Shown here: positions 1 to 38,708 of the stretch, piece after piece
How the letters are laid out: each line of letters opens with the position of its first letter
Numbering within the stretch: position 1 is the first letter of the stretch
Source of the DNA: Candidatus Latescibacterota bacterium
Lineage (GTDB): Bacteria; Hydrothermota; Tepidihabitantia; Tepidihabitantales; CAIPLT01
Length of the DNA stretch: 38,708 nt
Reading direction: 5' to 3'
NCBI GenBank assembly: GCA_018335915.1
Contig: JAGXRL010000122.1
Span: 1-38,708, forward strand
The notes under the pieces: generated by a model
The model's database searches: none
Seen by the model: the letters and a program-made list of their open reading frames with translations, nothing else
Told to the model about the DNA's origin: nothing
Program-made: the position numbers and the translations under genes

Positions 1-296
1 GCTGGACCAAGACCCGGGTTTTTGAAGAAATCAGAAAACTCGGCGGCAAAGTTGACAAGTGTTTTGTCATCTTTGACCGACAGCAGTCGAGCACCGAATC
101 ATTGAAAAAACAAGGAGTTGATCTATACTCACTCACTAATATTAAAGCTGCCCTGTCCAGAAATATCCCCAAAACCATTACTTATCTGACTGACGATGAA
201 TACAAAGAAATCAGAGCTTATTTCCAGTCACCCCAAGTCTGGCACGAGAATAAAGGTTTTAAATACCACGAATTAACCAAACATAAACCAAAATGA
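1..296 (+). CDS. pyrE: Orotate phosphoribosyltransferase, C-terminal part (5' end outside window)
   Basis: This is the 3' end of a gene read in the frame starting at base 3, giving about 97 residues before TGA at 294-296. The stretch KCFVIFDRQQSSTE followed by LKKQGVDLYSLTNIKAAL matches the last strand and helix of orotate phosphoribosyltransferases (the 'DR..G....L...G..L.SL' region downstream of the PRPP-binding loop). The family makes orotidine 5'-phosphate from orotate and PRPP in pyrimidine synthesis. The PRPP loop itself lies upstream of the window, so the catalytic site cannot be checked. An approximately 30-residue C-terminal tail continues past the usual end of the fold. The next gene is purD, separated only by a palindromic repeat, which is consistent with a nucleotide-synthesis cluster. 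Confidence 0.72.
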   Translation, partial: WTKTRVFEEIRKLGGKVDKCFVIFDRQQSSTESLKKQGVDLYSLTNIKAALSRNIPKTITYLTDDEYKEIRAYFQSPQVWHENKGFKYHELTKHKPK

Positions 297-378
297 AACC
301 ACAGATTACACAGATGGACACGGATTTAAGAATTGTAATTTTGTATATCCGTCTAATCCGTGAAATCCGTGGTTACAA
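297..378 (+). repeat. Family 1 palindromic repeat (CCACAGAT...ATCCGTGG), full copy
   Basis: The left arm reads aaccacagattacacagatg and the right arm ends atccgtggttac. The two arms are imperfect inverted complements around an AT-rich centre. The right arm stops 2 nt before the purD start codon. This is the reference copy for comparison with partial copies at 2177-2250, 17961-17992, 21605-21660 and 23436-23457, and with the in-frame copy at 12740-12811. Confidence 0.85.
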
Positions 379-1632
379 ATGTCAAAAGAAATGAAAGTTA
401 TGGTAATCGGCTCTGGCGGCAGAGAGCATGCGATTTGTTGGAAACTGAAACAATCAAATTGCGATATCTATTGCGCACCAGGTAATGGCGGTATTTCGCA
501 AATCGCAGACTTAGTCCCTATCAAACCTGATAATATTCCTGAAATGCTCGAATATGCCCAAAAAGAAAAGATTGATTTGACTATCGTCGGACCTGAAGTC
601 CCGCTCGGACTGGGAATTGTTGACGAGTTTATTAAAAACAATCTTCAGATATTTGGTCCGAACAAAAATGCAGCCCGGCTCGAAACATCTAAAGCATTTG
701 CCCGTGACTTTTGCCAGAAGTACAATCTCCCCTCTCCTGCTTATGAAAAATTCACAGACAGCAAAAAAGCCAAAGACTATCTTAGCGCTAAATCATTTCC
801 GATTGTAATCAAAGCAGACGGCTTAGCTGCTGGTAAGGGTGCGATAATCGTTCACAATAAACAAGAAGCACATATAACTATTGAAAGAATCTTAGACAAG
901 AAAGAATTTGGCCAATCTGGTAATACTATTGTAATTGAGGATTTTCTCACGGGTCAGGAAGTATCTATGCTCGTATTATGCGATGGCAATACGATTATGC
1001 CGATAATTCCAGCCCGTGACCATAAACCGATATTTGATGGTAATCAGGGTCCGAACACTGGTGGTATGGGTTCGTATGCGCCGATTCCCGACTTAGGTAA
1101 CGATTTTACAAGCAATATACAAACCAAGTTGTTTGACCCAATGCTTAGAGCACTTAAAAAAGAAAATATCGAATACAAAGGTGTGCTGTATGCTGGTCTT
1201 ATGATTTCTGGTAATGATTTTAATATTGTCGAATTCAATTGCCGCTGGGGTGACCCAGAAGCAGAAGTGCTTATTCCCTTGTTAAAAACTGATATGGTTA
1301 GTTTGTGTCTTGATACAATTGAAGGCAAACTCAAACAACTTGAATGGCAAAACAAATATGCTTTAACTGTGATTGCTGCATCTGACGGTTATCCCCAAAA
1401 ATACGAGACCAACAAATTAATTACCGGTGATTTATCTGACACAGAAGATACGATTATTTTCCATTGCGGTACTAAAAAAGAGAATAATAATTTTTACACT
1501 ACTGGCGGCAGGGTATTATCAATAACCGGTCTTGGCAATTCTTTAGTTCAGGCACGAGCGCGGTCTTATAAAAAAATTAAGCAGATACAATTCGATAACA
1601 TTTATTACCGGACTGATATAGGTAACCGATGA
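379..1632 (+). CDS. purD: Phosphoribosylamine--glycine ligase
   Basis: This gene encodes GAR synthetase, which joins glycine to phosphoribosylamine with ATP in the second step of purine synthesis in the cytoplasm. At 417 residues it has the normal family length. The N-terminus MKVMVIGSGGREHAI is the classic PurD start. IKADGLAAGKGAIIV is the ATP-grasp glycine-rich loop, GPNTGGMGSYAP follows, and FNCRWGDPEAEVLIPLL carries the metal-binding acidic and Asn residues. The start could be the ATG at 379 or the in-frame ATG at 391 four codons later. Neither has a good Shine-Dalgarno site, because a palindromic repeat runs up to 2 nt before 379. The stop overlaps the next start as ATGA, so translation is probably coupled to the phosphatase gene. 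Confidence 0.96.
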   Translation: MSKEMKVMVIGSGGREHAICWKLKQSNCDIYCAPGNGGISQIADLVPIKPDNIPEMLEYAQKEKIDLTIVGPEVPLGLGIVDEFIKNNLQIFGPNKNAARLETSKAFARDFCQKYNLPSPAYEKFTDSKKAKDYLSAKSFPIVIKADGLAAGKGAIIVHNKQEAHITIERILDKKEFGQSGNTIVIEDFLTGQEVSMLVLCDGNTIMPIIPARDHKPIFDGNQGPNTGGMGSYAPIPDLGNDFTSNIQTKLFDPMLRALKKENIEYKGVLYAGLMISGNDFNIVEFNCRWGDPEAEVLIPLLKTDMVSLCLDTIEGKLKQLEWQNKYALTVIAASDGYPQKYETNKLITGDLSDTEDTIIFHCGTKKENNNFYTTGGRVLSITGLGNSLVQARARSYKKIKQIQFDNIYYRTDIGNR

Positions 1633-2177
1633 AAAGGAAAAATATCAAATCTAAAATCCGAAAACCGCAGCAATATGTTATTCTCTTTATCTGTTCTGGT
1701 AATTTATGTCGCAGTCCTATGGCAAAAGGATTAATGGATACAATCGTTGAAATGTGTGGGGGTCGCACCCCCATTAAGAAAAAGATTAGCAGGGGTGCGA
1801 CCCCTGTTAACATCAAAATTACAACTCTTTCTGCTGGCACCATTGCAGTTAATGGTGAATTACCGACCGAGTATGCTCAGCAAGCCGTAAGAAAATACGG
1901 GACTGATATCAGCCGTCATTTATCAGCGCCATTAACCGAAGAACGGATTAAGATGGCTGATTTAATTCTCACTATGCAGGAAAAACACAAAACCGCAGTC
2001 TTAGAACTGGTCCCAACTGCTAAAGCAAAAACATTTGTTATAACCGAATATGTCAGTAAAGATAAACATGGCATTAATGACCCAATCGGTCAGCCTCTGG
2101 CAAAATATGAAGAAACTGCAGACAAATTATACTTGATATTACAAAAAGTTTATAATAAAATAATAAAGAAAAAATGA
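1629..2177 (+). CDS. Low-molecular-weight protein-tyrosine/arginine phosphatase family protein carrying an in-frame repeat insertion
   Basis: This cytoplasmic phosphatase of the LMW-PTP fold has 182 residues, against about 150 usual. The active-site loop CX5R is visible as ICSGNLCRSPMA near residues 19-30, and the catalytic acid sits in the DP motif of HGINDPIGQP near the C-terminus. Between helix 1 (GLMDTIVEMC) and the next strand (ITTLSAGT), where relatives have a short turn, there are about 17-19 extra residues (GGRTPIKKKISRGATPVNI). The DNA encoding them is a palindromic repeat (1757-1810). The start ATG overlaps the purD stop. The substrate cannot be decided between phosphotyrosine, phosphoarginine and arsenate-type chemistry. 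Whether the enlarged loop leaves the enzyme active is unknown, but the catalytic residues are intact. Confidence 0.85.
   Translation: MKRKNIKSKIRKPQQYVILFICSGNLCRSPMAKGLMDTIVEMCGGRTPIKKKISRGATPVNIKITTLSAGTIAVNGELPTEYAQQAVRKYGTDISRHLSAPLTEERIKMADLILTMQEKHKTAVLELVPTAKAKTFVITEYVSKDKHGINDPIGQPLAKYEETADKLYLILQKVYNKIIKKK
1757..1810. repeat. GGGGTCGCACCCC-type inverted repeat inside the phosphatase gene
   Basis: GGGGTCGCACCCC (about 1759-1771) and its exact reverse complement GGGGTGCGACCCC (1792-1804) are separated by about 20 nt. Both are followed by a TTAA (cattaa and tgttaa). Each arm is also nearly self-complementary. The element preserves the reading frame and accounts for the extra residues of the phosphatase. 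Confidence 0.85.
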
Positions 2178-2250
2178 AACCACAAGATTTCACCATATTC
2201 TCACAAAAATTATTTTCTGTGTTAATCCGTGTTAATCCGTGGTTACAAAA
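2177..2250 (+). repeat. Family 1 palindromic repeat
   Basis: The left arm is aaaccacaagatttcacc and the right arm is atccgtggttac, with an additional internal atccgtgtta unit. It starts at the stop codon of the phosphatase and ends just upstream of the Shine-Dalgarno site of the acyl-CoA dehydrogenase. Confidence 0.8.
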
Positions 2251-2261
2251 TTGGAGGTAAA

Positions 2262-3413
2262 ATGAATTATTTCTTAACCGATGAACAAAAAGAAATCAAG
2301 CAATTAACCCGAAAACTTGCCGAAGAACTGGTTAAACCAGTCCGCCAGGAATTGGATGAAAAAGGTGAGTTTCCGCATGATATTATGAAGGAATTTTCTA
2401 AAGCCGGACTCTTGGGTATTTATATACCCGAAGCATATGGCGGTGCGGGCGGCGGTGTTTTTGAAATGTGTCTGGTCGTCGAGGAAATCTCCCGAGTTTG
2501 CGGCGGTGTTGGTGTTTGTTATGCTGCCAATGGTTTAGCCGCCTATCCGATAATCTTATCCTCATCAGAAGAGCAGAAGAAAAAAATCCTGCCCAAAATG
2601 GCATCTGGCGAATGGATTGGCGCATTTGGTTTGACCGAACCCGATGCCGGTTCTGACGCTTCAAGCATTAAAACTACGGCAATCAAAGATGGTGACCATT
2701 ATGTCTTAAACGGTACCAAATGCTTTATTACCAATGGCGAAGTTGCCCATCTTTATACAGTAATTGCCAATACCAGTCCAGAACGGGGTAGCCGCGGACT
2801 CTCGGCATTTATTGTTGAAAAAGGTACGCCCGGATTTACATTTGGCAAACATGAAAATAAACTTGGCATTCGTGCTTCAGTAACTGCTGAATTAATCTTT
2901 CAAGATTGCCGGGTGCCGGTTGAAAACCGTATTGGCACTGAAGGAACCGGCTTTATCACGGCAATGAGAACTTTTGACCGAACCCGTCCTGGTGTTGGTG
3001 CCCAGGCGCTCGGCATTGCCCAAGGTGCTCTGGAAGCGGCGACTGATTATACATCCAAACGTGTCCAGTTTGGTGCACCCATCTCCTCACTTGAAGGTAT
3101 TCAATTCAGATTAGCTGATATGGCAACAAAAGTTGAAGCTGCCCGTGCTTTAGTTTATTCTGCGGCACGATATGCTGACTCTGGTGCTAAAGATGTCGCA
3201 GGTTTTTCGTCAATGGCAAAACTATTTGCCTCAGATGTCGCAATGTATGTAACGGTTGAAGCGGTCCAGTTATTCGGCGGCTATGGTTATATGAAAGACT
3301 ATCCAGTCGAAAAGATGATGCGTGATGCCAAGATTACCCAGATTTATGAAGGCACTAATGAAGTACAAAGATTGGTCATTGCCCGAGAACTCTTGCGGGG
3401 GAAAATCTTCTAA
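2262..3413 (+). CDS. Acyl-CoA dehydrogenase
   Basis: This FAD-dependent acyl-CoA dehydrogenase (383 residues, normal length) oxidises an acyl-CoA to the trans-2-enoyl-CoA. Visible family marks are [14 protein letters not shown] at the N-terminus, [14 protein letters not shown] (FAD/substrate loop), and [19 protein letters not shown] near the C-terminus. In the last of these, Glu363 of YEGT is the catalytic base position. The ATG at 2262 is chosen over an upstream in-frame ATG at 2229, because GGAGG sits 6 nt before 2262 and the upstream ATG lies inside the repeat. Chain-length specificity (butyryl, isovaleryl or other) cannot be read safely. No electron-transfer flavoprotein genes lie in the window. 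Confidence 0.93.
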
Positions 3414-3425
3414 CCTGTTCAAGTC

Positions 3426-3453
3426 TTGATTAATCAGAAATCATCGGTATAAT
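3426..3453 (+). promoter_or_regulatory. Promoter of lepB, leaderless
   Basis: The -35 box TTGATT (3426-3431), a 16-nt spacer and a perfect -10 TATAAT (3448-3453) lie 7 nt before the ATG at 3461. The transcript should begin at or next to the start codon, and no Shine-Dalgarno site is present. Confidence 0.7.
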
Positions 3454-3460
3454 CATTAAC

Positions 3461-4258
3461 ATGAAAGCATTTTGGCGGTTTATCGTTTCCTGGATTCCGG
3501 TTATAATTATTGTCCTGATTTTGCGAGCATTTGTGGTCGAAGCATTTATGGTGCCGACTCCGTCAATGGAATCGACCATTATGACCGGCGATTTTCTCTT
3601 GGTCAACAAATTCATTTATGGTATCAAAATTCCCTTTACCAGTAAAAATCTCATTCCCTTGCAAAATCCAAAACCTGGTGATATATTTGTGTTCCGCTAT
3701 CATCTTGACCCAGACTTGCCGCAACCCGAACAGAATTTTGTCCGGATTTTTCCTAAACAGCTTCCTTTACTTCCGATATACTGGAACAAATCCAGAAATT
3801 TCTTCACCTGGTACACGCCACGTAATTTTGTAAAACGATGTGTTGCGGTTGCCGGTGATACAGTTGAGGTTTTCAATAAAAAAGTTTATATCAATGGCAA
3901 ACTCCAGTTTGAACCATATGTGCAACACATTGACCGTCGGATTTTCAATCCGCCGCTGACCATACCTGATGATTATCAGACTCAATGGGAACAGGGCAAA
4001 TTTGCAGAACGGTCTGATGGTTATCTGATACGGGATAATTTTGGGCCCGTGGTCGTGCCTGAAGGAACTGTTTTTGGCTTAGGTGATAACCGGGACAATT
4101 CATCGGACGGCAGATTTTTTGGACCAATCCCGTTAAAATATGTCAAAGGCAAACCAATGGTTATTTATTTCTCATCCAATGCCGCACCTAATATTGCCCG
4201 TATTATCTTGAGTCCGCGCCAAATCCAATGGTCCCGCATCGGCACGATTATTAAATAA
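3461..4258 (+). CDS. lepB: Signal peptidase I
   Basis: This membrane-anchored serine protease removes signal peptides from exported proteins. It has 265 residues. One N-terminal membrane helix (WIPVIIIVLILRAFVVEAF) is followed by the box with the nucleophile, VPTPSMESTI (Ser35). The general base Lys125 lies in FVKRCVAVAGDTVEV, and the last conserved box is GDNRDNSSDGRFFG. All catalytic elements are present. A TATAAT promoter ends 7 nt upstream, so the mRNA is probably leaderless. The window encodes several secreted proteins with signal peptides (M23-like, beta-propeller, two metallo-beta-lactamase-fold proteins, SLBB protein) that would be its substrates. Confidence 0.95.
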   Translation: MKAFWRFIVSWIPVIIIVLILRAFVVEAFMVPTPSMESTIMTGDFLLVNKFIYGIKIPFTSKNLIPLQNPKPGDIFVFRYHLDPDLPQPEQNFVRIFPKQLPLLPIYWNKSRNFFTWYTPRNFVKRCVAVAGDTVEVFNKKVYINGKLQFEPYVQHIDRRIFNPPLTIPDDYQTQWEQGKFAERSDGYLIRDNFGPVVVPEGTVFGLGDNRDNSSDGRFFGPIPLKYVKGKPMVIYFSSNAAPNIARIILSPRQIQWSRIGTIIK

Positions 4259-4263
4259 AAGAC

Positions 4264-4707
4264 TAACCACGAATGACACGAATTGACTAATTACACGAAC
4301 AAAGAAATATTTTATAAAGATCTTTCTTATACAATAATGGGCGCTGCGTTTGAAGTTCATAAAACCTTAGGACCTGGCTATACTGAGAATATCTACGAAG
4401 AGGCATTCGTACAAGAATTAGAAAGTAGAAAGCTGAGGTTTTCCAGACAAAAGAATATTAAAGTATTATATAAAGGTAAACAAATTGGCGAATATAAACT
4501 GGATATGATTGTTGAAGATAAAATTATTTTAGAACTCAAAGCCGTATCTGCGATGAATGAACTTTTCGAATCACAACTGATTTCATATCTCAAAGCAACC
4601 GGAATGAAACTCGGTATAATTATTAACTTTGGTACAAAAAAAGTCACTTATAAAAGAATTGCCCGATGAAAATTCGTGCTATTCGTTTATTCGTGTAATT
4701 CGTGGTA
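4264..4707 (+). repeat. Family 2 palindromic repeat (CCACGAAT...ATTCGTGG) enclosing the GxxExxY gene
   Basis: The left arm (4264-4300) begins taaccacgaatgacacgaat. The right arm (4671-4707) ends tcgtgtaattcgtggta. The reverse complement of the right arm (taccacgaattacacgaat and onward) closely matches the left arm. The GxxExxY gene occupies the space between the arms and begins inside the left arm. A copy with the same arms but no gene lies at 16544-16632. Confidence 0.8.
4283..4669 (+). CDS. GxxExxY protein (PD-(D/E)XK nuclease fold, PDDEXK_3)
   Basis: This small protein (128 residues from a TTG start) belongs to the GxxExxY family. GAAFEVHKTLGPG leads into the name-giving motif GYTENIY, and the nuclease core reads YKLDMIVEDKIILELKAV, with the Asp and the ExK of the PD-(D/E)XK fold. 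The family is predicted to be nuclease-like, and its role is not established. The start is uncertain. The TTG at 4283 lies within the left repeat arm and has no ribosome site. The next ATG (4337) would remove the first helix, which is usually conserved. The gene is bracketed by arms of a palindromic repeat, which suggests that gene and repeat arrived as one unit. It is separated from signal peptidase only by the left arm. Confidence 0.85.
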   Translation: MTNYTNKEIFYKDLSYTIMGAAFEVHKTLGPGYTENIYEEAFVQELESRKLRFSRQKNIKVLYKGKQIGEYKLDMIVEDKIILELKAVSAMNELFESQLISYLKATGMKLGIIINFGTKKVTYKRIAR

Positions 4708-4711
4708 AAAA

Positions 4712-5281
4712 ATGGATTTTTGGGATGTTATAAAAGAACGCAAGAGTTACCGTAACTTCTCTTCCCAGCCAGTTGAGCAGGAAAAAATCATAAAAGTATT
4801 AGAAGCAGCGCGTCTCGCTCCATCCTGGCAAAATCGGCAGTGCTGGCGGTTTGTGGTTGTGCAGGATAAAGAAAAGATAAAGAAAATCGGAACTCTAAAT
4901 CCCTTTACCTTAAATATCAATTTCTTTCTCCGAAAAGTTCCGGTCATTATTGTTGCTTGTGCTAATCCTAAAGACAGCGGACATCGGCATGGACTTGATT
5001 ACTTTTTAGTTGATACCGCAATTGCCATGGAACACATAATCCTTGCTGCAACTGACTTAGACCTGGCAACTTGCTGGATTGGCGCATTTGATGAAAAGAT
5101 GATTAAAGATGTTTTAGAAATTCCTGATGAGATTAGAGTTGTTGCCTTAACTCCATTAGGTTATGCCGCACAAAAACAGAGCATTGTTGACAAAGTCAGC
5201 AAAATCGTTGCCAAAGGTGCCAAAAGAAAACCTCTTGAAGACATTGCTTATTTTGATAAGTGGCAGAAATCCAGCCACTGA
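4712..5281 (+). CDS. Nitroreductase family protein (FMN-dependent)
   Basis: At 189 residues this fits the short nitroreductase family. The N-terminus DFWDVIKERKSYRNFSSQPV contains the conserved R-S-x-R FMN-phosphate contact, followed by LEAARLAPSWQNRQCWRF (the S/N-rich FMN loop). AIAMEHIILAATDLDLATCW and ALTPLGYA are the later conserved blocks. Such enzymes are flavin-dependent reductases of nitro compounds, quinones or flavins. The physiological substrate cannot be told from sequence. The ATG follows the right arm of the Family 2 repeat by 4 nt, with no Shine-Dalgarno site. Confidence 0.88.
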   Translation: MDFWDVIKERKSYRNFSSQPVEQEKIIKVLEAARLAPSWQNRQCWRFVVVQDKEKIKKIGTLNPFTLNINFFLRKVPVIIVACANPKDSGHRHGLDYFLVDTAIAMEHIILAATDLDLATCWIGAFDEKMIKDVLEIPDEIRVVALTPLGYAAQKQSIVDKVSKIVAKGAKRKPLEDIAYFDKWQKSSH

Positions 5282-5728
5282 TAATCACGGATAAGATTCA
5301 AAACTTGTCATTCTGAAGGAGCGAAGCGACTGAAGAATCTCTCTTTTTTACCACAAGATTTCACAGATTTTCACAGATGTCATTGCGAGCAAAGCAATCT
5401 CCATTGAAAATTGATAATTTACTAGTTTGTCATCCTGAACTTAATTCAGGAACTAATTTTTCTTGAAGTAATAATTACTTTCTTCTATACTCTCCCAAAA
5501 ACAATATATCTCTCAGTATAATCGCGTTTGCCAACTTTAGAGAAAACAACTTTCTTTCATAAAAACTGCAATTCAAACTAAAAAAGATTAGTGAATTTAC
5601 ATCTTATCTCAATATGAAAAGGCAGACCCATACGCGACCTTATAATACGCTTACCAGATAAGATTGACCTGGAATATTGCTGACAAACGGCCGACATTGA
5701 CCCTGCCCTGCCCTAGCCCCTCAAATAT
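5282..5728. repeat. Repeat-filled intergenic region, no gene seen
   Basis: Four different short repeat types lie side by side. They are tcattctgaaggagcgaagc and continuation (about 5308-5342), a Family 1-like left arm ccacaagatttcacag (5351-5378), gtcattgcgagcaaagcaat (5380-5400), and gtcatcctgaacttaattc (5429-5448). The remaining roughly 270 bases to 5728 are AT-rich with no convincing reading frame, promoter or RNA structure. Confidence 0.65.
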
Positions 5729-6010
5729 TTAATTTTTCAGCTTTTCTTTAGCAATTCTTAATATTGGATTTATTAATATGGCTTTTGAAACTTTACGCAG
5801 AAAATCATTCTTTGTGATAATCTTTACAATTGGTGGAGATACAAAGTAATATATAGTTACAAATGACTTGCCCAAAAATGATTTAAGCATAATTTCATCT
5901 CGAAATCGTTGTAATAACAGCACTTCATGCTCATAAGCTGACCCATATATAGCAGTAGCAATAAAACATCCCTTAAACCTATCAATTCTCGGTGATAGAA
6001 TGGTCTGCAT
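5729..6010 (-). CDS. Orphan CFI-box domain protein
   Basis: This 93-residue protein is almost entirely one domain. CFIATAIYGS is followed by EVLLLQRFRDEIML, a Gly-containing turn and VTIYYFVSPPIVKII. This is the pattern of the CFI-box found as a C-terminal domain on many predicted extracellular or surface proteins (CFIATAAYGS-type). Here only 14 residues precede it, with no signal peptide, so it looks like a detached domain or the remnant of a larger gene. It starts about 15 nt after the hepT stop on the same strand and may share its transcript. The function of the domain is not known to me. Confidence 0.6.
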   Translation of the reverse strand: MQTILSPRIDRFKGCFIATAIYGSAYEHEVLLLQRFRDEIMLKSFLGKSFVTIYYFVSPPIVKIITKNDFLRKVSKAILINPILRIAKEKLKN

Positions 6011-6025
6011 AAGTTTAATTTGTTA

Positions 6026-6370
6026 TTACTTTATATCTTTTGATATTTCTTTGATATGTTTATACAAATCGGGTGTCTGATGCTCGATTATATCCCATAA
6101 TACCTTTAAATCGATATCAAAATAATCATGAATTAGAATATCTCGTAAGCCGGCAATTTTTTTCCAGTCCACTTGTGGGTATTTTATCTTGTTTTCATCA
6201 GGTATTCTTTTGACTGCTTCTCCAATTATCTTAAAATTTCTGACCACTGCGTCTATTAGCATTGGATTATTGACAAATTCCTGGTAAGATCTTTTACTAA
6301 TATAATCCAAAATTTTCTTTGAACTGCTGTTAATATCGTTAATAAATAATTTGTAACTTCTTTTAGGCAT
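6026..6370 (-). CDS. hepT: HepT-like toxin (DUF86, HEPN fold)
   Basis: This 114-residue helical protein carries the HEPN signature RX4HXY as R76-DILI-H81-D-Y83 in [14 protein letters not shown]. In the HepT/MntA toxin-antitoxin family, HepT is an RNase-like toxin that MntA neutralises by AMPylating the tyrosine of this motif. It lies directly downstream of an mntA reading frame. The full-length mntA frame would end 8 nt inside hepT, the usual tight coupling. Because mntA has an in-frame stop here, the state of control of this toxin is uncertain. The toxin itself looks complete. Confidence 0.85.
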
Positions 6371-6674
6371 AAACGACTTCGCTCATAATATATTCTTTTA
6401 ATTCTTTTCTCACCGCATCTTTTATAACTAAATCAACCTTCATACCAAAGAGTTCTTATAAAAAGAATTTCAGGTCCATATAATTATTAAATGTTTTATG
6501 GCCTTTTTCAAATTCTACCAGAACATCAATATCACTGGCTTTTTTCTGCTCTGCCCTGACATAAGAACCGAATAAACCAATATCTTTAACCTTGAACCGA
6601 TTTCGGATAACTTTATTATTATGTTTCAAGGCAGTGATTATTTTTGCTTTTGTTATAGTCTTATAATTACTCAT
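6363..6674 (-). pseudogene. mntA: MntA-like nucleotidyltransferase antitoxin with an in-frame TAA
   Basis: The frame opens at 6674 and reads 72 residues, including GLFGSYVRAEQKKASDIDVL, the minimal nucleotidyltransferase motif GSX10DXD (G36-S37, D48, D50). It then meets TAA at 6456-6458. Reading on in the same frame gives ELFGMKVDLVIKDAVRKE, then [12 protein letters not shown] and a stop at 6363, which is the expected C-terminal part of this family. Relatives typically have a Glu (GAA) where the TAA lies, so one G-to-T change would explain the break. Either the gene produces a 72-residue truncated antitoxin that keeps the catalytic residues, or it is inactive, or the base is a sequencing error. 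TAA is used as an ordinary stop elsewhere in the window, so recoding is unlikely. Confidence 0.8.
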
Positions 6675-6684
6675 ATCTAACCTA

Positions 6685-6712
6685 ATTGTAGAGTATTTAT
6701 ATTATCTGTCAA
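6685..6712 (-). promoter_or_regulatory. Promoter of mntA-hepT
   Basis: On the minus strand, TTGACA (6712-6707), a 16-nt spacer and TACAAT (6690-6685) end 10 nt before the ATG at 6674. The 5' leader would be at most a few bases. Confidence 0.6.
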
Positions 6713-6730
6713 TGTTAAATTATGTTAGAC

Positions 6731-6765
6731 ATAAAAAGCCGATAGTTTATATTGACTATCGGCTT
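6731..6765 (-). terminator. Intrinsic terminator after the cDPG-synthase-like gene
   Basis: An 11-bp perfect stem (AAGCCGATAGT / ACTATCGGCTT) with an 8-nt loop lies 17 nt downstream of the minus-strand stop. On the minus strand it is followed by a run of five T. Confidence 0.8.
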
Positions 6766-6781
6766 AAAGGTTTAGTTTGTT

Positions 6782-8113
6782 TTACGAGCTTTTGTTCAGG
6801 AAATCAGTAATTATTTCTTTTAAATCCGGTTTCGAGATTTCTTTCAAAGAATATTCAACATTTACAATCGGTTTATTAACCTTGAGCACTCGTGATAAAT
6901 TAATCGGTGTTGCGGTAACTACAATATCGGCTGGAGTATTGTTTATCGTCTCTTCCAGTTCCTGAATCTGAGTCTCGCTGTAACCAAGTGCAGGCAGACA
7001 TTTTTTCAGGTGCGGATATTTTTCATAAGCATCCAGAATCGTACCGGTCGCGAAAGGCATTGGTTCGATTATTTCACCGGCACCGTATCTTTGTGCGGCA
7101 ACAATGCCTGCTCCATAAGTCATCTCGCCATGAGTCAGAGTCGGACCGTCTTCAACCACCAATACTCTTTTACCTTTTATCAATTCTGGTTTTGAAACAG
7201 TTAGTAAAGAATGCGCTTCTAAAACAATCGCTTTCGGATTATATTTGGCTACATTGTCCTGAATTGTTTTGATTTGTTCGGGTGTTGCTGAATCCATCTT
7301 GTTAATAACAATCACCTGCGATGAACGGAACAATACACTGCCTGGATAATAAGTAATTTCATTGCCTGCCCGAAGCGGGTCAGCAACTGTAATTAATAAG
7401 TTTGGTTTGTAAAACGAATAATCATTATTACCACCGTCCCATAACACCACATCAAAATCCCGTTCAGCTTCTTCTAAAATCTTCCCATAATCAACCCCGG
7501 CAAAAACAGTTGTGCCTTTGACAATATGGGATTCATATTCTTCCCGTTCTTCAATCGTGCATTTGTGTTTATCTAAATCTTCGACTTTTTCAAATCTTTG
7601 CACAATCTGCTCTGCCAAATCGCCATATGGCATCGGGTGCCGAACTACACAAACCTTTTTACCCATTTCTCTTAATATTTCGGCAATGCGTCGGGTAGTC
7701 TGGCTCTTACCGGCACCGGTTCTCACTGCACAAACCGCAATAACCGGTTTCTTGGATTTGATTTGAGTTGAATGTGGACCCATAAGCCAGTAATCAGCAC
7801 GGCTTGCCAAAACTTCACTTGCTTTCTGCATAACATACTCGTGCGTGACATCAGAATAGGCAAAAACCACAACTTCAACCCGGTTCTTCTTGATTAAATC
7901 GGCTAATTGTGCTTCTGGATAAATCGGAATGCCTTCCGGATATAATTTTCCAGATAAAACTGCCGGATATGCTCTGTTTTCAATATTTGGAATCTGGGTC
8001 GCAGTAAAAGCAACAACTTCATAATCCTGATTATCTCTAAAAAATGTGTTGAAATTATGAAAATCTCTGCCTGCCGCACCCATGATTAGAACTCGTCTTC
8101 TTTTAGTCGTCAT
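6782..8113 (-). CDS. Cyclic 2,3-diphosphoglycerate synthase-like P-loop protein
   Basis: This protein of 443 residues has an N-terminal Rossmann-like part (RRRVLIMGAAGRDFHNFN) and a P-loop domain with Walker A AVRTGAGKSQTTRR (about residues 129-142). Further motifs are FDVVLWDGGNNDYSFYKP and VIVINKMDSATPEQI, the latter a GTPase-like NKMD. This layout matches proteins annotated as cyclic 2,3-diphosphoglycerate synthase, which are proven in methanogenic archaea and widespread but little studied in bacteria. The ATG at 8113 is preferred to an in-frame GTG at 8128, which lies in a repeat. The upstream neighbour on the same strand is P5C dehydrogenase. The true bacterial substrate is uncertain. 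Confidence 0.75.
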   Translation of the reverse strand: MTTKRRRVLIMGAAGRDFHNFNTFFRDNQDYEVVAFTATQIPNIENRAYPAVLSGKLYPEGIPIYPEAQLADLIKKNRVEVVVFAYSDVTHEYVMQKASEVLASRADYWLMGPHSTQIKSKKPVIAVCAVRTGAGKSQTTRRIAEILREMGKKVCVVRHPMPYGDLAEQIVQRFEKVEDLDKHKCTIEEREEYESHIVKGTTVFAGVDYGKILEEAERDFDVVLWDGGNNDYSFYKPNLLITVADPLRAGNEITYYPGSVLFRSSQVIVINKMDSATPEQIKTIQDNVAKYNPKAIVLEAHSLLTVSKPELIKGKRVLVVEDGPTLTHGEMTYGAGIVAAQRYGAGEIIEPMPFATGTILDAYEKYPHLKKCLPALGYSETQIQELEETINNTPADIVVTATPINLSRVLKVNKPIVNVEYSLKEISKPDLKEIITDFLNKSS

Positions 8114-8124
8114 AATTATGTCTA

Positions 8125-8180
8125 CCACTGAGATTCAAAGAACACCGAGAAAAACTCTGTGCCTCTGTGTCTCTGTGGCT
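8125..8180 (-). repeat. Family 3 palindromic repeat (CCACTGAG...CTCTGTGG)
   Basis: ccactgagattcaaagaaca at one end and tctgtgtctctgtggct at the other form imperfect inverted arms made of 7-8-nt sub-units, the same design as Families 1 and 2. It fills the gap between pruA and the cDPG-synthase-like gene. Confidence 0.65.
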
Positions 8181-8191
8181 AATTCCTTTCT

Positions 8192-9745
8192 TTACAGTTT
8201 CTCTGCGATTGATTTTGCCTGCAGAAATAAACCTAAATAATCTCTGCCGCCGGCTTTAGAATCAGTACCCGACATATTAAATCCACCAAATGGATGCACA
8301 CCAACCAAAGCGCCGGTACATTTTCGATTCAAATACAGGTTTCCGCAGTGCAATAGTTTCTTGGCTTTTTCCAGCTTTTCCCGGTTGCGTGTATATATCG
8401 CACCAGTCAAGCCAAATTCAGTATTATTGGCAATTTCAATCGAATGGTCAAAATCTTTGGCTTTGATTATTGCCAGCACCGGTCCGAAAATCTCTTCCTG
8501 GGCAATTCTTGCCTTTGGGTCAATATCTGCAAAAACGGTCGGCTCGATAAAATAACCGTCTTTTGCCAATGGCGATTCTTTACCACCATTTAATAATCTG
8601 CCTTCTTTTTTACCGATTTCAATATATTCAGTAATTGACTTGAATGCCGACTCGCCCACGACCGGACCCATATAATTCTCTTGTTTATTGGTCGGTCCAA
8701 CTTTGATTTTGGAAACACTTTCACCAACCATCTTCACAACCTGGTCATACACATCCTGATGCACAATCAAGCGCGAGCAGGCAGAACATTTTTGTCCCTG
8801 AAAACCGTACGCCGCTGCAATCACGCCCGGAATCGCATCTTTAATATCAGCTTCATTATCAATAATAATAAAATCTTTACCACCCATTTCAGCAATCACC
8901 CGTTTTATCCAGATTTGACCAGGCATTGTCTTACCAGCTAATTCAACAATTCCCAGACCGACTGGTTTTGAACCGGTAAACGCAATAAATCGTGTTTGCG
9001 GATGACCAACCAGATAATTGCCGGCAATCGCGCCTGAGCCGGTCATAAAATTAATCACGCCTTCGGGCAGACCGGCTTCAATCATTACTTCCATAAATTT
9101 ATAACCAATCAACGGTGCGTCGCTCGATGGTTTGAGAATTACGGTATTACCAGTTACTACTGCCGCAGCGGTCATCCCGCATAAAATTGCCAATGGAAAA
9201 TTCCAGGGCGGGATAATAATGCCAACGCCAAGCGGAATATATTTTAATTCACCGAATTCGCCCGGATATGGAGTCAATGGCTGGTCAGAGCCGTAGCGAA
9301 TCGATTCCCACGCATAAAAATCCAGAAAGTCGATTGCTTCAGCAGTATCGCCATCTGCTTCAGCCCAGTTTTTACCGACTTCATAAACCATAGTTGCACT
9401 CAGTTCAAACTTACGCTTGCGCATGATATTAGCTGCTCGCATCAGAATCAAAGCCCGCTCTTTGGTCGAGAAAAACCGCCAGGTTTCAAACTTTTTCAAT
9501 GCTGCCTGCATTGCCAGTTCAGCTTCTTTTTCACCTGCTTTCTGGAAAATACCTACTATTTCATTTTTCTGGGCAGGATTAACCGAATTAATCTTATCTT
9601 GGGTCTTAATATATTTACCATCTATTATTAAGTCATACTCTTTACCAAATGCCTGGCTGACTTGAGCCAAGGCATCGGTCATCTTCTTAATATTATCAGG
9701 TTTAGTAAAATCAGTTAACGGCTCATTTACAAATTCTTTAATCAT
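8192..9745 (-). CDS. pruA: L-glutamate gamma-semialdehyde (P5C) dehydrogenase
   Basis: This aldehyde dehydrogenase superfamily enzyme oxidises glutamate semialdehyde to glutamate with NAD in proline and arginine breakdown. Its 517 residues match the stand-alone RocA/PruA length. PPWNFPLAILCGMTAAAVVT and FIAFTGSKPVG form the NAD site. The general base Glu286 lies in VIAEMGGKDF, and the nucleophile Cys320 lies in YGFQGQKCSACSR, the sequence typical of the P5C branch. GGAGG lies 8 nt before the ATG (ctggaggcaataATG), so this gene is Shine-Dalgarno-led, unlike many neighbours. No proline dehydrogenase is seen in the window. Confidence 0.93.
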   Translation of the reverse strand: MIKEFVNEPLTDFTKPDNIKKMTDALAQVSQAFGKEYDLIIDGKYIKTQDKINSVNPAQKNEIVGIFQKAGEKEAELAMQAALKKFETWRFFSTKERALILMRAANIMRKRKFELSATMVYEVGKNWAEADGDTAEAIDFLDFYAWESIRYGSDQPLTPYPGEFGELKYIPLGVGIIIPPWNFPLAILCGMTAAAVVTGNTVILKPSSDAPLIGYKFMEVMIEAGLPEGVINFMTGSGAIAGNYLVGHPQTRFIAFTGSKPVGLGIVELAGKTMPGQIWIKRVIAEMGGKDFIIIDNEADIKDAIPGVIAAAYGFQGQKCSACSRLIVHQDVYDQVVKMVGESVSKIKVGPTNKQENYMGPVVGESAFKSITEYIEIGKKEGRLLNGGKESPLAKDGYFIEPTVFADIDPKARIAQEEIFGPVLAIIKAKDFDHSIEIANNTEFGLTGAIYTRNREKLEKAKKLLHCGNLYLNRKCTGALVGVHPFGGFNMSGTDSKAGGRDYLGLFLQAKSIAEKL

Positions 9746-9778
9746 TATTGCCTCCAGATTTTAAATTAAATATCATAA

Positions 9779-9807
9779 AGCATACCAGAAAAAACCCGAA
9801 AAGTCAA
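9779..9807 (-). promoter_or_regulatory. Promoter of pruA
   Basis: On the minus strand, TTGACT (9807-9802), a 17-nt spacer and TATGCT (9784-9779) precede a leader of roughly 25 nt that contains the GGAGG. It is divergent from the MFS promoter. Confidence 0.6.
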
Positions 9808-9837
9808 TATTGACCAACCTGCTTGACCTATCTTCAA

Positions 9838-9866
9838 TTGACAGACAGGCACAAAATTGATAAAAT
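9838..9866 (+). promoter_or_regulatory. Promoter of the MFS gene, leaderless
   Basis: TTGACA (9838-9843), a 17-nt spacer and TAAAAT (9861-9866) end 8 nt before the ATG at 9875. The TTG at 9857 that would lengthen the protein lies upstream of the expected transcription start. Confidence 0.72.
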
Positions 9867-9874
9867 TTTACCTT

Positions 9875-11230
9875 ATGGACGAAAAAACCGTCAAAAAAGG
9901 GTTGCGCATCTCGATAATTCAGGGATTATTCTCAAACATTCATATCACGCTAACTGGTGGTATGTTTTTAACCGGTTTTGCCCTGTATTTAGGCGCGACT
10001 CCGTTTCACATCGGTCTTTTAGCTGCAATTCCGGCTCTTTTAACCAGTTTTGGTTTTGTTTCGGCATATCTGGTCAACCGGCTCGAGCATCGTAAACCTT
10101 TAACCATTATAACATCAAGCACAAGCCGTCTGCTCTTTTTTATCCCTGCGCTCTTATTGCTCTTCAATTATAAACCCAGTTTATCACACTTCTTAATTCT
10201 GATTGGAATTTTCAATGCACTCTTGACCATTGCTGATAATTCCTGGTTATCCTGGATGAGTGATTTAGTGCCCAGAGAATCACGCGGCCGTTTTTTCGGA
10301 ATTCGTAACACTGGCATGGGTTTAATCGGTATGATAATGTCATTTTCCGGTGCGCGATTTTTAGACTATTACAAAGCACAAAGTCAAAATAATTTTGGCT
10401 TTGGTATTATCTTTTTAGTTGCCAGTATTGCGGCAACCATTGGTACGATTTTGTTAACTCAGCAACCAGAAATAGTCAAACCCCGGGAACGGACCAGCCT
10501 TAAAAAAATAGTCACAGCACCGTTTAAAGATACAAATTTCAGAAAATTCCTGAAGTTTGTCGGTTTCTGGAATATTACCAGCGGTATTGCCGGACCATTT
10601 TATATTGTCTTTATGCTCCAAAATCTCAAAATGTCCTATTCGACCGTTGCTATATATTCGATTATTGCTAACTCAGTCATTCTCATTTTTCAACCGCTTT
10701 GGGGAAAAGCTATTGACCGGTTCAAATCAAAACCAGTACTCTTTATCAATTTCATCTTTATCGGATTTCTGCCTTTATTATGGATATTTCCGACTCCCCT
10801 TTTCTTATTTCCGGTCTGGCTTGATGCATTCATCACCGGTGTTTTCTGGCCCGGAGTCAATTTAAGCGTGTTTAATATTGTCTTTTCCCTGTCAGATAAC
10901 GAAGAGCAGAAAGAAAGTTATTTTGCGATGTACGCTACCTTGGCTGGTATCTGCGGATTTATTTCTGCTTTATTAGGTGGTTATCTGGCTGGCTTATTAA
11001 AAGGATTTCACTTGCAAATATTCGGTCTAAACATCGTTAATTATCAGCTCTTTTTTGTCTTTGCCGGACTAACCCGATTTATTGCCTTATTCTTGCTTAA
11101 AGGCGTAAGCGAAGCCAAAGCAACTTCACCCAGTTATGCTCTGGGCATAATGACTGACTATGCTTTGCGAAGATTAAATTATGGCAAAGAGTTTATCTTG
11201 AATACAATCAGATTTCTCAAACCAAAATAA
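9875..11230 (+). CDS. MFS transporter
   Basis: This integral membrane protein of 451 residues has about 12 hydrophobic segments in two halves. TFHIGLL-type spacing after helix 1 (TPFHIGLLAAIPALLTSFGF) and DLVPRESRGRFFGIRNT, an MFS loop motif with the R-x-x-R pattern, identify the major facilitator superfamily. The substrate cannot be predicted. The start is set at 9875 rather than the longer TTG frame at 9857, because a TTGACA/TAAAAT promoter places the mRNA start at about 9873-9875. It is divergent from pruA and ends about 330 bases before the next gene. Confidence 0.85.
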   Translation: MDEKTVKKGLRISIIQGLFSNIHITLTGGMFLTGFALYLGATPFHIGLLAAIPALLTSFGFVSAYLVNRLEHRKPLTIITSSTSRLLFFIPALLLLFNYKPSLSHFLILIGIFNALLTIADNSWLSWMSDLVPRESRGRFFGIRNTGMGLIGMIMSFSGARFLDYYKAQSQNNFGFGIIFLVASIAATIGTILLTQQPEIVKPRERTSLKKIVTAPFKDTNFRKFLKFVGFWNITSGIAGPFYIVFMLQNLKMSYSTVAIYSIIANSVILIFQPLWGKAIDRFKSKPVLFINFIFIGFLPLLWIFPTPLFLFPVWLDAFITGVFWPGVNLSVFNIVFSLSDNEEQKESYFAMYATLAGICGFISALLGGYLAGLLKGFHLQIFGLNIVNYQLFFVFAGLTRFIALFLLKGVSEAKATSPSYALGIMTDYALRRLNYGKEFILNTIRFLKPK

Positions 11231-11566
11231 TTTCCGAGTGCCAAACCAAATTCCCTAATCAGCTATCTAATCTGCGATGCAATCGTCTCTCTCAGCCCAT
11301 CCATACGCTGAAACCTGACTTAAATCTATTTACATTCTAATCAATGTTCTGTATTTTGAACAGAACCATATTCATTATCACATTCCTGTCTCATCTCCAT
11401 ATTTTAACTCACAAGCGACAACATTACCAAACCTATTTATAAATCCTAATTTGAACCCAAGGTCGACTCAGGGGGCTATACCATCAAAATGCAGGTTTTT
11501 AGTTGTTAGTTATTGGCTGTTAGATTGATAGAAATAAAAATTGCATGTAAAAAACATTAGTTATAA
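11231..11566. other. Intergenic region between convergent genes
   Basis: No gene is seen. A 7-bp stem-loop (GTTCTGT, 7-nt loop, ACAGAAC) lies at about 11345-11365 with no T-run. At 11462 begins a segment starting tcgactcagggggc that is shared, inverted, with the last bases of the window (see the paired element 11462-11574 and 38598-38708). Confidence 0.55.
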
Positions 11567-11574
11567 CTAATGTT
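11462..11574 (+). repeat. Paired element copy 1 (shared ends with 38598-38708)
   Basis: It begins tcgactcagggggc, has ccatca about 6 nt later, and ends with a 22-bp perfect palindrome (11553-11574) of half-sites AACATTAGTTA / TAACTAATGTT. The inverted copy at 38598-38708 has the same start, the same ccatca and a palindrome differing only at the two central bases, at nearly the same spacing. The middle parts do not align. The stop codon of the M23-like gene lies inside the palindrome. On the minus strand the palindrome is followed by six T, so here it may double as a weak terminator. Confidence 0.7.
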
Positions 11575-13531
11575 GGATATAAACCATTGGTTTTATTATC
11601 AATAACTTGCGGACATTATTACTATCCTTGCGGTAAAAATAAATCCCTGGTTTTAAATAGGTTGAATTCACTTTCTGCCCCAACGCATTATACATAACGC
11701 CTTGGCTGTATTTTATTTGTCCACGATTAGCAATATCGTATTCTTCTATTGCCGGAGCATTGGCAACTGTCACCTGCATTGAACAAACCGAGACATTATC
11801 ACTCGCATCTGAAGCATAGATTTTAACCCAGTAATCTCCATTTGGAAAATTATTTGTCTGCCAGGAAAATGCGGCATCAGTTGTTTCGACAATACTATCG
11901 CCGTCAGTATTTGTGACAATAAAGAAATAATCCCGATAATCATAATTACCTCTGGTTCGGCAGGTATTATCTGATTTATATACAACATTTACTGTATTAC
12001 TTGGAGGAATTACCTTATCAAAGATAAATGACAACTTCTTTGGTTGAGAAACAGTTTGCCCAATTATCTCATACTCGATTTTTAATGGCGTCAGCCGGTC
12101 CCAGATTGTATCACCGGTCGAAACACTAAATTTGTCGTGTATCTTGGCAATAATATCGACATCGCCATTAAGATTTGATGAAGATAAATAAGTAGAAGTA
12201 TTATTCCGGGTAAAAGCAAATTTTTGGTTAGTTAAAGCATTCTCAAAGCGCGGTGAAATTGTATCCTGGTTGGGCGATAAAGATATTAATGGATTAAACA
12301 CAAAAGCCCAATCTGCCGCTGTCCAAGTTGCACCGCGGTCGCGGATTTTAGCAAAATGAATATGGTGAAAATGGATACTGTCAACTGGCCAGTACACCAG
12401 ATAACCAATCAATTCACCAACCTGAACCGTATCACCAATATCTTTATGATATAATGCTGAATCAATATGAGCATAAAGATATGCATTACACGAATCCGTA
12501 TAACTCAAGGATGAATCAGCAATCGCAAACCGCCAGTATAAATAATTGCCAGTCGAAAGCCATGCTTTAATATAGCCTCTTTTAACTGCATAAACCGGCA
12601 CATTTGGTATTTCTGGCGAAAGAATATCAACGCCCGGATGATAATAAGACGAACCGCCATAATTCTGAAACTCAGCCCAGCTGTTCCCAATCGGATGCAA
12701 TGAATCAGTTGGCGCCAATGGCCAGGGAATTGTGTCTTGTTGTAACCACGGATTTAACTGATTAGACGGATTATTCGAAAATCGGTGAGAATCTGTGTAA
12801 TCTGTGGTTTGTAATAAGGTGTTTTCTTTAACAAACCACTCTCTCAGATGTGTCTTTGCTTTTATACCATCTGGTAAAATTTGAATATCCCCAATCTGCT
12901 CGTCATACTGCTGATATTGAAAATTCTCTTCCTGAATAATTTGTCCATTTAGTGATAAAACATAGATCTTACCATTTAAAGATGGCCGGCTTTCTAATGC
13001 TAAAATAATCTTATCATTACTAAACTTACAAAATATCAATGGTTCAGTAAACTCTTTGGTCCATAATTTTTGCCGGTCATCCAGACCAATCAAACTAAAA
13101 TGATTTCTCATCATTACACCGAGATATTGATTATCGCCTGAAAATACCAGTTGTCGTATTGCCGGCGAGATGACTCTTATTTGGAATAGCAATTTACCTT
13201 GCTCATACAATCTGATATTGTCATCACTCGCGCAAATCAGATATTGGTCATTTGAAGATACGGCAAACATTCCTTTATCTCGAATTAGACTGACCCGCTG
13301 ACCTTCGCCGTTATAAACATTTATTCCATCGCTATTAAGAACATATAGATATTGTCCTTCAGGAGCTGTTTTGTAACCATAAAAATCAGGAACAATTAAT
13401 TCTTTTAGAATTTGACCTTGCTCTAAATAGAACCTGACTTGCGCAATATATTCATTTTGCTGAATATCAATAAGGTTATTCCCTAAATTAAATACACCAA
13501 TGCTGAAACATAGGAAAACAAATGCGCTCAT
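11567..13531 (-). CDS. Secreted M23 peptidase-like protein with C-terminal sorting tail
   Basis: This 654-residue protein has a signal-peptide-like N-terminus (SAFVFLCFSIGVF). Residues about 40-235 hold short beta-propeller-like repeats. An M23/LytM-type metallopeptidase domain follows at about 290-420: HPGVDILSPE, then NAYLYAHIDSAL, then HFHHIHFAK, which correspond to the HxxxD, YAH and HxH zinc ligands. A beta-rich region then precedes the tail VMYNALGQKVN...LKPGIYFYRKD, which resembles type 9 secretion-type sorting tails. A complete Family 1 repeat is read in frame (12740-12811), giving LQTTDYTDSHRF and NPSNQLNPWLQQ. The promoter is leaderless. The substrate is probably peptidoglycan or protein, but whether it is active is unproven. 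Confidence 0.78.
   Translation of the reverse strand: MSAFVFLCFSIGVFNLGNNLIDIQQNEYIAQVRFYLEQGQILKELIVPDFYGYKTAPEGQYLYVLNSDGINVYNGEGQRVSLIRDKGMFAVSSNDQYLICASDDNIRLYEQGKLLFQIRVISPAIRQLVFSGDNQYLGVMMRNHFSLIGLDDRQKLWTKEFTEPLIFCKFSNDKIILALESRPSLNGKIYVLSLNGQIIQEENFQYQQYDEQIGDIQILPDGIKAKTHLREWFVKENTLLQTTDYTDSHRFSNNPSNQLNPWLQQDTIPWPLAPTDSLHPIGNSWAEFQNYGGSSYYHPGVDILSPEIPNVPVYAVKRGYIKAWLSTGNYLYWRFAIADSSLSYTDSCNAYLYAHIDSALYHKDIGDTVQVGELIGYLVYWPVDSIHFHHIHFAKIRDRGATWTAADWAFVFNPLISLSPNQDTISPRFENALTNQKFAFTRNNTSTYLSSSNLNGDVDIIAKIHDKFSVSTGDTIWDRLTPLKIEYEIIGQTVSQPKKLSFIFDKVIPPSNTVNVVYKSDNTCRTRGNYDYRDYFFIVTNTDGDSIVETTDAAFSWQTNNFPNGDYWVKIYASDASDNVSVCSMQVTVANAPAIEEYDIANRGQIKYSQGVMYNALGQKVNSTYLKPGIYFYRKDSNNVRKLLIIKPMVYIQH
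12740..12811 (-). repeat. Family 1 palindromic repeat inside the M23-like gene, in frame
   Basis: Read on the minus strand it begins caaaccacagattacacag and ends taaatccgtggttacaa. It therefore carries both arms of the element seen at 297-378, including the internal atccgtctaatc unit. It adds about 24 codons without breaking the frame. Confidence 0.85.
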
Positions 13532-13538
13532 AATAGTT

Positions 13539-13567
13539 ATATTAACTGTTTATATAAATGCTGTCAA
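13539..13567 (-). promoter_or_regulatory. Promoter of the M23-like gene, leaderless
   Basis: On the minus strand, TTGACA (13567-13562), a 17-nt spacer and TAATAT (13544-13539) end 7 nt before the ATG at 13531. It is divergent from, and nearly adjoining, the promoter of the DUF559 gene. Confidence 0.7.
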
Positions 13568-13577
13568 TAAAAATACC

Positions 13578-13605
13578 TTGCAATCCTGTATTTTGCTATT
13601 ATAAT
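13578..13605 (+). promoter_or_regulatory. Promoter of the DUF559 gene, leaderless
   Basis: TTGCAA (13578-13583), a 16-nt spacer and TATAAT (13600-13605) end 7 nt before the ATG at 13613. No Shine-Dalgarno site is present. Confidence 0.65.
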
Positions 13606-13612
13606 TCCTCAG

Positions 13613-14350
13613 ATGGCGATGCGAAAAAATATACCAGCACTGGTTGCGATTGTAAACCGTAAAAAAGATTGGCATATTATCTGCAATCAGCACTGGTATC
13701 GGATTCCAGTCAAGAGCGCGCCCGATATACTAAACAACGCGAAATATATCGCTTTTTATCAAACTAAACTATTTAAACAGGAACAATACTCAGTCAATTA
13801 TTATGCCAAGATTATGAATATCGAAATCTGCAAGCGCTGCCAATTACTGCCTGATGAACCTGAACACAAACGGGCAAACCAGGATTATTATAAAATTTTA
13901 ATTGATGATGTAATAAACTTACCAAAACCGATTCCGAGTTTACGCTGGCGTCGCATCACTTTTATTCCAACTACGCTATCAAGATTACTCAAAGCCGAGG
14001 AAATCAATGATTTATGGTGCACCAGCTTTATCGAAGATAAATTATACAACGCATTAAAAAAAGAAGACCTTGCTGCGGAACGGCAATTTTTTGTCTATGA
14101 TGCGGATACACCGTATTGCCTGGATATGGCAATTTTCTGTAAAGACGGTAATCTTAATGTCGAATGCGATGGTGAGAAATATCATTCTGATATCAAAACC
14201 ATTCGAAAAGACCGTCAAAGAAACAATGACCTGACAACTGCTGGCTGGTCAATTCTCCGTTTTTCTGGCAAAGAGATTAATCAAGATACCCAAAAGTGTG
14301 TCAAACAAATTAAACAGACCGTAAAAAGATTAAAAGGCATTAATAGATAA
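13613..14350 (+). CDS. DUF559 endonuclease-domain protein
   Basis: This 245-residue protein has a C-terminal DUF559 (very-short-patch-repair-like, PD-(D/E)XK) domain. The sequence CLDMAIFCKDGNLNVECDGE gives the catalytic Asp and the E-x-D pair, followed by KDRQRNNDLTTAGWSILRFS, which is the family's typical 'R..Y/L...G....R' end. The first 110 residues include ICKRCQLLPDEPEH, a single CxxC that does not form an evident zinc site, and have no recognised domain. The biological role is unknown. Such genes are often horizontally acquired. It converges with the following minus-strand gene and overlaps its end by 11 bases. Confidence 0.8.
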   Translation: MAMRKNIPALVAIVNRKKDWHIICNQHWYRIPVKSAPDILNNAKYIAFYQTKLFKQEQYSVNYYAKIMNIEICKRCQLLPDEPEHKRANQDYYKILIDDVINLPKPIPSLRWRRITFIPTTLSRLLKAEEINDLWCTSFIEDKLYNALKKEDLAAERQFFVYDADTPYCLDMAIFCKDGNLNVECDGEKYHSDIKTIRKDRQRNNDLTTAGWSILRFSGKEINQDTQKCVKQIKQTVKRLKGINR

Positions 14351-15587
14351 CCAGTTTATAGGTTTGTTTATAACCTCTACTCTGTAAAACCCCGAAATAA
14401 ATTCCGCTTTGCAGTTTTTGCCTGTGCTCGTTTTTACCATCCCAGACGATTCTGTCTTGTCCAGTCAAAGTCCTAAGTAATCTACCTGACACATCATATA
14501 TTTTAAATCTAAACCTGCCTGCACAATTAATCACAGTTAAATTACGAAACGGGTTTGGTGAAATTTTAACAGTTGATAATACCGTCTGCAGAGCAGATTC
14601 CATAACACTGAGCGGTGCGGTCGCATAACAAAAACCGGCTGCAGTTTCATACCACATCCGATAATTCGTGCCGTCAAAAACCACATCTGGCGCCCACGGA
14701 CCATTCGAATCAACTGCCGGATTATGCGGCGGGGTCAGAGTTGTCAAAACAGGCTCGGGATATTTTGTCCAGTTGACTCCGTCATAAGAAGTTGCAAATC
14801 CAATCCGAATCGTATCATACCGACCCGTCGCAATATCTGCTTCAGACAGAGCCGAATACCACATTTCAAAACGATTATTTCTTTTAATCACTGCCGGCAC
14901 CGCAACCCACATATCATCCCACGAACCCGGTGCGCCAACATCTAAGACCGGATTATTTGGATATTTGGTCCAGACCACACCATCTGGCGAAGTCGCATAA
15001 CCGATTCTGATGCGCCAGTCATACGGCACACCCGTGTACCACATCTTATAAATACCTTCGTCATACAAAACTGCTGGTGATTCAATCCAGTGTCCTTCCC
15101 AGGAAAGACTCTCACCTTTGGTAAAAATCGGATTATTCGGATGCTTGGTCCAGTTAATACCGTTTGCCGATGTTGCCAGACCGATTGCCGCACTATGCGG
15201 CGGAAAAGTATCAACAACATCTCCATAATAATATAATTTATAATCAGTCGGAGTACGCACAATCTCTGGTGTATCCAGCCATTTTGAATCCCATTCACCC
15301 GCACTGCCGATATTTAATACTATTGCTCCACTCTGATACTTAGTCCAGTTGATGCCATCGACTGAATATGCATACAAAATCCTGCCGCGATGGTCAATCC
15401 CGGCTGCGCAATACCACATCTTAAAAGTATCATTCTCCATAATCACGGTCGGTTGTCCAATTGCATAAAACTCGGTAAGGAAATTAGTCTTCACCATAAC
15501 TGGATTATTCGCATATTTTGTCCAATTGGTTTGGGAAAATAAAAGTGTGATGAATATGATTAATAATTTCGCTGTTTTATAAAACAT
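14340..15587 (-). CDS. Secreted glycosidase-like beta-propeller protein with sorting tail
   Basis: A signal peptide (MFYKTAKLLIIFITLLFSQT) is followed by about five propeller-like repeats, each built on a 'GINWTKY..NPV' and 'FKMWYCA' pattern (for example SVDGINWTKYQSG, FEMWYSALSE). This pattern is typical of GH43/GH32/GH130-like five-bladed propellers. The C-terminus KISPNPFRNLTVINC...YDVSGRLLRTL...LQSGIYFGVLQS is a sorting-tail domain. The three acidic catalytic residues of a glycosidase cannot be assigned confidently, so it may be a binding protein. The ATG at 15587 (415 residues) is preferred over 15620, because a promoter -10 box lies between them and the shorter form begins exactly at the signal peptide. 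Confidence 0.75.
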   Translation of the reverse strand: MFYKTAKLLIIFITLLFSQTNWTKYANNPVMVKTNFLTEFYAIGQPTVIMENDTFKMWYCAAGIDHRGRILYAYSVDGINWTKYQSGAIVLNIGSAGEWDSKWLDTPEIVRTPTDYKLYYYGDVVDTFPPHSAAIGLATSANGINWTKHPNNPIFTKGESLSWEGHWIESPAVLYDEGIYKMWYTGVPYDWRIRIGYATSPDGVVWTKYPNNPVLDVGAPGSWDDMWVAVPAVIKRNNRFEMWYSALSEADIATGRYDTIRIGFATSYDGVNWTKYPEPVLTTLTPPHNPAVDSNGPWAPDVVFDGTNYRMWYETAAGFCYATAPLSVMESALQTVLSTVKISPNPFRNLTVINCAGRFRFKIYDVSGRLLRTLTGQDRIVWDGKNEHRQKLQSGIYFGVLQSRGYKQTYKLVIY

Positions 15588-15592
15588 ACTAT

Positions 15593-15620
15593 AAAATATC
15601 ATAAAATATGCATCCGTCAA
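15593..15620 (-). promoter_or_regulatory. Promoter of the propeller gene, leaderless
   Basis: On the minus strand, TTGACG (15620-15615), a 16-nt spacer and TATTTT (15598-15593) end 5 nt before the ATG at 15587. Confidence 0.6.
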
Positions 15621-15648
15621 GCATATCTATATAGAATAATTTATGGGA

Positions 15649-15676
15649 TTGACATTGATTAAATTAAACTTATAAT
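15649..15676 (+). promoter_or_regulatory. Promoter of the ATPase-helicase operon
   Basis: A perfect TTGACA (15649-15654), a 16-nt spacer and a perfect TATAAT (15671-15676). The mRNA would start at about 15683, leaving a leader of about 20 nt with aaagga just before the ATG at 15703. This is the strongest consensus promoter in the window. Confidence 0.8.
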
Positions 15677-15702
15677 ATTAGATTAGACTTTATAAAGGAA
15701 AT

Positions 15703-16554
15703 ATGCTATCTGATTTAGAAAAATTAATCTCACAATTAACGAAAATTAAAAAGAAGCTGGACACGCTTGGCGCATTAACACCAGAACAGATAAGTGCCAA
15801 ACCGTATGAAATTGAAGCACATATCTCAGACATCAGCAGACAGTTAAACACCCCTCCCCTGCCAGAAATGCTCGGCGAGACTAAATTATTTCAGGAACTG
15901 AAAAACCTCTACGCGCAAGAACAGGAAAAAATAGATAACTCTAAACAAGAATTTCGTTTTAATATCGGTAATCAATTTAAAGATTTGTTATCCGGATTTG
16001 GTGAGTTAAAAGGACAACTACCAGTTCTGCGGGTGAAATTCTATACGATAAAATTCGATTTTAATAATGGTGAAGCAACCATCTGGTGGGGACCAGAAAA
16101 AGAATTAATCAAGAAACTGAACTTAGAACCGGTTGCGATTGTTGAAACGCTAAAATCTTTTGACCAAAATCTTACTGTCAAATGGAACCAATACCTGGAC
16201 TTCTTAAATATTATCAAACAAGCTTATAGTCGTTATCTCAAACTGAACAGTCTCAATTTTGGAGAAAAAGTCAACCTGTTCGATTTATTGACCGAAGTTG
16301 TCATATTAATGCAGGGAAAAAGTTTTAAGACCGACCCAACCAAATCTCATTTTACTGACTATTCCCGCATCCAGTACAGTTATGACTTATTCCGGCTGAA
16401 AACTGACAGCGCTTTGATGTCAAATATCCAATTATCAGTCGCTACTTTTGCGATTACTGAAGACCGAGCAAAATCGCTCTGGGTGCCGGATAAAGAAACC
16501 GGTGACGGCACTTATTATCAAACAATTGCTTTTAGAAAAGATGAACACGAATGA
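15703..16554 (+). CDS. Unrecognised coiled-coil protein, first gene of the ATPase-helicase operon
   Basis: I do not recognise this 283-residue protein. The first about 75 residues are charged and helical (DLEKLISQLTKIKKKLDTLG), likely coiled coil. A beta-type stretch follows (VLRVKFYTIKFDFNNGEATI then WWGPEKELIKKL), then helices, and near the end VATFAITEDRAKSLWVPDKE and GDGTYYQTIAFRK. There is no signal peptide or membrane segment. Its stop codon and last residues (DEHE) come from the left arm of a Family 2 repeat, so the original C-terminus may have been slightly different. It has the operon's promoter and a Shine-Dalgarno site. By position it is probably a partner or target-recognition subunit of the downstream ATPases and helicase. 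Confidence 0.7.
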   Translation: MLSDLEKLISQLTKIKKKLDTLGALTPEQISAKPYEIEAHISDISRQLNTPPLPEMLGETKLFQELKNLYAQEQEKIDNSKQEFRFNIGNQFKDLLSGFGELKGQLPVLRVKFYTIKFDFNNGEATIWWGPEKELIKKLNLEPVAIVETLKSFDQNLTVKWNQYLDFLNIIKQAYSRYLKLNSLNFGEKVNLFDLLTEVVILMQGKSFKTDPTKSHFTDYSRIQYSYDLFRLKTDSALMSNIQLSVATFAITEDRAKSLWVPDKETGDGTYYQTIAFRKDEHE

Positions 16555-16632
16555 CACTAATATACGAATATCACGAATAACCCTTGAAATTTAAAATTCG
16601 TGTTATTAGTTTCATTCGTCTTATTCGTGGTT
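16544..16632 (+). repeat. Family 2 palindromic repeat, copy without a gene
   Basis: The left arm aacacgaatgacactaatat and right arm ttcgtcttattcgtgg, with an internal ttcgtgttattag, match the arms around the GxxExxY gene at 4264-4707. Here the spacer between the arms is only about 14 nt. The left arm supplies the stop codon of the upstream gene. Confidence 0.8.
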
Positions 16633-16648
16633 AAAAAATAGATTAAGC

Positions 16649-17935
16649 ATGGATAAACGCGAAGCATTATTAATTATCAACAAACTCGGCAGTACTGGCA
16701 CGCCGCCGGAAATAGGTATTGAAGAATTTACCATCGGACTCGATAAATATCTCAAAGTAGTCGATTCTGAATACTTAAACGGCATCTTGAAAAACTATCA
16801 TCTCTCTTCATTCAAAATCGTGATTGGCAATTATGGCGGCGGCAAAACCCATTTTCTTTATTCAATCCGCAATCTTGCTTTTAAAAATAATTATGTGGTT
16901 GCTTATGTTGCTTTAAATCCGACTGAATGTCCGTTTGACAAGCTGGAACTGGTTTACAAACAGGTTATCAATAATATTCAGATACCAGCCCCGGATAATG
17001 ATATTATGACTCCGCCGATTACTGGTATTGAAGCGTTTATCGAGCACTGGTACAACTCGGTCAAAGAAAAAATCAATCACATCGATGCAATTAATGATTA
17101 CTTAAATGTATTAAAAGGCGTTGAGAGCATCAGTTTCTTGAATGCGGTTAAATCTGCTTTCTTTAATATTGCCAGTGATAATTATGAAGAGTTTCAGGCA
17201 GTTTTACAATATCTCAAAGCAGAAGACATTTCCAAAGATATCAAAGCCCGTTACCGTATCTCAGAGCGGGTTGACAAATCGACCGCCTTTCGGATGATAA
17301 GAAGTCTGATTCAATGGTTACATCTGATTGGTTACAATGGTGTTATTTTTCTGTTTGATGAAGCTGAGCGCGGCATTTCAATGTCCAGCTCAAAAGACAA
17401 GCGCAAAGCTTTGGATAACCTGCGCCAGATTGTTGATGAATGCGGCAACAGCCGGTTGCCTGGCGCAATGTTTTTCTATGCAATCCCAGATGAAAATCTT
17501 TTATTAGAAGGTTCGGGCGGCGTGTACGAAGCATTAAAACAGCGCTTGCGCAGTGTCTTTTCCCAGGTCAATCCCTTAGGAGTGAAAATTAATCTGGAAG
17601 AACTCGGTATTGCACCTGAAGATTTTCTGATTTCTCTCGGTCAAAAACTGGTCTCTATCTTTGAAACCGCTTACTCGTTCAAACTGGATAAAGATAAAGC
17701 ACAGGCATTAATTGAGCATATTGCGGACGAATCTGCCAAAGCATTTGCGTATGATATCAGTTATCGCCGGCTCTTTGTGGTCAGTTTGATTGAAACCCTG
17801 CAAAGAGTCCGCAATGAACCCGATTCTCTGCAATCAATTTTAACAAGCAGTAAAGAAACCCAGAAAATAATCAAGACTACTGGTAAAAAGCTCGAAACAC
17901 AAACCAAACAGGAAGTAACCGATTCAGAGTTTTAG
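16649..17935 (+). CDS. BrxD/DUF2791-like P-loop ATPase, first of two
   Basis: This AAA+-type ATPase has 428 residues. Walker A is GNYGGGKTHF (residues 60-69) after the strand FKIVI. Walker B is GVIFLFDEAERG, with Asp237-Glu238. The following block SSKDKRKALDNLRQIVDECG leads into a sensor-like strand GAMFFYAIPDENLL. The layout (short N-terminal domain, P-loop near residue 60, DEAE Walker B, then R-rich helices) matches DUF2791 proteins, which include BrxC/BrxD of BREX phage-exclusion systems. No Shine-Dalgarno site is evident, since a repeat fills the gap upstream. It is followed by a second ATPase and a helicase. It is likely a DNA-associated motor or loader, and the exact role is unknown. 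Confidence 0.72.
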   Translation: MDKREALLIINKLGSTGTPPEIGIEEFTIGLDKYLKVVDSEYLNGILKNYHLSSFKIVIGNYGGGKTHFLYSIRNLAFKNNYVVAYVALNPTECPFDKLELVYKQVINNIQIPAPDNDIMTPPITGIEAFIEHWYNSVKEKINHIDAINDYLNVLKGVESISFLNAVKSAFFNIASDNYEEFQAVLQYLKAEDISKDIKARYRISERVDKSTAFRMIRSLIQWLHLIGYNGVIFLFDEAERGISMSSSKDKRKALDNLRQIVDECGNSRLPGAMFFYAIPDENLLLEGSGGVYEALKQRLRSVFSQVNPLGVKINLEELGIAPEDFLISLGQKLVSIFETAYSFKLDKDKAQALIEHIADESAKAFAYDISYRRLFVVSLIETLQRVRNEPDSLQSILTSSKETQKIIKTTGKKLETQTKQEVTDSEF

Positions 17936-17960
17936 TTTGCTAAAGATGTATAAAAAAATT

Positions 17961-17992
17961 ATCCGTGTTCATCTGTGTTAATCCGTGGTTAC
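17961..17992 (+). repeat. Family 1 right-arm repeat
   Basis: atccgtgttcatctgtgtta then atccgtggttac, ending 4 nt before the ATG at 17997. No left arm is present. Confidence 0.75.
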
Positions 17993-17996
17993 AAGT

Positions 17997-19415
17997 ATGA
18001 TAAATAATAAAAAAGTTTCACATCCGGTTTTTGGCGCCGGTGAACTTTTATCAATCCGTAAATCATCAGCCGGTATTCAGACCGAATGTTTAATCCGTTT
18101 TGACTCGGGTCTGCAGTTATGGATTCCATCCAATCGGATTCAGGGACTGGAACCAGAATATCACGACCAGGTTCCTGAAAACGGCGTCGTTTTAAGCCAA
18201 GAAGAATTAAAAATCAAAGCCCATCGCATGATTGAAGCATTCAGATTAGGAATCGTGCCGACCCAGGATGTCGCGGATTTTACTTTTGGTCGGGAACGCG
18301 AAATTAATCTTATCTCGTCTGCTTTAACCAGTCTTACTAATGGCAAAGGCGGCACTATTATTTTTGAAGGTGAATATGGCACGGGTAAATCGCATCTTTT
18401 AGAATATATCCGCAGCCAGGCACTCAAAAAGAATTTTCTGGTCTCCTCAGTTGAATTATCAACTGAAGAAACTGCGCCAGCCCGGCCCAAACGAATCTAT
18501 CGCGAATTGATTGCCAATCTGCGATTTTTATCCAACAACAAACAACCAATAACTGACGCGAAGCGTAGCATTAGCAACAACCACATTGAAGCCGGATTTC
18601 GCGACTTAATGCGCGATGCGACTCAGCAGTACACAGAGCCCGATTATCTCGGTATTAAAGAACACATCTTTTTCGCACCAGTATTAAAACGCTTGTCAAA
18701 AATCGATGACCAGAGTTTAAAATCTGAAGTCTTCTGGCAGTGGATTGAAGCGGAAAGCACCAAAGAATATGCAGTCGGCACTTCAACAAAAACCGACAAG
18801 TATATGTCGCCTTATCGTATTTCTGGCGGTTGGAACATCCCTGCTCTTTATGATTTTTCCACTGCGGCAGATTTTTATTGTTATCTAATATCGGGCTTAT
18901 CCTATCTGTCCCGAAAACTCAATTATAATGGATTGGTTTTATTACTCGATGAAGTCGAGACCATTGCATTCTTATGGAACAATCTTTTATTTGAGCGGGG
19001 AGTCAATTTTCTGGAAAGTATGATTCGGGTCTCGCACAATGACCCGACCTTAAAACATTTCAATAAACAAATGCTGCATAATCAAGTGCGGCCAACTCCT
19101 TATATTTATAAAGATGCTTATGTCTTGTTAATCCTGGCTATGACTCCTGAACCAGCTGCCTTACGGCTCAAACAATTATCGCATAATGATATTAATCTTA
19201 ACCCGCTCAGTGAAGAGCATCTTAATGCTTGTTTTGAGACTCTGGTTAAACACTATAAGATTGCTTTTCCAGATTTGTCTTTAGCAGACTCAACCAAGCA
19301 AAAAATATTGACTAATGCTTTGCGCTATCAGGACAACGGCATCCGCTTCTTTCTAAAGTACACTGTCGAAAGCTTGGATGTAATTAGAATAAACCGAAAA
19401 TTAGCAGTAAATTAA
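17997..19415 (+). CDS. BrxD/DUF2791-like P-loop ATPase with N-terminal Tudor/KOW-like domain, second of two
   Basis: This protein has 472 residues from the ATG at 17997. An in-frame GTG at 17985 lies in the repeat and is rejected. Residues 5-50 (VSHPVFGAGELLSI through IRFDSGLQLWIPSNRI) resemble the small KOW/Tudor-like domain seen at the ends of UvrD-type helicases and in CarD-like proteins. FGREREINLI starts the ATPase. Walker A is EGEYGTGKSHLLEYI (about 124-138), and Walker B is NGLVLLLDEVETI (Asp318-Glu319). Between them a roughly 170-residue insert contains TDAKRSISNN, whose DNA resembles a repeat unit at 21616-21640. Together with the first ATPase it may form a hetero-oligomer. DUF2791-type membership is inferred from motif spacing. 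Confidence 0.72.
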   Translation: MINNKKVSHPVFGAGELLSIRKSSAGIQTECLIRFDSGLQLWIPSNRIQGLEPEYHDQVPENGVVLSQEELKIKAHRMIEAFRLGIVPTQDVADFTFGREREINLISSALTSLTNGKGGTIIFEGEYGTGKSHLLEYIRSQALKKNFLVSSVELSTEETAPARPKRIYRELIANLRFLSNNKQPITDAKRSISNNHIEAGFRDLMRDATQQYTEPDYLGIKEHIFFAPVLKRLSKIDDQSLKSEVFWQWIEAESTKEYAVGTSTKTDKYMSPYRISGGWNIPALYDFSTAADFYCYLISGLSYLSRKLNYNGLVLLLDEVETIAFLWNNLLFERGVNFLESMIRVSHNDPTLKHFNKQMLHNQVRPTPYIYKDAYVLLILAMTPEPAALRLKQLSHNDINLNPLSEEHLNACFETLVKHYKIAFPDLSLADSTKQKILTNALRYQDNGIRFFLKYTVESLDVIRINRKLAVN

Positions 19416-19428
19416 TATTCAGTCCATT

Positions 19429-19517
19429 GTCATTGCGCTGTTGGTGTAAGCCAACCCTGGCAATCTCTAAAATTGGAGATTGCTTCGGGGTTGCTTTCGC
19501 AACGCCCTCGCAATGAC
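19429..19517 (+). repeat. Family 4 palindromic repeat (GTCATTGCG...CGCAATGAC)
   Basis: The outer arms GTCATTGCG (19429-19437) and CGCAATGAC (19509-19517) are perfect inverted complements. Inner arms ggcaatctct and ggagattgctt also pair, so the whole element can fold into one long hairpin. It ends 8 nt before the helicase start. A partial relative lies at 5380-5400. Confidence 0.85.
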
Positions 19518-19525
19518 CAGATAAT

Positions 19526-21601
19526 ATGACAAATATCAAAGAACTTCTTCACCGGACCTATTTCCCCTTTTTCAGCCGTTTTGGAAATCTAACTGAAGTG
19601 CAGAAACAGGCAATACCTGCAATAATGTCTGGCAAAGATGTCCTGGTTGTTTCACCGGCCGCTTCTGGCAAAACCGAAGCAGTGGTCGCACCCATGATTG
19701 AGAGAGCATTAGAACATGGCTCGAATCGTTTTGCAATAATATATATCTCACCAACCCGTGCTTTGGTTAATGATTTATATCGCCGGCTTGTTGACCCTGT
19801 AACATATTTAGAATTAAAGATTGATAGGAAAACTGGCGATTATCCGACCATCAACGAAAAAGACCTGCCATTTATCCTTATAACTACTCCCGAATCCTTT
19901 GATTCTATGCTCTGCCGTCATCCCAAAATATTTGCCAATCTGTCCGGTGTGATTTTGGATGAACTCCATTTATTAAACAACACGCCCCGCGGCGACCAGT
20001 TACGAATCTTACTTACCCGATTAGAACGGTTAAGAAAAAGTATGGGTAAAACTGAGCAGCTTAGTTATTGTGCGCTCTCAGCTACAGTCGATGATTTAAC
20101 AATGAGTAACTTATATTTTCCCAATCCAGAAAACATTCAGGTCATCTGTGTCAAACTGTCGCGTGAAATCGATTATGAATTAGTGCTTGGTCAGAATGAC
20201 TATATTCCCAGACTAATCAACCATTTTATCCAAAAAGACTTTCGAAAAATTCTCTGGTTTTTCAATGCCCGCAGTCTAGCTGAAGGATTTTTACAGACCT
20301 TGAAACAGAAAAAATGCCCTTATCCGGTCTGGGTTCATCACTCGTCTTTGGCACGAAAAGAACGGGAGCAGATTGAACATCTGATGACCCGTGAACCGCG
20401 CGGCATTTTATGTGCGACTTCAACTCTGGAATTGGGCATTGATATTGGTGATGTTGATTGTGTTGTCCAGTACCGTCCGCCCTTTAACATCAGTTCTTTA
20501 TTGCAACGAATTGGCAGAGGTAATCGTCGCAATCAAAATTATCTCTATGCGGTTGGTATCTATTTATCATTCATTGATAAAATATTATTCGAGCTCTTTT
20601 TTGAATGTGCCAAAGCCGGTACTTTATACGAGCACTCGTATTCTGCATCCTTATCCACTCTTCCCCAGCAAATTTTCTCTTATGCGTTTCAGAGACGCCG
20701 AATCGGCTTGACGCTTGATGCGATTGATAACATCACAGAAAATTATCTGTCTGAATCGCCTCAACTTAAAAAACAGGTCTTTAATTATCTGGTCGGTCAG
20801 GACTATCTGCAACCTGCCAAATCTGGCATCTATTTTCTGACTGACAAACTGGAAAAGAAAGTCGAATACGGCAAAATTCATTCCAATATCCAGGAAAAAA
20901 GTTTTGGCTCGTATTCAGTATATAATGCCGAGTCTGGTACTTTTTTAGGACAGGTCTTTTACTTAAGCGAGCGGTTTATTCTGGGCGGCAAATCATATGA
21001 ACTGATGCGGGTAGAAGAAAAAGAAAAGCGGGCATTTGTCCGGTATTTAAAAGAAACAACCGGTACGACCAGAGTATTTGAAGGCACTGGTACAATCGGT
21101 TATCATTATAAATTGATACCATTATTCCTAAAAAAGTTGTTTGCAAAGTATGTTGATTCGATTGACGGCTTTCCCTATTTTATCGAGAATAAGCAAGTTC
21201 ATATCATCCATTTATTGGGCGGACTTTATACCTATATTATCAAACAGGCACTCAACAAAGAAGACGCCAAAGTAACTGATGTTTCCGGATTAATGTTTAT
21301 CTTTGCCCAACCCAAAACCGGACCAATCACTTTTCCGATTCCCAGTGAGTCTGCAATCCGTGAAGTGATTGGTGAAAACCTGTTAAAATTTGATGACAAT
21401 CTTGGCTCGGGCGCATTCTTCAGATTTTTACCCAAAGAACTCCAGATTGAAGACCATTATCGGGCATTGGATATGAACGGTTTGCTCCAATTCCTGCGAA
21501 TCCAGAAACTGACCCAAATCAAATCAGAAATGTGGCTCGATTTTGAAAACAGTCAGAAAGATACTGAGAAAACCACAGAAAAGACCGAAGACAAAGAATA
21601 A
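19526..21601 (+). CDS. Lhr-like superfamily 2 helicase (BrxHI-like)
   Basis: This ATP-dependent SF2 helicase has 691 residues. Motif I is SPAASGKTEAVV (residues 43-54), Ia is ISPTRALVNDLY, II is ILDELHLLNN (DELH, 145-148), and III is LSATVDD (185-187). V is ATSTLELGIDIGDVDCVVQY and VI is LLQRIGRGNRRNQ (327-335). The DELH box and 'GRGNRR' form fit the Lhr family (COG1201). The roughly 350 residues after the helicase core differ from the long Lhr C-terminal region. A DUF2791 ATPase followed by an Lhr-like helicase is also the order of brxD-brxHI in type 2 BREX. The tail (residues 675-691) is Glu/Lys-rich. There is no Shine-Dalgarno site, and a palindromic repeat precedes the ATG. Confidence 0.82.
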   Translation: MTNIKELLHRTYFPFFSRFGNLTEVQKQAIPAIMSGKDVLVVSPAASGKTEAVVAPMIERALEHGSNRFAIIYISPTRALVNDLYRRLVDPVTYLELKIDRKTGDYPTINEKDLPFILITTPESFDSMLCRHPKIFANLSGVILDELHLLNNTPRGDQLRILLTRLERLRKSMGKTEQLSYCALSATVDDLTMSNLYFPNPENIQVICVKLSREIDYELVLGQNDYIPRLINHFIQKDFRKILWFFNARSLAEGFLQTLKQKKCPYPVWVHHSSLARKEREQIEHLMTREPRGILCATSTLELGIDIGDVDCVVQYRPPFNISSLLQRIGRGNRRNQNYLYAVGIYLSFIDKILFELFFECAKAGTLYEHSYSASLSTLPQQIFSYAFQRRRIGLTLDAIDNITENYLSESPQLKKQVFNYLVGQDYLQPAKSGIYFLTDKLEKKVEYGKIHSNIQEKSFGSYSVYNAESGTFLGQVFYLSERFILGGKSYELMRVEEKEKRAFVRYLKETTGTTRVFEGTGTIGYHYKLIPLFLKKLFAKYVDSIDGFPYFIENKQVHIIHLLGGLYTYIIKQALNKEDAKVTDVSGLMFIFAQPKTGPITFPIPSESAIREVIGENLLKFDDNLGSGAFFRFLPKELQIEDHYRALDMNGLLQFLRIQKLTQIKSEMWLDFENSQKDTEKTTEKTEDKE

Positions 21602-21664
21602 TTTTAACCACAGATGGACGCGTAGCGTAGCGATAGCAACACAGATTGACACAGATTTATAGTC

Positions 21665-21684
21665 ATTCCCGTGACAACGGGAAT
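21665..21684 (+). repeat. ATTCCC/GGGAAT hairpin repeat
   Basis: This is an 8-bp perfect stem with a 4-nt loop. The pattern ATTCCC-N8-GGGAAT is the same as the widespread short repeats called dRS3 in Neisseria. No T-run follows, so it is not an evident terminator. Confidence 0.6.
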
Positions 21685-21834
21685 CCAGAAAAAGAATTAT
21701 TTTAACTACAGACAAACACTGATAAACACAGCTTATAATTTTTAATTATTAATTTTTGGATTTTGATATTTCATTTTGATTTTTGATGTTTGATTTTTGA
21801 TTTTTTAATTACTTGCGGTATGCTTCGCCTTCCC

Positions 21835-22074
21835 GACAATTAACTAAACTGCTGATTCGGCAGTCAAGCAGATAACCTTCTCAGCAGTCCAGCTGACAGT
21901 CTACTCCACAGCCCCCTGACGTGTCCGCTCGACTGCCTTCTATATTGTTTAACTCATTGTCTAATCGATTATTAAGTAGATTATCTACTTAATTGCTGAC
22001 TCGACTGTCAAGTAGATTGCCTGCTCGATTGCTTATAAGATTGTCTACCGGGTCTGGCAGACCGATTGACTCAT
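21835..22074. repeat. Degenerate 12-bp tandem repeat array, about 20 units
   Basis: The sequence can be cut without gaps into 20 units of 12 bases. Well-preserved units are gattgcctgctc, gactgtcaagta, gattgcttataa, gattgtctaccg, aattgctgactc and gactgccttcta, giving an approximate consensus GAYTGYCTACTC. The first units are more diverged. In-frame stops occur on both strands, so it is not presently coding. Confidence 0.7.
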
Positions 22075-22103
22075 AAATTTATTAAAGAGAAGCGTCCCTG
22101 TTT

Positions 22104-23300
22104 TTACAATAGATACTTAATAATCTTATGTGAGATATTATTATTAAACTGTATTTTCAAACATTTATGAAACTGGGCAATATTGTCTAATGTCTTATTA
22201 AATGCTGGTCTGAATTTTTTATAGTCAATCTTATGCTTATGTAGATGCAGATTCTGAACCAATAAAGTTTGATTAACCCGGTCTGCTTTTAAGTCAATTA
22301 AACCGACCAGTTCACTATGCCATAATACCGGTAAACTGAAATAACCATATTTTCGCTTATGTTTTGGAACATAACACTCTAAAGTATAATCAAAACCGAA
22401 CAATGCTTTAGTCCGGTTTCTTATGATTATCAAATTATCAAATGGGGACAGAAAATGAACTTGATTACTTGGATTAATTTTATCTTTGTTCAATTTTACT
22501 AAATCTTTACTTAAAATATAATACGGATTTTTTAAACCCTCAATCTCAACCGGCTCAATCTCCCCTGTTTTCAGCATCGACTTGATATATGGCGTTAAGT
22601 TCTTTTTAATCGAGATATAGTTACGCATATCATATTCGCTCGCAACACCCAGTGCTTTCAAAGCCCGCTTTACAAAAAACTCTTTTTCTTCTTTATCACT
22701 CGGCATTGATAAATCCAGTCCTTTTGGCAAAACCCGTTCAGTCAAATCATACACACGCTGAAAACTTCTCCGTTCTTTGACAATCAGAATTCCCTGCCAG
22801 AAAAGAATCTCCAGCGCCATTTTTGCCGGTTTCCAGTCCCCCCACGGACCGCGCTTGCGGTTTGGTTCGTCAGAAAAATCACTCGCGCTTAACTCCCCGT
22901 CCTTTTCAATCCGGCTTCTGACAATCTTTAAGACTTTCCGGTTTTCTTTTATCCAATTACTAATCCACGAACCATAAACATGCTTTTGTTTCATTCGTGG
23001 CAGATAATACCGATAATCTTTCATTGGCACAAATGATGCGGCATGCGCCCAATACTCAAATATCTTTTTATCTTTTGCCTGCAACTCGTGCAGATGATTA
23101 TGCTTGTATTCTGGGTTACGGGTAAAAAGCACAAGATGATGCGACCGTTCAATCACGCTGATTGTATCAATTTGGACATAACCAAGCTGGTCAATAATTT
23201 TATAAGTCCCAGGTTTTCCTATTGGTGTTATATTATCAGCTAATAGTTGTTTCTTAAGAAAAAGTTCCCGCGCTTGTTTACGAGTAATCTTTAAAGGCAC
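22104..23300 (-). CDS. AlkX/YcaQ-type winged-helix DNA glycosylase (HTH_42)
   Basis: This protein of about 398 residues belongs to the YcaQ/HTH_42 family, monofunctional DNA glycosylases that excise bulky alkyl adducts and unhook interstrand crosslinks. VPLKITRKQARELFL is the typical N-terminus. YVQIDTISVIERSHHLVLF contains the catalytic Q-hydrophobic-D triad (the AlkX/YcaQ form, not the QxQ of AlkZ). EYWAHAASFVPMKDYRYYLP is another conserved block. The GTG at 23300 is chosen over a longer GTG frame at 23324, because a TTGACA/TATATT promoter ends 7 nt upstream of it and the alignment with relatives begins there. It is monocistronic and convergent with the ATPase-helicase operon, with a tandem array between them. 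Confidence 0.82.
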   Translation of the reverse strand: MPLKITRKQARELFLKKQLLADNITPIGKPGTYKIIDQLGYVQIDTISVIERSHHLVLFTRNPEYKHNHLHELQAKDKKIFEYWAHAASFVPMKDYRYYLPRMKQKHVYGSWISNWIKENRKVLKIVRSRIEKDGELSASDFSDEPNRKRGPWGDWKPAKMALEILFWQGILIVKERRSFQRVYDLTERVLPKGLDLSMPSDKEEKEFFVKRALKALGVASEYDMRNYISIKKNLTPYIKSMLKTGEIEPVEIEGLKNPYYILSKDLVKLNKDKINPSNQVHFLSPFDNLIIIRNRTKALFGFDYTLECYVPKHKRKYGYFSLPVLWHSELVGLIDLKADRVNQTLLVQNLHLHKHKIDYKKFRPAFNKTLDNIAQFHKCLKIQFNNNISHKIIKYLL

Positions 23301-23307
23301 AGATTTT

Positions 23308-23335
23308 AATATATAGATATTCACCTTATTGTCAA
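23308..23335 (-). promoter_or_regulatory. Promoter of the glycosylase gene, leaderless
   Basis: On the minus strand, TTGACA (23335-23330), a 16-nt spacer and TATATT (23313-23308) end 7 nt before the GTG at 23300. Confidence 0.65.
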
Positions 23336-23358
23336 TATCTTAATAGTAATTATACAAC

Positions 23359-23387
23359 TTGACCAGATGTTTATTTCAGTTTATACT
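23359..23387 (+). promoter_or_regulatory. Promoter of the M29 aminopeptidase gene
   Basis: TTGACC (23359-23364), a 17-nt spacer and TATACT (23382-23387). The leader of about 80 nt holds a Family 1 right arm (23436-23457) and an AGGAGG Shine-Dalgarno site 7 nt before the ATG. Confidence 0.6.
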
Positions 23388-23435
23388 TACTAAATTTAAA
23401 TGCCACAAATAAAAATGCAGATAACTATGATATTT

Positions 23436-23457
23436 TATCCGTGTCTATCCGTGGCTT
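23436..23457 (+). repeat. Family 1 right-arm repeat in the aminopeptidase leader
   Basis: tatccgtgtctatccgtggc, with the GTGG end toward the gene, followed after a few bases by AGGAGG. Confidence 0.6.
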
Positions 23458-23473
23458 ATATCAGGAGGAATAA

Positions 23474-24577
23474 ATGACTGACCCAAGAATTCAGCGTTGG
23501 GCTGATGTATTAGTTAACTATTCGCTGGGTATAAAAAAAGGCGATTTATTGCAGATAAAATCAACTGAACTGGCTAACCCATTAATTAAGGAAGTCTATC
23601 GTCTGGCATTACAAAAAGGTGCCAATCCTTATGTTACCTATTTTGGCGAAGGTTTAACTGAGATTTTCTTTGAACAAGCGAGTAAAGAACAGCTCGAATA
23701 TTTAACGCCGATTGAGAAATATGAAATTGAAAAAATCGACCACTACCTCTATATTATTGCCGAATATAACCGCAAAGGATTGTCCAATTTTGACCCGAAA
23801 AAATTGAGTTTACGGCGCAAGGCGACTGGTAAACTTCTGGAAAGAAGATTAGACCGGGCTGCCAAAGGTGAATTGCACTGGTCTTTAACCGCATATCCGG
23901 ACAATGCCCAGGCACAGGATGCGGAAATGTCTTTGAATGATTTTACCGAATTTATCTATGCCGCTGGTTACCTCAATGAAAAAGACCCGATTAAAAAATG
24001 GCTGGAAATTGCTAAAGAACAGCACCGATTAATCAAAGACCTGTCCAAAATCAAGAAAATAACAATTAAAACCAAAGGCACTGACTTATCTTTATCAGTC
24101 CAGGGCAGAAAATGGATTAGCTGTGAAGGTCATGAAAACTTTCCAGATGGCGAAGTTTTTACCACACCTTTAGAAGATTCAGTTGAAGGTGTTATTACTT
24201 ATGGTTTCCCTTGTGTTTATCAGGGTCGGGAAGTGAATGATGTTATGCTCAGATTTAAAAAAGGTGAAGTTGTCGAAGTTCAGGCCAGCAAAGGTCTTGA
24301 TTATTTAAAATCAATGATTGCGATGGACCCTGGTGCCAAACGAATTGGTGAGTTTGCCTTTGGTACTAATTATGGCATAACCAGGCATATTAAAAACATC
24401 CTGTTTGATGAAAAAATCGGCGGCACGATTCATCTCGCATTGGGCTCTTGTTATCCCGAGACCGGCGGTAAAAATAAATCGAGTTTGCACTGGGATATGA
24501 TTTGTGATATGCGTAAAGATGCTGAAGTCCGTGCCGACGGCAAAGTCATCTATAAGAACGGCAAATTCACGATCTAA
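23474..24577 (+). CDS. M29-family aminopeptidase (thermophilic metalloaminopeptidase)
   Basis: This metallo-aminopeptidase has 367 residues, at the family length. The first block RWADVLVNYSLGIKKGDLLQ is typical. The metal-ligand region includes GHENFPDGEVFTTPLEDSVE with an early Glu, and the C-terminus carries ALGSCYPETGGKNKSSLHWD and MICDMRKDAEVRADG, where the His and Asp ligands lie. The family removes N-terminal residues from peptides in the cytoplasm using two metal ions. It has a strong Shine-Dalgarno site (AGGAGG). The gene starts a same-strand run toward ferritin-like genes, but those have their own promoter. Confidence 0.9.
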   Translation: MTDPRIQRWADVLVNYSLGIKKGDLLQIKSTELANPLIKEVYRLALQKGANPYVTYFGEGLTEIFFEQASKEQLEYLTPIEKYEIEKIDHYLYIIAEYNRKGLSNFDPKKLSLRRKATGKLLERRLDRAAKGELHWSLTAYPDNAQAQDAEMSLNDFTEFIYAAGYLNEKDPIKKWLEIAKEQHRLIKDLSKIKKITIKTKGTDLSLSVQGRKWISCEGHENFPDGEVFTTPLEDSVEGVITYGFPCVYQGREVNDVMLRFKKGEVVEVQASKGLDYLKSMIAMDPGAKRIGEFAFGTNYGITRHIKNILFDEKIGGTIHLALGSCYPETGGKNKSSLHWDMICDMRKDAEVRADGKVIYKNGKFTI

Positions 24578-24595
24578 GAAGAATCGATTGTATTA

Positions 24596-24623
24596 TTGAC
24601 AGAGTCTATATAAAGAGTAGACT
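24596..24623 (+). promoter_or_regulatory. Probable promoter of the ferritin-like operon
   Basis: TTGACA (24596-24601), a 16-nt spacer and TAGACT (24618-24623, weak). A short leader with aaagga precedes the ATG at 24645. A second AT-rich box, TATAAA at 24625, is too far from the -35 box (23 nt). Confidence 0.45.
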
Positions 24624-24644
24624 GTATAAACAGAAAGGACTTTT

Positions 24645-25124
24645 ATGCCGATATTTTATTCACCGATTGAAGTAATTGAAATGGCCGTAAAGACCGAAAA
24701 GACCGGTCAGGAGTTTTATATCAGTGCCGCCAAAAAGACCAAGTCCAAAGTATTATCCCAGCTGTTTAATTATCTGGCCGGCGAAGAAATCAAGCACGAA
24801 AAAACCTATAAGAAATTATATAATATTGTCAAAGATGACCCCCGTGCTTTACCATTTAATTTAGACGAAATGGGTCTTTATTTGCAGGCAATTACTGATT
24901 CCAAATTCTTTTTGGGCAGTGATAAAGCATTAAGCTACATCGCCAAAGTTAAAACTCCCAATGCGCTTCTGGACTATGCACTCCAATTTGAAAAAGAGAC
25001 TATGCTTTTCTATACCGAAATTCTTAATTTAGTAAAAAAGCGATATAAGCCGCTCGTTGATAAAATTATTGTCCAGGAAAAAGAGCATATCCGAAAATTA
25101 TCGGCAATGAAAGAAAGCATCTAA
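24645..25124 (+). CDS. Ferritin-like (rubrerythrin-family) protein 1
   Basis: This four-helix protein of 159 residues carries the paired metal ligands of a di-iron site. E in AVKTEKTGQEFY, then ExxH in GEEIKHEKTY, then E in LQFEKETMLFY, and ExxH in VQEKEHIRKL. There is no rubredoxin-like CxxC domain, so it is the erythrin core only. The family reduces peroxide or stores and moves iron. It is the first of four same-strand genes. The next start is 1 nt after its stop, so the two ferritin-like genes are co-translated. Confidence 0.85.
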   Translation: MPIFYSPIEVIEMAVKTEKTGQEFYISAAKKTKSKVLSQLFNYLAGEEIKHEKTYKKLYNIVKDDPRALPFNLDEMGLYLQAITDSKFFLGSDKALSYIAKVKTPNALLDYALQFEKETMLFYTEILNLVKKRYKPLVDKIIVQEKEHIRKLSAMKESI

Positions 25125-25125
25125 T

Positions 25126-25638
25126 ATGACTTACGACCCAGTTAAAGCTTTAGAGCTTGCGATTAGTTCAGAAAAGACCGGTTTAAAAACATATCTTGAT
25201 TTCGGCTATAAGACCAAAGACGAATCGGGTAAAAATATGTTTATCCGTCTCGCTTCTGATGAATTCGAACATATGACAATCCTGGAAAAACAGCGGGCGT
25301 CGCTGCAGGAAAAAGAATGCTGGATAACGGTAAAACTTGAAAAATCAGACATTGAAAAACTCGTTCCAGAAATCAAATCCAAACAGTCAAAAATCAAAGG
25401 TAGTGAAGGCTTGGACCAGATGTCGGCTTTACGCACTGCCCTTGATATGGAAGACCGGGCAATTAAATTCTACCGTGAGCAGGCAAATCTAAGTACTGAC
25501 TCAAATGCCAAAGAGATGTATGAACGGCTCGTAAAAATGGAAAAAGCCCATTATGAATTAATACAGGCAGAGATTGACTATATTGAAAAAACCGGTTTCT
25601 GGTTTAATTTAAGAGAATTTTCTTTGGAGCTCGAATAA
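25126..25638 (+). CDS. Ferritin-like (rubrerythrin-family) protein 2
   Basis: This 170-residue paralog of the preceding protein begins DPVKALELAISSEKTG. The two halves of the di-iron site are ISSEKTGLKTY plus SDEFEHMTIL, and LDMEDRAIKFY plus KMEKAHYELI. All ligands appear present and rubredoxin cysteines are absent. The central linker (about residues 60-100, Lys- and Ser-rich) is longer than in protein 1. The adjacent divergent pair suggests a heteromeric or functionally split peroxide/iron protein. Confidence 0.85.
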   Translation: MTYDPVKALELAISSEKTGLKTYLDFGYKTKDESGKNMFIRLASDEFEHMTILEKQRASLQEKECWITVKLEKSDIEKLVPEIKSKQSKIKGSEGLDQMSALRTALDMEDRAIKFYREQANLSTDSNAKEMYERLVKMEKAHYELIQAEIDYIEKTGFWFNLREFSLELE

Positions 25639-25680
25639 AATAGGTTTTGAGTTATGAGTTTTGCGATTTGAGGTAACCAC

Positions 25681-26241
25681 ATGTATTCAGAAAAAGTAAT
25701 GGACCATTTTCGAAGTCCCCGCAATGTCGGTGAGATTGCTGATGCCGACGGTATCGGCGAAATCGGCAATCCGGTCTGCGGTGATATGATGACTTTTTAT
25801 ATTAAAGTTAAAGATAATCGGCTGGTTGATGTAAAATTTAAAACTTTTGGCTGCGGCGCAGCAATTGCCGTATCAAGCATGGTTTCCGAAATGGCAATCG
25901 GAAAAACCTTAGACGAAGCAATGAAAATTACCAACAACGATGTTGCGAATGAACTGGGCGGTTTACCCGCGAATAAATTACATTGTTCGAATTTAGGTGC
26001 GGATGCACTACACAAGGCGATTGAAAATCACCGTAATAAACAAAAACCTATTACTGAACAAAAACCTGAACCAAAAGTTGAAAAGATTGAAAAATGTGTC
26101 TGCCCCTATTGCCACGAACCGATTGCAGACAACGCACCATTTTGCCGGCCCTGTAATCAAAAGATAAGTTGTTGTGTGTCTTGTCAGAAACCGATTATAA
26201 AAGATACAAAAGTTTGTCCCTATTGCGGACAAAACCAATAA
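25681..26241 (+). CDS. iscU: IscU/NifU-type Fe-S scaffold fused to a double zinc ribbon
   Basis: Residues 1-115 are an IscU/NifU scaffold on which Fe-S clusters are assembled. MYSEKVMDHFRSPRNVGEI is the family start, and the three cluster cysteines are C33 (GNPVCGD), C58 (KTFGCGAA) and C102 (KLHCSNLG). After a Lys/Glu/Pro linker, residues 139-186 form two CxxC-10-CxxC ribbons: C141/C144 with C155/C158, and C165/C168 with C179/C182. This tail is not part of ordinary IscU or of NifU's C-terminal domain. It has a GAGGT ribosome site. No cysteine desulfurase gene lies in the window. The tail may bind zinc or a partner, but that is inference. Confidence 0.9.
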   Translation: MYSEKVMDHFRSPRNVGEIADADGIGEIGNPVCGDMMTFYIKVKDNRLVDVKFKTFGCGAAIAVSSMVSEMAIGKTLDEAMKITNNDVANELGGLPANKLHCSNLGADALHKAIENHRNKQKPITEQKPEPKVEKIEKCVCPYCHEPIADNAPFCRPCNQKISCCVSCQKPIIKDTKVCPYCGQNQ

Positions 26242-26268
26242 TTACATAAAACTCTGTAGGGGGTAACA

Positions 26269-26559
26269 ATGGCAATTGTTGATATAAGTGTTGTGCCAAT
26301 TGGTACAAAAAATCCAAGTGTCGGTGAATATGTCCGTAAGAGTATCAAGATAATAAAAAAGAGCGGCTTAAAATATCAGGTCAGCTCAATGGGTACGACG
26401 ATTGAAGGTGACTTATCAGATATTTTCGAGCTTATTTTACAAATCCACAAAGCCCAGCTAAAAATGGGTGCGAAACGACTGCTGACCACAGTCAAAATCG
26501 ATGACCGCCGCGATAAAAAACAGACCATTGAAGACAAAATCAAATCTGCAACCAGATAA
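26269..26559 (+). CDS. MTH1187-family thiamine-binding-type protein
   Basis: This 96-residue ferredoxin-like-fold protein begins AIVDISVVPIGTKNPSVGEY, has the core YQVSSMGTTIEGDL, and ends with a basic helix. The pattern is that of the MTH1187/YkoF-like family, some members of which bind thiamine. The size is normal. It has a strong GGGGGT ribosome site, 27 nt after the IscU-fusion stop, and is the last gene of the presumed ferritin/Fe-S operon. Confidence 0.85.
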   Translation: MAIVDISVVPIGTKNPSVGEYVRKSIKIIKKSGLKYQVSSMGTTIEGDLSDIFELILQIHKAQLKMGAKRLLTTVKIDDRRDKKQTIEDKIKSATR

Positions 26560-26562
26560 AAA

Positions 26563-26591
26563 TTGACTAGCGGCAGTTTCTGAAGTATAAT
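26563..26591 (+). promoter_or_regulatory. Promoter of the metallo-beta-lactamase-fold pair, leaderless
   Basis: TTGACT (26563-26568), a 17-nt spacer and a perfect TATAAT (26586-26591) end 7 nt before the ATG at 26599. No Shine-Dalgarno site is present. Confidence 0.75.
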
Positions 26592-26598
26592 ATAATTC

Positions 26599-28464
26599 AT
26601 GCGTTTTTTGGTAAAGGGTATTTTATTAGTCGGTTTCATTGTCAGCGTAATTCACGCCGACCAGCTAAAAATTTATCAGATTGATGTTAATACTGGTGAT
26701 GCGGCGTTGATTGTTTCGCCAACAAACCAGTATATCTTGATTGATGCCGGTCATATTCTGGGAAATTATGGCGATACTGTATTAACATTCTTAAGGAATT
26801 TGGGAATCACCCATCTCAACCATATCCTCACATCCCATTATCACGAAGACCATATTGGTGGAATGGCGCGGGTAATATATGGTTTAAGCGGAGCGAACAA
26901 TAACGATTCAATTTTAGGCTGGTGTTATGACCGCGGCGATACTTATACCACCGCAACTTTTCTTGCTTATAAAGCAGCTGTTGGTCTCAAGCGTAAGACT
27001 GTAACTTTGGGTGAAACTTTGGATTTGGGTGGCGGTGCGTTTATGTTTTGTGTTGCCCGTAATGGTAAAGTTATGAATGGCGACAGTGTTCTGCCCACTT
27101 CTGGTGAAAATTACCGCTCTCTGGCATGGGTGCTTGAATATGGACTCTTTAGATTTTTTACTGCTGGTGATCTGGTTGGTTATAATATTTCTGGCGAACG
27201 CGATGTTGAAACTAAAGTTGCCCCTGTTGTCAGAAAAGTTGACGTCTTAAAGGTCAGTCACCATGGCAGTCGTAACAGTTCTAATCCTACTTTTTTAGAT
27301 TCGCTGCGACCAACCGCAGCTATCATATCTCAAGGCACGGTGCCGAATAATAATGGACATCCGCATCAAGAAGCATTGAACCGCTTAGCCGCACGTAACA
27401 GCTATATTTATCAAATGAATGATAATCCTACGGGCGGTCTGATTCCGCCTGGTTCAGGCAGGATTTTAAATACTACTGCAGTAGTTACTGTTAATCAGGC
27501 ATCTTATACTGTAAATGGTGATGAATATATATTAACCGGTGTTCAACGGGATGCGGCCTGTCTTGAAATTTTATCTCCGCTTGATACGATTACCGAAGCG
27601 TCAATAATCACGCCCCATGCTCGGATTAAAAACTTAGGTAATACCACCGAATCATTCAGAGTTAGATTCAGAATCGGAGATAGTTATAATCGAATCCAAA
27701 CTATCTCTGGTTTGGCGCCAGGTGATACAATGACTGTTGTTTTTGATACGATGTGGTATGCGATGCGCGGTAATTATCTGGTTACCTGCTCGACCGAAGT
27801 ATATGGTGATACCTCCTCTCTCAATGATAAACAGACCGGTCAACTCACCGTCGCGTTTTATGACAGCGAAGTTCAGAATATTTTAGAACCTGTTTCAGGC
27901 GTAATCTACTATTACTATGACACAATCACACCGACTGCAATCATTAAAGACAATTCTGAATATAGTTATCCGACTTCAGTTAAAATTTTCAGCCAACTCA
28001 GAAATAACAGCCAAATAATATATCAGGATTCAACTGAGCGAACCTCGATACCGGGCACTATTGATACCGTCATCTTTACTCCTTACCAGATTGCGAGTAA
28101 TGATGAAGGAACCTATCTCTGTTCAGTCTGGGTGCGCCGTGATAATGACCTGATACTAAATAATAACTATCAGGTCAGTCAATTTACCATATTGAATCCG
28201 AATCATATCAGTGAAGAATTATCATCTTTGAATGACAATAATCAAACTTACCGAACTGTTGACATTAAGTTATTCAATGCGGCGGGCCGATTATTACATA
28301 CGCGGACAATCTACAATCAACCTGCCCGTATAAATTATAATTCTCTAAACTGGATTAACAATTTGCCGCCCGGTATTTATTTTATGCACTCAATTGCGAC
28401 TCCATCCGAGAATAAACTAAAGCCGGTAAAATCAACCCGAAAAATACTGATCCTACCCCATTAG
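26599..28464 (+). CDS. Secreted metallo-beta-lactamase-fold (ComEC/Rec2-type) protein 1
   Basis: This 621-residue protein has a signal peptide (FLVKGILLVGFIVSVIHA). A metallo-beta-lactamase domain occupies about residues 22-300: HYHEDH (HxHxDH at 80-85), AGDLVGY with the bridging Asp191, and KVSHHGSRNSS (His221/222). The 'SHHGS' form is that of the ComEC C-terminal domain, which is nuclease-like. About residues 310-530 hold two beta-sandwich repeats of CARDB-like type (FRVRFRIGDSYNRIQTISGL). The C-terminus FNAAGRLLHTR...LPPGIYFMHSI is a sorting tail. The metal site is complete, so it may be an extracellular phosphodiesterase or nuclease. The adjacent paralog begins 6 nt after its stop. Confidence 0.82.
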   Translation: MRFLVKGILLVGFIVSVIHADQLKIYQIDVNTGDAALIVSPTNQYILIDAGHILGNYGDTVLTFLRNLGITHLNHILTSHYHEDHIGGMARVIYGLSGANNNDSILGWCYDRGDTYTTATFLAYKAAVGLKRKTVTLGETLDLGGGAFMFCVARNGKVMNGDSVLPTSGENYRSLAWVLEYGLFRFFTAGDLVGYNISGERDVETKVAPVVRKVDVLKVSHHGSRNSSNPTFLDSLRPTAAIISQGTVPNNNGHPHQEALNRLAARNSYIYQMNDNPTGGLIPPGSGRILNTTAVVTVNQASYTVNGDEYILTGVQRDAACLEILSPLDTITEASIITPHARIKNLGNTTESFRVRFRIGDSYNRIQTISGLAPGDTMTVVFDTMWYAMRGNYLVTCSTEVYGDTSSLNDKQTGQLTVAFYDSEVQNILEPVSGVIYYYYDTITPTAIIKDNSEYSYPTSVKIFSQLRNNSQIIYQDSTERTSIPGTIDTVIFTPYQIASNDEGTYLCSVWVRRDNDLILNNNYQVSQFTILNPNHISEELSSLNDNNQTYRTVDIKLFNAAGRLLHTRTIYNQPARINYNSLNWINNLPPGIYFMHSIATPSENKLKPVKSTRKILILPH

Positions 28465-28470
28465 CACTAA

Positions 28471-30972
28471 ATGAAAATAAGATACTGGATATTCATATTA
28501 TTAATCTTCTTAAATTTTCTCTGGGCACAAAATCCGCTTAAGATATATTGTATTGATGTCAATCAAGGTAGTTCGACGCTAATTGTTTCCCCAACTAATA
28601 AATATGTTTTGATTGATGCTGGAGATTCCCAAGGTAATTACGGCGATTCCGTTTTTCGATTTATCAGAAATTTAGGTATTACTCATCTAGACCATACTAT
28701 CGCAACTCATTATCACTCCGACCACATCGGTGGTTTTCGAGTTGTTATCTGCTCTTTAAGCGGGGGTGCTGGTCGTAACGATTCCATATTAGGTTTTTGT
28801 TATGACCGGGGAGATACCTATACGACCGCTACTTATCTTAATTATAAATCAATCGTAGATTTAAAGCGCAAGACCATTGAATTAGGAGAAACTTTGGATC
28901 TGGGTGGCGGTGCTTTTATGATTTGCATTGTCAGTAATGGTAAAGTAATGAATGGGGACAGTGTTCTTCCTAATTCTGGCGAGAATTACCGCTCAATCGG
29001 ATTGTTGTTAAAATACGGTTTTTTTGAATGCTGGGTTGGTGGGGACTTAACCGGTTCTTCAGCTAATAATGAGCGTGATGTTGAAACCATTGTTGCTCGA
29101 GTAGTCGGAGATATTGATCTTTATATTGCAAATCATCATGGCAGTAAACACAGTTCTAACAGCACTTTCTTAGATTCGCTGCGTCCCGAAGTTACAATTT
29201 TCTCACAAGGTATCCACCCATTTAACTACGGACATCCACATCAAGATGTTATTAACCGTCTGATTGCCCGTAATTCCTATCTCTACCAATTGAATGCAAA
29301 TTTAGACAGTAGCGGAATATTTCAGATTCCGGATTCTGGGAAGATCCTCAACACTTCTGCAGTTATTACGGTTGACAATTTTGAATATATTGTTAATGGA
29401 GACACCTATCCGATTGACGATGTGCGGCGCGATGGAACCGTTGTCGAAATCGTCTCGCCTAAAGATACGATTTCCGAAGGTACTGTTATTACACCCAGAG
29501 CAAAAATTAAAAACCTGGGCAATGTTACCGAAACATTTTCAATAAGATTTAAAATTGGTTCGATTTATAACCAGACCAAAACCATATCCGGACTTGCTCC
29601 CAATGACACTATTACCATAAGTTTTGATACAACCTGGACCGCGATAATCGGTAACTATCAAATTACATGTTCTACGCAAACGCCCAGAGATATAAATTCT
29701 GCTAATGACAAGAAATCTGCAAATCTAACCGTAATTCCAATAACTTTTGGTTGGCAAAAAAAGAAGGATATTGAAAAATCAGTTAAAGACGGTGGCGCGC
29801 TGGTTACTGCGCAAGGAAAAATCTACGCCTTTCCTGGTAACAAGACGCTGGATTTTTACTGTTATGACCCATCCATTGATATCTGGCAAAAGAAAGAATC
29901 GATTCCGTTCTGGTATAAATCTGGCAAACCGATAAAAAAATCTGTCAAAAAGGGCGGGGCATTGACTTTTGGTCAGGACAATTTAGGTCGCAGTGTAATA
30001 TTTGCTATCAAAGGTAATAATACCAAAGAATTCTGGAAATATCTTATTGCCCAGGATAGTTGGATTTTTGAATGTGAACTAACTATTGCTTTCAAGGGTG
30101 GTTCTGCGCTGGCTTATGTTTCCCGAGCACAAAATGACAAATCAGTATATGTTTTATGGGGAAATAATAAAGAATATAAATTCAGGGCGTATAATGCTAT
30201 TGCGGGAACATGGATTGATAAAGACTCTTCTCCCAAAGGCAAAGATAACAAAAAATTCCGAGATGGCAGTTGCATGGTTGCGCTCAGAGATTCAATTTTT
30301 GTTTTAAAAGGCGGCGCCAAGTATAATGAATTTTATTGCTATGACATTGTCCGGGACACCTGGGTCGAACTCGAACCATTACCTCAAAATCATCCTGACA
30401 TCAATCGTAAGAAAAAAGTGAAAGCAGGCGGTGCCATAACTTATGATGCTCATACTAATAAAATATATGCTTTCAAAGGCGGCGGTACTCAGGAATTCTG
30501 GAGTTATGACATTGCTCAAAACTCATGGACACCTAAAGAAACAATTCCAAAAGACACATCGGATAGCAAGAAAAGTATTGTCAAAGCAGGCGGCAGTCTG
30601 ACTGCCCTATCCGGGATTATCTATGCGTTCAAAGGTAATAATCGAACCGAATTCTGGCAATACCGACCAATGCAAACTGAAAAAACTGATATTGTCAACC
30701 GCCTTCACTCCCGCTCTGACCAGGCGAGTTATGTTGACCACGCACAACCAACCCCTCAATCCGAAATTAATAATAACAATATTCAGTTACGAAATTTAAA
30801 AATCACGATATTTAATATTGCCGGACAGGTTTTGAAAACAGAAAAAATACCTGACCTGCAATCCATAAATCAAGTTAAACAAAATCTAACACCAGGAGTC
30901 TATTTTATATCAATTACTCCGCAAGACCAAAACTCAATAAAATTCAGCAAAAAAATAGTCATCCCCCATTAA
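28471..30972 (+). CDS. Secreted metallo-beta-lactamase-fold protein 2 with kelch-like repeats
   Basis: This 833-residue paralog of the upstream gene has a signal peptide (WIFILLIFLNFLWA) and a metallo-beta-lactamase domain at about residues 22-300, with ATHYHSDHIGG, VGGDLTGS and ANHHGSKHSSN. One CARDB-like domain follows. From about residue 420 to 735 there are five or more kelch-like repeats of the form KxGGAL...IYAFKGNNTxEFWxYD...DSW (for example GKIYAFPGNKTLDFYCYDPS), a likely beta-propeller. The tail FNIAGQVLKTE...LTPGVYFISIT is a sorting signal. The first gene has a second sandwich where this one has the propeller, which points to module exchange after duplication. It is in an operon with the first gene (6-nt gap). 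Confidence 0.82.
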   Translation: MKIRYWIFILLIFLNFLWAQNPLKIYCIDVNQGSSTLIVSPTNKYVLIDAGDSQGNYGDSVFRFIRNLGITHLDHTIATHYHSDHIGGFRVVICSLSGGAGRNDSILGFCYDRGDTYTTATYLNYKSIVDLKRKTIELGETLDLGGGAFMICIVSNGKVMNGDSVLPNSGENYRSIGLLLKYGFFECWVGGDLTGSSANNERDVETIVARVVGDIDLYIANHHGSKHSSNSTFLDSLRPEVTIFSQGIHPFNYGHPHQDVINRLIARNSYLYQLNANLDSSGIFQIPDSGKILNTSAVITVDNFEYIVNGDTYPIDDVRRDGTVVEIVSPKDTISEGTVITPRAKIKNLGNVTETFSIRFKIGSIYNQTKTISGLAPNDTITISFDTTWTAIIGNYQITCSTQTPRDINSANDKKSANLTVIPITFGWQKKKDIEKSVKDGGALVTAQGKIYAFPGNKTLDFYCYDPSIDIWQKKESIPFWYKSGKPIKKSVKKGGALTFGQDNLGRSVIFAIKGNNTKEFWKYLIAQDSWIFECELTIAFKGGSALAYVSRAQNDKSVYVLWGNNKEYKFRAYNAIAGTWIDKDSSPKGKDNKKFRDGSCMVALRDSIFVLKGGAKYNEFYCYDIVRDTWVELEPLPQNHPDINRKKKVKAGGAITYDAHTNKIYAFKGGGTQEFWSYDIAQNSWTPKETIPKDTSDSKKSIVKAGGSLTALSGIIYAFKGNNRTEFWQYRPMQTEKTDIVNRLHSRSDQASYVDHAQPTPQSEINNNNIQLRNLKITIFNIAGQVLKTEKIPDLQSINQVKQNLTPGVYFISITPQDQNSIKFSKKIVIPH

Positions 30973-31076
30973 ACCCGGCACCTATTTTCATGCGCAGTAG
31001 CGCAAATTTTATCGGTATAAATTAAAACACGCAATCTCAAGAATAGAGCCTGGGTAAATTGCATAGTCCGTCAATA

Positions 31077-31105
31077 TTGACAATATAGCAATCAATAACT
31101 AACCT
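31077..31105 (+). promoter_or_regulatory. Promoter of the spermidine-synthase-like gene, leaderless
   Basis: TTGACA (31077-31082), a 17-nt spacer and a weak TAACCT (31100-31105) end 5 nt before the ATG at 31111. Confidence 0.5.
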
Positions 31106-31110
31106 TTCAT

Positions 31111-33315
31111 ATGCCTCTTGTCATATTAATTATTGGTGCTTCGGGTATTATTGCTCAGATTGTGCTGATTCGTGAGCTGTTGGTCGTTTTTCAGGGTAAT
31201 GAGTTATCAATCGGCCTCATTTTAGGCAACTGGCTGATTGCTGAAGCATTGGGCAGTTATCTTTTTCGGCGGCTGAAAATATCCGGCACTGGCTATAAAT
31301 CTGCAATCTTTACATTTGCCCTGATATTTCCATTATTAATCATATTAACTCGTATCATTAGACCAGTTATGGGTATCCTGCCTGGTGAGATTGTTACGAT
31401 ACCGATAATGTTTGTATCGTCTTTTCTTATCCTGCTGCCAATCGGTTTTCTGCACGGCGCTCTTTTCACTTCTTCGGTATCTTTAATCGTTCAACAACAA
31501 ACAAAATTTGATTCAAAAATACCCGGGTCAGTATATATCATTGAAAACTTGGGTACGATTATCGGCGGAGTTATTCTGTCCTTTCTTCTGATTCCCTATT
31601 TAACCTCGCTCAAAATCGCTTTCCTATTTGGCATAATAAACTTACTGGCAGTATTCATGATTAATAAATACCGCCGCTCTTTAGTCAATTATTTTTCTTT
31701 ATGTCTGATAATTTTGTTCGGTTTTGGCGTCTTCGCATCTTCTCAAATCGAGCACTGGACCCTGCGAAAAAATTATCCTCATTACAATATTCTGAGTTCA
31801 GTCAACACTATTTACAGTAATATTACGGTCATCAATCGTGAAGAGCAACTTATCTTTCTTGTTGACGGCAATCCCACTGTCAGTGTGCCTTATCCAGACC
31901 AGTATTTTATCGAAGACTTTGTCAATTTACCTTTATTAAACCATCCCAACCCCAGAAAAATACTCTTAATCGGAGGCGGTGCCGGTGGTGTGATTAACCA
32001 TATGCTGCAATATAATATGGACCAGATTGTTTATCTCGAATTAGACCCGTTTCTGATCCAGACCATGAAAAAATTTTCGAGCCCGCTCACTCAGCAGGAA
32101 CTGTCTACCCCAAATGTAAGCATCGTAAATACCGATGCCCGTCATTATCTGGAAAATGAACTAACCCGATACGACCTGATATTTATCAGTTTTATTAACC
32201 CCTTATCATTACAGACCAATCGATTCTTTACTCAAGAGTTTTTTCGAATTTGTCGCAGTAAACTAAATCATAACGGCATTCTCGTCACAATCACTCCTGG
32301 TTCAAGTACATATCTAAGCCCGACTCTGAATAATGTTATCGCTTCGCATTTTAAGACATTGCGCCGGGTATTCCCCCATGTATCAATGCTCAGCAGTGAT
32401 TTTAACCTGTTTCTAAGTTTTCAAGACACTACCGCCAAACAATTCAATGCGGAAACGCTATACCACCGTCTTATCACAAGAAATATCAAAACCAGTCTTT
32501 TCAGTCCTGGTTATATTCAGTACCGATTACAGCGATTGCATTCTGACCCAGCTGAACAAGAAAACTCGACCGACATCTCCCTGATTAATCAAGACGGCAT
32601 TCCCCGCGGATTATTTTATAACCTGTATTATAAAAATACGATTGCCAGTCCGTCTTTAAAACCGCTGTTTGATTATGCCCAAAAAACAGATATCCGGATT
32701 TTATTAATACCAATAATTATGCTTGTGCTCATATTATTATTGCAGAGAAAGCATCGTCAATCTAATCGCATCGTCTTCACAATATTTACGACTGGTATTG
32801 CCGCCATGGTATTTACGCTCGTCTTGTCTTTAGGTTTTCAGATTCGTTACGGCTATCTTTACTATCAAATCAGTATTCTGCTCACCACATTTATAACTGG
32901 CAGTGTTGTCGGTGGTTTTGTCGGCAATATAACCAAAAGTGCCAAAAAAACTCTGTTGTTCATATCTGAACTGTGTATTTTAATATTATTAGGTGTCTTA
33001 TTCCTGTTACTGGAAAACTCAGCATATCCCCGGCTGTTTAATTTTCAGATTGACTTTTTTATCTTTCTTTTTGCGGCTGGGCTATTAGTCGGATTCCAAT
33101 TTCCGATTGCCAACCGCATACTCCATACCGAACATCAGTCCATAACATCAATTGTTGGTAAATTATATGCCAGCGACCTGTTGGGCGGATTTATCAGTGC
33201 AATTGTCGTACCGGTAATGTTGATTCCGATACTCGGTATTGCCAATACTCTGCTCGTCACTGTTATCTTAAAAAGTGCCAGTGCATTGTTGGTATTGACA
33301 TTAAAGCGGATTTGA
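31111..33315 (+). CDS. Membrane protein with a spermidine-synthase-like domain
   Basis: This 734-residue protein has about 6-7 membrane helices before residue 210, a soluble Rossmann domain at about 220-480, and about 6 more helices after 520. The soluble part has KILLIGGGAGGVINHM (nucleotide-binding loop, 283-298), IVYLELDP (acidic residue after strand 2) and VNTDARHYLE, as in polyamine aminopropyltransferases. The usual catalytic 'D-x-x-D-P' is replaced by FISFINPLSLQTNRFF, so it probably does not transfer aminopropyl groups. Fused permease/spermidine-synthase-like proteins of this design are common and of unknown function. The promoter of the next gene lies within its last codons. Confidence 0.78.
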   Translation: MPLVILIIGASGIIAQIVLIRELLVVFQGNELSIGLILGNWLIAEALGSYLFRRLKISGTGYKSAIFTFALIFPLLIILTRIIRPVMGILPGEIVTIPIMFVSSFLILLPIGFLHGALFTSSVSLIVQQQTKFDSKIPGSVYIIENLGTIIGGVILSFLLIPYLTSLKIAFLFGIINLLAVFMINKYRRSLVNYFSLCLIILFGFGVFASSQIEHWTLRKNYPHYNILSSVNTIYSNITVINREEQLIFLVDGNPTVSVPYPDQYFIEDFVNLPLLNHPNPRKILLIGGGAGGVINHMLQYNMDQIVYLELDPFLIQTMKKFSSPLTQQELSTPNVSIVNTDARHYLENELTRYDLIFISFINPLSLQTNRFFTQEFFRICRSKLNHNGILVTITPGSSTYLSPTLNNVIASHFKTLRRVFPHVSMLSSDFNLFLSFQDTTAKQFNAETLYHRLITRNIKTSLFSPGYIQYRLQRLHSDPAEQENSTDISLINQDGIPRGLFYNLYYKNTIASPSLKPLFDYAQKTDIRILLIPIIMLVLILLLQRKHRQSNRIVFTIFTTGIAAMVFTLVLSLGFQIRYGYLYYQISILLTTFITGSVVGGFVGNITKSAKKTLLFISELCILILLGVLFLLLENSAYPRLFNFQIDFFIFLFAAGLLVGFQFPIANRILHTEHQSITSIVGKLYASDLLGGFISAIVVPVMLIPILGIANTLLVTVILKSASALLVLTLKRI

Positions 33316-33322
33316 CTAAAAT
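33295..33322 (+). promoter_or_regulatory. Promoter of the SLBB gene, inside the end of the upstream gene, leaderless
   Basis: TTGACA (33295-33300), a 16-nt spacer and TAAAAT (33317-33322) end 6 nt before the ATG at 33329. Most of it overlaps the last codons of the spermidine-synthase-like gene. Confidence 0.7.
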
Positions 33323-33328
33323 AAGTCA

Positions 33329-34576
33329 ATGCTGCAATTAATTTTATCCATAGCTTTATTTATACAAATAACCGCACCGATACCCGAAGTTATTGGTGTT
33401 GAAGCGCCCATCATTCCTGAGCAGTATATCCTGATGCCGGGCGATGGTCTTTTGGTAAATATTACCGGCAAAACCAATTATTCTTATAGTACGGTTATTA
33501 CTTATGAAGGCAAACTGACAATCAACCTGCCGGTCGGTTCAATCGTATCTGATAAAGGAGTTTCGATTCCCCGTTATGATGTAGTTGATGCTGTGGTCAT
33601 ATCTGGTCTGACCATGCATTCGGCACAAGATACCCTGACTAAAACTTTCGGTTTATACCTCAAAGATGTTTCGGTAAAACTGACCCTCACCGCCTTGCGC
33701 AAAGGGATTGTTTTTGTGACTGGTGAAGTTCAAAATCCCGGGGTTTATAATGCATTCCCGGTTGAGCGGGTATCCCAGATAATTGAAAAAGCAGGCGGGG
33801 TCACTCCGATCGGTTCCAAATCCAATATTAAATTGATTCGCAATAATACAGAACGGACCGATATCAATATCGAACAGTTTGAAATGTTTGGCAATCTTGA
33901 AAGCAATCCGAGATTAGAATCTGGTGATATCATTTATGTTCCCCAGGTTAAAGGTATTGTTACGGTTAAAGGTGCGTTGTTTGGACGGGGTGAATCCAAA
34001 TTGCGCACATCGGCTCTCACAACTGAAAAAGAACGAATATCTGAAGGCGTGTATGAGTTAAACCCTCAGAATAAAATCTCGGATATGATTGCCAAGGCGG
34101 GTGGTGTCACGCCCTGGGCTGACCTTTCTTTTTCTTATATCGAGCGTCTGGAAAGTGAAAAAGGAAGTCGTTTAAAAATTCCAATTGACTTATACAGAAT
34201 TCTCTTTGAAAAAGACACAACTGCCGACCTGCTTATGCGTAGCGGCGATATTCTGGTCGTACCGCCCATGAATACACTGGTCTATGTGCAGGGAGAAGTA
34301 ACCAATCCGGGTGCATTTCTTTTTTCCGCTAACCTCCGCAGCAGTGATTATATCGGCCAGGCCGGCGGACCGACCAATTATGCCAATAACCGCGGTGTTT
34401 ATATTCGTCGTCTGGGTAAGAAAATTTCGGCAAAAACCAATCCCCTGGTCGAACCTGGTGATATTATTGTGGTGCCGCGGACAACTTTTAAATGGTGGCA
34501 GGATTATGCTACAATTATCAGTGCGATTGCGATTCCGATTGCAACTGCACTGCTCTATCTCAGAGTTACTGAATAG
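33329..34576 (+). CDS. Polysaccharide export protein with SLBB domains (OPX/Wza-like)
   Basis: This 415-residue protein has a signal peptide (MLQLILSIALFIQITA). A polysaccharide-export domain (YILMPGDGLLVNITGKTNYS) is followed by SLBB repeats. Each SLBB begins with a 'V.GEV.NPG.Y' strand and includes an 'AGG.T' turn: VTGEVQNPGVYNAFPVERVS with EKAGGVTPIG, a middle KGALFGRGES with AKAGGVTPWA, and VQGEVTNPGAFLFSANLRSS with GQAGGPTNYA. One C-terminal membrane helix (ATIISAIAIPIATALLYL) ends it. The family exports exopolysaccharide across the cell envelope. No other capsule genes are in the window. There is a 9-nt gap to the convergent rpiB. Confidence 0.88.
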   Translation: MLQLILSIALFIQITAPIPEVIGVEAPIIPEQYILMPGDGLLVNITGKTNYSYSTVITYEGKLTINLPVGSIVSDKGVSIPRYDVVDAVVISGLTMHSAQDTLTKTFGLYLKDVSVKLTLTALRKGIVFVTGEVQNPGVYNAFPVERVSQIIEKAGGVTPIGSKSNIKLIRNNTERTDINIEQFEMFGNLESNPRLESGDIIYVPQVKGIVTVKGALFGRGESKLRTSALTTEKERISEGVYELNPQNKISDMIAKAGGVTPWADLSFSYIERLESEKGSRLKIPIDLYRILFEKDTTADLLMRSGDILVVPPMNTLVYVQGEVTNPGAFLFSANLRSSDYIGQAGGPTNYANNRGVYIRRLGKKISAKTNPLVEPGDIIVVPRTTFKWWQDYATIISAIAIPIATALLYLRVTE

Positions 34577-34585
34577 ATTTTTGCT

Positions 34586-35050
34586 TTAAGTTAATACTTC
34601 TAACTTTTTGATTTGTCTAATTCTGACTGCGTGCCGTTCTTTTAAAAATTTCTCGGTTAGAAATGTCTGTACAATCGCTTTTGCTTTTGGCAAAGATGTA
34701 AAATCAGCGGCTAAAACCAGTACATTAGCATTATTATGATTGCGCGCCCGCCTGGCAAATTCCGGAGTCAGGCATAATGCCGCTCGAATCCCTTTCACTT
34801 TATTCGCCGCAATCGACATCCCGATACCCGAACCGCAGATAAGTATTCCCATATCAATCTTTGGTGCCTTCGGCTTTTGCGTGGTTTTGATTGACTGGCT
34901 TAATTTAAAAGCAACCAGCGGATAATCAGCCCGGTCTTCTGAGAAAACGCCAAAATCATTGACTTTATAACCCTGCATAACCAGAAACAGTCTTAATTTA
35001 TCCTTGAGCCGGTATCCGCGATGGTCCGAACCAATACCAATCTTCATCAT
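34586..35050 (-). CDS. rpiB: Ribose 5-phosphate isomerase B
   Basis: This 154-residue protein is of the RpiB/LacAB fold and interconverts ribose 5-phosphate and ribulose 5-phosphate. KIGIGSDHRGYRLK carries Asp9-His10, ICGSGIGMSIAANKVKGIRA holds the catalytic Cys72 and the anion-binding loop, and TPEFARRARNHNNANVLVLA gives the His/Arg phosphate contacts. The position corresponding to the catalytic Cys is kept. Two ATGs are adjacent (35050 and 35047), with AAAGGTG upstream. It converges with the SLBB gene. The about 200 bases upstream are AT-rich low-complexity sequence. Confidence 0.93.
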   Translation of the reverse strand: MMKIGIGSDHRGYRLKDKLRLFLVMQGYKVNDFGVFSEDRADYPLVAFKLSQSIKTTQKPKAPKIDMGILICGSGIGMSIAANKVKGIRAALCLTPEFARRARNHNNANVLVLAADFTSLPKAKAIVQTFLTEKFLKERHAVRIRQIKKLEVLT

Positions 35051-35258
35051 TTATTGCGACACCTTTTTTATTTCTCAAGATTGGAAATCCGAAATTCGAA
35101 TTTCGAAATTCTAAACAAATTCCAAATTCCAATTCTACGATAATTAAAAATGTTTATAATTTTGGTCATTTAGTATTAGAGATTGTTTCGAATTTAGGAT
35201 TTAGTGCTTCGGATTTTTCTACGATCATCTGAATCCTATCGATACTTTTTCCTATATA
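35051..35258. repeat. AT-rich low-complexity intergenic sequence
   Basis: It holds words such as gaaattcgaatttcgaaatt, caaattccaaattccaatt and gaatttaggatttag. No gene or structured RNA is seen. A similar composition recurs at about 36378-36485 and 38640-38680. Confidence 0.5.
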
Positions 35259-36182
35259 TTACTTTATCGGTGTCAACCAACCATATCGGTCTTCTTTTTC
35301 TCCATTTATGATTGCGAAGAACTCTTTCTGCAGTTTCTTGGTTATCTCACCAACTCCGCCCTTACCAATCATAATCTTATCAATCGAGCCGATCGGCGTA
35401 ATTTCTGCGGCGCTGCCCGTGAAAAAGACTTCATCAGAAATATATAAGAACTCGCGTAAGAACTTGGTTTCGTGCAGTTCATATCCTAAATCCCGGGCAA
35501 TTTTTATGACCGAGTCACGGGTAATACCGGGTAAAACAGTTGCGTGTAGCGGCGGTGTGAAAATCTTGCCGTCTTTCACCACAAAAATATTTTCACCCGA
35601 ACCCTCACTCACAAAACCATACACATCCAGGGCAATGCCTTCGACAAAACCGTATTTTATCGCTTCCATTTTAATCAACTGCGAATTCATATAATTGGCA
35701 CAGGTCTTTGCCATTGCCGGGAATGTATTTGGTGCCATTCGGTTCCAGGACGAAACCATCACATCAACACCCTTTTCAGTTGAGCCGCTGCCTAAATAAG
35801 CACCCCAGTAAAAAGTCGAGATTGCGACATTAACCGGGCAGTTGAACGGATTCACGCCCAGTTCATTATAACCGCGATAAACCAGCGGTCGGATATAACA
35901 TTCAGGCAGTTCATTGGCTTTGATAGTTTCCACAACACCCTTATTCACATCGTCTTTTGCAAATGGAATATCCATCCGGTAGATTTTTGCCGAGTTAAAG
36001 AGCCGGTCCGTATGCTCTTGCAGGCGGAAAACGACCGAACCTTTTGGTGTTTTATAACAACGCAGACCTTCGAACACACCAGAGCCATAATGAACCACAT
36101 GAGAATTAATATGTATCTTGGCATCGTCCCATGGAACGAGCTTGCCGTCCATCCAAATATATTTAGCTTTTTGTAAACCCAT
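35259..36182 (-). CDS. ilvE: Branched-chain amino acid aminotransferase
   Basis: This PLP enzyme of fold type IV has 307 residues. HYGSGVFEGLRCYKT, the PLP-lysine block AMAKTCANYMNSQL (Lys159), ALDVYGFVSEGSGENIFVV and PGITRDSVIKIARDLG are the class IV aminotransferase blocks. It moves the amino group between glutamate and the keto acids of Val, Leu and Ile. AGGAGG lies 6 nt before the ATG. The tRNA gene lies immediately upstream on the same strand, with a stem-loop between them, so both may be on one transcript. Confidence 0.95.
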   Translation of the reverse strand: MGLQKAKYIWMDGKLVPWDDAKIHINSHVVHYGSGVFEGLRCYKTPKGSVVFRLQEHTDRLFNSAKIYRMDIPFAKDDVNKGVVETIKANELPECYIRPLVYRGYNELGVNPFNCPVNVAISTFYWGAYLGSGSTEKGVDVMVSSWNRMAPNTFPAMAKTCANYMNSQLIKMEAIKYGFVEGIALDVYGFVSEGSGENIFVVKDGKIFTPPLHATVLPGITRDSVIKIARDLGYELHETKFLREFLYISDEVFFTGSAAEITPIGSIDKIMIGKGGVGEITKKLQKEFFAIINGEKEDRYGWLTPIK

Positions 36183-36234
36183 GAGGGCCTCCTAATTTTT
36201 GAACTTTAAAATTTATAATTTCCAATTTACAATT

Positions 36235-36254
36235 CGATATTCTCTTGAATATCG
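36235..36254 (-). other. Stem-loop between tRNA and ilvE
   Basis: A perfect 8-bp stem CGATATTC / GAATATCG with a 4-nt loop lies 6 nt downstream of the tRNA 3' end. No T-run follows on the minus strand, so it may be a processing site or weak terminator. Confidence 0.5.
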
Positions 36255-36259
36255 GAAAG

Positions 36260-36333
36260 TGGCGGCGAAGGGAGTTGAACCCCTGACCAAGAGATTATGA
36301 TTCTCCTGCTCTGCCAGGCTGAGCTACACCGCC
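36260..36333 (-). tRNA. tRNA with anticodon CAT (elongator Met, or Ile2 if lysidine-modified)
   Basis: A full 74-nt cloverleaf folds on the minus strand. The acceptor GGCGGTG pairs with CGCCGCC, and the D arm is GCTC...GAGC. The anticodon stem GGAGA/TCTCT encloses the loop ATCATAA (anticodon CAT). The variable loop is TGGTC and the T arm is AGGGG-TTCAACT-CCCTT, with discriminator A. CCA is not encoded. The G1-C72 pair and the lack of three G-C pairs in the anticodon stem exclude an initiator. The GGNGA...CTTGGTC layout resembles tRNA-Ile2 of E. coli more than its elongator tRNA-Met, so the amino acid stays open. Confidence 0.93.
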
Positions 36334-36341
36334 ATAAATCT

Positions 36342-36369
36342 ATTCTACTATATAATTTACGAATGTCAA
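36342..36369 (-). promoter_or_regulatory. Promoter of the tRNA (and possibly ilvE)
   Basis: On the minus strand, a perfect TTGACA (36369-36364), a 16-nt spacer and TAGAAT (36347-36342) end 8 nt before the first tRNA base. Confidence 0.75.
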
Positions 36370-36498
36370 GAAAATAAGAATATAGAACCTTGAATTTAGA
36401 ATTTTGAATTTATTTCTGACATCAAACCAGCCGTGCTTGAAAATTATTTCTTATTCTGTATTCTACATTCTTAATTCTATATTCCATCAAATTTTTTA

Positions 36499-36527
36499 TT
36501 GACAATCTATGCATTTCATTATAAGGT
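36499..36527 (+). promoter_or_regulatory. Promoter of the mscS gene, leaderless
   Basis: TTGACA (36499-36504), a 17-nt spacer and TAAGGT (36522-36527) end 5 nt before the ATG at 36533. An upstream in-frame ATG at 36509 falls between the boxes and cannot be transcribed from this promoter. Confidence 0.6.
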
Positions 36528-36532
36528 ATATT

Positions 36533-37378
36533 ATGGTCTGGCAGGAATTTTTAGAAGAGTTTTACGCAAAATTTACTCATCCGGAAAAACTCGGTCATCT
36601 GCTTTTCAAAATTCTTAATATAATTGTTATCATTGTTGTCATCTTCTTTGCTTTCAAACTCATCACCTGGATATTGAAACGCTATTTAAGAAAACATAAA
36701 GAACGCCGCGCTTTGACCATCATCCCGTTAATAAACAGTCTTTTAAGATATCTCGCCTTTTTTATTGCGATTATTGCGGTTTTGCGGGAATTTGGCGTTA
36801 ATTATGGTGCGATTCTGGCTGGTGCTGGCGTAATTGGTTTGGCGGTCGGTTTTGGTGCCCAGACTCTGATTCGTGACTTTATCTCTGGTTTCTTTATTCT
36901 CTTTGAAGACTTAATCAGTGTTGGTGATGTTATCAATGTCGGCAACGAATCCGGCACCGTTGAAAAAATCGGGCTCCGCACAACTCAGTATCGTGAATTT
37001 TCCGGTATCCTGCGCACGATTCCCAACGGCGAGCTGACCCGTTTTGGCAATTTTAACCGTGATTTTATGCGCGTGATTGTGCCGATTGACTTTGACTATG
37101 ATTTTGATATTAACAAAGGGTTCAAAATTATTGAGCAGATTGCCCAAGCATGGGCGAAAGAAAATCAGTCAATAATTATGGAACAACCAATTGTACAAGG
37201 AGTGATAGGATTTGGCAAAGCAGGTATAACCCTTCGCATTGTTGCCAAAGTTCAGCCCCAGACTCAATGGCAGGCTGAGCGTGAACTGCGCCTGCTTATC
37301 AAAACCACGCTTGACCAACTCGGTATCGGTATTCCTTTTGACCAGCAAACCGTGCATGTCAAACAGGTGAATAAATAA
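36533..37378 (+). CDS. mscS: Small-conductance mechanosensitive channel, MscS family
   Basis: This membrane channel has 281 residues. Two N-terminal helices (ILNIIVIIVVIFFAFKLITW; LLRYLAFFIAIIAVLREFG) are followed by the pore helix and MscS signature GAILAGAGVIGLAVGFGAQT then LIRDFISGFFILFED. The beta domain is VGDVINVGNESGTVEKIGLR and RTIPNGELTRFGNF, and a C-terminal alpha/beta domain follows. It releases solutes on osmotic downshock. The start at 36533 (MVWQEFLEEF) is set by the promoter and removes eight residues from the longest frame. No Shine-Dalgarno site is seen, consistent with a leaderless mRNA. Confidence 0.92.
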   Translation: MVWQEFLEEFYAKFTHPEKLGHLLFKILNIIVIIVVIFFAFKLITWILKRYLRKHKERRALTIIPLINSLLRYLAFFIAIIAVLREFGVNYGAILAGAGVIGLAVGFGAQTLIRDFISGFFILFEDLISVGDVINVGNESGTVEKIGLRTTQYREFSGILRTIPNGELTRFGNFNRDFMRVIVPIDFDYDFDINKGFKIIEQIAQAWAKENQSIIMEQPIVQGVIGFGKAGITLRIVAKVQPQTQWQAERELRLLIKTTLDQLGIGIPFDQQTVHVKQVNK

Positions 37379-37608
37379 TCAACCGGTCGATTCATCCTTT
37401 AGAAAAACAAAATTGATTAGATGTAAATAAGATTCTAACTTTGCTTTTGCTTCGCAGACCTGCAGGTCTGCCCTGCAATATAATTTGTCACCCTGAATTT
37501 AATTCAGGGTCTCAGATTAAAATTGTAATGCGATACTGCATCAAGTTCAGTATGACATTAATATTATATTCGTAACTATATAGAGCGATGTTATAACCTT
37601 GAGTATTT
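37379..37608. repeat. Palindromic repeats between mscS and the XRE gene
   Basis: The perfect 18-bp palindrome GCAGACCTGCAGGTCTGC lies at 37454-37471. A 19-nt hairpin CCCTGAATT-T-AATTCAGGG lies at 37491-37509, inside an element whose outer ends gtcaccctgaa and ttcagtatgac (37487-37556) are roughly inverted. It is related to the copy at 5429-5448. No gene is seen. Confidence 0.65.
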
Positions 37609-38592
37609 CTAAACCGAACCAATCACAACCAACTTCTTATAAACTTCCATCACTACCTGCTTAATTTTCTCCATCACCCCATCATCCAACCCCATTAACA
37701 GCCAGGTCTTTTTAGCTTCGACAAATTTTTGGGTTAAGAGCGACTCGTCTTTAAGATAACACTTTTTCATTGCTTTATAACACATCCGCGCATAGTTTTT
37801 ATATGCGAGATATAAAGCAAGGTTAACTTGCAATTCATTGAGCAGTTGGTGCACTTCATATTCAATCTGTTCGATGACTTGCCGATACTTAACCAGACCT
37901 AAAACCATCTTTTTCTGCTTTTCAGTGGACGGCAGTTTTCTTCTCACCAGTTTTCGCTTTTCAGTTCTGACCGTCTGATACACGATATGCGAAATCTCGC
38001 TCAATAAGATTTTTATCATGCCTGGTCTTAACCATAAATTATAATCTAATGGCGGATTATAATCAGGACTCAATGCCCGTTGTAAAATATGCCCGGCAAA
38101 TTCAAGATAATGCGAAATCAGTTTCACATCAGTCTTGTGGTTAGACAAAAGCATTCTTACTTTTTTCTCAATCTTATCTTTTAAGATTCTCTGATTCAGC
38201 TGTTCTGACGGTTTTCTCTGATATTTGACACTGCTCAGATATAAGTTTGCATCCCTTTCGATTTTCTGTTTTAATGTTCTGCCTTTGACTTTCTTACTCA
38301 GCGACTCTTCACGCAGTTTGATATTGGATACAATCTCGTCCTGTTCTTGTTTTGCGAGCATCTTATCCAGAACTTGAAAAAACTCCATCCGCTTACCGCC
38401 GCAGGCATTAAGATAATCAATAATTGTGCCGATTCTCGGATTTGTTATTTTACCGCTTTCAAGCTGGGCAATATAGCTCTGTCCTGCTTTACCTTTTATT
38501 CCCATTCTAATGGCAACATCTTTTTGAGAAAGATTTGCTTTTACTCTCAACATCCTTAATTTGTTAATTAATTCCTTATTTAATACAGTCAT
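37609..38592 (-). CDS. XRE-type helix-turn-helix protein with a long unrecognised C-terminal region
   Basis: In this 327-residue protein, residues 8-62 form an XRE/Cro-type helix-turn-helix: LRMLRVKANLSQKDVAIRMG and SYIAQLESGKITNPRIGTII. The remaining about 260 residues are basic and helical (for example SLSKKVKGRTLKQKIERDAN, LLSNHKTDVKLISHYLEFAG), with no catalytic motif I recognise. The promoter is leaderless and straddles a 22-bp perfect palindrome, so self-regulation is likely. The same palindrome recurs at 11553-11574. Its role could be regulation of a repeat-linked or mobile unit. That is inference. Confidence 0.75.
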   Translation of the reverse strand: MTVLNKELINKLRMLRVKANLSQKDVAIRMGIKGKAGQSYIAQLESGKITNPRIGTIIDYLNACGGKRMEFFQVLDKMLAKQEQDEIVSNIKLREESLSKKVKGRTLKQKIERDANLYLSSVKYQRKPSEQLNQRILKDKIEKKVRMLLSNHKTDVKLISHYLEFAGHILQRALSPDYNPPLDYNLWLRPGMIKILLSEISHIVYQTVRTEKRKLVRRKLPSTEKQKKMVLGLVKYRQVIEQIEYEVHQLLNELQVNLALYLAYKNYARMCYKAMKKCYLKDESLLTQKFVEAKKTWLLMGLDDGVMEKIKQVVMEVYKKLVVIGSV

Positions 38593-38597
38593 CTCAC

Positions 38598-38619
38598 AAC
38601 ATTAGTTTAAACTAATGTT
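38598..38619 (-). promoter_or_regulatory. Palindromic operator candidate for the XRE protein
   Basis: The half-sites AACATTAGTTT / AAACTAATGTT form a 22-bp perfect palindrome that covers the spacer and the -10 box of the promoter. A second palindrome differing only at the centre lies at 11553-11574. Confidence 0.65.
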
Positions 38620-38627
38620 TTTGTCAG
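38599..38627 (-). promoter_or_regulatory. Promoter of the XRE gene, leaderless
   Basis: On the minus strand, CTGACA (38627-38622), a 17-nt spacer and TAATGT (38604-38599) end 6 nt before the ATG at 38592. The -10 box is weak and lies in the palindrome. Confidence 0.55.
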
Positions 38628-38708
38628 CCGAAAATTCTCTCTAACCTTCTAAATTCCATATTCTTAATTCAAAATTCCTCAAAATGATGGTACCGCCCCC
38701 TGAGTCGA

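Follow-up and report, generated by a model that had tools for sequence, protein, structure and literature searches.

A palindromic repeat read in frame between the domains of a putative peptidase, and the family to which it belongs

Described coding palindromes and the present repeat family

Rickettsia palindromic elements (RPEs) are described in a review as short palindromes lying between genes and also in frame within unrelated genes (Ogata 2000, 2002, as cited in PMC10969869); they measure ~150 bp, enter ORFs unusually often and are reported from Rickettsia. A second described case is that of intragenic REPs with a GTAG/CGTC tag, which occur in frame as stretches of 20–30 residues in DNA synthesis and repair genes and tRNA synthetases, and are argued to be possibly neutral in linkers and loops (PMC3733652). 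The repeat analysed here is similar to RPEs in being intergenic as well as in frame in several unrelated genes, with orthologs that lack it. However, it is shorter (50–91 bp), mostly intergenic, and has an arm found in ~18 phyla rather than in Rickettsia. Its smaller size and wider distribution suggest a different family, so that the likeness to RPEs drawn in an earlier note on this DNA holds for the kind of event, an in-frame palindromic insert, but probably not for the family itself.

With intragenic REPs the repeat has in common coding palindromes and some kinds of host gene (Mfd, PriA-like, LeuRS), and CGTC REPs, too, are without a dedicated transposase. It differs from them in having neither the GTAG/CGTC tag nor linkage to RAYTs, and in carrying about three 10-base units per arm compared to stems of 5–13 bp. 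PARCELs (PMC2996958) are likewise coding sequences with dyad symmetry and a punctate occurrence across distant clades, but they are tandem 25-residue domains within ORFs, whereas the present repeat is dispersed, mostly non-coding and read in several frames. MITEs (PMC10969869) share the small size, non-autonomy and inverted symmetry; the present repeat differs from them in lacking an identified parent transposon, and no target-site duplication stands out at 35 intact copies, whose flank repeats average 3.51 versus 3.20 when permuted, a value reached by 37 of 300 permutations.

The core of the repeat reads ACCAC[A/G]GATTnACAC[A/G]GATT... loop ...AATC[C/T]GTGnAATC[C/T]GTGGT, with 50–91 bp between intact ends. 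Each arm consists of about three units of 10–11 bases, CACRGATTn, and outside the ACCAC..GTGGT core the bases vary freely (TGAA, TTTA; TTCA). The organism's own genome (1.93 Mb in 159 contigs) gave 44 BLAST matches, many of them to half copies; the census of the family was compiled from searches and sequence stretches and is not exhaustive. Within the window, by which we mean the whole stretch of 38,708 nucleotides that was analysed, every arm other than those of the peptidase-gene copy lies between ORFs or at the upstream edge of an ORF (Table 1). Covariation between the arms of single copies was also considered and rejected: the match of an arm to its own partner is no better than to arms of other copies over 10–20 nt, and hardly better over 28, and because the two are nearly equal, maintenance of the hairpin is not demonstrated.

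Repeats built on the same scaffold from other words are seen in the window at 4268–4283, 4689–4704 and 8163–8177. In the own genome, CCACAGAGACACAGAG has 51 matches when one mismatch is allowed (2 for the reversed control), and CACGAAT-n-CACGAAT has 40 (0 for the control). These sister repeats suggest a superfamily of CAC-plus-four-base repeats. Towards the end of a 242-aa ORF elsewhere in this genome (L272:2056-2781(+)), words of the types CACRGAT and CACGAAA lie in frame a short distance apart (KPQINTDEHRLEQEDNHESTKDRKHE).

The repeat copy in the peptidase gene

The earlier note had placed both arms of an intergenic repeat (297–378) on the reverse strand of a peptidase-like gene and had read them as translated without a break in the frame. 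Both statements hold: a full-length copy is present, its 5' arm is identical to that of the intergenic copy, and the ORF of 654 aa remains open throughout.

Table 1. Coordinates of the repeat copies, arms and host-protein parts in the window
Feature	Position	Strand	Remark
Full-length palindromic repeat copy	12741..12810	-	translated as residues 241-264 (QTTDYTDSHRFSNNPSNQLNPWLQ)
5' arm ACCACAGATTACACAGAT	12791..12808	-	identical to 298-315(+)
3' arm TAATCAGTTAAATCCGTGGTTA	12743..12764	-	2 mismatches to 354-375(+)
Intergenic full-length copy just before purD-like ORF 379-1632 (start codon 379)	296..377	+	whole-copy match, profile; ORF by Pfam
Degraded copy at upstream edge of ORF 2229-3413	2178..2247	-	
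Family arm between ORFs 16649-17935 and 17985-19415	17971..17987	-	
Family arm, intergenic	5362..5378	+	
Family arm, intergenic	21640..21656	+	
Family arm, intergenic	23437..23453	-	
Host ORF, 654 aa: propeller-like domain, repeat-bearing linker, M23/LytM-like domain, C-terminal tail	11567..13531	-	
Beta-propeller-like N-terminal part, residues 11-206	12914..13501	-	single-sequence AF2, mostly pLDDT 60-89; Foldseek to WD40/YVTN propellers
M23/LytM-like part, residues 268-378	12398..12730	-	PDB 3nyy, E 7.5e-5
Possible Por_Secre-type C-terminal sorting tail, residues 616-645	11597..11686	-	E 0.056, below cut-off

The copy accounts for 70 bases and ~24 amino acids of linker. Its 5' arm agrees with that of the intergenic copy at 18 of 18 bases, against a chance expectation of 0.02 for the window with up to three mismatches, and its 3' arm has 2 mismatches over 22 bases (expectation 0.00); the two arms stand in the correct order and at the correct spacing. 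Aligned over its whole length, 12741–12808 matches the copy at 298–377 with an E of 9e-10, and 12741–12810 is 84% identical to the family consensus (E 5e-16) and scores 59 bits against the family profile. The arms pair on folding (z -2.1; 6 of 200 shuffles fold equally well). Rfam gave a single match in the window, a tRNA located elsewhere, and up to an E of 1 no family overlaps 12741–12810. In translation the repeat appears as the peptide words TTDYTDSHR, FSNNPSNQLNPWLQQ and NPWL.

The host gene is a putative surface or secreted peptidase. While the protein has no Pfam match at 0.001, its residues 268–378 are a LytM-like sequence match and, as such, a putative M23 peptidase domain, which would begin four residues past the repeat. 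The single-sequence AF2 model of the whole protein has a mean pLDDT of 43 and is confident only over about residues 11–206; as it is uninformative beyond residue 206, the term linker refers here to domain limits and variability rather than to structure. The position assigned to the repeat in the earlier note, between propeller-like and M23 domains, agrees with these limits. An ORF resembling endonucleases of the MTES_1575/DUF559 type adjoins the peptidase gene at 13613–14350(+).

Six full-length orthologs were compared, three from the same family (genomes G003, G004 and G001, with 62%, 59% and 59% identity, respectively) and three from the same order. The repeat residues are absent from all six. 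The stretch from AKTH to WPL spans 48 aa here, versus 38, 39 and 40 aa in the sister genera and 34 aa in each of the three orthologs from the order, leaving a net excess of 8–10 codons over same-family and 14 codons over same-order orthologs. Since the repeat itself occupies 24 codons, a net gain of 8–10 means that ~14–16 older linker codons are gone, and for the same reason this gene does not by itself demonstrate a clean insertion. The earlier note had expected ~24 residues to be missing from orthologs; this is true of the residues themselves but not of the net length. It had also held that the same residues in distant orthologs from repeat-free genomes would refute an inserted repeat. Two of the genomes (G001 and G004) have no repeat-family match at E 0.01, and their orthologs lack the residues as the others do, so this check leaves the reading standing. 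The G003 genome has eight repeat-family matches, all elsewhere than in the peptidase gene.

Compared with G003, the two sides of the gene flanking the repeat show 58% and 67% identity, and the linker 32%. Differences at codon positions 1/2/3 number 77/46/129 on one side and 102/73/195 on the other, with an excess at third positions; on this comparison the flanks are in frame and under purifying selection. The G003 linker was considered as a decayed copy of the repeat and rejected, as its local score of 17 (shuffle mean 14.8) was reached by 100 of 500 shuffles.

We conclude that a copy of a non-autonomous palindromic repeat very probably entered the peptidase gene after the split from the sister genera and was kept in frame in a variable linker. 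The repeat would have arrived in a surface or secreted peptidase gene once this lineage had parted from the sister genera, landing in frame between the propeller-like and M23-like domains, and would have been retained because the gene's frame coincided with the only frame of this particular copy that is free of stops. It would now provide 24 linker residues, with ~14–16 ancestral linker codons gone. What took place may have been an insertion accompanied by loss of ancestral linker or, alternatively, a later replacement of it. We infer that a mobility event brought the copy to this site and that the protein tolerates the segment rather than making use of it.

Further in-frame copies

The claim that the family can become coding sequence is borne out by further full-length in-frame copies in the own and a sister genome, at sites which are empty in orthologs. 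A radical-SAM gene of the same genome (contig C132, 170–243) contains a second full-length in-frame palindrome, read as KPRMNTNKHEFNKAKNLSNPCNPWL. In G003, which belongs to a different genus, a shortened copy occupies the same site (KPSNRSNPRNPWL), and the site is empty in G001, G002 and G004. The gain relative to G002 is ~23 codons, which points to a nearly clean full-length insertion, most simply placed before the split of the two genera. The same gene (L012:1-519(-), contig C132:377-392) also has an in-frame CCACAGAGACACGGAG word (NTTETRRHRE), where relatives have unrelated residues. A helicase of G003, which we read from its sequence as PriA-like, contains a full in-frame palindrome (MKPLIEPIKRIKDNEEKSVSIRVNPWLQ); the ortholog in the own genome is without the copy, the net difference being +18 codons. 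Near the repeat site, this PriA-like protein (L302, L303, L304) seems to be missing a portion of the second helicase domain normally found there. The frame of the 3' arm is the same in all three full-length cases (peptidase, radical-SAM and PriA-like), reading NPWL.

Other genes carry arms rather than the full palindrome. In one genus of the same order, leucyl-tRNA synthetase (LeuRS) is extended by arms of the PQITQITQI type, by 36 residues in G024 and by 26 in G027; the site is plain in four congeners. These arms are direct and not inverted, so a single arm, and not the palindrome alone, can be the repeated unit. Mfd of the same genus has ~120 extra residues in G027, ~30–45 with shorter traces in G018 and G023, and few, if any, in the other genomes; the G027 protein (L254) contains several in-frame repeat units, and together with its congeneric orthologs of differing length it gives the appearance of an expansion series. 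In-frame arms are also found in an FdhA/NuoG-like protein of a Brocadiia genome (L104) and in PrmC of Treponema (L170), where the array is common to two genomes and absent in a third. In all four proteins (LeuRS, Mfd, FdhA, PrmC) the repeat residues are located between Pfam domains.

Coding copies are nevertheless a small minority. Of the 149 exact 20-base arms counted in public-genome loci, 8 fall within open frames that are 150 aa or longer and extend 40 aa to either side; homology supports only some of these eight frames, namely those of FdhA and PrmC. The elements show no excess of stop-free frames over shuffles (figures below), which would fit survivorship, whereby copies that break genes would be lost and those in frame in linkers or loops would stay. 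An alternative is functional exaptation, with the repeat residues selected for spacer length, protease resistance or surface contact. Agreeing with this are the several in-frame copies between domains, some of them long kept, as at the radical-SAM site in two genera and in the PrmC array of two Treponema genomes. Coding sites, however, drift and change in length as tolerated filler would (the radical-SAM copy is shorter in G003, and the LeuRS and Mfd inserts vary within a genus), coding copies are few, and selection of the element for open frames is unsupported, as it has 1.83 stop-free frames versus 1.68 in shuffles. We therefore regard exaptation as unlikely, and tolerance in a linker as the better description of the peptidase segment.

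Distribution, mobility and significance

The exact 20-mer AACCACAGATTACACAGATT is present in at least 119 stretches from 84,980 species genomes, where ~0.5 would be expected by chance (random sequence of uniform base composition, 257 Gb, two strands). By NCBI-style names, the matches listed cover ~18 phyla, archaea included. Aminicenantes, Spirochaetes, Chloroflexi, Firmicutes, Planctomycetes, Bacteroidetes and Nitrospirae are among the matches listed, as are Cyanobacteria, Cloacimonadota, WOR-3, Patescibacteria and archaea (Methanophagales, Syntrophoarchaeum). Since MAGs make up most of the carriers, binning may be wrong in some cases; isolates such as Laspinema olomoucense are also among them. 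In Bacteroides finegoldii records deposited as plasmids, copies lie between co-directional genes or overlap the 3' end of a gene. Carriage by phages was considered and rejected, the exact 20-mer occurring in just 9 stretches of 2.9 million viral contigs. None of the family sequences tested was found in the literature searched; a described name may exist outside that literature, and the family is apparently undescribed so far.

The palindrome is dispersed, and present or absent at orthologous sites. As a working guess, its mover would be hairpin-mediated copying, by template switching or a trans-acting enzyme, and not a cut-and-paste transposase. Two of the three full-length coding sites have lost host codons, which would fit copying or repair accompanied by small deletions. 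Could the family instead be a REP that a Y1 (RAYT) transposase mobilises? It is palindromic and mostly intergenic, and a Y1_Tnp gene exists in the own genome. Yet that locus has no family arm within 1.5 kb, and the same is true of all 30 Y1_Tnp genes from 13 repeat-bearing genomes (92.6 kb); further to that, G003 bears the repeat with no detectable Y1 gene, and the GTAG/CGTC tag is absent among the common ends of copies. A Y1-moved REP is thus a distinctly improbable identity for the family.

A mobility event could also be mimicked by misassembly, as assemblies misjoin at repeats: two contigs joined at the repeat would yield a chimeric ORF. The genome is a 159-contig draft with a multi-copy repeat, and the second case, the radical-SAM gene, lies near a contig end and continues on another contig. 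Against this, one and the same ortholog aligns with both flanks of the peptidase copy, correctly ordered and in frame, which is hardly expected of a chimera, the 70 bp element is shorter than a usual read, and two genomes from different genera carry a copy at the radical-SAM site; we hold an artefact to be very unlikely. Even less credible, despite a linker that varies in sequence and length among orthologs, is that the residues are ancestral and resemble the repeat by chance, or that the repeat was born from the peptidase gene, given an arm identical at every base, both arms correctly ordered and spaced, residues found in none of the six orthologs, and ortholog linkers that match the family no better than shuffles do.

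Beyond the insertion into the peptidase gene, we tentatively raise a broader picture, to which we give somewhat less than even chances. It would comprise one family with an arm conserved letter for letter between phyla of bacteria and archaea, without a recognisable transposase and repeatedly coding between domains of conserved proteins, as part of a larger CAC-plus-four-base class (CACRGAT, CACGAAT, CACAGAG) with a common copying machinery that prokaryotes at large would share.

Frames of the repeat resemble small proteins. In a hydrothermal-vent survey (PMC13321764), the most frequent predicted antimicrobial peptide was TLLKKPQITQITQIFTRLKLVKIRAIRGFFQ, from three Chloroflexota MAGs. This peptide reads like a translated copy of the present repeat and may be one; searched as a pattern, it was not found in the repeat-bearing loci collected here.

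The behaviour described is already known from RPEs and intragenic REPs; what stands out here is how widely one conserved arm is distributed and how many clean empty-site comparisons there are. The best-known protein-coding palindromes are those of Rickettsia, along with intragenic REPs in some other species. With one family spread over many phyla and accompanied by empty-site orthologs, the building of proteins by repeats becomes testable outside obligate parasites.

What the first reader, a model, noticed from the sequence alone, without database searches (positions are those of the whole stretch)
15649..21601. Four-gene operon: unknown coiled-coil protein, two tandem BrxD-like ATPases and an Lhr-like helicase, without other BREX genes
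The sequence shows one strong promoter and four same-strand genes: an unrecognised 283-residue protein, two different P-loop ATPases with DUF2791-type motif spacing (one with an N-terminal Tudor/KOW-like domain), and an SF2 helicase with a DELH box. From established knowledge, type 2 BREX contains a brxD-brxHI (ATPase, Lhr-like helicase) pair, but always with pglZ and pglX, which are absent here. Ter-related DNA-processing operons with ATPases and helicases have also been described. Inference: this is a stand-alone DNA-processing or defence module in which two ATPases load or drive the helicase and the first protein gives specificity. The ATPases differ enough to suggest a hetero-complex.
Basis: partly seen in the sequence, partly recalled or inferred. 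Interest (0 to 1): 0.8.

Follow-up and report, generated by a model that had tools for sequence, protein, structure and literature searches.

The report
Conserved four-gene ATPase–helicase operon
Four neighbouring genes in this uncultured WOR-3 bacterium encode an unknown protein, two DNA-loader-type ATPases and a helicase; they form a real machine found across bacteria and archaea, related to phage-defence parts but inherited in WOR-3 like an ordinary core cell function.

Summary
In detail: a perfect-consensus promoter and four same-strand genes, ORF1 (no known family), two BrxC/BrxD-family ATPases and an Lhr/BrxHI-like helicase. The order recurs in WOR-3 (the window's phylum) and in Aminicenantes, Zixibacteria, KSB1, Myxococcota, Acidobacteriota, archaea, an actinobacterium and two plasmids. 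It is neither BREX nor Shango: ATPases and helicase form their own clades, and ORF1 is unrelated to PglZ or TerB. Two branches exist. A "Tudor" branch, including the window, has an ORF3 with an N-terminal UvrD/PcrA-like Tudor domain. A Tudor-less branch includes both plasmid copies; one follows a type 2 BREX locus directly. In WOR-3 the genes behave like core genes: present in 27 of 28 genomes of the window's order, following the rpoB tree, ORF2 as conserved as RpoB, mostly kept even where the operon has broken up, with a conserved near-consensus promoter before ORF1. I favour a genome-maintenance machine: an ORC/Cdc6-type ATPase pair controlling the helicase, docked through Tudor and ORF1. 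Anti-phage defence remains the main rival.

The parts
15649..15676 (+). Promoter TTGACA-N16-TATAAT, the single promoter of the operon
   Evidence: 12/12 consensus; conserved upstream of ORF1 only, 19 of 24 WOR-3 loci at >=10/12
15703..16554 (+). ORF1, 283 aa, new family: long N-terminal helices plus alpha/beta C-terminal part; no nuclease motif recognised
   Evidence: no family; AlphaFold2 pLDDT 93; no significant Foldseek match; homologous to plasmid-branch ORF1, hhalign 96.7%, E 4.6e-10
16649..17935 (+). ORF2, 428 aa, BrxC/BrxD-family ATPase, most conserved subunit
   Evidence: PF10923 2.2e-45; identity to relatives equals that of RpoB
16826..16849 (+). ORF2 Walker A GNYGGGKT (residues 60-67)
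   Evidence: near-invariant in 16-29 orthologues
17351..17362 (+). ORF2 Walker B LFDE (residues 235-238)
   Evidence: FDEAE invariant
17985..19415 (+). ORF3, 476 aa (probable start ATG 17997), second BrxC/BrxD-family ATPase with ORC/Cdc6-like fold
   Evidence: PF10923 4.2e-27; Foldseek top hit archaeal Orc1/Cdc6 3.7e-05
18012..18128 (+). UvrD/PcrA-like Tudor domain at the N-terminus of ORF3 (HPVFGAGEL...FDSGLQLW)
   Evidence: small beta domain in the model; the only PDB matches to its profile are UvrD/PcrA Tudor chains, E 0.02-0.05; motif kept across phyla
18369..18392 (+). ORF3 Walker A GEYGTGKS (residues 129-136)
   Evidence: conserved
18948..18953 (+). ORF3 Walker B acidic pair D322 E323
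   Evidence: invariant
19526..21601 (+). ORF4, 691 aa, SF2 helicase, Lhr/BrxHI/SngC-like
   Evidence: SngC 1.6e-65, BrxHI 6.5e-65; Lhr-type TIGR04121 1.8e-55; Lhr structures 5v9x, 7lhl among the best PDB matches
19652..19675 (+). ORF4 helicase motif I SPAASGKT (residues 43-50)
   Evidence: conserved
19958..19969 (+). ORF4 helicase motif II DELH (residues 145-148)
   Evidence: D145, E146, H148 conserved at >=85%

Best explanation
The four genes encode one machine with a core, chromosomal genome-maintenance role in WOR-3. Shown here: the four genes co-occur, lie behind one conserved near-consensus promoter, and are inherited vertically; ORF2 and ORF3 are two distinct BrxC/BrxD-family ATPases, and ORF3 has an ORC/Cdc6-like fold plus a Tudor-like domain; ORF4 is an Lhr/BrxHI-like helicase. 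Inferred: ORF2 and ORF3 form a mixed ATP-driven clamp or loader, as ORC/Cdc6-type ATPases do; it places and switches on the ORF4 helicase on DNA; ORF1 is the adaptor that holds or recruits it; the Tudor domain docks the machine on a protein partner, possibly RNA polymerase as in UvrD/PcrA, so that it clears obstacles such as stalled forks, R-loops or stalled transcription.
For: Near-universal, single copy: 27 of 28 genomes of the order have at least one component, the f9 and f10 families 25 of 27. Co-occurrence in 147 genomes: ORF1 with ORF2 56 together, 3 discordant, Fisher 5e-37; ORF1 with ORF4 51 together, 12 discordant, 7e-26. Components are kept after operon break-up in several families. 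Trees share 11-16 of 22-23 splits with rpoB, shuffles at most 3. ORF2 identity to the window tracks RpoB: 82 vs 77%, 57 vs 53%. Fixed sites among housekeeping genes. Constitutive-type promoter conserved. ORC/Cdc6-like fold; Tudor. No phage or viral contig homologue.
Against: All closest relatives of known function are anti-phage parts (BREX type 2, Shango). A plasmid copy directly follows a BREX type 2 locus. Three families of the same class (10 genomes) lack all components searched, so it is not essential in the whole class. Mfd and the AddB/RecB-type nuclease domain are present with and without it, so no obvious function is replaced. No activity has been measured. The Tudor match is weak (E 0.02-0.05). 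Loader-helicase and Tudor-RNA polymerase contacts are inference.
Confidence: 0.55

Rival explanations
1. It is an anti-phage or anti-plasmid system, a sister of Shango and of the BrxD-BrxHI pair of BREX type 2: the ATPases load the helicase onto invading DNA, ORF1 senses or recruits. In WOR-3 it has simply become fixed.
For: PADLOC SngB, SngC, BrxD and BrxHI are the closest named relatives. The Aulosira plasmid has ORF1-4 directly after pglZ-brxD-brxHI. The Desulfomonile plasmid copy lies a few kb from AbiE toxin-antitoxin genes. Spread across distant phyla and archaea. ORF1 evolves faster than the rest. Shango has TerB, ATPase and helicase and is anti-phage (PMC10250203).
Against: Vertical, single-copy, near-universal in the order, RpoB-like conservation of ORF2, retained when genes are scattered; little sign of defence islands in WOR-3 flanks; no nuclease or other effector recognised.
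Confidence: 0.3
2. The two branches have different jobs: the Tudor-less branch (both plasmid copies) is defence, the Tudor branch was domesticated for transcription- or replication-linked repair. This overlaps with the best explanation for the window itself.
For: The Tudor domain is absent from ORF3 of the two plasmid copies and the actinobacterial one, and present in most of the rest; ATPases and helicases of the two branches form separate clades; the BREX neighbour is in the Tudor-less branch.
Against: Only three Tudor-less-branch loci were compared; some Tudor-branch loci also lack the domain (L069, L131, L134); direction of change was not rooted.
Confidence: 0.3
3. The genes are neighbours by chance and do not work together.
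For: Operons do break up in several WOR-3 families.
Against: The same order in many phyla, near-perfect co-occurrence even when unlinked, single shared promoter.
Confidence: 0.02

Closest known systems
Shango (SngA-SngB-SngC)
   Same: BrxD-like ATPase followed by an Lhr-like helicase in one operon; ORF4 best PADLOC hit is SngC
   Different: One ATPase, not two; first gene is a TerB protein unrelated to ORF1 (hhalign probability 0.4%); separate clades; mobile defence-hotspot system (PMC10250203)
BREX type 2 (BrxD-BrxHI pair)
   Same: ATPase of NCBIfam BREX_BrxD family and Lhr-like helicase; PMC12839542 proposes that BrxD loads BrxHI
   Different: BrxD cut-off not reached (123.6 vs 350 bits); no BREX-sized pglZ in the own genome; second ATPase with Tudor and ORF1 are extra; separate clades
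Lhr helicases (TIGR04121, M. smegmatis/E. coli Lhr)
   Same: SF2 helicase core; Lhr structures among the best PDB sequence matches
   Different: 188 bits against a cut-off of 850; only the helicase core matches
UvrD/PcrA C-terminal Tudor domain (RNA polymerase binding; PMC5397179, PMC8318588)
   Same: HPxFGxGxV motif and small beta domain
   Different: Sits at the N-terminus of an AAA+ ATPase, not at the end of a helicase; weak E; RNA polymerase binding untested
ORC/Cdc6 AAA+ ATPases
   Same: Foldseek best matches of the ORF3 model
   Different: 12-13% identity, low TM-scores (about 0.3); no origin binding known

Membership tests
BREX type 2 | pglZ, pglX and brxC/pglY in the same locus | tested here: not met
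   Own contig holds none by ORF listing and family scans of the operon and neighbours; the only PglZ match in the own genome is a 399-aa open frame close to a contig end, on another contig; in single-contig relatives PglZ hits are far from the operon and about 500 aa long, against about 900 aa in true BREX-2 loci. pglX itself was not searched by profile in the genome.
BREX type 2 | BrxD above NCBIfam cut-off (350 bits) | tested here: not met
   123.6 and 71.5 bits
Shango | TerB-domain SngA as first gene | tested here: not met
   No TerB match; profile comparison with SngA 0.4%
Shango | One SngB ATPase and SngC helicase in the same clades as known ones | tested here: not met
   Two ATPases; ORF2, ORF3 and ORF4 fall outside the SngB and SngC clades
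PF10923 BrxC_BrxD ATPases | Score above curated cut-off, intact Walker A and B | tested here: met
   155.7 and 95.5 bits against 22.2; motifs conserved
Lhr/BrxHI-type SF2 helicase | SF2 motifs and best match to this family | tested here: met
UvrD/PcrA-type Tudor | Sequence and fold match | tested here: inconclusive
   Only UvrD/PcrA Tudor chains match, but E 0.02-0.05; beta domain in the model
UvrD/PcrA-type Tudor | Binds RNA polymerase | not testable with these tools
   Needs pull-down
Anti-phage defence system | Protects a host from phage | not testable with these tools
   Needs plaque assays
Anti-phage defence system | Patchy, horizontally moving, in defence islands (typical, not strictly defining) | tested here: not met
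   In WOR-3 vertical and near-universal in the order; plasmid copies exist outside WOR-3

The most novel reading that the evidence does not exclude
A previously undescribed, widespread prokaryotic machine in which a pair of ORC/Cdc6-like ATPases, one with an RNA-polymerase-type Tudor domain, loads an Lhr-like helicase to clear stalled transcription or R-loops; part of the BREX and Shango machinery would then be relatives of a cellular repair machine.
Probability: 0.25. Interest if true: 0.82.

Novelty: new variant of a known kind. Interest (0 to 1): 0.62.

Why it matters
BrxD-BrxHI and SngB-SngC are parts of phage-defence systems whose mechanism is unknown. Here the same ATPase-helicase core, with a second ATPase and a new subunit, behaves like a core gene set in a bacterial class: ORF2 is as conserved as RNA polymerase. 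That offers a stable, phage-independent setting in which to find out what this core does, and bears on whether defence systems took it from cell maintenance or the reverse.

Tried and rejected
ORF1 as TerB/SngA or PglZ relative: rejected. ORF1 by Foldseek (PDB, viral) and PDB sequence search: no significant fold match; the sequence hits cover mainly the helical N-terminal third. Operon as replacement for Mfd or AddAB/RecB-type repair: rejected, both are present in nearly all or most of the 147 genomes. BREX pglZ elsewhere in the genome: the phylum-wide PglZ hits are about 500-aa proteins found with and without the operon, PorX-like by size (inference). Homologues in phages and viral contigs: none. 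PADLOC scan of flanks: a few scattered defence-type hits, not an island; no random-gene control was run.

Full report
1. Observation. The four ORFs and the promoter are as described. The window is the whole 38,708-base contig C122 of a 1.93 Mb, 159-contig genome. Its relatives are labelled candidate division WOR-3 / Stahlbacteria. ORF2 and ORF3 are the only PF10923 proteins in the genome.

2. What each gene is. ORF1 has no match in Pfam, NCBIfam or PADLOC. Of 30 homologues scanned, none gives a consistent Pfam hit. Its AlphaFold2 model is confident (pLDDT 93): long helices in the N-terminal third, then beta strands and helices. It has no significant Foldseek match in PDB or viral structures. 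ORF2 and ORF3 are BrxC/BrxD-family ATPases, with 155.7 and 95.5 bits against a cut-off of 22.2. The ORF3 model resembles ORC/Cdc6 ATPases; the best hit is an archaeal Orc1/Cdc6 at E 3.7e-05. ORF3 begins with a small beta domain whose profile matches only UvrD/PcrA Tudor chains in the PDB, at E 0.02-0.05. Two residues mutated in the RNA polymerase-binding work on PcrA, H681 and the aromatic W684 (PMC5397179), appear to correspond to H13 and F16 here. The position that would match the PcrA lysine K712 varies (my alignment from memory; not tested). ORF4 is an SF2 helicase closest to SngC and BrxHI, and to Lhr by NCBIfam and PDB.

3. Conservation of the operon. Relatives keep the order ORF1-ORF2-ORF3-ORF4, commonly with overlapping or touching genes. 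A scan of the species-level genome collection found the same set, in whole or in large part, in Aminicenantes, Zixibacteria, KSB1, Deltaproteobacteria, Oligoflexales, Thermoanaerobaculum, Myxococcota, Methanomicrobiales, ANME-1 and a Microbacteriaceae genome. Two plasmids carry it: Desulfomonile tiedjei pDESTI.01, and Aulosira laxa plasmid3 where it directly follows a pglZ-brxD-helicase locus of BREX type 2. The WOR-3 and plasmid/actinobacterial ORF1 profiles are homologous over 246 columns (96.7%, E 4.6e-10). ORF1 is not related to SngA or PglZ.

4. Inheritance in WOR-3. Of 147 genomes, 58 have ORF1, 57 ORF2 and 56 ORF4. ORF1 and ORF2 agree in all but 3 genomes (Fisher 5e-37), ORF1 and ORF4 in all but 12 (7e-26); many of these are fragmented or incomplete MAGs. 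These Fisher tests ignore shared ancestry, so they describe association and are not independent events; the break-ups below are the stronger argument. In the window's order 27 of 28 genomes have a component; families f6-f8 of the same class have none in 10. In several families the operon has split: f2 and one f9 genome keep ORF1-3 together with ORF4 elsewhere; f37 keeps ORF1, the ORF2-ORF3 pair and (in three of five genomes) ORF4 at separate places. A mobile defence cassette would be expected to lose parts after scattering. Gene trees share 13 (ORF2), 14 (ORF3), 16 (ORF4) and 11 (ORF1) splits with the rpoB tree, where 999 shuffles reach at most 3; distance correlations are 0.80-0.89. Identity of ORF2 to the window copy is 82, 77, 69, 60 and 57% where RpoB gives 77, 70, 72, 62 and 53%; ORF1 is the fastest. 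The operon sits at fixed places among ordinary genes shared by related genera.

5. Expression. A promoter with at least 10 of 12 consensus bases lies within 90 bases of ORF1 in 19 of 24 WOR-3 loci, 8 of them perfect, and never before ORF2, ORF3 or ORF4 (0 of 70); flanking genes have 46 of 225. In many loci the -10 box ends only 5-9 bases before the ORF1 start, so the transcript should begin at or near the start codon (inference). This fits one constitutively transcribed unit.

6. Family placement. In a tree of 45 ATPases, ORF3 (Tudor branch), ORF3 of the Tudor-less branch, ORF2 of the Tudor-less branch, BrxD and SngB each form a separate clade with 100% support; ORF2 of the Tudor branch groups together, its support label being unclear after rerooting. 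In a tree of 23 helicases, ORF4, the Tudor-less ORF4, BrxHI and SngC are separate (96-100%). The Tudor motif is present in most ORF3 proteins of the chromosomal branch, including archaeal and myxobacterial ones, and absent from L148, L150 and L151. The system is therefore a third kind of BrxD-type ATPase plus Lhr-like helicase system, beside BREX type 2 and Shango, with two branches.

7. Mechanism. PMC12839542 proposes that BrxD loads or activates BrxHI, by analogy to helicase loaders. I extend that: ORF2 and ORF3 as a mixed ORC/Cdc6-type assembly that loads and controls ORF4, ORF1 as adaptor, Tudor as docking site. In UvrD/PcrA the Tudor binds RNA polymerase and helps suppress R-loops (PMC8318588). 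Conservation and inheritance argue for a cellular role in WOR-3; kinship and the BREX-adjacent plasmid copy argue for defence. Neither was tested by experiment. The operon does not replace Mfd or AddB/RecB-type nucleases.

8. Verdict. The defence reading is open; the 'specificity' role of ORF1 is a guess. I found no description of this four-gene system in the papers searched, which is a partial library.

Noticed in passing
WOR-3 loci L086-L102, upstream of ORF1: The -10 box often ends 5-9 bases before the start codon, which suggests that leaderless mRNAs may be common in WOR-3; perfect consensus promoters are also frequent before flanking genes (12 of 225).
   Followed up: partly
window 22104-23324 (-): AlkZ-like DNA glycosylase gene (PF06224, 2e-66), convergent with the helicase gene; also beside the operon in the close relative L083. 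Bacterial Lhr has a C-terminal part resembling AlkZ (PMC10953399 abstract).
   Followed up: partly
window 13613-14350 (+): 245-aa protein with a C-terminal REase-fold domain (MTES_1575/DUF559), just upstream of the operon region; not seen next to the operon in the relatives compared.
   Followed up: no
147 WOR-3 genomes: A PglZ-domain protein of about 500 aa occurs once in most genomes of the phylum, with or without the operon; by size it looks like a PorX-type response regulator rather than BREX PglZ.
   Followed up: no
L151:1660-13554 (Aulosira laxa plasmid3): BREX type 2 pglZ-brxD-helicase followed directly by the four-gene system on a conjugative plasmid: possibly a composite defence locus.
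   Followed up: partly
window 26599-30972 (+): Two tandem proteins of 621 and 833 aa, probably secreted, that match each other; the second has metallo-beta-lactamase and Kelch-type matches.
   Followed up: no
window 21738-21805: Short AT-rich degenerate repeat (ATTTTTG, about 10 copies) in the spacer after the operon.
   Followed up: no
L132, L133, L136, L142 and other non-WOR-3 loci: ORF4 is about 530 aa there against about 690 aa in WOR-3, so the C-terminal part is shorter or missing.
   Followed up: no
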